Shown here: positions 1-45,919 of the stretch, in pieces
How the letters are laid out: every line of letters begins with the position of its first letter
Numbering within the stretch: position 1 is the stretch's first letter
Assembly: GCA_021827685.1 (NCBI GenBank)
Contig: JAKAUM010000009.1
Location: 1 to 45,919 of the forward strand
From: a bacterium
GTDB taxonomy: Bacteria > Patescibacteriota > Minisyncoccia > UBA6257 > 2-01-FULL-56-20
DNA: 45,919 nt
Direction of reading: 5' to 3'
The notes under the pieces: model-generated
What the model was told of the DNA's origin: nothing
What the model saw: the letters and a program-made list of their open reading frames with translations, nothing else
Databases searched by the model: none
Position numbers and translations under genes: made by a program

Positions 1-1
1 G

Positions 2-823
2 CTGGGCAGCCAGACGAGCCGCGTGAAGTCCTCGGTTGACAACATCGCGAACATCACGGTGGCGGCGAACAGCGCGGGTGGCGCGACCCTCAATGCCCTG
101 ACCATTACCTTCAGCGGGAATGCGATCTCTTCATCGACGGCAACGTCCACCTACGTCCTCCGCGACGCGAACAACGTCAACGTGACGAGCGCTTCGAGCT
201 GGGGCGCGACGATGTCGACGGGAGCCCAAACCGCGACGGGCACGATCACGATCACCGGCACCCCCACAAGCGTGGGAACCGATACGGTCGCGATCAACAG
301 CTCGAATATAAGCGTTTCCGTCGCAACCTCGACCGGCAACGACACCGCGACGCTGGTTGCCTCGGCATTCGTCTCCGCGATCAACGCGAGCTCTTCCGTT
401 CTTAACGTAACCGCAACCTCGACCGGCGGCGTCGTCAGCCTAACCTCCACGGCGGCTGGCGCGTCGGGCAATATAACCCTGTCGGGTACGGCCTCCCAGA
501 ACGGCAGCACGTTCGCCTTCGCCACCACGAACGCTTCGAACTGCTCCTCCGCGACGAGCTGTCCGGTAACGTGGACGTTCCCCACGAGCACGAACCCGCT
601 GGTCATCTCTGCGGGCGGTTCCTACACGTTCACGCTCCAGACGAACGACAGCAACTTCGCGACGGGCAGCGGCAGTGCGTCGGTCAGCTTGAGCGCTACG
701 CTCCAGAACACCGGCGACCTGACCTACTACGACAACAGCACCGGTGCCGGCAGCACGGTAGGCTTGCCGACCACGGTGGTCCCGAAGAGCATCACGAACA
801 TCACGTTCGCGGCAGGGACATAG
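2..823 (+). CDS. C-terminal part of a Ser/Thr/Ala-rich secreted or S-layer/adhesin-like protein (5' end outside window)
   Basis: Frame open from base 2 to TAG at 821-823; low-complexity T/S/A/G-rich beta-type sequence (TITITGTPTSVGTDTVAINSSN...); ORF track starts at an internal GTG (23). Confidence 0.6.
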   Translation: MGSQTSRVKSSVDNIANITVAANSAGGATLNALTITFSGNAISSSTATSTYVLRDANNVNVTSASSWGATMSTGAQTATGTITITGTPTSVGTDTVAINSSNISVSVATSTGNDTATLVASAFVSAINASSSVLNVTATSTGGVVSLTSTAAGASGNITLSGTASQNGSTFAFATTNASNCSSATSCPVTWTFPTSTNPLVISAGGSYTFTLQTNDSNFATGSGSASVSLSATLQNTGDLTYYDNSTGAGSTVGLPTTVVPKSITNITFAAGT

Positions 824-878
824 CGTAGCAGGAACGCTTGCTGATACTTCCTCTGGGCTTGTGAACCAGCGGGAAGCG

Positions 879-907
879 AAAGGCCCCCGGGCAACCGGGG
901 GCCTTTT
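879..907. terminator. Intrinsic terminator hairpin
   Basis: aaaggcccccgg-gcaa-ccgggggcctttt, GC-rich stem plus T-run, downstream of the 2-823 CDS. Confidence 0.75.
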
Positions 908-920
908 GGCATAGAATACG

Positions 921-993
921 TGCCTCCTGCAGGATTCGAACCTGCGACCATCTCCTTAAAAGGGAGCTGCTCTGCCAACTGAGCTAAGGAGGC
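921..993 (-). tRNA. tRNA-Lys(TTT)
   Basis: Cloverleaf GCCTCCT-TA-GCTC..GAGC-A-GCTCC CTTTTAA GGAGA-..-GCAGG TTCGAAT CCTGC-AGGAGGC-A; anticodon TTT; no encoded CCA. Confidence 0.95.
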
Positions 994-1182
994 ATTCCGT
1001 CTGCGTCATTATAAGAAAAACGCGCCGGGGATTCAATGTCCCGCGCGGCCGAGGCAAGGGGCCGCGCGCGGGCCATCGCGCCGGCCGCGCCGCGATACTC
1101 GCGCCTCATTCACTCCCCGCAGGCGGCGTGATATCATGGGAAATAATTCCGCGGGCACCCGCCCGCCGCCCGCCGCCTTAAA

Positions 1183-2232
1183 ATGGAAATCCTCGCCATC
1201 GAAACCTCCTGCGACGAAACCGGCATCGCGCTCCTCCGCGCTACCGGAGGCCTCCGCGCCCCGCGCTTCGAGGTGTTGGAAAATCTCGTGGCGTCGCAGA
1301 TAAAAATCCACCGGCCGTTCGGAGGAGTCGTGCCCAACCTTGCGAAACGCGAGCACCTGAAAAATCTTCCGATTCTTTTCCGGCGGCTCCTCGCGCGGCG
1401 GGAAGCGGAACGGAAGCCGTTCAAACCGGACATCATTGCGGTCACGGTCGGCCCCGGCCTTGAACCCGCCCTATGGACGGGAATAGAGTTCGCAAAAGGC
1501 CTCGCGAAACGCTACGCGGTCCCGCTTGTCGGCGCGAACCACCTGGAGGGGCACCTCTACAGCTTTCTCCTCCCCTCACGCGCCGCGGGCGCGTACACGT
1601 CCTCTCTCGCCGCCTTGCGGAAACGCGTCTTTCCCGCCGTTGCCCTCATCGTTTCGGGGGGCCACACCGTACTGCTCCGGATGGAATCCTTCGCAAAGTG
1701 GAAGCGGCTCGGCGAAACGCGCGACGATGCGGCGGGCGAGGCGTTCGACAAAGCGGCGCGGCTTCTCGACCTCCCCTACCCGGGCGGCCCGGAGATAGAA
1801 GCCCTGGCGCGGCGCGGCAATCCCGCCGCGATCGCCTTCCCGCGTCCGATGCTCGACCAGCAGAATTATGATTTTAGTTTTTCCGGCCTTAAAACGGCTC
1901 TCCTTTATTATCTCCGGAGCGCGGAGGAGGCGCGGCCCGCGGATGTCGCGGCGAGCTTCGAGCAGGCGGCCGTAGACGTCCTCGCCGCAAAGGCGCGACG
2001 CGCCGCGGAGTCCTGCGCCGCGGAGTCCATCCTCCTTTCCGGCGGCGTTGCCGCGAACAAGCATCTCCGCAAAGCGATCGGCCGCACGGCCGCGCTTATT
2101 GGAGCAAACTTCTTCGTTCCCGATTTTAAATATAATTTGGACAATGCCGCGATGATAGGCGCGGCGGGCTACCTGGCCCGGCTCAGGAAAAAGAAATACC
2201 CTCTCCGCGCAAACGGAGCACTCGACATCTGA
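1183..2232 (+). CDS. tsaD: tRNA N6-adenosine threonylcarbamoyltransferase TsaD
   Basis: MEILAIETSCDETGIALL N-terminus, NHLEGHLYS, VSGGHT and SGGVAANKHLR motifs typical of TsaD/Gcp. Confidence 0.97.
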   Translation: MEILAIETSCDETGIALLRATGGLRAPRFEVLENLVASQIKIHRPFGGVVPNLAKREHLKNLPILFRRLLARREAERKPFKPDIIAVTVGPGLEPALWTGIEFAKGLAKRYAVPLVGANHLEGHLYSFLLPSRAAGAYTSSLAALRKRVFPAVALIVSGGHTVLLRMESFAKWKRLGETRDDAAGEAFDKAARLLDLPYPGGPEIEALARRGNPAAIAFPRPMLDQQNYDFSFSGLKTALLYYLRSAEEARPADVAASFEQAAVDVLAAKARRAAESCAAESILLSGGVAANKHLRKAIGRTAALIGANFFVPDFKYNLDNAAMIGAAGYLARLRKKKYPLRANGALDI

Positions 2233-2241
2233 CCCGCCGCG

Positions 2242-3060
2242 CTATATCACCCGCGTCGTGAAAAGGATGATAAAAGCGAATACGACCGCGCCGAGGATAA
2301 AACACGCCTCCAGGAAAGAATCCCGCCGGAGGATATCCGCCCCGCCCTCCCCGGCCGCAACGTCCGCCTTGCACCGGCGGAGATTCTCGTACATCTCAAG
2401 CGCATAGGCGGTCGAGAACGCCGCGTAACAGATGAGGATGATAAAAGATGCGACCGCGCCGGCGACCGGCCCCGCAAGATGGCGGATCGGCGAATACACG
2501 AACGCCGTTACCGCGAAAAAGATGACGGTTATGAAAAGCAGGCGGGCGAATACCGCCCACCAATGCCCTTTTACGTAGAAACGGCTGAGCCGCAGGGCGC
2601 GGACGCCGCGGGCGCCTTCGAGGACAAGCGCATAATTCGCGAATACGAGCGAGATCGCAATCATGACTCCGGGCACGATGAGCATGGCCCCGCCGCCCAC
2701 GACGGCGACCATATTAAGGATGCCCACCCAGACGGCCGGCCAAAAAAGTTTCATGCCCGCGCGATAGGATTCCGCGATGCCCGTCCCGCGGGCGAGAGCG
2801 CTGATAAGGGCGACGGTGGCGGCGACGGAAAGAAGCGTGCCCACAAGCGAGAGGGCTCCTCCGGCGACGGCGACGCCCCCGCCAAGCCCCTTCCGACCGC
2901 CCTCAAGCTGTCCTCCGATAATGAACACGGTGGGCAGTACGAATATCCATGCCAGCGTCCAAAACTTCGCCGCGAACCGCTTCCATGCGTTTCCTAAAAG
3001 CACGCCGAGCGGATCCATCGGCGTTCCTTGCGCCGGCGCCTGTCCGATTGATTCTGGCAT
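2242..3060 (-). CDS. Multi-pass membrane protein, unknown function
   Basis: 272 aa with several hydrophobic segments; TATAAT 6 nt upstream of ATG. Confidence 0.8.
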   Translation of the reverse strand: MPESIGQAPAQGTPMDPLGVLLGNAWKRFAAKFWTLAWIFVLPTVFIIGGQLEGGRKGLGGGVAVAGGALSLVGTLLSVAATVALISALARGTGIAESYRAGMKLFWPAVWVGILNMVAVVGGGAMLIVPGVMIAISLVFANYALVLEGARGVRALRLSRFYVKGHWWAVFARLLFITVIFFAVTAFVYSPIRHLAGPVAGAVASFIILICYAAFSTAYALEMYENLRRCKADVAAGEGGADILRRDSFLEACFILGAVVFAFIILFTTRVI

Positions 3061-3122
3061 ATCTTTATTATACCAAACCCCGCCGGCGGCCTAAAAAGGC
3101 GGGGAAGAGGCGCGGGGAATTT

Positions 3123-3168
3123 CCGTGAAAGCAAAAATCCGGACGCGCCCGAATTTTTGCTTTCACGG
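3123..3168. repeat. 16-bp perfect inverted repeat (hairpin), likely terminator of the upstream minus-strand gene
   Basis: CCGTGAAAGCAAAAAT (3123-3138) and ATTTTTGCTTTCACGG (3153-3168). Confidence 0.8.
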
Positions 3169-3184
3169 CCATCTCGGTTTCCGA

Positions 3185-3526
3185 CTATTTCCCCGTGGAG
3201 GTGGCGGGAGCGGCGGCCGGCGACTGGGCGCCGTAACCGTAGCCGCCATAGTACCGCATCATCGGCCCGCCGTACGAACCGTAGCCGTAGGAATCGCCCA
3301 TCATATACTGCATCGGGCTGTAGCCGTTGGAACCGTACGCGGAATAGTATATCCCCGCTTTCAGTTCGCCGAGCTTCACGCCCACCGCAAAGGCGAATGC
3401 AACCACGACTATCGCAATGAGAATCCTGAGCAGAAAAAATCCCGGGTGCCAGTGATGATGTTCGGAGTTCCCGCACCAGCCCCGGCATCCGCATCCGCAC
3501 TTCTGCGCTTTTTCCCTTTCTTCCAT
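3185..3526 (-). CDS. Small single-TM protein with N-terminal Cys/His cluster and Gly/Tyr/Met-rich tail
   Basis: MEEREKAQKCGCGCRGWCGNSEHHHWHPGFFLLRILIAIVVVAFAFAVG..YGYGSYGGPMMRYYGGYGYG; the ORF track's 3550 start is an alternative. Confidence 0.65.
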   Translation of the reverse strand: MEEREKAQKCGCGCRGWCGNSEHHHWHPGFFLLRILIAIVVVAFAFAVGVKLGELKAGIYYSAYGSNGYSPMQYMMGDSYGYGSYGGPMMRYYGGYGYGAQSPAAAPATSTGK

Positions 3527-3611
3527 GATTGGATGTAGAATACGCAACAAATTTTCGCGACCTTTGGAAATCTTCCTTAAATTATAGCGGAAAATCGCGT
3601 ATAATCCAAAA

Positions 3612-5768
3612 ATGCCGATGGAACCCCGCTACGACCATGGAAAAACCGAGGAAAAGACCTACCGCCGCTGGGAAGAATCGGGCTATTTCAATCCGGATAA
3701 CCTGCCCGGCGAACGCGCCGAGTCCTTCTCCGTCATCATGCCGCCGCCGAACGCGAACGGCGACCTTCACGTAGGCCACGCCGTGTTCCTCACGCTCGAG
3801 GACATCATGGTGCGGTTCGCGCGGATGCACGGCAAGCGCGCGCTCTGGCTCCCGGGCGCCGACCACGCGGGATTTGAAACCCATGTCGTCTTCGATAAAA
3901 AGATGGAAAAGGAGGCGCGCGCGAGGGGGGCGCATTACGACCGCGCGCAGATGTCGCGCGAAGAGGTGTGGCGGGCCACATGGGATTTCACCCAGCACAA
4001 CAGGACGAATATGGAGGCGCAGATCCGGAAGCTCGGCGCCTCATGCGATTGGTCGCGCGAGAAGTTTACGCTCGACCCCGACATCGTCCGCGGGACGGAG
4101 GAAACATTCGTCCGGATGTACCGGGACGGCCTCGTCTATCGCGGCCTCCGCGTCGTGAACTGGTGCCCGAAGCACCGGACGGCCTTCTCCGACCTGGAAG
4201 TGAAGCATGAGGAGCGCCGCGATCCGCTCTATTATATAAAGTACGGCCCGCTCACCGTCGCCACGGTGCGGCCGGAAACGAAATTCGGCGATACGGCCCT
4301 CGCCGTGAATCCGCACGACGAACGGTACCGAAAATACGCCGGGAAAGAGATTTCAGCGGAAGACATCCTCGGCCCCATCACCCTGCGCGTCGTCGCGGAC
4401 GACGTGGTGGATCCGGCATTCGGCACGGGCGTCGTCAAAGTCACGCCCGCGCACGACGCCGCGGACTTCGAAATCTGGCAGCGCCATAAAGACGAAATAC
4501 CCGGACCGAAAATCGCCATAGACGAGACCGGCCGCCTCACCGCCCTCGCCGGCCCGTTTGCCGGCCTGAAGGCCGAGGAAGCCCGCGAAAAGGTCGCGGA
4601 GGTCATGCGCGAGAAAGGGATCATCGAGAAGACGGATCCCGGTTACGTCCATCAGGTCACGACCTGCTACAAGTGCGGATCCGTACTGGAACCCATCCCG
4701 AAATCGCAATGGTTCGTAAAGATGGCGCCGCTCGCCGAAAAGGCGGCCGAAGCGGCGGAGAAAGGCGAGCTTACCATCATCCCCGCGCATTCGAAATCCA
4801 TCTACCTCCACTGGCTCAAGAATATCCGCGACTGGAATATCTCCCGCCAGATCGCCTGGGGCATCAGGATTCCGGCATGGTTCTGCGCGAACTGCGGCGA
4901 GCCGAACGTGGAGCCGAAAATCGAAAAAGGGAAAGGCGAGCCGTGCGCGAAGTGCGGCGGCGGCCTTTACGAGCAGGATCCCGACGTCTTCGATACGTGG
5001 TTCTCTTCCGCACAATGGCCGTACCTCGCACTCGGCTATCCGGACGGCCGCGACTATAAGGCGTTCTATCCGACGGATGTCATGGAGACGGGCTACGACA
5101 TCCTCTTTTTCTGGGTTGCGCGCATGGTGATGCTCGGGCTCTATCGCACGGGCAAGCTCCCCTTCCGCACGGTCTACCTGCACGGCCTCGTCCGCGACAA
5201 AGACCGGGTCAAGATGTCCAAATCGAAAGGGAACGTCGTCAATCCGCTCGGCGTCGCCGAAACCTACGGCGCGGATGCGCTCCGCATGGCGCTCGTTGCG
5301 GGAAGCACTCCGGGCAGCGACATTGTCATCTCAGAGGACAAGATCCGCGGCTACCGCAATTTTGCGACAAAGCTATGGAATATTGCGCGGTTCATCGAGA
5401 TGAACCGGTCCGCCCCGTCCGCGCCCGCCGCCGCGGCGGGCGCGGACGGGGTCTCGCGGCGGCCGGAACTTGCGGCATTTGCGCAAATAAAAGAGGAGGC
5501 CGCGGAACATCTCGCGCATTTTGAATTCCATCTCGCGGCGGAGAAAATCTACCACTACGTCTGGCATGAACTCGCGGACAAGATCGTGGAACGGGAAAAG
5601 GACGTCCTGCGCAACGGAAGCGCCGCAGAGAAGGCGGAGAGCTGTACCCTCCTCGAAACTCTGCTCCTCGGCTCCCTCAAAATGCTCCACCCGTTCATGC
5701 CGTTCGTGACCGAAGAAATTTACGTCATTTTCCGGCCCGGAGAAATGCTCATGGTGGCCGAGTGGTGA
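3612..5768 (+). CDS. valS: Valyl-tRNA synthetase (short form, 718 aa)
   Basis: PPPNANGDLHVGHA (HIGH motif), KMSKSKGNVVNPL (KMSKS motif), Zn-finger CysXXCys pairs, LHPFMPFVTEEIY. Confidence 0.93.
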   Translation: MPMEPRYDHGKTEEKTYRRWEESGYFNPDNLPGERAESFSVIMPPPNANGDLHVGHAVFLTLEDIMVRFARMHGKRALWLPGADHAGFETHVVFDKKMEKEARARGAHYDRAQMSREEVWRATWDFTQHNRTNMEAQIRKLGASCDWSREKFTLDPDIVRGTEETFVRMYRDGLVYRGLRVVNWCPKHRTAFSDLEVKHEERRDPLYYIKYGPLTVATVRPETKFGDTALAVNPHDERYRKYAGKEISAEDILGPITLRVVADDVVDPAFGTGVVKVTPAHDAADFEIWQRHKDEIPGPKIAIDETGRLTALAGPFAGLKAEEAREKVAEVMREKGIIEKTDPGYVHQVTTCYKCGSVLEPIPKSQWFVKMAPLAEKAAEAAEKGELTIIPAHSKSIYLHWLKNIRDWNISRQIAWGIRIPAWFCANCGEPNVEPKIEKGKGEPCAKCGGGLYEQDPDVFDTWFSSAQWPYLALGYPDGRDYKAFYPTDVMETGYDILFFWVARMVMLGLYRTGKLPFRTVYLHGLVRDKDRVKMSKSKGNVVNPLGVAETYGADALRMALVAGSTPGSDIVISEDKIRGYRNFATKLWNIARFIEMNRSAPSAPAAAAGADGVSRRPELAAFAQIKEEAAEHLAHFEFHLAAEKIYHYVWHELADKIVEREKDVLRNGSAAEKAESCTLLETLLLGSLKMLHPFMPFVTEEIYVIFRPGEMLMVAEW

Positions 5769-5803
5769 GGCCGCCGCGCCGGCGGCGCATGCTAAAATAA
5801 GAC

Positions 5804-6511
5804 ATGCTTGTCCTTGCGCTCGTGTTCGGGCTCCTGCCCGGATTTGCATGGCTTGCGTTCTATCTCGCCGAGGAAGAAGACCGGCCGGAACCGAAGCGCC
5901 TTATTGCCCTTACTTTTTTCGCCGGAATCGCGTTCGGACTCTTTACGATCATCGTTGAAAAATGGTGGACGGCCGTCCTTTCCGGCGCCGGCATCGCCCT
6001 CTTTTCCGCCATCTCGCTCCTCACGCTTGCATTCATAGAAGAAGTTATGAAATTCGGCGCGGCGTATTTCGCGGTCGGCAAAGACGGCCGCGCGAGCGAG
6101 CCGGTGGAACGGATGCTCTATATGATTGTCGCGGCCATGGGATTCGCCACGCTCGAAAATCTCGGCGCCATCGTGAGCATCCGCCCCTCGCTCGCCTTCG
6201 TAAACGCCTTTTTCACGACCGCCTCCCTCCGCTTCGTGGGCGCCACGCTCCTCCATTCCCTCACCTCGGCGATCGTGGGATATCACTGGGCGCTCGGCGT
6301 CGCACGCCGGAAAACGGGCCGGAACCTCGCCGTCGGCCTGGCATACGCCTCCGTATTGCACGCCATTTTCAACTACCTTATACTTGATTATGGGAACGTC
6401 GCGTACACCGCCGTTCTCCTCGTCATCGCCGGCTTCTTCGTTTTAAATGATTTCGAGAAGCTGAGAGCGCGGCCGGTTCCCGGGTCGGGAGCAGCCGCCA
6501 AAACCGCGTAA
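5804..6511 (+). CDS. PrsW-family intramembrane metalloprotease
   Basis: Multi-TM protein with FIEEVMKF and GFATLEN motifs. Confidence 0.85.
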   Translation: MLVLALVFGLLPGFAWLAFYLAEEEDRPEPKRLIALTFFAGIAFGLFTIIVEKWWTAVLSGAGIALFSAISLLTLAFIEEVMKFGAAYFAVGKDGRASEPVERMLYMIVAAMGFATLENLGAIVSIRPSLAFVNAFFTTASLRFVGATLLHSLTSAIVGYHWALGVARRKTGRNLAVGLAYASVLHAIFNYLILDYGNVAYTAVLLVIAGFFVLNDFEKLRARPVPGSGAAAKTA

Positions 6512-6523
6512 CCTTCCAAGCAT

Positions 6524-7039
6524 ATGGATTCCCAAGACGAAAAATTTTTTGAAGCGCTCGCCGCAGGGGAAAAGCCCGGCGAGCCGGAAGTAGAACTTGC
6601 GAAAGCGGGATTTTCCGCGCTCGCGGGACGGACGCGCGCAGGCATCTCGCGCGCCGCGGCTCCTTCAGCGCCGGAAAGGGCGGCCAACCACGACGACCAT
6701 GACGACGCCGAAGGCCAGCTCACCGTGGACGTCTATCAGACGCCGACGGATATTTTCGTGGAATCCGCGATTGCGGGCGTCCGGCCGGAGGACATCGACG
6801 TGAACGTGACCCCCGATTCGGTCGCCATCCACGGCTCCCGCGCGCGCGAAGAACGGGAGGAGGGCAAGGACTACCTTTACCAGGAATGCTATTGGGGCCG
6901 ATTCGGCCGCTCCATCATCCTACCCCAGGAAATCGATCCCGAAGGCGCCGAGGTGCGGTTCAGGAACGGCATCCTTGCGATCCGGCTTCCGAAAGCGAAC
7001 AAGCGGAGAACGCGCAAGCTCTCCGTAAAAGCTGAATAA
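6524..7039 (+). CDS. Hsp20/alpha-crystallin family small heat shock protein
   Basis: VDVYQTPTDIFVESAIAGVRPEDIDVNVTPDSVAIHGSR ... GRFGRSIILPQEIDPEGAEVRFRNGILAIRLPK. Confidence 0.9.
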   Translation: MDSQDEKFFEALAAGEKPGEPEVELAKAGFSALAGRTRAGISRAAAPSAPERAANHDDHDDAEGQLTVDVYQTPTDIFVESAIAGVRPEDIDVNVTPDSVAIHGSRAREEREEGKDYLYQECYWGRFGRSIILPQEIDPEGAEVRFRNGILAIRLPKANKRRTRKLSVKAE

Positions 7040-7102
7040 ATCCCGCACGGACGCGGGCGGCCTGTTTGCAAAAACGCCCGAGGCGCACTATACTTCAGAA
7101 CC

Positions 7103-7318
7103 ATGAGACAATGTGCAAGGTGCCACAAGGGATCGCGCATGGGGGGAACCCGCAAGCTTCTCCGCGCCCACTATAATCCGGTGAACTGGAGCCGGAAATA
7201 TCCGAACCTTCAGTACGCGCGCGTGGATGGCAAGCGCATGCTTGTCTGTACGGCCTGCCTCCGCACGCTCGCCAAGGCGCCGAGGAAGGCGAGAGTGGCC
7301 GCGGCGGCGCGCGCTTAG
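7103..7318 (+). CDS. rpmB: 50S ribosomal protein L28 (bL28), zinc-ribbon form
   Basis: MRQCARCHKGSRMGGTRK...RKYPNLQYARVDGKRMLVCTACLRTL; paired CxxC motifs. Confidence 0.85.
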   Translation: MRQCARCHKGSRMGGTRKLLRAHYNPVNWSRKYPNLQYARVDGKRMLVCTACLRTLAKAPRKARVAAAARA

Positions 7319-7325
7319 TAGGCCT

Positions 7326-8099
7326 ATGCAAAATCCGGAAATCCGGCGAACGTCGCACGCGGAGATCGATCCCGGAGTGAAAGGGCTTGTTGGTTTTATC
7401 GCGGAAACATCCCGCGCGCTCCGTGACGAAGGGATTCCCATCGGAGATGACGGCCGTGTGGATATGCATGCGTACCGGCTCTTTTATGGAAAAGCCGCCG
7501 AGGCGGACTTAGCAAACTCAAGCGATATTCTCAGTCCGGACCGCCTCGTAACCGACGGCGAGAAGCTTGAGATACTCGCGCTCGCGATATTGCGGAAAAA
7601 CCTCGGCGCCGATTTTTTCGTGGCGCGATCGGCGCCCCACGACGATAAGGTGCATCACGTGGATACCGTCATCTTCGATCGGCGGACTGGCGCCCTCGTG
7701 TGCGCATTCGATGAGGTAAGCGCCATGTCGGGCGCCGATTATGAGAAAAAACAGGCCATCATCACGAAACAAAACGTTGATGGCGGCGGCGCGAATCTGA
7801 AATATGGATTCCGACTGGAAGTGAACGACGACCGAAAAAGGATCGTCCCGGACGAAGTCGCCCATGTTCCCCTCTTCTATATAGCGCTCCCTAAAGATCG
7901 CATCGAGAAAGGCATCCGCGAGTTCACCCTCGATCCCGTCAGACAATCCGATTTTGAGAGTAAGCTCTTCACTTATTTCGTAAGCGCAATAGCACTCCAA
8001 ATCCAAGCCATCAAACTTTACGAGCGGCGGCTCAATCCGGAATTCGCCCGCCGGCTGCAGGATTTCTCGAAGGTGATAGAATTATTCAGGGGAAAATAA
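7326..8099 (+). CDS. Hypothetical protein (257 aa)
   Basis: ATG at 7326, TAA at 8097-8099; soluble composition; no family recognised. Confidence 0.75.
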   Translation: MQNPEIRRTSHAEIDPGVKGLVGFIAETSRALRDEGIPIGDDGRVDMHAYRLFYGKAAEADLANSSDILSPDRLVTDGEKLEILALAILRKNLGADFFVARSAPHDDKVHHVDTVIFDRRTGALVCAFDEVSAMSGADYEKKQAIITKQNVDGGGANLKYGFRLEVNDDRKRIVPDEVAHVPLFYIALPKDRIEKGIREFTLDPVRQSDFESKLFTYFVSAIALQIQAIKLYERRLNPEFARRLQDFSKVIELFRGK

Positions 8100-8170
8100 C
8101 GGGCCGTAGTATACCGGTAGTACGAGCGCATGGGGTGCGTTTAGACCGGGTTCGATTCCCGGCGGCCCGA
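8100..8170 (+). tRNA. tRNA-Pro(GGG)
   Basis: CGGGCCG-TA-GTAT..GTAC-G-AGCGC ATGGGGT GCGTT-TAGA-CCGGG TTCGATT CCCGG-CGGCCCG-A; C1-G72 pair typical of tRNA-Pro; no encoded CCA. Confidence 0.92.
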
Positions 8171-8231
8171 CTATGGACAGTAAGAGTTCTGACTGCGAGC
8201 CGAGCGGCCGGCGTATGGTATCTTATATCCT

Positions 8232-9128
8232 ATGACCGGACAGGAGCGGCAATATTTCGCGCGGGCGAGAAACGAGCGCACCGAGCACATTGTCTACGGC
8301 GCTTTGGCGCGGCGCGAACGGAACCCGAAGAATCGCGCGCTCCTCGAAAAAATGTCCTCGGATGAACATGCCCATTATGAATTCTGGCGGACGCTTTTGC
8401 CGGAGGGCGACAGGGACGCCGTAAGGCCCGATGCGCGGCAGATCGCCCTCATGCCGATTGTGCGCGCCGTATTCGGCCTTACTTTCGCGGCGAAGATCCT
8501 GGAGTCGCATGAAAAAAATTCCATCGAAGAATACGAGCGCATCCTTCCCCTTATCCCGGAAGCGCGGCGCGCCGAGCTCGCGCGCATCATAGAAGACGAG
8601 CGTTCGCATGAACGGTCCCTCCTCGCGGAAATAAAAGAGCGGCGCGTGAGCTATCTCGGATTCGTGGCGCTCGGCCTTTCGGATGCCATTGTGGAAATCA
8701 CGGGCGTGCACGCCGGGTTCCTCGGAGTAACCGGCTCCACGCTCATCGCCGGCATCGCGGGCGTGATCGTGGGATTCTCCGCCGCAATTTCAATGGGCGC
8801 GGCGGCGTACCTCCAAGCGAAACAGGATCCCGCCATCCAGCCCATCCCCTCCGCGTTCATCACGGGCTCCACCTATCTGTGCTCGGTCATTTTCCTCGCG
8901 CTTCCCTATTTCCTCATCCGGACGATGATCGTCGCGTTCGCCATTTCGAGCACGGTCGGCCTGCTTCTTCTCGCCGCATTCACGTTCTACGGCGCCGTCG
9001 TATTCGACCGCCGCTTCATCCGCGAATTCGGCGAATCGGCATCCCTCATGATGGGTACTGCGGGCGCGACGTACCTCCTCGGCGCCGCCGTCGGTTACGC
9101 ATTCCACGTGAACTCGGCGAGCTTCTGA
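8232..9128 (+). CDS. Ferritin-like/rubrerythrin-type domain fused to VIT1/CCC1 family membrane domain
   Basis: N-terminal helical SSDEHAHYEFW...IEDERSHERSLL, then SYLGFVALGLSDAIVEITGVHAGFLGV... with C-terminal TM helices. Confidence 0.85.
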   Translation: MTGQERQYFARARNERTEHIVYGALARRERNPKNRALLEKMSSDEHAHYEFWRTLLPEGDRDAVRPDARQIALMPIVRAVFGLTFAAKILESHEKNSIEEYERILPLIPEARRAELARIIEDERSHERSLLAEIKERRVSYLGFVALGLSDAIVEITGVHAGFLGVTGSTLIAGIAGVIVGFSAAISMGAAAYLQAKQDPAIQPIPSAFITGSTYLCSVIFLALPYFLIRTMIVAFAISSTVGLLLLAAFTFYGAVVFDRRFIREFGESASLMMGTAGATYLLGAAVGYAFHVNSASF

Positions 9129-9164
9129 CCGGACTTCTCCGGACTTCTCGCGTATAATAGTGAT

Positions 9165-9497
9165 ATGGATCTCGCCCAAAAACACTGCGTCCCGTGCGAG
9201 GGCGGCATGCCGCCGCTCCCGCCCGAATCGGTGGCTGATTACATGAAATTCGCGCCCGGCTGGGCGGCATCCTCGGACGCCAAAGAAATTTCACGCGAAT
9301 TCAAATTCAAGGATTTTGCGGGGGCCATGGCCTTCGTCAATAAGGTCGCGGACATTGCGAACGCCGAAGGTCATCATCCGGATATCTATATCTTCTACGA
9401 TACGGTCCGGCTTACGAGCTCCACGCATGCGATCGGCGGCCTTTCGGAAAATGATTTTATTCTTGCGGCGAAGATCAACGCGCTTACGGCGGCGTAG
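9165..9497 (+). CDS. 4a-hydroxytetrahydrobiopterin dehydratase (pterin-4a-carbinolamine dehydratase)
   Basis: FKFKDFAGAMAFVNKVADIANAEGHHPDIYIFYDTVRLTSSTHAIGGLSENDFILAAKIN. Confidence 0.9.
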   Translation: MDLAQKHCVPCEGGMPPLPPESVADYMKFAPGWAASSDAKEISREFKFKDFAGAMAFVNKVADIANAEGHHPDIYIFYDTVRLTSSTHAIGGLSENDFILAAKINALTAA

Positions 9498-9592
9498 GGA
9501 ATAAGCCAGCTCGGAGTCCGGCCAGCGCAAGGCGCGAGAAAGCGCAACGAGCGCGAACGCGAATAGGAGGGCCGTAGCGAGATGTCTCAGAC

Positions 9593-9628
9593 AAAAAAAC
9601 CGGGCCTTAAATAAAAGGCTCGGCTTTT
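9593..9628 (-). terminator. Intrinsic terminator of the candidate ncRNA (possibly bidirectional)
   Basis: Minus strand: AAAAAGCCGAGCCTT-TTATTT-AAGGCCCGGTTTTTTT. Confidence 0.75.
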
Positions 9629-9746
9629 TGCTATCCCGTCCGATCTCTGGCTTGCGCCAAGTGGGTGGGCTCAGGAGCAATCCACGGATTGCAACGCTAA
9701 TCGCCCTCCCGTAATGAGTTATTTGATCCGAGATCTGCGACGGGAT
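9593..9746 (-). ncRNA. Candidate structured small RNA with its own promoter and terminator; no known class recognised
   Basis: Minus-strand TATAAT (9753-9758) 6 nt before the 5' end; closing helix 9740-9746/9633-9639 plus 9730-9735/9642-9647; internal helix GGGAGGGC/GCCCACCC; hairpins GCAATCC-GT-GGATTGC and TGGC-GCAA-GCCA; terminator CCGAGCCTT..AAGGCCCGGTTTTTTT. Confidence 0.6.
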
Positions 9747-9752
9747 ACGTTT

Positions 9753-9758
9753 ATTATA
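9753..9758 (-). promoter_or_regulatory. -10 box of the candidate ncRNA (TATAAT)
   Basis: Plus strand attata at 9753-9758; 6 nt from the first base of the closing helix. Confidence 0.6.
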
Positions 9759-9762
9759 CACC

Positions 9763-9791
9763 TTGAGTTGGGGGTTTGTATCAACTACAAT
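9763..9791 (+). promoter_or_regulatory. Sigma70-type promoter for the PEGA-domain gene
   Basis: TTGAGT-N17-TACAAT, ending 9 nt before ATG 9801. Confidence 0.6.
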
Positions 9792-9800
9792 TCAAGCCGT

Positions 9801-11153
9801 ATGAAGAAACGTACGCGGCGGGCCGTTTTTTATTCATTATTGGCCCTTTTTCCCCTCATCGGGGCGATTGTCGTGCTTTATGCACAGGGGTGGCGCTTTG
9901 ATTTCGCTACGTGGAGGGCGGAGAAGGTCGGCGTGATTCTCGTGCGGCCCTATCCGGCGGACGCCTCTATCACCCTGAACGGAAAGCCGGTGCAAAACCA
10001 GTCAGGATTCCTGTCCCAAACCACCGCCATCACCGGACTCTTCCCGGGAAACTACGCGCTTTCGCTCCGCTCGCCCGGATACCGCAGCTGGAATGAGAAT
10101 GCCCCGGTGGATCCGTCGCTCGTAACCGAATTCGGGGATGCCGTTTTAGTCCCCGATGCGCCCGCGACCACGACGGCCGGCGGCGGCATCGCGGCCTTCG
10201 AGGATACCTCGGACGGAATAGTCCTGCAGATGCCTGACGGGGCAATCATGCTCGGCGGCGACGCCGTCGCGCGCGGCGCGCTTGTCGGCGCGGCGGACGG
10301 AACGGACGGGGCGGCGCCCGCGCTGCCGCAGGCATTCCTCTTCCGGACTTTTTCAGGCAGTTATGAACGCTACGATCTCGCCGCCGCGACCGCCACCGAC
10401 GTTTCTGCGCCGCTCGCGCGCGCAGGCGCGCGAGCGGCGCAGATGGAAACGATCGCGCTCGATCCGTACGACGCGGGCGCGATCATCGCCATCGGCGCGG
10501 ATGGCGCGTGGCGCGTGCGGTCCGGAGAATCCGGCGCGACGCTCATCGCGCGACCGCCGCGCGGCGGAACATTCACCGCGGCGCTCGCGCCTTCGCCCTC
10601 ATTCCTCGCATGGTCGTCCTTCAATCCGGTCGCGGACAGCTCCGCCGCCGAAATCTACGACCAAGGGTCCGGCGCGGTCGTCGCAACCACTTCGGCGCTC
10701 TCCGGAAAAACCGTTTCGCTCGGATGGATTTCCCCTTCTCTCCTCGGCATCCTTCAAAACGACGGGGCGCTTTATGAATACGACCTGAACGCCCGCGCAA
10801 CGAAAAGAATCGCCGGCGACGTAAGGCAGTTTGCCGCCGCGCCGGACGGTTCCGCGATCGCCGCGCTCGAAAAAAACAGCTTGGAAATCCTTCCCCTCAC
10901 GGACGCCGCGACGTACCACCGGTTCAATCTTCCGGACGCCGCGACCGCGCTCCAGGCCATCTGGTACGGGGACTCCGCCCACCTCTTCATCGCCTACCCC
11001 GGCTCCGTCTCTTTCTTGGACCTCGAGGATGCCGGCCTCCGCAACTTCATATCTGTCGCAAAAGGGAACGACCCTATTTACAATTCTCAAGAAAATGTTC
11101 TTTATCTCCTGAATGGCGCCCGAAAACTGGAGCAGTTTGACTTCCCAAGCTGA
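9801..11153 (+). CDS. PEGA domain-containing membrane-anchored protein
   Basis: N-terminal TM (RRAVFYSLLALFPLIGAIVVLYAQGW), then PEGA-like VGVILVRPYPADASITLNGKPV..GLFPGNYALSLRSPGY; beta-propeller-like remainder. Confidence 0.8.
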   Translation: MKKRTRRAVFYSLLALFPLIGAIVVLYAQGWRFDFATWRAEKVGVILVRPYPADASITLNGKPVQNQSGFLSQTTAITGLFPGNYALSLRSPGYRSWNENAPVDPSLVTEFGDAVLVPDAPATTTAGGGIAAFEDTSDGIVLQMPDGAIMLGGDAVARGALVGAADGTDGAAPALPQAFLFRTFSGSYERYDLAAATATDVSAPLARAGARAAQMETIALDPYDAGAIIAIGADGAWRVRSGESGATLIARPPRGGTFTAALAPSPSFLAWSSFNPVADSSAAEIYDQGSGAVVATTSALSGKTVSLGWISPSLLGILQNDGALYEYDLNARATKRIAGDVRQFAAAPDGSAIAALEKNSLEILPLTDAATYHRFNLPDAATALQAIWYGDSAHLFIAYPGSVSFLDLEDAGLRNFISVAKGNDPIYNSQENVLYLLNGARKLEQFDFPS

Positions 11154-11250
11154 TCGTGCCGTAAAAACGGTTATGCACACCTTCCGCTTGCCGAGGCAGG
11201 TTGGTAAAATGTCCTTACGTCGAAATTAAAATTAAATTAAACGGAACGAT

Positions 11251-13539
11251 ATGATCTTCGGGAAGCATGAGTTCGCGGAAGTGCGCAAAAGGGATGGCCG
11301 AGTCGTGCCATTCGACAGCCGAAAAATAACGAGCGCGGTCGCGAAGGCGATGCACGTGACGGGAGAGGCGAGGTCGCTCGAGGATGCGGAGAAAGTTTCC
11401 GAACAGGTGACCGCCGCCCTCTCTAAAAAATTCCCGAAAGAACACGTTCCTTCGATCGAGGAAGTCCAGGATGCCGTGGAAACCCAGCTCATCCTCATGG
11501 ATTATCCTAAAACGGCGAAGGCATACATCCTTTACCGTAAAGACCGTGCCGAAATACGCGAGAAAAAGCGCGAGATACCCGATCGCGTAAAAGAGCTCGC
11601 CGAAGAGAGCAAAAAATATTTCCGGAACCAGCTTGCGGAGTTCGTCTACTACCGCACCTACTCGCGGTGGATCCCCGAAGAAGGCCGGCGCGAAACTTGG
11701 ATCGAAACGGTGGACCGCTACATGGGCTTCATGCGCGAGAATCTCGGCGACAAGCTTACCGAAGCGGAGTACGCCGAAGTGCGCGAGGGAATCTTGCGGC
11801 AGGAAGCGATGCCCTCCATGCGGCTCCTCCAGTTCGCGGGAAAAGCGGCGCGCGCGACGAATGTCGCCGCATTCAACTGCTCCTTCACGGCGCCCACGAA
11901 GCTCGAGGACTTCGCCGAGATGATGTACATCTCAATGTGCGGCACGGGCGTCGGCTTCTCCGTGGAGAGCCAGTACGTGCAACAGCTTCCGCAGATCAAG
12001 CGGCAGACCGGGAAAAAAATGCCCGCGTACGTCGTGGACGACAGCAAGGAAGGATGGTGCGACGCGCTGACCCTCGGATTGAAAACGTGGTTCGGCGGAA
12101 AAGACGTCGACTTTGATTTCTCCCGCCTGCGTCCCGCGGGCGCGCGCCTCTCCACGATGGGAGGAAAAAGCTCCGGCCCCGAACCGCTTCGCGCGCTCCT
12201 TTCCTTTGCGCGCGCCAAAGTGCTCTCGCGGCAGGGCCGCCGCCTTTCGAATATCGACGTGCACGACATCTGCTGCAAGATCGGCGAAGTGGTCGTGGCG
12301 GGCGGCGTGCGGCGGAGCGCGATGATTTCGCTTTCCGACCTCGACGATCCGGATATGCGCGCGGCGAAAACCGGCCAGTTCTGGATGACGAACCCCCAGC
12401 GGTCCATGGCGAACAATTCCGCCGTCTATACGGAGCGGCCTTCCGCCACGCAGTTCCTCGAAGAATGGCTTTCCCTTGCAAAAAGCGGCACCGGCGAGCG
12501 GGGAATATTCAACCGCGGCGGACTTGCCACCCAGCTTCCCGCGCGGCGGGTGAAGTTCCTCAAGGAGGCGATCCAGGGGGTCGGTACGAACCCGTGCGGC
12601 GAAATCATCCTCCAGCCGAAGGAGTTCTGCAATCTCTCGGAAATCGTCGCGCGCGCCGAAGACACCGAGGAAACGCTCGCGAGGAAAATGCGCCTTGCCG
12701 CGATCCTTGGAACCTACCAATCCACGCTTACGAATTTCCCCTATCTTTCGAAAGAATGGAAGAAGCACTGCGACGCGGAACGGCTCCTCGGCATTTCCAT
12801 CACCGGCCAGTGGGACTGCCGCGCGGTGCGCGACGAAGCCGTCCTCCGGAAGCTTCGCGACCGCGCCCTCGAGGTGAATGCCGAATATGCGAAGCGCTTC
12901 GGCATCGAGCCCTCCATGGCGATTACGTGCGTGAAGCCGTCAGGCAATCTCTCGCAGACGGTGGACTCCTCTTCCGGGCTTCACCCGCGGCACGCGCGCT
13001 ACTACATCCGCCGCGTGAGGATCGCCGCAACCGATTCGCTCTTCCAGATGATGAAAGACCAGAAGGTCCCCTACTTCCCGGAAGTCGGGCAATCGCTCTC
13101 TTCGGCGAATACCTACGTCCTCGAGTTTCCGGTGGCCTCGCCGGAAGGAGCCGTCACGAAAGACGACCTCTCGGCGCTCGACCAGCTCGAATACTGGCGC
13201 AAGGTGAAGGAAAGCTATACCGAACACAACCCGTCAGTCACGATTTCGGTCGGCGAGAATGAATGGATCGATGTCGCAGACTGGCTCTACAATCACTGGG
13301 ACATGACCGGCGGCCTTTCCTTCCTGCCGCGCGAAGATCACGCATATCTCCTTGCGCCCTACGAAGCGATCTCCGAACAGCGCTACCGCGAACTGACGGC
13401 GAAGATGCCGCAAATCGACTTCTCCCAGATCCTGCTCTACGAAAAGGAAGACACGATGGACGCAAAACAGGAACTCGCCTGCGCAAGCGGCGTCTGTTCC
13501 ATAGACGACGTCCCCGCGGAAGCGGCGGCGGCGAAATAG
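11251..13539 (+). CDS. nrdJ: Adenosylcobalamin-dependent (class II) ribonucleoside-triphosphate reductase with N-terminal ATP-cone
   Basis: ATP-cone-like N-terminus (VRKRDGRVVPFDSRKITSAVAKAM), FNCSF, GTNPCGEIIL, VKPSGNLSQTVDSSSGLHPRHARYYIRRVR, C-terminal CASGVC (CX4C) redox pair. Confidence 0.92.
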   Translation: MIFGKHEFAEVRKRDGRVVPFDSRKITSAVAKAMHVTGEARSLEDAEKVSEQVTAALSKKFPKEHVPSIEEVQDAVETQLILMDYPKTAKAYILYRKDRAEIREKKREIPDRVKELAEESKKYFRNQLAEFVYYRTYSRWIPEEGRRETWIETVDRYMGFMRENLGDKLTEAEYAEVREGILRQEAMPSMRLLQFAGKAARATNVAAFNCSFTAPTKLEDFAEMMYISMCGTGVGFSVESQYVQQLPQIKRQTGKKMPAYVVDDSKEGWCDALTLGLKTWFGGKDVDFDFSRLRPAGARLSTMGGKSSGPEPLRALLSFARAKVLSRQGRRLSNIDVHDICCKIGEVVVAGGVRRSAMISLSDLDDPDMRAAKTGQFWMTNPQRSMANNSAVYTERPSATQFLEEWLSLAKSGTGERGIFNRGGLATQLPARRVKFLKEAIQGVGTNPCGEIILQPKEFCNLSEIVARAEDTEETLARKMRLAAILGTYQSTLTNFPYLSKEWKKHCDAERLLGISITGQWDCRAVRDEAVLRKLRDRALEVNAEYAKRFGIEPSMAITCVKPSGNLSQTVDSSSGLHPRHARYYIRRVRIAATDSLFQMMKDQKVPYFPEVGQSLSSANTYVLEFPVASPEGAVTKDDLSALDQLEYWRKVKESYTEHNPSVTISVGENEWIDVADWLYNHWDMTGGLSFLPREDHAYLLAPYEAISEQRYRELTAKMPQIDFSQILLYEKEDTMDAKQELACASGVCSIDDVPAEAAAAK

Positions 13540-13558
13540 GCCCGAAGCCCGCGACTAT

Positions 13559-14098
13559 TTATCGGATTTCTTCCGAAGGCGCTTTTGCCCGGGCTTGGAC
13601 GCGGCCGAGATGCCTGCGTACGTGCATATATTCGTGCGCGATGAGCGCGATGACAAGCACGTCGACTATCGTCACGATCCAGAGAAAAAGGGAATACGAC
13701 AGATTCAGTTGATAGAGCTCGTACGCGACGAACGCGGCGAATGCGGCGATCGCCGCAGGATACGCCCAAAGCTTCCCCTTCCAAAGGCCCGCCACGAGGA
13801 ACATCTTGACGAGACCGTGCGCGACGAGAAGGGTGCCGACATAAGCCCCGAGCCCCGCGGTCAGGCTCCGGGTCGTATGGAGGAGGACGTGCGCGAGCCA
13901 GTCCTTCGGATCCTCCGCAAGCTCGCCGCGGAACAGGCCTCCGACGAATCCATTGAGCGCCGCGGGCGTAAGAAACCATAAAAGGACCCCCGCCGCGAGC
14001 TCCAGCGTGCCGTCGATGCCCTTTAAAACGATTCCCAGTTCGAAGAGGTCGTGCAGGCCTCTTTCCTCTTTTTCCTTGTTGATGCGGATAATATTCAT
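13559..14098 (-). CDS. DUF2127-like membrane protein
   Basis: MNIIRINKEKEERGLHDLFELGIVLKGIDGTLELAAGVLLWF..., multi-TM; ATG overlaps the upstream stop (TAATG). Confidence 0.75.
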   Translation of the reverse strand: MNIIRINKEKEERGLHDLFELGIVLKGIDGTLELAAGVLLWFLTPAALNGFVGGLFRGELAEDPKDWLAHVLLHTTRSLTAGLGAYVGTLLVAHGLVKMFLVAGLWKGKLWAYPAAIAAFAAFVAYELYQLNLSYSLFLWIVTIVDVLVIALIAHEYMHVRRHLGRVQARAKAPSEEIR

Positions 14099-14700
14099 TA
14101 CCAAATATACGGGATAAAGGCCTTGGTGCCCCGGCGGTATTCGCGGTATTCGCGGGGGAACTGCGCTTCCATGATCCGCTCTTCGGCCCGTATGCGCCAG
14201 ACGAACACGGCGCCGGCGGCCGCGAGCGCGACGAACCATGCCGGCCCCTGCGCCAGCGCCGTCCCGAATACCGCCGCGAAGATGCCCGTATAGATAGGAT
14301 GGCGCACGAACCGGTACGGCCCGGCCGTTACGAGCTCATGGCCCTCTTTCAGCGACGGATAAGGGCTCCAGTTCCGGCCGAGGTGGCTCCGCGCCCATAT
14401 GGCGAAACCGATGCCCGCGGCGGCGATTGCCGCGCCGAGATACCGCACGGCGGGCGGAAATCCTCCGGGAGGAGCAGCTTCGAAAATCCCGCCCGGCTGC
14501 GCGGCGCCGCCCGTACGGTAGGCAAGCTCGCTCATGGTCCACACGACGAAGGCAATGAGGGCGATGCGGAACCACGCGCGATGGGCGCGCGAAATATTTC
14601 CGCCGTCGCGGATATTCCTTTTCACATTGAATGCGGAAACGGCCCAATACGCGGCAAAAACGATCCAGATTGCCGCGAGTACGGATCCGGCGGATAGCAT
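14098..14700 (-). CDS. Isoprenylcysteine carboxyl methyltransferase (ICMT)/phospholipid methyltransferase family protein
   Basis: LGRNWSPYPSLKEGHELVTAGPYRFVRHPIYTGIFAAVFGTAL ... EERIMEAQFPREYREYRRGTKAFIPYIW. Confidence 0.88.
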   Translation of the reverse strand: MLSAGSVLAAIWIVFAAYWAVSAFNVKRNIRDGGNISRAHRAWFRIALIAFVVWTMSELAYRTGGAAQPGGIFEAAPPGGFPPAVRYLGAAIAAAGIGFAIWARSHLGRNWSPYPSLKEGHELVTAGPYRFVRHPIYTGIFAAVFGTALAQGPAWFVALAAAGAVFVWRIRAEERIMEAQFPREYREYRRGTKAFIPYIW

Positions 14701-14805
14701 CGTTTCATATTACTCCCCCGATATCCGTTTCGTCCATGCGGCAAGCCGCATCCCGCGCGGCTTCCCGCAGCGGCCCGGGCCGCAAGAGTATGATATGATA
14801 TCTGA

Positions 14806-15279
14806 ATGGCGGACGCGGTTATCATATTCATCGCCCAGTATCTCTACCTTTTCGTTCTCCTCCTCGGCGCCGTATTTTTCTTCCGCGCGCCGCGCAGCGA
14901 ATGGAAGCGGCTCATCGTCTGCGGCGCGGTCGTCGCGGCGCTCGCATTCATCGCGTCGCGCATCGCGGCATTCTTCTATTACGACCCGCGGCCTTTCGTC
15001 GTCGGCCGATTTACCCCACTTTTCCCCCACGCAGCCGATAACGGGTTCCCCTCGGATCATGCGCTCCTCACGGGCGCAATCGCGACGGTGATCTATCTTT
15101 TCAATAAGAAATGGAGTATCGCCTTCTGGGCGCTCGCCTTTCTTATCGGCTGGGCGCGCGTCGCAAGCGGCGTACACCATGCCGCCGACATCGCAGGGAG
15201 CTTCGCCATCGCCATCGCCTCCGGCGCCGTCTATTATTTCTTTATTGGCCGGAAAAGGACGCCTGAATTGGCCCGGTAG
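14806..15279 (+). CDS. PAP2 superfamily phosphatase (undecaprenyl-diphosphatase BcrC-like)
   Basis: YYDPRPF, NGFPSDHALLTGA, GWARVASGVHHAADIAGS motifs. Confidence 0.88.
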   Translation: MADAVIIFIAQYLYLFVLLLGAVFFFRAPRSEWKRLIVCGAVVAALAFIASRIAAFFYYDPRPFVVGRFTPLFPHAADNGFPSDHALLTGAIATVIYLFNKKWSIAFWALAFLIGWARVASGVHHAADIAGSFAIAIASGAVYYFFIGRKRTPELAR

Positions 15280-16097
15280 AACCTCGACGCGACGTACACC
15301 AGGAACGTCACGCTCGCAATGAAGAAACTCACCGGATACGGCGTATAGAACGATATGAAAATGCCGAACCAGGTGGCGAGAAGCGCGATGAGCACCGAAA
15401 CGAGGATGCCCCGCAGAGGCCGCTGAGTCATCTGCTGGGCCGCGGCGGCGGGCGTCACCATAAGCGCGAATATAAGAAGCACGCCGACCACCTGAACCGC
15501 CATCGAGGTCGCAACGGCGATGAGAAGCATGAAGATCACCCCTATCCAGAAGATGGAGACCCCCTTCGCCTCCGCCACGTCTTCATCGAGCGACGCGAAA
15601 AGGAGCGGGCGGTAAATCAAGGCGATCGTGGCGAGGATCACGGCCGCGGCGGCGAGCGTAAGGAGCACGTCGCCCCGCGAAACGCCCAGCACTTCCCCGA
15701 AAAGGAGCGAGTACGCCTCGGTGGCATAGCCGGAGTACAGGCTGATAAAGAGCACTCCGAGGCCGAGCATGAACGCGAGCACCGCGCCGATTTGGACGTC
15801 GCGCTCGGAAGCTCTGCGGCCGAGCGTCGCCATGGCGACCCCGCCGCCGCTCGTAAAGAGGAGCAGTCCCGCGACCGGGTTCACGCCGAGGAGCACCGCG
15901 CCCGCCGCGCCGGCAAACCCGATATGCGAGAGCGCGTGCGCGGCGAACGATGACCGGCGGATGACGACGAAATAGCCGACGATGCCCGCGACGACCGCGA
16001 CGACCGTTCCCGCCTCGAAGGCGTGGCGCATGAAATCGTACGCAAGCATGGCCTGCAAGTCGGCGATAATATTGAAGCTGAATGCGGTGCTATTCAT
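15234..16097 (-). CDS. znuB: Metal (Zn/Mn) ABC transporter permease
   Basis: ABC-3 family: YFVVIRRSSFAAHALSHIGFAGAAGAVLLGVNP...; operonic with ATPase and binding protein. Confidence 0.88.
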   Translation of the reverse strand: MNSTAFSFNIIADLQAMLAYDFMRHAFEAGTVVAVVAGIVGYFVVIRRSSFAAHALSHIGFAGAAGAVLLGVNPVAGLLLFTSGGGVAMATLGRRASERDVQIGAVLAFMLGLGVLFISLYSGYATEAYSLLFGEVLGVSRGDVLLTLAAAAVILATIALIYRPLLFASLDEDVAEAKGVSIFWIGVIFMLLIAVATSMAVQVVGVLLIFALMVTPAAAAQQMTQRPLRGILVSVLIALLATWFGIFISFYTPYPVSFFIASVTFLVYVASRFYRANSGVLFRPIKK

Positions 16098-16938
16098 TGG
16101 AGCGGCGTTCCGCGCGTCCTTCCGGGCCGCGGTCCCTACGGGGTTCGGGGCGGTGTTCGGGATGATGTTCGGCGGATTCTTCCATGCCGAGGACCGCGAT
16201 CCTCCCGCGCGAATCGCGGAGCACCTCGATCGGGATGCCGTAGAGATCCGTCAGCGTTTCCGAGGTGAGAACCTCGGAAGGCGCGCCGGTCGCAATCCTG
16301 CCGTTCGCGATATAGATGATACGGTCAAGCACGGGGAGCAGCGGATTGATATTGTGCGCGATAAGAAGCACGGTCACGCCCTGCGACCGCACCACCTCGT
16401 TGATAAGCCGCACGAAATCGGCTTCGCGGCGCAAGTCGAGGTTCGCGAGCGGCTCGTCGAGAAGGAGCATCTTCGGCTTCCCGATGAGCGCCTCGGCGAG
16501 AAATACGCGCTGCAGCTCTCCGCCCGAGAGCGCGGCGAGCGGGCGCCGCGCCAGGTCGCCCGCCCCCGCCGCGCGCAGGGCCTCGAACGCTTCCTCGTAA
16601 TGCGCGGAGCCGATCCCCCATCGATGCCCGTCGAGCCCGAGCCGCACGAGCTCCCGCGCTTCCACGCCGGTTTCGCGGTCGATGAGATGGCGCTGGGGGA
16701 CGTAGCCGATATCCGGATTACCGCGGCGCGGAGTCCTTCCGAAAACGGAGAGCGACCCCGCCACCGGCGCGGCAAGGCCGAGCATCATCCGGAAAAACGT
16801 CGTCTTCCCGGCGCCGTTCGGCCCGAGCACGGCGACGAACTCCCCCTGTTGCACCGAAAAATCGGCGTTCTCCCAGATGGTTTTTCCGGAGTATCCTCCG
16901 GCAAGGCCCTTCGCGGAAATGACTGTTTCTTTTTCCAT
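16090..16938 (-). CDS. znuC: Metal (Zn/Mn) ABC transporter ATP-binding protein
   Basis: GPNGAGKTTFFRMMLG, ALSGGELQRVFLAEALIGKPKMLLLDEPLANLD. Confidence 0.93.
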   Translation of the reverse strand: MEKETVISAKGLAGGYSGKTIWENADFSVQQGEFVAVLGPNGAGKTTFFRMMLGLAAPVAGSLSVFGRTPRRGNPDIGYVPQRHLIDRETGVEARELVRLGLDGHRWGIGSAHYEEAFEALRAAGAGDLARRPLAALSGGELQRVFLAEALIGKPKMLLLDEPLANLDLRREADFVRLINEVVRSQGVTVLLIAHNINPLLPVLDRIIYIANGRIATGAPSEVLTSETLTDLYGIPIEVLRDSRGRIAVLGMEESAEHHPEHRPEPRRDRGPEGRAERRSNE

Positions 16939-16940
16939 AG

Positions 16941-17876
16941 TTATTGTCCCGCCGCCTTCGCGCCCAGGGCGCTTTGCATTTCGGCGATCTGGCCCTCCAT
17001 CCATGCTTCGAACGAAGCACCCGGCGGCCGGATCATTTCCGTAACGGCGACGACGGGGATGCCCTGCGCCGCCGCAAGCCGCTTCATGCTATCCGCAAGC
17101 GGCGTGACGGTCTGCTCATTATACACGAGGAGCTTGACTTCCCCGCCCTTCAGCTGATTTTCAAACTCCACGACGCTCGCCGCCGGCGGGTCGTTCCCGT
17201 CCGCAATCGCATGGGTGAATGCGGGCGGCGAGACGAGGTCGAGTCCGGCGGCGGCCGCAAGGTACGAGAAGATATCTTCCGTTGCCGCGACCTTCGTGCC
17301 GCCGAATTGCCGCTTCATATCCGCGATGCGGGCCTGATATCCCGCAAGCGACGCCTGGAGCAAGCGATATTGCGCTTCGTAATACGCCGCATGCGCGGGA
17401 TCGAGCGCTTCGAAATCCTGCGCCATCTGCGCGGCGGCGCGGTTCACGTCGTCCGGACTGTACCAAAAATGCGGATTGTCGCCGTTTTTCGCGCCGAGAA
17501 GCGAGGCGACGTCGAGCGTCCTGCGGCGCGGATCCGGGCTTGCGCCGAGCAGCCTGTTCATCCAGCTGTCATAGCCCGCGCCGTTCTCGATTACATAGTC
17601 GGCGCCGGCAACCGCGCGTGCGTCCGCAGTGTTGCTCTCATACTCGTGCGGATCGGCATTCGGATCGGTGATGAAGCTTACTACCTGCGCCCGGGAACCG
17701 CCGATCTGCGCGGCTAAACTGCCCCAGACGTTCTCCGCGGCGACCACGCGCAAGACGCCGCCCGCGGGAGAAGCGCCGGAAACCGCCGAAGGAGCCCGGC
17801 GGAATATATAGAAAACGAGGAGTCCGGCGGCAACCGCCGCCGCTCCGGCAAGCATAATTTTGCCTGTCCGCGACAT
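16941..17876 (-). CDS. znuA: Metal (Zn/Mn) ABC transporter substrate-binding protein, N-terminally TM-anchored
   Basis: VVAAENVWGSLAAQIGG, DPNADPHEYESNTADARAVAGADYVIENGAGYDSWMNRLL; N-terminal TM without an obvious lipobox. Confidence 0.9.
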   Translation of the reverse strand: MSRTGKIMLAGAAAVAAGLLVFYIFRRAPSAVSGASPAGGVLRVVAAENVWGSLAAQIGGSRAQVVSFITDPNADPHEYESNTADARAVAGADYVIENGAGYDSWMNRLLGASPDPRRRTLDVASLLGAKNGDNPHFWYSPDDVNRAAAQMAQDFEALDPAHAAYYEAQYRLLQASLAGYQARIADMKRQFGGTKVAATEDIFSYLAAAAGLDLVSPPAFTHAIADGNDPPAASVVEFENQLKGGEVKLLVYNEQTVTPLADSMKRLAAAQGIPVVAVTEMIRPPGASFEAWMEGQIAEMQSALGAKAAGQ

Positions 17877-17943
17877 GCGTATATTGTACCGTCAAAACGG
17901 CGGGATAAAAAACACCCGCGCGCCGGCGCGGCATACCGCCCTC

Positions 17944-18534
17944 CTACTGAGCGGCTGGCGAGACCACCGTCAAATAACCGACCGGGCCGCTCGAAGGGCC
18001 GCCGCAAGAACTGCAATAGAATTCAAACCTGCCGGAATTATTCGCCTGGAACTGAATCGTCTTCTTCACGCCCTTCGGCAAAAGGTCGTTGAAGCCATAA
18101 TCAGGCTGGGTGAACGCGTAATCCTTATCGATGGCCGTGATGTAAAGATTCACGGTGTCACCAAGATTCACGGCGATATTGGACGGCGAAAACTGGCCGT
18201 TGTCGACGGAAATATTAAAACTCCGGTAGCTTGCCGAAGAACCGGGAGCCGCCGGGCCCTGGATAGCGGGCACGGCGACGCTCGCCGCCACGGTTCCCGT
18301 CGCGCCCTCATTGGGCACGGTGACATTCGCGGGCGCCGCCGTATGCGTCGCGGAATAATTCTTCGTTCCGGCGCTCGCGCCGGACGCCACGCCGTTATAC
18401 AGCTGGTTCGCCGCCGCCTGGGTCGCCGTATTCTGCGCCTTATGGACAAGCACGAACGCCGTAACGACGACGGCCGCCACGACCACGATGGCTGCCACGA
18501 GTATTATCTTACTGGTCCGGTTCATAGTTCCCAT
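17944..18534 (-). CDS. Membrane-anchored cupredoxin-like protein
   Basis: N-terminal TM; C-terminal NISVDNGQFSPSNIAVNLGDTVNLYITAIDKDYAF...GRFEFYCSSCGGPSSGPVGYLTV. Confidence 0.8.
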   Translation of the reverse strand: MGTMNRTSKIILVAAIVVVAAVVVTAFVLVHKAQNTATQAAANQLYNGVASGASAGTKNYSATHTAAPANVTVPNEGATGTVAASVAVPAIQGPAAPGSSASYRSFNISVDNGQFSPSNIAVNLGDTVNLYITAIDKDYAFTQPDYGFNDLLPKGVKKTIQFQANNSGRFEFYCSSCGGPSSGPVGYLTVVSPAAQ

Positions 18535-18669
18535 GGTTATATCCCTTTTATTTTAGAACAGTCGGGGCATTAAAGGTAATACCTGGTTATCCACAAGGTT
18601 AATAGGGCGCCCGGAGCACGGCTCCGGCGGCAGAGCGCTACGGCTGCTAGTGTCGTATAATAAAAATAC

Positions 18670-20028
18670 GTGAAAAAAGGCCAGACGCTGATAGAAGTCC
18701 TCATCGCGGTCGCGGTCGGCGCCATTCTTTTCGTGGGGGCCGTGAGCACGCTTGTTCCGGCGACCAAAATTACCCCGGAAACGTCCAAAATCGCGGCGGG
18801 CGCGGCGCTCGTAAACGGAACGATCGAAAACGTTACCGTATGGGCCGGCGGCAATTGGGACTCGCTGCTTTCGCTCTCGACCACCTCCGCGAACCCCTAT
18901 CATCTCATCACCTCCCAGTCCCCCTTTACGGTCGCAACCGGCACGGAGGCGGTAACGGTGGGGAGCACGACCTATACGCGCTACTTCTACGTGGACGACG
19001 TCTACCGCGATTCGTCGGGCAACATCGTGGCGAGCAGCACGAGCGGCGCCACGGATGACCCCTCGACGATGGAAATCACGGTGGCATCCGGATGGCCGCT
19101 CGGCACGACGACGACGGTTTCCTTCTATGTCACGCGGAACGGAGAAAACGCCCTGAGCCAGTCGACATGGACGGGCGGCACGGCGTCCGGCACCGTCACC
19201 ACGGTCACGAGCACGTATTCCACTTCATCCAACATCACCTCTTCGAGCACGCTCACGCTTACCGTCACTTCGACCTACGGCTCGATCGTCTCCACGACGC
19301 CGCACTACTTCGGCTGGGGCGATCTCTTGGGCTGGCTCGATTTCTGGAACAACGGCAGCGGCGCGGCGGTGAATTCCACGAACCTCACCGGCTACGCGAG
19401 CACCTCCGCCGGCCAGATTTCGCTCGACTGCAATACGACGAGCGTCGGCGACATCTGCGGCCAAAGTTATTACCAGGTGACGAACGACGGGAACGGAAAC
19501 CTCGCGGGCTGGGCATGGAGCGATCCCTACGGATGGATAAGCTTCGAGGGCCCGGGCTACCAGGTCACGATCAATAACAGCGGCATATTCCACGGCTTCG
19601 CATGGAACGACATCCTCGGGTGGATCGCGATGAACGGCGCGGATTGCCCGTCCTGCGTCAACCAGAACTATAACGTCGAAACCACCTGGACGCCGTCCCT
19701 CACACAAGGCGGCACGCTGGAATCCAATACGTTCGACACCGGCTCCAATTCTTCACAGCTCAACTCATTCGTATGGCAAGGCACGTCGCCATGCGGGACG
19801 TGCGTGGAGTTCCAGTTTGCGATAAGCGATTCCGCGAACGGTCCGTGGAACTTCACCGGCCCCGACGGCACCTCGCAAAGCTACTGGGATCCCCTGGGGC
19901 CGAACACGCCCCAGTCGCTCGGAAGCTCATACGCAAACTTCCGCTATTTCCGGTATCTCATCAAGCTGACCTCCTCGAACGGCGTGAGTCCCGAGGTGAC
20001 AAGCGTCGCCGTGAGCTGGAGTTCGTAG
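18670..20028 (+). CDS. Large prepilin-like protein: type IV pilin N-terminus plus ~420-aa beta-rich ectodomain
   Basis: MKKGQTLIEVLIAVAVGAILFVGAVSTLV, then T/S-rich region and tandem GWxxxxGWxxF-type motifs; GTG start, TATAAT 8 nt upstream. Confidence 0.8.
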   Translation: MKKGQTLIEVLIAVAVGAILFVGAVSTLVPATKITPETSKIAAGAALVNGTIENVTVWAGGNWDSLLSLSTTSANPYHLITSQSPFTVATGTEAVTVGSTTYTRYFYVDDVYRDSSGNIVASSTSGATDDPSTMEITVASGWPLGTTTTVSFYVTRNGENALSQSTWTGGTASGTVTTVTSTYSTSSNITSSSTLTLTVTSTYGSIVSTTPHYFGWGDLLGWLDFWNNGSGAAVNSTNLTGYASTSAGQISLDCNTTSVGDICGQSYYQVTNDGNGNLAGWAWSDPYGWISFEGPGYQVTINNSGIFHGFAWNDILGWIAMNGADCPSCVNQNYNVETTWTPSLTQGGTLESNTFDTGSNSSQLNSFVWQGTSPCGTCVEFQFAISDSANGPWNFTGPDGTSQSYWDPLGPNTPQSLGSSYANFRYFRYLIKLTSSNGVSPEVTSVAVSWSS

Positions 20029-20067
20029 CCGCTCCGGACGGCCGCGCGCGGCCGCCGATGCCCGCCG

Positions 20068-20532
20068 CTAACCGCCCGATTTCGTAGAAGTTGCGGGAAG
20101 CGGGATCGTGGACGAGGCCGGAATCTGCGAACCCTGCGTGTTCTGCGATTGTATGGAGGACGGGTTCTCGATCGCCTGCGCGAGCTTGCTGTCGTTCCGG
20201 AGGCGCGTCCAGAATACGATTGCTTTCGGATTGAGGTTTATCTCATTCACCGGACTCCAGAACGACGAAGTGAACGGAGCTACGCTGAGCTGGGTCTGGC
20301 CTTTCGCGTCCTGAGTACGCTGGAGCACCCAGGCGTCCGTGAGGTGCGGTTTGGGGAACCACGAAAGCTTGCCGTAATAGATATCGCCCGTCGTGAGGTA
20401 TACCGCGGAATAGGGCGAGGGGCCCGCGGGGTTCTGGCTCGCGCCGACGATCGAAATGCCGGCCCAGATGCCGACCGCAACGAGCACGACCGCAACAACT
20501 ACTACCGCGATGATTACGTTTTTTGTTTTCAT
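20068..20532 (-). CDS. Single-TM hypothetical protein
   Basis: MKTKNVIIAVVVVAVVLVAVGIWAG TM then soluble domain YSAVYLTTGDIYYGKLSWFPKPHLTDAWVLQR; start trimmed from 20541 because TATAAT lies 7 nt before ATG 20532. Confidence 0.75.
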   Translation of the reverse strand: MKTKNVIIAVVVVAVVLVAVGIWAGISIVGASQNPAGPSPYSAVYLTTGDIYYGKLSWFPKPHLTDAWVLQRTQDAKGQTQLSVAPFTSSFWSPVNEINLNPKAIVFWTRLRNDSKLAQAIENPSSIQSQNTQGSQIPASSTIPLPATSTKSGG

Positions 20533-20633
20533 GGGTTTCATTATAGCAGAACGGCCGCGGTGCGGCGGGCATGGCGCTGTGGATATCGTTGCGGAGGGGC
20601 ATGCGGGCGGCTCCGCCGGATTTTCGCATGAAC

Positions 20634-20662
20634 TTGCATTTTAGACGCCTCCGTGCTATACT
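20634..20662 (+). promoter_or_regulatory. Sigma70-type promoter of the 3D-domain gene
   Basis: TTGCAT-N17-TATACT with extended -10 (TGC). Confidence 0.7.
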
Positions 20663-20692
20663 CTCCCTACAATCAAATAGCTGACGTGATAT

Positions 20693-20712
20693 GCCCCGAA
20701 AGGGGCGTTTTT
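20693..20712 (+). promoter_or_regulatory. Terminator-like hairpin in 5' leader (possible attenuator)
   Basis: GCCCC-GAAA-GGGGC-G-TTTTT between promoter and start codon. Confidence 0.6.
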
Positions 20713-20754
20713 GTTGGAAAATCGAGGTTTCCCAGCGGGCTTTCGAAAGCCCCT

Positions 20755-21267
20755 ATGAGCAATCTTATGAAAAAAGCATCAAAATTTGCAGCTATGACTG
20801 CGGCAGGGACGGCGGCATTCGCTTTCCTTGCCTTCCCCCTTGCAATCCGCGCGGACGGCGCGGGGGTGGCGACGGCGAAGGCCCCGGCGGCGATCCTGCC
20901 GATCTTAATGACGGCTTCTCCGGCCATTCCTCTCTTCCATACGCCTATTGCAGTCAGGTTTATGAGGATTACGGCTTACGCGAGCACGCCCGATGAGACC
21001 GATAATACCCCTTTTATCACGGCGAGCGGCCTCCATGTCCGCGACGGCATCGTCGCAAGCAATATTCTCCCCTTTGGGACAAAACTTGAACTGCCGAGGC
21101 TTTTCGGGAGCAAGATATTCACCGTCGAGGATCGAACGGCGCCCCGGTTCCGCGAGACCGTGGACATATGGATGGCGACCCGCCGCGCCGCGGTTGATTT
21201 CGGCGTGGAATGGACGGACGTCGTTATCGTTTCCGAACCGGCGGTCTTGGCCGCCCGCGTCCGCTAG
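20755..21267 (+). CDS. Secreted 3D (Asp-Asp-Asp) domain protein, probable cell-wall-active enzyme
   Basis: Signal peptide KKASKFAAMTAAGTAAFAFLAFPLAIRADG; RITAYASTPDETDNTPFITASG...VASNILPFGTKLELP...VEDRTAPRFRETVDIWMATRRAAVDFGV. Alternative start 20767. Confidence 0.85.
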   Translation: MSNLMKKASKFAAMTAAGTAAFAFLAFPLAIRADGAGVATAKAPAAILPILMTASPAIPLFHTPIAVRFMRITAYASTPDETDNTPFITASGLHVRDGIVASNILPFGTKLELPRLFGSKIFTVEDRTAPRFRETVDIWMATRRAAVDFGVEWTDVVIVSEPAVLAARVR

Positions 21268-21718
21268 CCGCCCGCATCCGGCGCAAAAGCCGCCGCTCAA
21301 GCCCCTCCATCCGCGCCGCCTCGGCGCTCTTTTCGTGGTCGTGCCCCAAAAGGTGCAAAATGCCGTGGATGAGCAGGGGCGCCGCGCGCGCCGGCTCTTT
21401 TCTTAATATGTCGCGGTTCAAATAAATCTCGCCCAAGGGGCGTTTTTTCGTTTCCGGATGCGGAAATCCTTCGGGGTTGCGGAACGAGAGCACATTCGGC
21501 TCGCTGAATTTCTTAAAAAAACGGCGTTTCAGGGAAGCCATCTCGCGGCCGGGAAGAATGAAAATATCGGCTTCCGCCCGCGCGGCGCGAACCAGCCGGA
21601 GGACGCGCCCCGCGAGCCGCTCGAGCCGCCGGAGTCCCCGGGGCGCTTCAGGCCGTTGAGGCCGTTTAGGATGCCTGTCCAAGTTTTTTCCTGATAATCT
21701 CCCCCGCCATTCTCCCAT
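21224..21718 (-). CDS. ybeY: Endoribonuclease YbeY (start uncertain; TTG 21682 possible)
   Basis: NVLSFRNPEG...LGEIYLNRDI...LLIHGILHLLGHDHEKSAEAARMEGLERRLL, HGxLHLxGxDH motif. Confidence 0.85.
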   Translation of the reverse strand: MGEWRGRLSGKNLDRHPKRPQRPEAPRGLRRLERLAGRVLRLVRAARAEADIFILPGREMASLKRRFFKKFSEPNVLSFRNPEGFPHPETKKRPLGEIYLNRDILRKEPARAAPLLIHGILHLLGHDHEKSAEAARMEGLERRLLRRMRAASGRGRPRPPVRKR

Positions 21719-22124
21719 CGGCGCGCCCTTTCGCCGCCTTCATGGTTTCACGCATAAGCGAATTGAAGTCGCCGCCGCCGCCCGCGATAAGCCCGTCCAC
21801 GATCGCTCCGAGCTCCGCCTCGGACAATTCTTTCGGGATGTATCCGTAAAGCACCGCGAGCTCCGCTTCCTCTTTTTCCACGAGATCGGCGCGGCCGCCT
21901 TTCCTAAAAAGTTCCACGGCTTCCTTCCGGCGTTTCACCTCTTTCTGGAGCGCCGCGGATGCTTCCTCGTCGGTCAGGGCCGCGCCCGCCGGCTCCTTCG
22001 CCTGCTTATCCTTCTCCGCGCCCTTCACGAGCGAGAGGGCATAGCGCAGTACTTCGACGCGCGCCTTGTCGCCGCTTTTCATTGCGGTCTTCAGGTCGTC
22101 GCTCAATTTTTGGAGAAGCGCCAT
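21666..22124 (-). CDS. yqeY: GatB/YqeY domain protein
   Basis: LSDDLKTAMKSGDKARVEVLRYALSLVKGAEKDK...VLYGYIPKELSEAELGAIVDGLI...DGRMAGEIIRKKL. Confidence 0.92.
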   Translation of the reverse strand: MALLQKLSDDLKTAMKSGDKARVEVLRYALSLVKGAEKDKQAKEPAGAALTDEEASAALQKEVKRRKEAVELFRKGGRADLVEKEEAELAVLYGYIPKELSEAELGAIVDGLIAGGGGDFNSLMRETMKAAKGRADGRMAGEIIRKKLGQAS

Positions 22125-22132
22125 GAGAATTG

Positions 22133-22155
22133 CGCCGCCGCGCGGCGCGGCGGCG
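22133..22155. terminator. GC-rich intergenic hairpin between rpsU and yqeY
   Basis: CGCCGCCGCG-CGG-CGCGGCGGCG, 10-bp perfect stem without T-run. Confidence 0.4.
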
Positions 22156-22163
22156 GACGGCTA

Positions 22164-22379
22164 TTAGAGCAGGCCGAGTTTTTTCATACGCTCGACTTCG
22201 ACGCGCTTCGTTTCGCGGTGGATTGCCGAAAGGCGGCGCTTGACGCGGCTTTTCGGACGGTCGCGGAACTTGCGCGAGCGGACCTCCTTAAGGACGCCGC
22301 TCCGGCGCACGCGCCGCGTGAACGTATAAAGCATGTTCGTCGCGGAGTCGCCTTCCCGTTTGCGCACTTCTATTGCCAT
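22164..22379 (-). CDS. rpsU: 30S ribosomal protein S21 (bS21)
   Basis: MAIEVRKREGDSATNMLYTFTRRVRRSGVLKEVRSRKFRDRPKSRVKRRLSAIHR; TATACT 7 nt upstream. Confidence 0.88.
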   Translation of the reverse strand: MAIEVRKREGDSATNMLYTFTRRVRRSGVLKEVRSRKFRDRPKSRVKRRLSAIHRETKRVEVERMKKLGLL

Positions 22380-22411
22380 GCGGAGCAGTATAACGGAATG
22401 CGCCTGCGCGG

Positions 22412-22825
22412 TCAAACGGCGCAGAGCTTCTTTAAAACCTCCGCCGCCTCCTTGGCCCGCGGCGGATTATCGACGACTGACTGGATGGAACTGCCGCCGT
22501 CGCCGTGCCACCGCGGAATGAGGTGCACGTGCAGATGGTCCACTTCCTGCCCGCTCGCGCGGCCCTGGTTCATGCCGATCGTGATGCCGTCGGGAGCAAG
22601 CTTCGCCGCAAGGAGCCGCGCAACCTTCTGCACCGCGGCGAAAAGCGGCCCCACTTCGGCGTCGGGCAGGCCGGCAAGCGTCGGCGCGTGCGTCTTTGGG
22701 ATCACCATCGCGTGGCCGGGCGCGCGCGGATGGACGTCGAGGAATGCAACCGTCCGATCGTCTTCATATACGATCTCGGCGGGAATCTCCTTCGCGGCTA
22801 TTCTGCAGAAAAGGCAGGAATCCAT
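22412..22825 (-). CDS. HIT family protein
   Basis: MDSCLFCRIAAKEIPAEIVYEDDRTVAFLDVHPRAPGHAMVIPKTH...HLHVHLIPRW. Confidence 0.95.
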   Translation of the reverse strand: MDSCLFCRIAAKEIPAEIVYEDDRTVAFLDVHPRAPGHAMVIPKTHAPTLAGLPDAEVGPLFAAVQKVARLLAAKLAPDGITIGMNQGRASGQEVDHLHVHLIPRWHGDGGSSIQSVVDNPPRAKEAAEVLKKLCAV

Positions 22826-22836
22826 GAAGATCGGCC

Positions 22837-24156
22837 TTATTGATGGCCGGCGTGGCCCATCGTCGCGAACCTTTTTTTAATTTCTTCCGCGATGCGGTCG
22901 CGCGGGACGGCTTCCTGGAGCCCCGTTCGGAGGTCGCGGATGATGACGCTGTGTTCATAGATTTCCTTCTGGCCGAGGATGAGCGCAAGGCCGGCGGATT
23001 CCTTGTCAGCGGCCTTAAGCTGGGCCGACAGCGACTCGCGCGAGAGCGCTTCGGAGACGGCGATGCCCTGCCTGCGGAGTTCGGCAAGCAGGCCGAACGC
23101 TTTCCGCTTCGCCAAACTTCCCGCATGCGCCAGGAACACGCGCTTCCCGTTGCGCGGCGGCGGCGCGATGCCCCGCGCCTTCATTACGGCGATGAGGCGC
23201 TCCGCGCCGGCCGCGCCTCCCACCGCCGGCGTGAGGTGCCCGCCGATCATTTCCATCAGGTAGTCGTAACGGCCGCCTGCGGCAATCGCGCCGAGCGCCT
23301 CCTCTTCTCCCGCCGCATAGAATTCGAACACCGTCCGGTCGTAGTAATCGAGGCCGCGGACCAGCCGGCTTTCGAGCTCGTACATGGTGCCCACTTCTTC
23401 GAGATATTCCAGGACGGACTTAAAGTGCTCGGCGCAGGTGGCACAGAGCTTGTCGAGGAAATTCGGCGCCTTTTCCTTCAGCGCTTCGCAAGACGCTTCT
23501 TTGCAGTCCAAAAGCCGCAGTGGATTCGCGGCGAGCCGCTCCTTGCAGTCCGCGCAAAGCTCCTTCTCGCGGGATTTATAGTAGTTCGTAAGCTGTTTTT
23601 TATAGAGCGGCCGGCAGACGCGGCAGCCGATCGAATTCACCTTCAGCTTCCATTGATCGATCCTGAGCGCCTTAAGGAGCTCCGTGAACACATGGATGAT
23701 CTCCGCGTCGTAAATAGGGTCGTTCGGGCCGGCAACCGTTTCAAACCCGATCTGCGTAAACTGGCGGTAGCGGCCGAGCTGGGGCCGATCGTGGCGGAAC
23801 ACGGGACCCATGCTGAAAAGCTTCTGCGGCTGGCCCGCCCGGCTCAGGTTATGTTCAAGATACGCGCGGGCCGTGCCCGGCGTATATTCGGGGCGGAGCG
23901 CGAGGAGGTCGCCCCCCTTCGTCCGGAAGGCGTACATCTCTTTCGACACGACGTCACTCGTCTCGCCCGAGGTCTTTTTATAGAGATCCGCGTCTTCTAA
24001 AATAGGCGGCTCAAGCCGCGAAAAACCGTATGCGCGGGCGATATCCCTCGCCGCGGCATCCAGCCGATCCCAGTAGGGCTGATCCGAAGGAAGGACGTCG
24101 TGCATGCCCTTCACGGCGCGGAATCCTTTTTCGTGCTCTTGTTTTGCCTGGGGCAT
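22837..24156 (-). CDS. hisS: Histidyl-tRNA synthetase
   Basis: FRAVKGMHDVLPSDQPYW, LALRPEYTPGTARAYLEH, FRHDRPQLGRYRQFTQIGFE, LVRGLDYYDRTVFEF. Confidence 0.96.
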   Translation of the reverse strand: MPQAKQEHEKGFRAVKGMHDVLPSDQPYWDRLDAAARDIARAYGFSRLEPPILEDADLYKKTSGETSDVVSKEMYAFRTKGGDLLALRPEYTPGTARAYLEHNLSRAGQPQKLFSMGPVFRHDRPQLGRYRQFTQIGFETVAGPNDPIYDAEIIHVFTELLKALRIDQWKLKVNSIGCRVCRPLYKKQLTNYYKSREKELCADCKERLAANPLRLLDCKEASCEALKEKAPNFLDKLCATCAEHFKSVLEYLEEVGTMYELESRLVRGLDYYDRTVFEFYAAGEEEALGAIAAGGRYDYLMEMIGGHLTPAVGGAAGAERLIAVMKARGIAPPPRNGKRVFLAHAGSLAKRKAFGLLAELRRQGIAVSEALSRESLSAQLKAADKESAGLALILGQKEIYEHSVIIRDLRTGLQEAVPRDRIAEEIKKRFATMGHAGHQ

Positions 24157-24761
24157 TAGGGGGTTGAGGTTGAGGTCGTGGGATACGCCGGCGCGGCGAA
24201 CGCAGTCATGCTGTCGAGCGGCCACAGGCGCACGCGGACAAGTCCCACGATGTCTTTCGCGGGGAGCGGCCCCCAGTCGCGCGAGTCATAGCTCAGCTCG
24301 CGGTTGTCGCCGAGCGCGAGATATTCCCCCGCCGTAAGGCGGTACGTGCATGCGCCGGCGACGAGCGTCCCACCGGTGCAGTTGCCCGGACCTACGGGCG
24401 TCCCCGCGGGAAGGTACGTCTCGTCGAGCGTGAATCCCGAAGGATTCTGCGAGTTATAAACGGTGATCGCGTTGTCTTTTATCACGATGCGTTCGCCCGG
24501 GAGGCCGATGATGCGCTTGATGAAATACGTGGCAGGATCCTGGGGATCGTGGAAAACGACTACCTCGCCGCGTTCCGGCGGGCGGAGGTGATACGTCAGC
24601 TCGTCCACGAGGACGTAGTCGCCGTTCCTAAAGGTGGGCGACATGCTGGATCCCGACACGAGGAACGGCTGGACGAGATACGTCCTGATGACAAACACCG
24701 CCGCGACCGCGACCGCCGCGATCTCGAGCACTTCAAGGAGCGAGCCAAGGAACTTTCTCAT
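24156..24761 (-). CDS. lepB: Signal peptidase I
   Basis: VSGSSMSPTFRNGDYVLVDEL, YFIKRIIGLPGERIVI, YLALGDNRELSYDSRDWGPL. Confidence 0.96.
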   Translation of the reverse strand: MRKFLGSLLEVLEIAAVAVAAVFVIRTYLVQPFLVSGSSMSPTFRNGDYVLVDELTYHLRPPERGEVVVFHDPQDPATYFIKRIIGLPGERIVIKDNAITVYNSQNPSGFTLDETYLPAGTPVGPGNCTGGTLVAGACTYRLTAGEYLALGDNRELSYDSRDWGPLPAKDIVGLVRVRLWPLDSMTAFAAPAYPTTSTSTP

Positions 24762-24805
24762 ATGGTAGCCCTCATTATAGGTTTCACGTATGGTAAAATC
24801 AAGCC

Positions 24806-25303
24806 ATGACGGGCGCGAAAAAACTCGTAATCGGCCTCGGGAATCCCGGGCCGGAGTACGAAGGCACTTACCATAGCGTCGGCGCGCTTGCCGTGCGCGC
24901 AATCGCGGGCCCGCTCCCGTGGAAGCCGTACCGGAAACTTTTCCTTTCCGCGGAAGCGGGGGCCGCGATCTTCGTCCTGCCTCTCGTGTTCATGAACGAA
25001 TCGGGGCGGGCGGCGGCGGCGGCGGCGAAAAAGTTCGGCGCGGCGGCGGCGGACGTTATCTTGATCCATGACGACAGCGACCTGCCCGTGGGATCGTATA
25101 AGATCTCCGTCGGGCGCGGTTCCGCGGGCCACAAGGGCGTGCAGTCGGTGATAGACGCGCTCGGCGCCCCTGCCATCACGCGGATACGGATCGGCATTCG
25201 GCCGCCGCGCGAAGCGCGGCGGCGGAAAGCCGGAGAATTCGTCCTTAAAAAAATATCGCCGCGCGACCGCGCGGCATTCGAGCGAATATTCGCGTCGCTA
25301 TAA
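24806..25303 (+). CDS. pth: Peptidyl-tRNA hydrolase
   Basis: LVIGLGNPGPEYEGTYHSVG, PLVFMNESG, ILIHDDSDLPVGSYKISVGRGSAGHKGVQSVI. Confidence 0.95.
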   Translation: MTGAKKLVIGLGNPGPEYEGTYHSVGALAVRAIAGPLPWKPYRKLFLSAEAGAAIFVLPLVFMNESGRAAAAAAKKFGAAAADVILIHDDSDLPVGSYKISVGRGSAGHKGVQSVIDALGAPAITRIRIGIRPPREARRRKAGEFVLKKISPRDRAAFERIFASL

Positions 25304-25314
25304 TTGCGCCGCGC

Positions 25315-26949
25315 CTACGGCGCGCCGGGCACCGTCGCCGTGGCGGGCGTCGTTCCCGTGGCCGCCGCCGGCGCCTGCAATCCCGCGGAAGTAGCGGCTG
25401 CGGCAGGCGCCGTCGTCACGCCCGTGGCGGGCGTCGCGGCGGGCACAGGCGACGCGGGCGACGCGGGCGCCTGCGGCACGTAGGAAAAACTCAGCGAAAA
25501 AGAGACGGAATTATTTCCCGTCTGTATTCCCTCCAGCGGCAAGTTGACGCCACTCACGCCGGGAATCGTATCCAGAGCCGTCTTGAACGCCACGACATCG
25601 TCCTGGGATAAGCCGCTGCCGGAAAGCGAAACCGGCGTATCGGACGCCCGGAACGTCATATGGTCTATCGAAATATGGTTCGTCGCGGCAGCCGCCATGG
25701 CCGCGGCGATAAGCGCGCTCTTGGGACGGATTTCTTGCTCCGCCGCGCCCACAAGCGCCACCGAACGATTGAACGCCGCCGCGGACGCGGCGAGCGGCTG
25801 CATTTGCGCCTGATCCGTGGCGGCGATCGTGAGCCCCGCGCGCGACTCTATCCCGTTCCTCGTTCCGTGAAGGAAAATGTCCGCAATGCCGAAAGTCAGA
25901 ATGAGGATGCCGAACGCGGCGGGGACGGCGACCCGCCAGAAACGGAGAAAATCGGAAAGCTGCTCTTCGTGAAAACGTTCTTCCGACGCCGCCCCGAGGA
26001 GATTGACCTCGTGCGCCGAACCCTCCTCTGTGCTCCGCAGGCCCGTGCCGAGCGCGGCGAGCCATTCGGGAGAAACAGGCTCGCCCATAACGAGCGTGAG
26101 GCGCGAAACGGGAACGCCGGGAGCGGCTTCCGTCGCCGCCTCGGCGGCAAGGTCGGCGAACGCGGGCGCGGCGAGAATGGCGCCGCCGAGCGGCGCGGAC
26201 CAATGCTGGCGGTAGAAGTTCATCACCCGGCGGATATCCGCCTCGAGCGCTTCTTTAAACCGCGGCGCGGAAACCTCCCCCTTCTCCCCCATGACGTTCT
26301 TCCACGGTTCGACGTATTCAAAAGCGAGCACGCCGCTTTTTATAATAAGGAAGTTCATTCCGGTGTTCCCGATATCGATGGCGAGATATGTTTTTTCGCG
26401 GTCGATGCCCGTATTCCCCGCACGCAGCATCCTTGCGAAGGCAAGCGAGCGCGATTCCATCGCCATCGGCAGGAATCCCGCCTCGAAAAGCGCGCCGGCC
26501 ACTCCATCCGCGGCTTCGCGGCCGATGAACACCGCGAGTATTTTCACCTGACCCGTGGCCTCGTCCGTCCCGAGGAATTCCCACCCGGAATAGAGCTTAT
26601 TCGCATCGAGCGGCGCCGCCATCGCCATATTGAGCGCCACCGCCTGCACGAGTTCTTTTTGCGGTACGGCGGGAAGCGAAAGCGTCTGGAGATAGATTTC
26701 CGCGGAACTCAGGCACGCGACCACGCTGATCTTCTTCCGCGTGCGGCGCCCTCCGCACGCTTTTTCCTTCAACTCGACGAGCGCGGCGAGAAAAGAAGCG
26801 CGGTCGAGGATCTTTCCGCCGGAGACGGTGCCGGGCGCGAGCCGCACGGCATACGTCCGCCATCCCTTCCCGCCGGAACACGCAAGCCGGAGGACTTCAT
26901 CGCTCACCTCAAGCCCGGCCGCGGATTGCCGCACCCTTAGGAGTGACAT
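25315..26949 (-). CDS. PilM-like actin-fold domain fused to TM and PilN-like domain (type IV pilus inner-membrane platform)
   Basis: ASKHA-like TYLAIDIGNTGMNFLIIKSGVLAFEY, then TM VPAAFGILILTFGIADIF and C-terminal PilN/GspL-like region. Confidence 0.75.
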   Translation of the reverse strand: MSLLRVRQSAAGLEVSDEVLRLACSGGKGWRTYAVRLAPGTVSGGKILDRASFLAALVELKEKACGGRRTRKKISVVACLSSAEIYLQTLSLPAVPQKELVQAVALNMAMAAPLDANKLYSGWEFLGTDEATGQVKILAVFIGREAADGVAGALFEAGFLPMAMESRSLAFARMLRAGNTGIDREKTYLAIDIGNTGMNFLIIKSGVLAFEYVEPWKNVMGEKGEVSAPRFKEALEADIRRVMNFYRQHWSAPLGGAILAAPAFADLAAEAATEAAPGVPVSRLTLVMGEPVSPEWLAALGTGLRSTEEGSAHEVNLLGAASEERFHEEQLSDFLRFWRVAVPAAFGILILTFGIADIFLHGTRNGIESRAGLTIAATDQAQMQPLAASAAAFNRSVALVGAAEQEIRPKSALIAAAMAAAATNHISIDHMTFRASDTPVSLSGSGLSQDDVVAFKTALDTIPGVSGVNLPLEGIQTGNNSVSFSLSFSYVPQAPASPASPVPAATPATGVTTAPAAAATSAGLQAPAAATGTTPATATVPGAP

Positions 26950-26969
26950 GAATTTTTCCCAAATGCGCC

Positions 26970-27377
26970 TCATGGAGTTGATTGCCAGGAAATAATCCAA
27001 ACTTTGTCGGTCTCAAGATTCACCCCGACGACCACGGTGACGGCGCTCCTGCTCCCGAGGACGGTCGCCGTGGAAACGACCGTATCTTCGCCGGAAGACG
27101 GCGAGCCGGCGGTAATCGTAACCGCCGCGGTCTGGCCGCCCACGCTTATATTATAGCTTGTATTCGACATGCCCGGATCCCGGTCAAGTTTAAGGAGCGC
27201 GTCTTCCGCGCCGGAGACCGCGACCGCGCTCGAGGATACCGACGCGCGGTAGCCGTAGCCGATGCCGAGAAACGCATTCGCGAGAAAGAGAAGCGTGACC
27301 CCGACTGTGGCGATGATCGCGCCGATAACGAGGACGGTGGCGAGGAAGCTCTGGCCGCGCGCATGCGGAATCCGCAT
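26970..27377 (-). CDS. PilX/pseudopilin-like protein
   Basis: HARGQSFLATVLVIGAIIATVGVTLLFLANAFLG N-terminal hydrophobic segment; located in the pil cluster. Confidence 0.65.
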   Translation of the reverse strand: MRIPHARGQSFLATVLVIGAIIATVGVTLLFLANAFLGIGYGYRASVSSSAVAVSGAEDALLKLDRDPGMSNTSYNISVGGQTAAVTITAGSPSSGEDTVVSTATVLGSRSAVTVVVGVNLETDKVWIISWQSTP

Positions 27378-27384
27378 TGGATAA

Positions 27385-28593
27385 TTAGAAGGAACTCGTA
27401 AGCTGGTAAATGGGCACGATAATGGAAAGCGCGATCACGACGACGATGGCGCCCATCGCAAGGAGGAGCATCGGCTCGAGGAGCGAAACGAGCGCTTTGA
27501 TATTCGAGTCGATGTTCGTTTCGTAAAACGCGGCGAGCGTGGCGAGCACTTCATCGAGATGCCCCGCCCGCTCGGATATCGCAATCAGGCTCACGACCGA
27601 CTTCGGGAAGGCGGACTCGCGCCGGAACGCCTCGCCGATCGTGAGCCCTTTTGCGAGGCCTTCCTGAGCCACGCGATGCAGGGCGAGCGAAAAATCGCGG
27701 TTGTTCACCGTGTCCGCGGCGACGTTAATCGCATCAACGATGGGGAGCCCCGCCTTCAGCAGGGGGCTGATCGTGGAAGCCATCCTCTGCACCGCAAGGT
27801 CGCTATAAATGCCCCTAATGACGGGGAAGCTGGATATCACGCGGTTCCACATCCGCTTCCCCGTCTCGGTCTTCCGGACGAAGAAAATAAAGAGCCCGAT
27901 GAATCCGAAGAGCGCCGCATAGAGCGGCAGGATATTGTTCCCTATGAAAAGGCCTATGGTGAAAACGAGCGTGGAGAAGAACGGCGGATGCACGCCGCTG
28001 TTGCTGAATACGTTGGCGAGCTTCGGCAGCGCGAAGGTTACAAGGAACGTAAGCACGCCGACCGCGAGGCCCATGACGACCGTGGGGTAGATGAGCGCCG
28101 ATCGGACTTTCGACCTGAGCGCCGCGTCCCGCTCGAGCGATTCCGAAAGGTCTTCGAAAGTGCCCTGGAGGTTGCCCGACGCTTCCGCGGCCCGGACAAG
28201 GCTCACGAAAACGGGCGGAAACGATTCCGGATGCTTTGCGAACGCCGCCCAGAACGGCTGTCCCCGCTCGAGGTTGTCGCGTACTTCGAGGAGGAAATCG
28301 CGCATCGCCGGCTTGTCGAAATCGGCAATAAGGATATTGATGGCGGAGAGGAGATCGGTGCCCACGCGGAGCATGAGGGCGAGATATTTCGCGAGGAATA
28401 CCTTGTCCGCGATGGAAATGCCGCCCCAGAAGCGAACCGCCCTCGCGCGCCCCTTCCCCTTCACCGGCTTTACGGAAAGCGGCCTCAGTCCCTTCCTCGA
28501 AAGGTAGTGAAGTACGTCGGCGAGGGCGTCCGCTTCGAAATCTTCCTCGACGCTCGCCCCCGCCTGGTCGACCGCAAGATAATGGAACAGCAT
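27385..28593 (-). CDS. pilC: Type II secretion/type IV pilus inner-membrane protein PilC (GspF family)
   Basis: GTDLLSAINIL...ERGQPFWAAFAKHPESFPPVFVSLVRAAEASGNLQGTFEDLSE...GHLDEVLATLAAFYE; two GspF repeats. Confidence 0.93.
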   Translation of the reverse strand: MLFHYLAVDQAGASVEEDFEADALADVLHYLSRKGLRPLSVKPVKGKGRARAVRFWGGISIADKVFLAKYLALMLRVGTDLLSAINILIADFDKPAMRDFLLEVRDNLERGQPFWAAFAKHPESFPPVFVSLVRAAEASGNLQGTFEDLSESLERDAALRSKVRSALIYPTVVMGLAVGVLTFLVTFALPKLANVFSNSGVHPPFFSTLVFTIGLFIGNNILPLYAALFGFIGLFIFFVRKTETGKRMWNRVISSFPVIRGIYSDLAVQRMASTISPLLKAGLPIVDAINVAADTVNNRDFSLALHRVAQEGLAKGLTIGEAFRRESAFPKSVVSLIAISERAGHLDEVLATLAAFYETNIDSNIKALVSLLEPMLLLAMGAIVVVIALSIIVPIYQLTSSF

Positions 28594-28607
28594 TCGATTA
28601 TTATATC

Positions 28608-30326
28608 CTACTCGCGGATGACCCTCAGCACTTCTTCGAGCGTCGTCTGCGCGAGTTCGACTTTAAGAAGGCCGTCCTCGAACATCGTCCTCATCCCCTC
28701 TTTCCGCGCGGCGGCGCGGAGGGCCTCCAAGCTGAAATGTTCGCTCATGACCGCCGATTTTACGGCGTCCGATACCCGCAGGAGCTCGAAAATGCCGAGT
28801 CGGCCGCGGTAACCCGTCCCGCCGCACGCATCGCATCCCTTCCCGCGGTAGAGCACTTTTGGCGCGCGCGCCGCGCCCTCCGGAACGCCGAGCTCTCTCA
28901 GCTGTTCATTCACCGTATTTACGGATCCGGAATCGGCCTCAAAAGAATATATGCACGCTTGGCACACCTTTCGCACGAGGCGCTGGGCGATCACGAGATT
29001 TAGCACGGAGACCGTGAGGAACGGAGGAATCTTAAGGTCGAAAAGCCGCGGCACGGCCGTGGGGGCGTCGTTCGTATGGAGCGAGGATATAAGGAGGTGC
29101 CCGGTAAGCGCCGCCTGCACGCTGATCTCGGCGGTTTCGGCGTCGCGGATCTCGCCGACCATGATGATGTTCGGATCCTGCCGGAGGAGGGCGCGGAGTC
29201 CGGAAGCGAATGTGATGCCCGCCTGTTCGTTGATCTGCGTCTGGTTCACGTAGCGCATATTGTATTCGATCGGGTCCTCGATCGTCGTCACGTTCACCTG
29301 CGGCTTGTTCAGGATGTTCACGAGGGCGTACAGCGTCGTCGTCTTACCGGAACCGGTGGGGCCGCAGGAAAGGATCATTCCATACGCCTTTTTGAGCTCG
29401 TCCACGACGATCGCCGCGTCCTCCGGACGGAAACCGAGCTCCTCGAGAGAGAGCGGCTTTTCGGAGGATTCAAGCATGCGCATTTCCACTTTTTCCCCGT
29501 AGAACGTCGGGATCGCGGAAACGCGGACATCGATCGTTTCGCCCCCCACCTGGTAGCGGAAGCGCCCGTCCTGGGGAAGATAATGTTCGTCGAGCTTGAG
29601 GCCCGCGAGGAGCTTCAAGCGGGCGACGATCGCGGGATGCACCGCTTTCGAGATGCTCATAATCTCGTATAAGATGCCGTCAATGCGGTAGCGGATGAAA
29701 AGTGCGTCTTCGAGTATCTCGATATGGATGTCCGACGCCCGCGACGCCATCGCGTAAGAAAGGATGTTGTCCACGATGCCCACGATCGGCAGTTCCGACG
29801 CGGCCTCCTCCACGCTTTTTGCCTGCGTCGCGAGCGAGGCGCGGATATTGTCTTCGATGAGCTTCTTGAAATCCTTCCCGAGCTCGTAGCCGTAAATCGT
29901 AAAACCGCGGTTGAGGTCGTCCTGCGTCGCAAGCATCGGACGGACGCGGGCGCCGAGGCGCTGAGTGAGGAACTCTACGGTTTCGAGGTCCGACGGATCC
30001 GCCATCGCGGCGTCATACGATCCGTCCTGCTCCTTTGCGAATACGATAACCCGCCGGCGGCGCGCCGTCTCTTCCGGCACGAGCCTGACCGTCTTCTCGT
30101 CGATTTCCCTGCGCGAAAAATCCACCCGAGGGACGCCGAGCGCGCGCGCCACGAGGTCATTCAGATAATCCGAGGTGGTAAAACCGCTCGAAACCAGGAC
30201 GTCCAGAATACTCTGGTTCTTCCGCTCGGCATCGGCAAGAAGCTCGTCGAACTTTTCCGGAGGGAGAAGGCCCTCCTCCTCCACCACTATCCTTTTTATT
30301 TCCGCGGGCGGAAGCGGCAGGTGCAT
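28608..30326 (-). CDS. pilB: Type IV pilus assembly ATPase PilB (GspE family)
   Basis: Walker A GPTGSGKTTTLYALV, MVGEIRDAETAEISVQAALTGHLLISSLHTNDA, Zn CxxC motifs. Confidence 0.95.
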   Translation of the reverse strand: MHLPLPPAEIKRIVVEEEGLLPPEKFDELLADAERKNQSILDVLVSSGFTTSDYLNDLVARALGVPRVDFSRREIDEKTVRLVPEETARRRRVIVFAKEQDGSYDAAMADPSDLETVEFLTQRLGARVRPMLATQDDLNRGFTIYGYELGKDFKKLIEDNIRASLATQAKSVEEAASELPIVGIVDNILSYAMASRASDIHIEILEDALFIRYRIDGILYEIMSISKAVHPAIVARLKLLAGLKLDEHYLPQDGRFRYQVGGETIDVRVSAIPTFYGEKVEMRMLESSEKPLSLEELGFRPEDAAIVVDELKKAYGMILSCGPTGSGKTTTLYALVNILNKPQVNVTTIEDPIEYNMRYVNQTQINEQAGITFASGLRALLRQDPNIIMVGEIRDAETAEISVQAALTGHLLISSLHTNDAPTAVPRLFDLKIPPFLTVSVLNLVIAQRLVRKVCQACIYSFEADSGSVNTVNEQLRELGVPEGAARAPKVLYRGKGCDACGGTGYRGRLGIFELLRVSDAVKSAVMSEHFSLEALRAAARKEGMRTMFEDGLLKVELAQTTLEEVLRVIRE

Positions 30327-30456
30327 GCCTTTATCATAACAAAATTTCCGGCAGGGAGCTCGGAGTCGCGCCGGCGGCGCAACCGCGGAGGGAATTCCGG
30401 CGGGGAACAGTCCCGTCGGGAACAGCCGCCTCCCGTCTTCCTAAAGCCCTCTCTCC

Positions 30457-31095
30457 CTAAAGAGCCAGATCGTTCCCTGTTTCATATACGTAATTATTGA
30501 TGCCTCCGTCGTAGGTGTCCGTCTCCACGTTGCCGCTGCCCGAGGTATATTTCGCGCTTTCCATGAACATGCCTATCTTATATTGGTTGGAGCTGTTCGT
30601 AATATAACTGTAGAAGAGGCCGCAGGTGGAAAGGGCGGGCGATGTGCCGGTGCAGGTTCCCACTTGGTTTATCGGATCGATGGGGAGCGATCCCATCGGC
30701 GAACCGGAACTGATTTTATTGAAAGGAATGGGCAACCATCCCGTGCCATCGACGCCGCGGGCGGTGGAATTATTGATCGAGGCCGCGGTCTGGAACCATG
30801 CGGTGCAGGCGGTCGCCGAACCCCACGTTCCGGTGGCGCTCGGGGTATAGAAGGTACTGCCGGGGCTCGAAGTAAAGCACTCCGTACTCGTACCCATGCT
30901 CGGGCTCGACTGGTCGGCGAGGTAGAGGGCGATTGAGCTCTTCAAGGTGGCCGCGTCCGAGACGCGGTTCGAATCGCGCGCTTCGCGGAGCAGTTCCGCC
31001 GGATTCAGCGCGAGAATGACCACTGTCGCGAGGATCGCGATGATGGCAATAACAATCAGAAGCTCGATAAGAGTGAAACCCCGTTTCCGGTTCAT
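30457..31095 (-). CDS. Type IV prepilin (major-pilin/PulG-like)
   Basis: MNRKRGFTLIELLIVIAIIAILATVVILALNP class III signal; start trimmed from 31104 because TATAAT lies 7 nt before ATG 31095. Confidence 0.9.
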   Translation of the reverse strand: MNRKRGFTLIELLIVIAIIAILATVVILALNPAELLREARDSNRVSDAATLKSSIALYLADQSSPSMGTSTECFTSSPGSTFYTPSATGTWGSATACTAWFQTAASINNSTARGVDGTGWLPIPFNKISSGSPMGSLPIDPINQVGTCTGTSPALSTCGLFYSYITNSSNQYKIGMFMESAKYTSGSGNVETDTYDGGINNYVYETGNDLAL

Positions 31096-31133
31096 TGGGT
31101 TCATTATACACCCCCTGCGCGTACCGGGAAAAT

Positions 31134-31967
31134 CTACTTGTGGATAACGTCACGGAACTCTTCCGGGGGTTCCGTCTCGCATTTTACGCGTTCGCCGTCC
31201 GGCGCCGTAAACTCGAGCGAGAGCGCATGCAGCATAAGGCGGCGGGGAAACGCGCCCTCCGGCTGCGCCTTTGCCTTTGCGGTTTTTGCGGACGCCTCGG
31301 CGCGGGGACCGTAGAGCCGGTCGCCCGCGACCGGATGGCCGATGCTTGCAAGATGGACGCGGATCTGGTGCGTGCGGCCGGTTTTCGGAACGACTTCGAG
31401 AAGCGAATATGCGTCGGGTTGCGCGGAGGGCGAAGAAGGGGGCATGGCGAATGTCCGAAGTACGCGATACTCCGTAACGGCCTCTTTCGCCATTTTTAAA
31501 GACCGCACGCTGCGCTTTAAGCTTCCGTTCCGGATGCCGATCGGCGCGTCGATGACGCCGCGGCGTTCCTTCGGAACGCCGCGGACAACCGCGAGATACG
31601 TCTTCCGGACTTCGCGCTTCTCGAAAAGCGACTTCAAGTAGCGGAAGGCGGCCTGCGTCCTTGCCGCAACAAGGATGCCCGATGTTTCCTTGTCCAGCCG
31701 GTGCACGATTCCCGGCCTGAACTCCGGATCATCGCCGACGCTCCGCATTTCCGGATAGCGCGCGACAAGCCAGTCGGCGAGGGTTCGCATGGCACCGGTC
31801 CGGCCCGCGGCGGGGCGGCGGATCGGGTCCGCGGCGGAACCGGCTATCCGCGCCGCATGGACCTGAAGCCCCGCCGGCTTGTTTACCACGACAAAGCCGG
31901 CCGACTCGTACACTATCTCCGGTTCCTGCTCCGGCCTGCTTATTTTATTCAGAGAGCCGGATGCCAT
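31134..31967 (-). CDS. RluA-family pseudouridine synthase
   Basis: FVVVNKPAGLQVH, GIVHRLDKETSGILV, PKTGRTHQIRVHLASIGHPVAGDRLYG. Confidence 0.95.
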   Translation of the reverse strand: MASGSLNKISRPEQEPEIVYESAGFVVVNKPAGLQVHAARIAGSAADPIRRPAAGRTGAMRTLADWLVARYPEMRSVGDDPEFRPGIVHRLDKETSGILVAARTQAAFRYLKSLFEKREVRKTYLAVVRGVPKERRGVIDAPIGIRNGSLKRSVRSLKMAKEAVTEYRVLRTFAMPPSSPSAQPDAYSLLEVVPKTGRTHQIRVHLASIGHPVAGDRLYGPRAEASAKTAKAKAQPEGAFPRRLMLHALSLEFTAPDGERVKCETEPPEEFRDVIHK

Positions 31968-32284
31968 TGCGTGATTGAAAACGCGGCGAGCAGGGAGACC
32001 GTTCCTTCGCCGGCCGCAGCTCCGAATAGGAACGCCGCGAGCGCCGCGCAAAAGGAGCGCGCGCCTTCGGCATGCCGGCGCTTGTAAGACGGCGTAAATG
32101 CGTAAATGCAAAATACGGCCGCGGCGGCGGCGAATTCGGGAAGGATACCGCCCGCAGGAAGACCAAGATTCCCGCCTTCCTGAAAAAGCGGAATGAAGAA
32201 GAAGAGCGCCGCGGCGCAGAGGAACCCTGCGGCGCCGTCCCCCAGATGCGTCTTCAGGTTTCGCATATTTTTATATCGTACCAT
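31949..32284 (-). CDS. Small membrane protein, unknown
   Basis: 111 aa, about three hydrophobic segments; lies between rluA-family and lipase genes with short overlaps at both ends. Confidence 0.6.
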   Translation of the reverse strand: MVRYKNMRNLKTHLGDGAAGFLCAAALFFFIPLFQEGGNLGLPAGGILPEFAAAAAVFCIYAFTPSYKRRHAEGARSFCAALAAFLFGAAAGEGTVSLLAAFSITQWHPAL

Positions 32285-35111
32285 GCGGCGCGGCGCAGAT
32301 GCGGGCGGACGGGGACGCCACGGTGAAGTCCGCTTCTTCCGTCCGCGGGATCCCTGCGCCGTTCACGGCGGTGAGCGTAAAGATATTCAGTCCGGGCGAT
32401 GTGAATGCCACCGTGGCGCCCGGCGCGACCGGAACGCCGTTCAGCGCGGCGCTCGTCGTCGCGATTCCGGATTCCGCATCGGACGCGGAAAATGACAATG
32501 TAGACGTTTCGCCGAAAACCGCGCCCGTGGGAAAATCCGGCAAGGCGAGTTCGGGCGGGGTCACATCGGCCGTCGACGAAGGGGTTGAGAGTACGGCGTC
32601 CGGCGCAAGCGCGGCCTCGCCCGCTCCCCCGCCGGATCCCGCATCCACTTTCAGTCCCATATCGCCGTCGAAGCCCGAGAAGTCGAGTTCCGCCGTCGTG
32701 CTCGCTCCCGCAACCGGGATTGCGGCATACGTCGCCGCGCGGACGGGAACGCCGCCGCTATATTCCCTGATCCGCATTTCGAACGTGCCGGTGGCGTCCG
32801 GGGCGGGAACGGCGACCACGCGATAGGCGCCGGAAGAAGGCGGCGGGAGCGTAACGAAGGCATTGTCGCCGATCTCTTCGAAGTCGCTGCCCGGAATGCC
32901 CGCAGTAGTTGTTTCCGAAGCCCCGCCGCCGCCCGCATGGCCGCCCGATGCGTCATATACGTCGAGCGACGCCGCACCGTGCGCAGCGAATTCGATCGTC
33001 GTCGCGGCGGCTGCCGGATCGCCGCCCGCGCCGTCGCCGAAGCATGCCGTAAGCGATTTTGAAATCCCTTTTGGCAGGGAAGAAAGCGCGGGCGGCTTTG
33101 CCCCGTCGATAATGCCGCGGATCAGCGCAAGCGGCACCGGGTCGGCCACGAGTCCCGCGTGGCTTACGCCCGTCGCGCCGCCAAGGATGAAATAATTATG
33201 GTAGCCGTCCGCGAGATCCATCGCGCTCGCCTCGGGCACCGTTCCATCGCCCGCCGTCCGCGAAACGTCCGTAACCCCCTTGTCATACAGCTCGAATTCA
33301 GAAGGCGTCGGCTCGCCGCAGCCGACGATATTGAACACGCCGGAAGCGTTCACCGGATTAAGATCGAGTCCCGCAGGATCAAGCCCGCCGTGGAACGCGT
33401 CCGCCGCGGCGAAAAGCCCCGTATTCGGCACGGTCGTGGAATCGTATGAGAGAGGCGCCCCGCCCGCGCCGCTCCGGAAATCACGGATATAGCCACCCGC
33501 AACGTCCGCGTATCGGCGAGACGGCAGGAGTTCATATATAGAAGGCATATTCGCCGAAATCTCCTTTGCCTTTTTTGCGCTAAGGCCGAACCCAAGCCAG
33601 TTCAGGCCTAGATCGTCGCCGTAATTTAAAAGTTTCCACGCCTTCGGCGCGCCGAGCTGGGGGACGCCCGCGAGCACCACTTTGCCGATCTTTTTCGAGC
33701 TCGTTGAATCGAGCCCTGAAAGGTATTTCTTGAGGAGAAGGCCGCCGAAGCTGTGGGCGATGATATCCACCTTCCCCGTAGGCGATGACGATGCCGCCTC
33801 CGAAATCTTCTCCGCAATCGCCGCGGATGAGCTCTCTGCGCCAAGGCGCCAGTCGTAGGGCGCGGCGAAAAGATTCTTTCCCTCCGCATAGCCGTCCGAA
33901 AGGAACGCGTCCATCAGGTTCTTATAGAACACGCCGCTGAACGGGATGCCGAGAAACGTCGCAGTCGCTTCGCGCAGGATGTCCGGCGCCACGACCGGCC
34001 TTTCGGGCGACGGCGCGCCGTTTTGGTAAAGCTTGAGATAGTCCAGATAACGGTCGGTGGACGAGACGATCATATCCTCCGCGTCCGGCCATACTTCTTT
34101 CCCTCCCTCATCCCCGCCCGCGCCGCGGTCGAGGCGCGACCCCATGATTCCCGGCACGATCACGAGCGCATTGCGCGTGGAGGATGTCGGGATGTTGAAA
34201 TCCACGTTCCCCGCCGCGCGGTACTCAACCCACGGCGAGCGGTATCCTTTTACCGCGTCCGCCGCGCGCGCCGCCCAATGGTATGCGCCGGGCGCAAGAT
34301 GCGCCACTTTGACGGAAGTGGTCGCGCCGGACGGCCCGGCGTCGCTCGCCGCCGTCGGCGTCCCGTCAAAAGGCATGGAGAACGGCTTCACCTCCACCTC
34401 GAATGCCACCGTGTCGCTTGCGAAGAACGACACCGGCGTCCCCGCGAACACCATCGTATCCCCGTCAGCATTTCCGTTTTCCGGCAAAGTCGGGTCGCCT
34501 GAGGCAAAGCTATCCCCGGAATATTGCGCGAGCTCCCCCACGGCGGCGGGCGACGCCGGGCCGCCGCTGTCCGCAAGCACAAGATACGCATCGAAACCGC
34601 CGCCGGGCGCGGGCGCTCCATACGGATCCGCTGGCATCGAACCCTGCGAGCTGAAGCTCGCCGCCCAACTCCCGCCGCCATTCGGATAGCCGAATCCTCC
34701 CGCGTCGTCGAACGTATATACCGCAGCGCGTCCGAGCTTCCCCGCCGCCTCGGCGGAAGTTATGCAGTGCCGGTATACGTCCGCACCGTTATGGTAGATG
34801 AATATGAGGACGCCCGTATTGGGCGCGACGGGGCAATAATAGCTCGCCCCGCGCTGTTCGTCGTTCTCGATATCGAGCGAAACCTGGACGTACTGCACTC
34901 CTCCTTCCCCGACGCCGTATGCACTTTCCATGCCGGCGAATCCGCCCCCGGGAAGCGGCGTGCCGCTGCCGTATTGCGCGTAGAGATTGGCCGCGCGGAC
35001 AGGCCGCGCCTGTATCGCAAATATTGCCGCCGCGGAAAAACCAACCACTGCCGCCAGGATGCCCGCCCTCGGCGCGAACGCCTCCGCGAACCTCCGCATT
35101 GTCCGTTTCAT
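32271..35111 (-). CDS. Large secreted LCAT-like (lecithin:cholesterol acyltransferase family) lipase/acyltransferase with C-terminal Ig-like region
   Basis: Signal peptide ..AIFAIQARPVRAANLY; LVIVPGIMGSRLDRG, YDWRLG, VDIIAHSFGGLLLKKYLSG, GDGTVPEASA, VSHAGLV (Ser/Asp/His candidates). Confidence 0.85.
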   Translation of the reverse strand: MKRTMRRFAEAFAPRAGILAAVVGFSAAAIFAIQARPVRAANLYAQYGSGTPLPGGGFAGMESAYGVGEGGVQYVQVSLDIENDEQRGASYYCPVAPNTGVLIFIYHNGADVYRHCITSAEAAGKLGRAAVYTFDDAGGFGYPNGGGSWAASFSSQGSMPADPYGAPAPGGGFDAYLVLADSGGPASPAAVGELAQYSGDSFASGDPTLPENGNADGDTMVFAGTPVSFFASDTVAFEVEVKPFSMPFDGTPTAASDAGPSGATTSVKVAHLAPGAYHWAARAADAVKGYRSPWVEYRAAGNVDFNIPTSSTRNALVIVPGIMGSRLDRGAGGDEGGKEVWPDAEDMIVSSTDRYLDYLKLYQNGAPSPERPVVAPDILREATATFLGIPFSGVFYKNLMDAFLSDGYAEGKNLFAAPYDWRLGAESSSAAIAEKISEAASSSPTGKVDIIAHSFGGLLLKKYLSGLDSTSSKKIGKVVLAGVPQLGAPKAWKLLNYGDDLGLNWLGFGLSAKKAKEISANMPSIYELLPSRRYADVAGGYIRDFRSGAGGAPLSYDSTTVPNTGLFAAADAFHGGLDPAGLDLNPVNASGVFNIVGCGEPTPSEFELYDKGVTDVSRTAGDGTVPEASAMDLADGYHNYFILGGATGVSHAGLVADPVPLALIRGIIDGAKPPALSSLPKGISKSLTACFGDGAGGDPAAAATTIEFAAHGAASLDVYDASGGHAGGGGASETTTAGIPGSDFEEIGDNAFVTLPPPSSGAYRVVAVPAPDATGTFEMRIREYSGGVPVRAATYAAIPVAGASTTAELDFSGFDGDMGLKVDAGSGGGAGEAALAPDAVLSTPSSTADVTPPELALPDFPTGAVFGETSTLSFSASDAESGIATTSAALNGVPVAPGATVAFTSPGLNIFTLTAVNGAGIPRTEEADFTVASPSARICAAPHGTI

Positions 35112-35179
35112 GCCGCGATGCTACCACGCCGGGCATTAAACGGCTGTTAAATAATCGTGGAATGGTACTTACTCGCCGG

Positions 35180-35251
35180 TGCGCGTGGCAGGGATCGAAC
35201 CTGCGGCCTTTTCATTATCAGTGAAATGCTCTACCACTGAGCTACACGCGC
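35180..35251 (-). tRNA. tRNA-Ile(GAT)
   Basis: GCGCGTG-TA-GCTC..GAGC-A-TTTCA CTGATAA TGAAA-..-GCAGG TTCGATC CCTGC-CACGCGC-A; no encoded CCA. Confidence 0.94.
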
Positions 35252-35308
35252 GATATCGCTTATTTTTACCCCGCCGCCGGACAAATCGCAAGCAATCCTC
35301 TAAAATCG

Positions 35309-35380
35309 TGCGTCCTGGAGGGATCGGACCTCCGGCCTCTACAGTGTCATTGTAGCGCTCTACCACTGAGCTAAGGACGC
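35309..35380 (-). tRNA. tRNA-Val(GAC), atypical T-loop
   Basis: GCGTCCT-TA-GCTC..GAGC-G-CTACA ATGACAC TGTAG-..-GGAGG TCCGATC CCTCC-AGGACGC-A; no encoded CCA. Confidence 0.92.
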
Positions 35381-35394
35381 GGGAAAATGAGTTT

Positions 35395-35419
35395 GCGCGC
35401 GGCGCTCCGCGCCGCGCGC
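35395..35419. repeat. 11-bp perfect GC hairpin between tRNA-Val and the pilus-associated small gene
   Basis: GCGCGCGGCGC-TCC-GCGCCGCGCGC. Confidence 0.7.
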
Positions 35420-35438
35420 GACCAGAATATCATACGCG

Positions 35439-35660
35439 TTACTGCCCGTTATTGACAAGCCCCCGAAGGTCGAGTTGGCGCGCGCCTTGAAGGTTGAAAC
35501 CCGACTGCAAACTGCCGCTTGCCGGCGCGCTCACCGCCTGGTATACCGCGCCCGCAGCGTTGCCGATTCCCCATGCGTACGCGTAAATCACGATCCCCGT
35601 AAGCGTGAGCGCGAGTGCGGCGAGAACGATGTCCGGATGGCGGCGCAGGGTTTCCTTCAT
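35439..35660 (-). CDS. Small single-TM protein downstream of PilO-like gene
   Basis: MKETLRRHPDIVLAALALTLTGIVIYAYAWGIG..; follows the upstream gene directly. Confidence 0.6.
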   Translation of the reverse strand: MKETLRRHPDIVLAALALTLTGIVIYAYAWGIGNAAGAVYQAVSAPASGSLQSGFNLQGARQLDLRGLVNNGQ

Positions 35661-35661
35661 A

Positions 35662-36204
35662 TTATTGCGAAAATACATTGCCTTGCGCAGTCAGGCGATA
35701 GTCGGTCCCCTCGTTTACGAGGTCGAATGAGTCGATCGAGAGGAGGTATCCTTGCGCCTTCGTCTCTATGTCATCCAAAAAGGAGGTGACGTCGCTCCCC
35801 GCGCCGGTCGCGGACAGCGAAAAGCTCTGACTCCCGGGCGTATCGCCGGACGCCGCGACGTCATTGCCGGTGAACGTGACCGACACCGAAACCTTATGAC
35901 TGCCTCCCACCGTGTTAAGCCATTCGGGAAATCCTATAAGGGCGTCGTGCGTGGGAAGAAGTCCGCGCATGGCATCCATGTACGGCGCCGCTTTCGCGGC
36001 ATCGCTTTTTAGCGCGGCGAAATTGCCGAGTGCCGCATTCTGGCCGGCGATGAACCCGCGGTCGGAGATGATTGCCGCCGCCTGCCCCGAAAGATCGCCC
36101 GACAAGAATGCGAGTGTTACGACGGATGCCGCGAGCGTTCCCACGATGATCCCGCCGGACAGCCACCATTCCCTTTTCAGATTCCTTCCTCCCTCGGCGC
36201 CCAT
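35662..36204 (-). CDS. PilO-like single-TM protein (tentative)
   Basis: N-terminal TM, then coiled/alpha-beta region with LPTHDALIGFPEWLNTVGGSHKVSVSVTFTG...FLDDIETKAQGYLLSIDSFDLV. Confidence 0.6.
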   Translation of the reverse strand: MGAEGGRNLKREWWLSGGIIVGTLAASVVTLAFLSGDLSGQAAAIISDRGFIAGQNAALGNFAALKSDAAKAAPYMDAMRGLLPTHDALIGFPEWLNTVGGSHKVSVSVTFTGNDVAASGDTPGSQSFSLSATGAGSDVTSFLDDIETKAQGYLLSIDSFDLVNEGTDYRLTAQGNVFSQ

Positions 36205-36273
36205 ACGCCCATTTTAGCATATTAAAGGAGGATAAACGCCCGCTTTACTTTTCCAGGGATCCGACCGAGCATC

Positions 36274-37479
36274 ATGAAACCCAATATGGCGCGCCTCGAC
36301 GACTATCTTTATTACCATGCGCTCGCCGTGCATGCGCGGGGCGATACGGCGGCGCTCCGCAAATATCTCCGTGCGGCCCGCGGCAAGCCGGAAGAATTGA
36401 TCCGCGCCTCCTGCGGCCCATGGGAAGCGGCATACCGGCGCATTTCGTCCACGGTGACGTCCGCGAAAACATACTCTCCTCATTCTCCGGCATTGCCCTC
36501 GGCCCTCCCTGACCCGGCCGCGGAATGGGAAAAGCTTGCCCGCATCGGCGCGCGGCTCATCCCCGCAAGCGACGCTTCTTTTCCCGCGCCGCTCCGCAAT
36601 ATTCCCGGCGCGCCCTTCGGAATCTACCTCCTCGGCGCGCCGTGGCCGGCGGAAACGGCGGCTTGCGGCGGGGGCGAGGCATCCGGGCGCGGCGCGCCGG
36701 ACGGCGCCGGATCGCCGCCCGCCGCAATTGCGGTCGTCGGCACGCGCCGCGCGACCCCGGAAGGCAAAGCCGCCGCACGGCGCTTCGCGCGCGAACTCGC
36801 CCGCGCGGGATCGATCATTGTAAGCGGACTCGCCTTCGGAATAGACGCGGCGGCGCACGAAGGCGCGCTCGAAGGGGCGGGGGCGGGCGGGCGTTGTACT
36901 ACCGTTGCCGTCCTCGCAGGAGGCCTTGATAGCGTCTATCCGCGCGAGCATGCAAAACTCGCCGAACGGATCATCGCCTCGGGCGGCGCGCTCATCTCCG
37001 AATATCCGCCCGGCTCCCCTCCTTATCCCGACCGCTTCCTTGAAAGAAACCGGCTCGTAAGCGGCCTCTCCCGCGGCGTCCTCATCGTAGAAGCGCCCGC
37101 GGGATCGGGCGCCCTCGCCACCGCGCGCTTTGCGGCGGAGCAGGGCCGCGACGTTTTTGCCGTGCCCGGACCGATCACCCATCCAAACTACGAAGGGCCT
37201 CACGGGCTCATCCGTCAAGGGGCGGAGCTCGTAACGAAACCGGAGGACATCCTCGAGGCGTATGGCGCGGCGCCGGAGGCGAGAACCGTCCGCGTGATGG
37301 AAACCCTTCCGCCCGGAGAAAGGAAGGTTTTTGGAGCCCTTGCGGCGCACGGCGCGCCTGCGGATGTTGACAAAATCGCCTCGCTCGCTAAACTGGAACC
37401 CCAAATCGTGAACCGCGCGCTTTCGTTCCTTATCGCGAAGGAAATTGTCAGGGAAACGGAAGGCGGGTATACAATATAA
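36274..37479 (+). CDS. dprA: DNA-processing protein DprA
   Basis: AIAVVGTRRATPEGK, SIIVSGLAFGIDAAAHEGAL, VLAGGLDSVYPREHAKLAERI, SEYPPGSPPYPDRFLERNRLVSGLSRGVLIVEAP, C-terminal winged-helix-like region. Confidence 0.95.
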   Translation: MKPNMARLDDYLYYHALAVHARGDTAALRKYLRAARGKPEELIRASCGPWEAAYRRISSTVTSAKTYSPHSPALPSALPDPAAEWEKLARIGARLIPASDASFPAPLRNIPGAPFGIYLLGAPWPAETAACGGGEASGRGAPDGAGSPPAAIAVVGTRRATPEGKAAARRFARELARAGSIIVSGLAFGIDAAAHEGALEGAGAGGRCTTVAVLAGGLDSVYPREHAKLAERIIASGGALISEYPPGSPPYPDRFLERNRLVSGLSRGVLIVEAPAGSGALATARFAAEQGRDVFAVPGPITHPNYEGPHGLIRQGAELVTKPEDILEAYGAAPEARTVRVMETLPPGERKVFGALAAHGAPADVDKIASLAKLEPQIVNRALSFLIAKEIVRETEGGYTI

Positions 37480-37492
37480 ACACCATCGCTCC

Positions 37493-39778
37493 ATGGATCT
37501 CGTCATAGTGGAATCGCCCACGAAAGCGAAGACGATCGGCAAATTCATCGGCAGGAATTTTACCGTGGAATCATCCTACGGCCATATTCGCGACCTCCCT
37601 AAAAGCAAGCTCGGCATCGACGTGGCGGGGGAATTCGCGCCGCAGTACGTTATCCCGGCAAAGGCGAAGCCCGTCGTCGCAAACCTGAAAAAGCTCGCAC
37701 GCAAGGCGAAAAAAGTGATTCTCGCGACCGACGAAGACCGCGAAGGCGAGGCGATTGCCTGGCACCTCGTTGCGGCGCTCGATCTCCCCGAAGCAAAAAC
37801 GGAGCGCATCGCATTCCACGAGATCACGGAGTCGGCAATCCGGTCGGCGCTTGAGCGGCCGCGCGCGCTCGACACCGCGCTCGTCGACGCCCAGCAGGCG
37901 CGCCGCATCCTCGACCGGCTCGTCGGCTACGGCCTCTCCCCTTTCCTCTGGCGGAAAGTGCGCTACGGCCTCTCGGCGGGCCGCGTGCAATCAGTCGCCC
38001 TGCGGCTCGTCGTCGAGCGCGAGCGCGCGATACAGCGGTTCGAAACGCAGGAATACTGGTCCATAGAGGGAACGTTCGCGACGGGACGCGCGGGCGCAAA
38101 AACAAAAGCGAAAGCTTCCTTCCCCGCCGCGCTTGTTTCCGTAAACGGCAAATCCCTCGGCAAGATGGACGTCAAAACGGGCGAGGAGGCGCGCTCTATA
38201 ATAGAGGGCCTTCAGGGAGCCCGCTACCGCGTGGCGTCCGTTGCGACCAAAGAAGTCCGGCGCAACCCGTCGGCCCCGTTCACCACGTCCACGCTCCAGC
38301 AGGAAGCCGCGCGGAAACTCGGCTTTTCGGCAAAACAGACGATGGTCGTCGCGCAGAAGCTCTATGAAAGCGGCTTCATCACCTATATGCGCACGGACAG
38401 CGTCCACCTCGCGGAAGCGGCGCTGGCATCGGCGCGCGAGGTGATCGGGCGCGAATTCGGCGCCGCATACCAGCTCGACGCCCCGCGCCGGTACGCGACG
38501 AAAACGAAAGGCGCGCAGGAGGCGCACGAGGCCGTCCGCCCGACCGATCTCCGCGCCGCGGATGCGCGGGCGCTCGGCATCGCGGACCGCGGCGCGGCGC
38601 GGCTCTACGGCCTCATCTGGCAGAGAACCATCGCCTCGCAGATGCGCGAAGCCCTTCTCGAACAGACCGCAATCGACCTCGAAGCGGACACGCCGCGCAA
38701 GGAAGTTTTCCGCGCGAACGGGCAAGTCGTGAAATTCGACGGCTTTATCCGCGTCTACGCCGAAGGCCGCGACGAAGGAGCGAACGGAAGCGGCGCGGGC
38801 GAAATCGAAGGCGTCCTGCCCAAGCTCGCGGAAGGCGAACCGGTCGGGGCGGAGGAGATCTCCCCCGTCCAGCATTTTACGGAGCCGCCGCCGCGCTATA
38901 CGGACGCGACGCTCGTGAAGGCGCTCGAGACGGAAGGCATCGGCCGCCCGTCCACGTACGCCCCCACTTTGAGCACCATCCAAGACCGCGGATACGTGGA
39001 AAAGATCGAGAAAAAATACCACCCGACCGAAATCGGCGCCCTCGTAACGGATCTCCTCGTGGAAAACTTTCCCGACATCGTGGATCTTAAATTCACATCG
39101 CACATCGAAGAGGAGCTCGACGAGGTCGCCGAAGGAAAGATGAAGTGGACGGATGTCTGCCGCGAATTCTACGGCCCGTTCAAGAAAGAACTCGACGAAA
39201 AGGAGGCATCCGTCGAAAAGCAGGTGGAAATTTCCACTACGCCGTGCCCCCACTGCGGGAAGCCGATGATCATAAAATTCGGGCGCATGGGAAAATTCCT
39301 CGCCTGCCCGGATCCCGCGGTGAAGGTGACTCTGCCCATGCCCGAGGAAGCGGAGAAAATCCGCGAACTCGGGGAAAAGACCAAAGACGAGCGCTGTCCG
39401 CTCTGCGGAAGCCGGATGAAAGTCCGGCGCGGGCGGTTCGGCTTCTTCCTCGGCTGCGAAAATTATCCGTCCTGCAAGGGCGTCGCGAAAATCTGGGATA
39501 AAACCGGATTCAAATGCCCCGCGTGTGCGGAATCCGCCGCCCGCCACGAGAACCCCGGCGACATCGTCATGAAAAAGTCCCGCGGGCGCGGGCGCCCGTT
39601 CTACGCCTGCACGCGCTATCCCGATTGCGAATTCGTAATGAACAAGAAACCCGAATCGGCAGCGGAGCTCGCGGAAGCGTTTGAAAAATGGAAAGCAAAT
39701 CCGCCGAAGGCGAAGCGCGCGCGGCCGGGCGGCGGGGCGGCAGAGATACGGAAAGCGGGAACTCCGCGGAACGGTTAG
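37493..39778 (+). CDS. topA: DNA topoisomerase I
   Basis: MDLVIVESPTKAKTIGKFIG, ATDEDREGEAIAWHL, SAGRVQSVALRLVVERE, FITYMRTDSV, C-terminal Zn ribbons. Confidence 0.97.
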   Translation: MDLVIVESPTKAKTIGKFIGRNFTVESSYGHIRDLPKSKLGIDVAGEFAPQYVIPAKAKPVVANLKKLARKAKKVILATDEDREGEAIAWHLVAALDLPEAKTERIAFHEITESAIRSALERPRALDTALVDAQQARRILDRLVGYGLSPFLWRKVRYGLSAGRVQSVALRLVVERERAIQRFETQEYWSIEGTFATGRAGAKTKAKASFPAALVSVNGKSLGKMDVKTGEEARSIIEGLQGARYRVASVATKEVRRNPSAPFTTSTLQQEAARKLGFSAKQTMVVAQKLYESGFITYMRTDSVHLAEAALASAREVIGREFGAAYQLDAPRRYATKTKGAQEAHEAVRPTDLRAADARALGIADRGAARLYGLIWQRTIASQMREALLEQTAIDLEADTPRKEVFRANGQVVKFDGFIRVYAEGRDEGANGSGAGEIEGVLPKLAEGEPVGAEEISPVQHFTEPPPRYTDATLVKALETEGIGRPSTYAPTLSTIQDRGYVEKIEKKYHPTEIGALVTDLLVENFPDIVDLKFTSHIEEELDEVAEGKMKWTDVCREFYGPFKKELDEKEASVEKQVEISTTPCPHCGKPMIIKFGRMGKFLACPDPAVKVTLPMPEEAEKIRELGEKTKDERCPLCGSRMKVRRGRFGFFLGCENYPSCKGVAKIWDKTGFKCPACAESAARHENPGDIVMKKSRGRGRPFYACTRYPDCEFVMNKKPESAAELAEAFEKWKANPPKAKRARPGGGAAEIRKAGTPRNG

Positions 39779-39787
39779 AATAGGGCC

Positions 39788-41275
39788 ATGGCTCTCAAGG
39801 AGCTCGTCAAAAAGGATCCGCTCGGCCTCGTCGCCCGCGCGTACGCGTTCGCGGAGCTGGCGCACGGGCCGCAGAAACGCCGTTCGGGCGAGCCGTATTT
39901 CAATCACGCGAAGGCGACGGCGGAAACGCTCGCCGAATGGAAAATGGACGACGCCACGGTTGCGGCAGGGCTCCTTCACGACACGGTGGAAGATACCGGC
40001 GCGCCGCTCGAAACGGTGAGGAAAGATTTCGGCGAGGACGTCGCATTCCTCGTGGACGGCGTGACGAAGCTCGGCCACCTGAAATACCGCGGCGCGAAGG
40101 AGAAAGCGGAAAATCTGCGCAAAATGGTGCTCGCGCTCTCGCAGGACCTCCGCGTCATTTTCATCAAGCTCGCCGACCGCCTTCACAACATGCGGACGCT
40201 CGCGGCGCTCCCCCCTGAAAAACAGAAGCGCGTGGCCCTCGAAACCGACGAGATCTACGCTTCCCTTGCATACCGGCTCGGCATGCACCATCTCTCGGGC
40301 GAACTCCAGGATCTCGCCTTCCCCTATCTCCATCCCGACGAATACCGTTGGCTTCTTGCGGAAACGAGGGAGCGCTACGGCGAGCGCCTGGACTATCTTA
40401 AAAAAGTGAAGCCGCTCCTCGCGCGCGCGCTCGCCGCGCGCGGCATCCATCCCGTTGCCATCGACATCCGCGCAAAGCGCTACGCGAGCCTGTACAAGAA
40501 ACTCCTCCGCCGCGGCATGGACATTGAAAAAGTCCATGATCTCGCCGCGATGCGCGTCATCGTGAATTCCGTGGCCGGATGCTACGCGGCGCTCGGAGCG
40601 GTCCATGAAGCATGGCCTCCGGTGCCCGGCCGCATAAAGGATTACATCGCAGTCCCGAAGCCGAACGGCTACCGCAGCCTGCACACGACGGTCCTCGGAC
40701 CCGGCCATAAGACGGTTGAAATACAGATCAAGACGCAGGAAATGGCCGAGGAGAACGAACACGGCGTCGCCGCGCACTGGCTCTATGATCGGAGGCGCAG
40801 CGGCGAACCCGTCGCCTACCGCGGCAGGCGGCTTGCGAAGGAGCTCGCATGGGTGCAGCAGCTCGCCGCGTGGCAGGAAAAGTTCGCCGAGCGCGAAGAG
40901 CATCCGGAAGAATTCCTTGAAGCGATGAAGAAGAACTTTTTCGCCGACCGCATCTTCGCCGTGACTCCCCGCGGCGATGCGATCGACCTTCCGCTCGGCG
41001 CCACGCCGATCGATTTTGCCTATCACATCCATACGGACGTCGGCAACGGCGCCGTAGGCGCGAAAGTGAACGGCGCGATCGCGACCCTGGACCACAAACT
41101 GAAATCCGGCGACGTCGTGGAAATCCTCGTGCAAAAAGGGAAGAAGCCCTCCGACGGCTGGCTCAGGTTCGTCGCGACTTCGATTGCGCGCGACCATATT
41201 AAAGCCGCCCTCAAAAAGAAAACGCTCTTCGCCCGCATGGCGGGCGCCGCAGCGAAGAAGGTAAGGCGCGGATAG
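39788..41275 (+). CDS. RelA/SpoT-family (p)ppGpp synthetase/hydrolase with TGS domain, C-terminally truncated
   Basis: AGLLHDTVEDT, KLADRLHNMRTL, RIKDYIAVPKPNGYRSLHTTV, TGS VTPRGDAIDLPLGATPIDFAYHIHTDVG; ends soon after TGS. Confidence 0.94.
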   Translation: MALKELVKKDPLGLVARAYAFAELAHGPQKRRSGEPYFNHAKATAETLAEWKMDDATVAAGLLHDTVEDTGAPLETVRKDFGEDVAFLVDGVTKLGHLKYRGAKEKAENLRKMVLALSQDLRVIFIKLADRLHNMRTLAALPPEKQKRVALETDEIYASLAYRLGMHHLSGELQDLAFPYLHPDEYRWLLAETRERYGERLDYLKKVKPLLARALAARGIHPVAIDIRAKRYASLYKKLLRRGMDIEKVHDLAAMRVIVNSVAGCYAALGAVHEAWPPVPGRIKDYIAVPKPNGYRSLHTTVLGPGHKTVEIQIKTQEMAEENEHGVAAHWLYDRRRSGEPVAYRGRRLAKELAWVQQLAAWQEKFAEREEHPEEFLEAMKKNFFADRIFAVTPRGDAIDLPLGATPIDFAYHIHTDVGNGAVGAKVNGAIATLDHKLKSGDVVEILVQKGKKPSDGWLRFVATSIARDHIKAALKKKTLFARMAGAAAKKVRRG

Positions 41276-41327
41276 AAGCGGCGCCTTTCAGCCCGTACGA
41301 GGCACCGCTCTTCTTCCCTGCCGCGCC

Positions 41328-42572
41328 CTATTCCTTGCCGAGCCGCCGCATGATATTTTCCAGCTCTTCCTTGGAGTAGAAAGTGATCGTAATGGATCCC
41401 TTTGCGGCGCCCTGATGGATTTCCACGGGCGCGCCGAGATCGGACGAAAGCGATTCCTTGAGCGCCGCAAGCTCGGGCGGCAGCGGCGTTTCCGCGCTTT
41501 TCGGCGGCCGCCCGCGCCGGTGTACGCTCCCCGCATGCATCCCGCCGCCGCCCGCGGCGTACGCCGCGCTTCCCGCCGCCGCCGTGCCGCCGCCCGCGCC
41601 CGCCGCGGCGCGGGCGGCGGCTTCCGCTCTTTCCCGCGCCTCGCGTATCGTAAGATGCCGCTCCATAATGTCGCGGAAAAGCTGTTCCCGCGCCGACGGG
41701 TCGGAGATCGCGAGCAGGAGCCGCGCGTGGCTCTCGGAAAGCGCCCCTTTTTCCACCTCGTCCCTCATGGATTCCGGAAGGTCAAGAAGCCGCACGGCGT
41801 TCGCCACCGACTCGCGCGACTTGCCGAGCTTCGCCGCAATCTCGCGCTGGGTCATCCGGAACTCCTCCTGAAGGCGCTGGAACGCCCGCGCCGTCTCGAT
41901 CGGGTTCAAGTTCTCGCGCTGGATGTTCTCGATGACGGCGAGCTCCAGCTTCTCCCGGGCAAGATCCACGTTCCGCACGATGGCAGGCACCGAGGCGAGC
42001 CCGAGCAGTTTTGCGGCGAGCAGGCGCCGCTCGCCGGCGATGAGCTGATATTCCACCGCGACCCCCGTCGGCGTCTCCTTCTCTATTTTTGAAACCACGA
42101 GCGGCTGGAGGAAGCCGAACTCGCGGATGGAATTCGCAAGGTCGCGGAGCGCCGCTTCGTCGAAATGCCGCCGGGGCTGGTCGGGGTTCGGCTTGATCCT
42201 CTCCGGCTCGATCTGGAAAACCGACTCCGGCCGCGGCGCGGGCATCGCGGACGCCGCAGGCATCGCGGACGCCGCGGCGGGAAGCTCCGGTTCTTGCGCG
42301 GGCGCGGGAAGCTCCGGCTCCGCGGGTTTCACTGGTAAAAATTGCTCCTTCGGCTCCGCGGGCAGGAACGGCTCCGCGGGCTCCGTGGGTTCCATAGATC
42401 CCGCCGGCGAAATCGGAGGCCGTAACGGAGACAACGCCGGCTCGGCCCGCGGCGGCGACGTCCCCGCCGCCGGCATTCCCGCCGCCGCGACGCCGCCCTG
42501 CCCGGCGGCGCCGTTTCCTCCGTTGCCGCTTCCTTTCTGCGGTATCAGCGATTCAAGTCCTTTGCCAAGCAT
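41328..42572 (-). CDS. parB: Chromosome-partitioning protein ParB
   Basis: MLGKGLESLIP N-terminus; QPRRHFDEAALRDLANSIREFGFLQPLVV, IAGERRLLAAKLLG, MTQREIAAKLGKSRESVANAVRLLDLPE; Pro/Ala/Glu-rich linker. Confidence 0.95.
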   Translation of the reverse strand: MLGKGLESLIPQKGSGNGGNGAAGQGGVAAAGMPAAGTSPPRAEPALSPLRPPISPAGSMEPTEPAEPFLPAEPKEQFLPVKPAEPELPAPAQEPELPAAASAMPAASAMPAPRPESVFQIEPERIKPNPDQPRRHFDEAALRDLANSIREFGFLQPLVVSKIEKETPTGVAVEYQLIAGERRLLAAKLLGLASVPAIVRNVDLAREKLELAVIENIQRENLNPIETARAFQRLQEEFRMTQREIAAKLGKSRESVANAVRLLDLPESMRDEVEKGALSESHARLLLAISDPSAREQLFRDIMERHLTIREARERAEAAARAAAGAGGGTAAAGSAAYAAGGGGMHAGSVHRRGRPPKSAETPLPPELAALKESLSSDLGAPVEIHQGAAKGSITITFYSKEELENIMRRLGKE

Positions 42573-42587
42573 GGTCAGATAAAAATG

Positions 42588-43418
42588 TTAGATATTAAAA
42601 TCACCGAAGCGGGCGCTCGCGACCGCGCCTGCGGCGGCCTCGCGCTCTTCCGCAAGCATCCGCTCGCCGGCAATCACTTCGTCCGCAAACGCCCGGTATG
42701 CCGAAGCGCCCGGCGAATCGGGGCGGTAGAGCATGACGGGCTTCGAAAAACTCGGCGCCTCCGCGAGCGCCACCGAGCGCGGGATCGCGACCGAAAATAC
42801 GTGGTGCGGGAAATGCGTCCGGATGTTCCTCTCCACCTCGCGGCCGAAGCGCTCGCGCTTGTCGAGCATTGTGACGAGCGCGCCCGCGACGCGGATCGGA
42901 TGGCGCAGGTTCGCGCGGATAAGATCCAGCGTTTCCAAAAGCTGGCCGATGCCCTCCAAACTGTAGTATTCGGCCTGGACCGGAATGATCACCTCGTCCG
43001 CCGCCATGAGTCCGTTCACGGTGAGCAGGTTCAAGCTCGGCGGCAAGTCGAGCAGAATATAATCGTATTCGTGCCGCAGGCGGTTCACGAACTTGCGCAG
43101 AAAATATTCCCGCTCCGGCGCATCCACGAGCTCCACGAGCGCGCCCGCGAGATGCGGAGCCGCAGGAACAAGATGGTAGTTATAAATGAGAGTCGGCTTT
43201 ACGATCTCCGCGTGCGGCGCGGCGCCGATGATGCCGTGATAAACCGTTTTTTCGCTCTTCGTGCCCCAGCCGAGCGCCGAGCTCGCGTTCGCCTGAGGAT
43301 CGAAATCGACGAGCAGGACCCGTCTCCCCGCGGCGGCGAGATAAGCCCCCAAATTCACGGAGGTCGTCGTCTTGCCGACGCCCCCTTTCTGGTTCGAAAC
43401 CGCAATAACACGCGCCAT
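42588..43418 (-). CDS. parA: ParA/Soj family ATPase
   Basis: MARVIAVSNQKGGVGKTTTSVNLGAYLA, VLLVDFDPQANAS, YDYILLDLPPSLNLLTVNGL. Confidence 0.96.
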   Translation of the reverse strand: MARVIAVSNQKGGVGKTTTSVNLGAYLAAAGRRVLLVDFDPQANASSALGWGTKSEKTVYHGIIGAAPHAEIVKPTLIYNYHLVPAAPHLAGALVELVDAPEREYFLRKFVNRLRHEYDYILLDLPPSLNLLTVNGLMAADEVIIPVQAEYYSLEGIGQLLETLDLIRANLRHPIRVAGALVTMLDKRERFGREVERNIRTHFPHHVFSVAIPRSVALAEAPSFSKPVMLYRPDSPGASAYRAFADEVIAGERMLAEEREAAAGAVASARFGDFNI

Positions 43419-43464
43419 ATTGCCTTGATTTTAGCGCGGTTCGTGCGTATTATCAACGCGGAAG

Positions 43465-43547
43465 CCCAGGTGGCGAAATTGGTACACGCACAAAACTCAA
43501 AATTTTGCGGCCGCAAGGCCATGTGGGTTCGAGTCCCACCCTGGGCA
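43465..43547 (+). tRNA. tRNA-Leu(CAA)
   Basis: GCCCAGG..CAAAA CTCAAAA TTTTG, long variable arm, GTGGG TTCGAGT CCCAC-CCTGGGC-A; no encoded CCA. Confidence 0.94.
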
Positions 43548-43748
43548 CAAGAGCAGAGGCCAAGTCCTCTCCGGAAAAATTCCGACCCCCGACGATACTC
43601 CCGATCGGGCGTGTTCAGCCCCCTCCGACACTCGTACTATATCGGCCACAATGTTGCTCGCGTCTTCGGAGGCTTCACCTCGTCCGGCGTATGCCGAAAT
43701 TCCTCCCCGCAAAAACAACTCATGGCCGCATGGCCGGGAGTTGATCGC

Positions 43749-44720
43749 CTAAGTGGTTATGTATTTCTTTTTCAGATAGACGTATAAATAGCCCACCCCG
43801 ATAAGCATTAGGCCGGCAAGCACGAGGGCGAATGGCCATCCTAAGCCGCTCGTGAAATACTCCCCGGTAATTTTCAGGATGTAAATCATAAGGAAGAGAG
43901 AGCCAAATGTGAGGAAAGATTTACTCTTAAGATTGACGCTTGCAAAAAGCGTTCCAAGGACAAGGATGGGGAAAATCAATTCCCAGAAAGAGTTTTGACT
44001 CGGTGAATATCCGCCAAGAGAAAACGCAGCGCCCAACAATCCCAGAATGCCGAATCCGTAAAGAAAGCCGGACATCGCAGCTCGCTCTCCCTTGGCGAAT
44101 GCATAACCAATAAGTATGTAGCTTAACCCAATAAGCAAGGTTCGATATTCAAAAAAGCTCCAGCTGAACATAGGATTCACCGTCGTAAGAAAGTCTGTCA
44201 GCGAAAAGAAAAACCACGTCCCGAAAAGAATACTGAAAAGGATAAAAATATTTTTACGAAATGCGGCGTAAGAGAGGAGAAACGCGCCAAGACAGATTCC
44301 GGAGATGAGGCTTCTCGCCATGGCACTACCCATATCCAATCCCATATTGTCGAAAATAACATATAGTCCCATGGGTAATACCAACGCGGAAATCAGATAG
44401 AACGCCGAGCCGACACCCTCCAGCTTTTTGTCCCTGCTGAATAATAGACCGACGACATATGCGGCGAGAGAAGCACCCAACGTCACGAGAACCCTCGTGA
44501 AGAAATTAAGCGTTGACCAGTTCTGCCAAACGAGAATATTTATACCAAGAAAGACGATCGCTCCGCCGATATAGTAAAGAATCTCGGCAATACCTAATTT
44601 TTTTACTAAAACCATATCGCCCTTCGATTCTTCGTCGTAAGCATTCAATACTTCTTCCCGCGTAAGAACTTTCTGAGAAGCTAAACTTTTTATATACTGC
44701 ACGGCTTCTTGTTTTTCCAT
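43749..44720 (-). CDS. DUF2157-like multi-pass membrane protein
   Basis: 323 aa, about 9 hydrophobic segments, N-terminal soluble segment; AT-rich relative to its surroundings. Confidence 0.75.
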   Translation of the reverse strand: MEKQEAVQYIKSLASQKVLTREEVLNAYDEESKGDMVLVKKLGIAEILYYIGGAIVFLGINILVWQNWSTLNFFTRVLVTLGASLAAYVVGLLFSRDKKLEGVGSAFYLISALVLPMGLYVIFDNMGLDMGSAMARSLISGICLGAFLLSYAAFRKNIFILFSILFGTWFFFSLTDFLTTVNPMFSWSFFEYRTLLIGLSYILIGYAFAKGERAAMSGFLYGFGILGLLGAAFSLGGYSPSQNSFWELIFPILVLGTLFASVNLKSKSFLTFGSLFLMIYILKITGEYFTSGLGWPFALVLAGLMLIGVGYLYVYLKKKYITT

Positions 44721-44791
44721 TTTAGTTTTTTATCCAACCTAGGAAGGTGAGATTATAATAGCTTCCCACGGTTTGGACGTTTATTTTTTGT

Positions 44792-44938
44792 CTAGATTAT
44801 GACCTTTAAGATACCATCCGTAAGAAAATTATAGCCTGGTTTTATAAAAAGGCCCGGCAAGTAGATACCGCCAGCCACAAAAAGAATCATCAGAATGGGG
44901 ATCGAGATACCGATGATGAGCGGAATATGTTTCTTCAT
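44792..44938 (-). CDS. Small 48-aa single-TM ORF (possibly truncated gene)
   Basis: ATG at 44938, TAG at 44792-44794: MKKHIPLIIGISIPILMILFVAGGIYLPGLFIKPGYNFLTDGILKVII; below ORF-track length cutoff. Confidence 0.45.
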   Translation of the reverse strand: MKKHIPLIIGISIPILMILFVAGGIYLPGLFIKPGYNFLTDGILKVII

Positions 44939-45148
44939 GCCAATTCAAGCTCAATCGTGTTTTAAGTATAACACATGCCTAATTTTTAGGGAGTTACAAA
45001 TCGCCATCTTGCCCGCGCAACGGGAGGGTTGGAGCAAGAGAGCGATCGTAGCCCCCTAAAATGTTATAATATGCGGGTTTTGACTCTGCGAATGTCGAGG
45101 GCGCAAGACAAAAGTCCATTTCGATAATCGGCGGCGGAAAAGATAGGC

Positions 45149-45610
45149 CTACTCCTCCGCGAGCAGGCGCGCCAGCTCGCCCCACCCTTCCACGATCACG
45201 ACCCTGTCCCGCAGTTCCGGAAATTTCCGGAGTTCTTTCCCGTCGGGCCTGAATGCGAAGAGGCGAGGGACCGTCCCGAGGCGCCGCAGGACGTCCGGGC
45301 GGTCGTCGACAAAATGGGTGATGCCGAATCTTTCGCAGATCGCCGCCTTGCCGCTGTTCCGCGAACAGAAATAGAGGCGCGTCCTCATAATGCCGGTGCG
45401 GCGCCAAAACCGCATGAGCGACAGCCGGAGAAGAAAATAGAGCCGGTTCGGCCCGTTCGCCCGCGAAACGATATAAATGCTCCGGAAACGTCCGGCGGAG
45501 GCGATTCTTTGTATATGCTCGAGGGCTCCCGGCACTTGCCCGCCAAGCGGATAAAATACTACCCCGCCTAGATCGAGGCCCAGCACCGCGCCGTCTTCCG
45601 GAACTTGCAT
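45149..45610 (-). CDS. HAD-superfamily-like hydrolase
   Basis: VLGLDLGGVVFYPLGG motif-I-like, YIVSRA, THFVDDRPDVLRRL motif-IV-like; TAGAAT 6 nt upstream. Confidence 0.75.
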   Translation of the reverse strand: MQVPEDGAVLGLDLGGVVFYPLGGQVPGALEHIQRIASAGRFRSIYIVSRANGPNRLYFLLRLSLMRFWRRTGIMRTRLYFCSRNSGKAAICERFGITHFVDDRPDVLRRLGTVPRLFAFRPDGKELRKFPELRDRVVIVEGWGELARLLAEE

Positions 45611-45660
45611 ATTCCTATTCTATATTATTCTCATCGTGCGCATAGCCGTGCACGCGCAAT

Positions 45661-45686
45661 AAAAAGCCCCGCATGCGCGGGGCTTT
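45661..45686 (-). terminator. Intrinsic terminator downstream of the lysine-rich micro-ORF
   Basis: Minus strand: AAAGCCCCGC-GCAT-GCGGGGCTTTTT. Confidence 0.85.
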
Positions 45687-45689
45687 CAA

Positions 45690-45749
45690 CTATTTGCGGC
45701 GGCTCTTCTTCGCCTTCGTCTTCTTCGCCGCTTTCTTCTTTTTCGGCAT
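45690..45749 (-). CDS. 19-aa lysine/arginine-rich micro-protein candidate
   Basis: ATG CCG AAA AAG AAG AAA GCG GCG AAG AAG ACG AAG GCG AAG AAG AGC CGC CGC AAA TAG = MPKKKKAAKKTKAKKSRRK; promoter upstream, terminator 4 nt downstream. Confidence 0.5.
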   Translation of the reverse strand: MPKKKKAAKKTKAKKSRRK

Positions 45750-45826
45750 TTCTTTTTGCTTTCTTTCTCTAAGCGTTTGTCGACCTTTTGATGACAAAAT
45801 TAAATTAGATCTTCGCTTACTTGTTT

Positions 45827-45853
45827 ATTATAAACCATCGCGCGCGAGTGCAA
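45827..45853 (-). promoter_or_regulatory. Promoter upstream of the lysine-rich micro-ORF
   Basis: Minus strand TTGCAC-N15-TATAAT (spacer shorter than optimum). Confidence 0.45.
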
Positions 45854-45881
45854 CATGAAAACAGTGGATAACTTCCTGCGG

Positions 45882-45919
45882 TGCCCGGGGTCGGAGTCGA
45901 ACCGACACGCTCTTGCGAG
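45882..45919 (-). tRNA. Partial class II tRNA (Leu-like), 3' half only
   Basis: ..CTCGCAAGAGCGT-GTCGG TTCGACT CCGAC-CCCGGGC-A: T-arm and acceptor 3' strand with variable-arm hairpin; truncated by window edge. Confidence 0.8.

Follow-up and report, generated by a model that had tools for sequence, protein, structure and literature searches.

A compact RNA of Patescibacteriota, invisible to Rfam, is very probably a diverged 6S RNA

The window analysed here, a 45,919-nt stretch of DNA from a bacterium of the phylum Patescibacteriota, encodes on its minus strand what is very probably a compact, diverged 6S RNA, a homologue of ssrS/bsrA that would sequester RpoD-RNA polymerase and template pRNA. 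6S RNA mimics a promoter in its opened state and thereby keeps RNA polymerase parked. For the RNA of the window, polymerase binding and pRNA synthesis are expected by analogy with 6S biology. The RNA does not found a class of its own but is a compact variant of 6S that Rfam fails to see.

The RNA gene occupies the gap between a pterin dehydratase gene and a PEGA-type gene (Table 1). Every element that an earlier note had listed from the letters alone, stems and terminator included, was found there on the minus strand. A 6-nt spacer separates the TATAAT box (9758-9753) from the RNA 5' end at 9746, the U7 run of the terminator lies at 9599-9593, and the predicted primary transcript, including the terminator, is ~154 nt long. 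The two covariance models introduced below, R1 and R2, both match the window at 9632-9747.

Table 1. Coordinates of the RNA, its parts and the adjoining genes in the window.
Feature	Position	Strand	Basis
-10 box TATAAT, RNA's own promoter	9753..9758	-	Seen in the sequence; -10 counts in homologues
Structured core (114 nt) of the probable compact 6S RNA	9633..9746	-	R1/R2 matches; fold z -4.4; covariation; homology to RF00013 via bridging genomes
Outer closing stem, 5' arm AUCCCGU	9740..9746	-	Pairs with 9633-9639; fold and covariation (helix 1)
Outer closing stem, 3' arm ACGGGAU	9633..9639	-	Fold and covariation
Inner closing stem, 5' arm GAUCUC	9730..9735	-	Pairs with 9642-9647; fold and covariation (helices 2 and 3)
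Inner closing stem, 3' arm GAGAUC	9642..9647	-	Fold and covariation
5' central-bubble strand GGAUCAAAUAACUCAUUAC, unpaired	9711..9729	-	Fold and alignment conservation
Apical stem base, 5' arm GGGAGGGC	9703..9710	-	Fold and covariation (helix 4)
Apical stem base, 3' arm GCCCACCC	9663..9670	-	Fold and covariation
Apical hairpin GCAAUC-CGUG-GAUUGC	9677..9692	-	Fold and covariation (helix 5)
3' central-bubble hairpin UGGC-GCAA-GCCA	9648..9659	-	Fold and covariation (helix 6)
Intrinsic terminator hairpin and U7 run	9593..9629	-	Fold; terminator counts in homologues
Predicted pRNA 5'-GAUCCGAGAUCUGC, copied from the 5' bubble strand	9725..9738	+	Inference: adjoins the invariant A; conservation to ~position 9; rule from LAB pRNAs (PMC8414754)
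Pterin dehydratase gene, Pterin_4a	9165-9497	+	Domain match
PEGA-type gene, divergent from the RNA	about 9801-11153	+	Flanking gene

Several features of the surrounding DNA can be recorded beside it. The product of the PEGA-type gene has no Pfam or NCBIfam match, and a promoter-like TTGAGT-17-TACAAT stands just 5' of the start of this gene (9763-9791, plus strand). The terminator hairpin of the RNA is readable as a plus-strand terminator too (9600-9623) and may end the pterin dehydratase transcript. The protein predicted at 8232-9128 (plus strand) combines a match to a rubrerythrin-like N-terminal domain with one to a VIT1-like membrane domain.

The minus-strand sequence folds far better than chance. 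With its terminator, the 160-nt stretch reaches an MFE of -67.1 kcal/mol (z -5.4), equalled by none of 200 shuffles; the core by itself (116 nt folded) has an MFE of -48.9 and a z of -4.4, and its reverse complement folds less well (z -3.2). The earlier note was right to propose a structured RNA with a three-way junction, whose reality is settled by the homologues and the covariation described below. Its 7-bp apical hairpin closed by a 2-nt GU loop is sterically impossible; the predicted form has 6 bp, GCAAUC/GAUUGC, and a CGUG loop. The GNRA hairpin it singled out is present in the window at 9659-9648 and corresponds to the hairpin on the 3' central-bubble strand of 6S; the GNRA loop as such occurs in the window and in few relatives, most homologues having another. 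One A.A mismatch interrupts the apical stem base GGGAGGGC/GCCCACCC. Taken together, the parts make up the layout of a 6S RNA: a closing stem, a large, conserved and unpaired 5' central bubble, a preformed 3'-bubble hairpin and an apical stem. This arrangement of outer closing stem, 5' central bulge, opposite hairpin and apical stem has been described in lactic acid bacteria (LAB) and B. subtilis (PMC8414754, PMC8876501), and in having a preformed 3'-bubble hairpin the RNA resembles B. subtilis 6S-1, not E. coli 6S (PMC8876501).

BLAST with the RNA found relatives across many genera of the window's family; once aligned, nearly all have TATAAT or a close variant ~6 nt ahead of the same stem. In an RNAalifold consensus of 16 sequences there are 31 pairs, and compensatory changes occur in 18 of them. 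R1, a covariance model from 16 homologues (underlying alignment A2, plain MAFFT), matched 179 of the 244 genomes of the order, with most families represented and nearly always a single match per genome. R2, refined from alignment A3 of 90 order-level homologues, matched 193 of the 244 (~4 in 5), usually in one copy, and 153 of the 189 genomes of good quality, which bears out the conservation that the earlier note had proposed to look for. The core measures 109-142 nt across the order (median 119; 114 nt in the window), and GGAUCAA in the 5' central bubble is the family's most conserved run of single-stranded letters.

Covariation supports the model throughout. In A3, 95.1% of cells are paired against 71.7% in shuffles, double-change cells number 695 against 173, and the covariation score is 0.723 against 0.240, counts that are biased by the fitting of A3 to the model's structure, although the plain MAFFT alignment A2 already covaried. 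Shifting the partner by 1-3 columns lowers the score to 0.106 or less. Both helices for which the earlier note had suggested looking for compensatory changes hold up: in 9740-9746/9633-9639 all 5 modelled outer pairs covary and 98% of cells are paired, and in 9703-9710/9663-9670 (helix 4) 98.7% of cells are paired across the 90 sequences. The apical hairpin (helix 5) has double changes at 9 of its 10 pairs.

The distribution of the RNA has some irregularities. Two copies occur in a few genomes, among them G151 (two matches) and G220, the latter with a tandem pair on the same strand, ~220 nt apart (C1:131647-131767 and 131991-132106). Six homologues (L058, L222, L225, L240, L242 and L256; of family f21 where a family is given) have a longer 5' end, with an extra hairpin-like stretch, e.g. 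GACC...GGTC, between promoter and closing stem; their -10 box, where seen, stands more than 20 nt ahead of the core. In family f9, the genomes listed (G044 and G157-G162, several of them nearly complete) gave no R2 match; either the RNA was lost there or it has diverged beyond the reach of R2. A plasmid search with the RNA returned nothing, and a contig scan with CGGATCAA-N55..85-CCCACCTGG proved too loose, unrelated phyla being among the matches listed.

The RNA appears to be transcribed independently, from its own -10 box to its own terminator, as the earlier note had read it, and both signals recur among homologues. Within 25 nt upstream, 77 of the 90 homologues agree with TATAAT at five or more of its six positions, where a control region gave 15 and shuffles gave 29.9; the TGn extension of the -10 box was counted 48 times in the same set. 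Downstream, a terminator-like hairpin with a T run follows 47 of the 90, against 1 for shuffled flanks. For the RNA of the window itself, the TATAAT box proposed earlier is in place, and a consensus scan of the minus strand yields this -10 box alone, with no sigma-70 -35/-10 pair.

Rfam does not recognise this RNA directly. A search of all Rfam, suggested by the earlier note, returned only chance-level matches up to E = 10, the best being SNORA14 (E 0.33); the 6S family RF00013 matched neither the RNA, even at a permissive threshold, nor its genome, and R1 and R2 found no match in E. coli ssrS. Since RF00013 is silent in the window and its genome, the two sides were bridged in 287 more distant genomes of the phylum, the same set being searched with RF00013, R1 and R2; neither R1 nor R2 had been trained on any sequence from these genomes. 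RF00013 matched 22 genomes, in 3 of them (G282, G417 and G457) above the Rfam gathering score, R1 matched 52 and R2 112. R2 and RF00013 coincide in position and strand in 21 of these 22 genomes, G282, G417 and G457 among them; R1 and RF00013 agree in locus and strand in all 10 doubly matched genomes, and with filters off R1 recovered the RF00013 locus at 20 of 20 loci tested, the E values ranging between 8e-15 and 0.39. Co-location by chance is negligible for genomes of about one megabase. The alignments also have letters in common, GGGAG at the apical stem base and (C)ACCCACCUGG on its other side. Common descent with known 6S RNAs is thereby established, transitively through the bridging genomes (loci L061-L080), because RF00013 misses the RNA of the window and R1/R2 miss E. 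coli ssrS. The earlier note had found no resemblance to 6S and implied a separate class of structured RNA; the lack of a direct Rfam match speaks for that reading, to which we give next to no credence given independent models that coincide at 21 of 22 loci, the same layout and the shared letters.

The earlier note could not match the RNA to SRP RNA, tmRNA or RNase P either, and these identities are rejected here. The tmRNA (C1:1989-2300) and a sub-threshold match to RNase P (C5:85160-85562) lie elsewhere in the genome, a sign that Rfam models are able to detect RNAs in such genomes. That the RNA could be the lineage's diverged SRP (4.5S) RNA is very improbable. It is small and nearly single-copy, and RF00169 and RF01854 find no SRP RNA in the window's genome or 20 relatives; against this, the loci of the bridging genomes coincide with RF00013 matches, not SRP matches, a long conserved unpaired strand opposite a small hairpin is unlike the SRP rod, and the RNA has no SRP match up to E = 10. 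Co-location with RF00013 and the fold therefore exclude SRP RNA for the locus of the window. As a separate observation, the SRP RNA of these 21 genomes is strongly diverged or missing, though the tmRNA and RNase P models work there.

Gene order adds to the argument for a 6S RNA. In nine genomes from other families of the order (L020, L051, L053, L054, L057, L058, L059, L060 and L081), aspS (NCBIfam) is found no more than 1.5 kb from the RNA; in eight of them it is upstream and reads in the same direction. In B. subtilis, the 6S-1 gene bsrA is flanked by aspS and yrvM (PMC11077062), and aspS also neighbours 6S-1 in B. licheniformis (PMC3871023). An aspS neighbourhood does not define 6S in all bacteria; here the synteny offers independent genomic support for orthology, although aspS does not adjoin the copy in the window. 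A divergent PEGA-type gene stands beside the RNA instead at 20 of the 31 loci with flanks, all of them within the window's family, which might suggest a cis-regulatory element of that gene or of the pterin dehydratase gene. Such a role is hardly credible, because the RNA has its own promoter and terminator and the PEGA-type neighbour is confined to this family: the RNA runs on the opposite strand and persists in other families with aspS as its neighbour.

The 6S reading comes with a proposed cycle. The genome has a single sigma factor of RpoD type (410 aa; TIGR02393 353.3 bits, just below the cut-off of 354) and three further sigma-70 proteins, short and ECF-like in appearance; the partner of a 6S RNA and possible competitors are therefore present. 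The bubble, imitating an opened promoter, would capture the RpoD holoenzyme and so damp housekeeping transcription in slowing cells. Once nucleotides are available again, the 5' bubble strand would serve the polymerase as template for a short pRNA of about GAUCCGAGAUC; this pRNA would unzip the closing stem and free the enzyme. By analogy with known pRNAs, the one predicted for the window would begin with GAUCCG. The A next to the putative start C is invariant (88 of 88); if synthesis starts opposite that C, the pRNA consensus of the order is GAUCCGGAAUC, conserved to ~position 9. In LAB, pRNAs have a conserved A before the start, eleven conserved nucleotides and a GG at positions 5/6 or 4/5 (PMC8414754); the GG doublet of the order is one place off, at 6/7, and the window has GAG. 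Among the unpaired parts of the RNA, the template strand is conserved best, a sequence pattern consistent with the predicted templating of pRNA. In folds with the template masked, run with no shuffle control, the RNA keeps its apical arm and 3'-bubble hairpin, and the 3' arm so freed forms a mean of ~3 pairs with the distal 5' bubble, reminiscent of a collapse helix and absent from the window's own MFE structure. An antisense -10-like sequence on the bubble, such as TTATAAT in L007, makes a weak general rule; it fits some columns only, and the bubble of the window fits it poorly.

The RNA shares with B. subtilis 6S-1 (bsrA) and RF00013 the layout and the GGGAG/(C)ACCCACCUGG letters, and with 6S-1 an independent gene with -10 box and terminator and, in related families, the aspS neighbour. 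It differs in its shorter arms, in falling below RF00013 detection, in the conserved GGAUCAA of the 5' bubble, in a copy that is not beside aspS, and in size: its core has 114 nt (~154 nt with the terminator) against the ~160-200 nt typical of 6S, a length that is not a functional criterion. Full-length RF00013 loci in the same phylum measure 143-161 nt. The Aquifex 6S of ~160 nt has been quoted among the shortest known, and a length below 150 nt has been used to exclude 6S candidates (PMC9130861). A truncated B. subtilis 6S-1, reduced to the bubble and two short arms, nevertheless completed the cycle in vitro with ~10-fold lower affinity (PMC8876501), which makes a compact natural 6S plausible. 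Such constructs have the same central bubble and short arms; they are engineered, whereas the form described here is natural and order-wide. There is also a precedent for a diverged, lineage-specific 6S in 6S-Flavo RNA (RF01685), discovered separately and given its own family (PMC2864571); it belongs to Bacteroidetes, and RF01685 is not among the matches to the RNA of the window up to E = 10.

A 6S-derived RNA may also change its partner or its cycle, binding core RNA polymerase without sigma or losing pRNA templating to serve enzyme storage only. Ms1 of actinobacteria, a 6S-like RNA of ~230-300 nt with extra hairpins, binds core polymerase without the primary sigma factor (PMC9130861); it shows that the switch is possible, sequence cannot separate holoenzyme from core binding, and the core described here is unusually short. 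We nonetheless consider this outcome improbable for the window, where the RNA is shorter than Ms1 and has none of its extra terminal hairpins, the template strand is conserved, and related families have 6S-1-type synteny.

In the literature searched, no paper connects 6S RNA to the Candidate Phyla Radiation or to Parcubacteria, older work on 6S distribution (Wehner 2014) being outside that scope and absence from the record thus unproven; the sole paper found that names Patescibacteria alongside '6S RNA' means an SRP RNA by the term. By RF00013, 6S seems near-absent from the phylum (22 of 287 genomes, 3 above cut-off); by R2 it appears widespread (112 of 287, and 193 of 244 in the order), and the new covariance model would annotate many genomes. 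The compact form is close to the minimal laboratory construct and shows what 6S cannot lose. The figure for genome size in this lineage is 0.57 Mb at 90% completeness, and we see a small chance that a naturally minimised 6S clade in very small genomes works differently, for example by binding core RNA polymerase or by a release that does not involve pRNA. Were that so, it would be, at ~110 nt, the smallest functional promoter mimic in nature.
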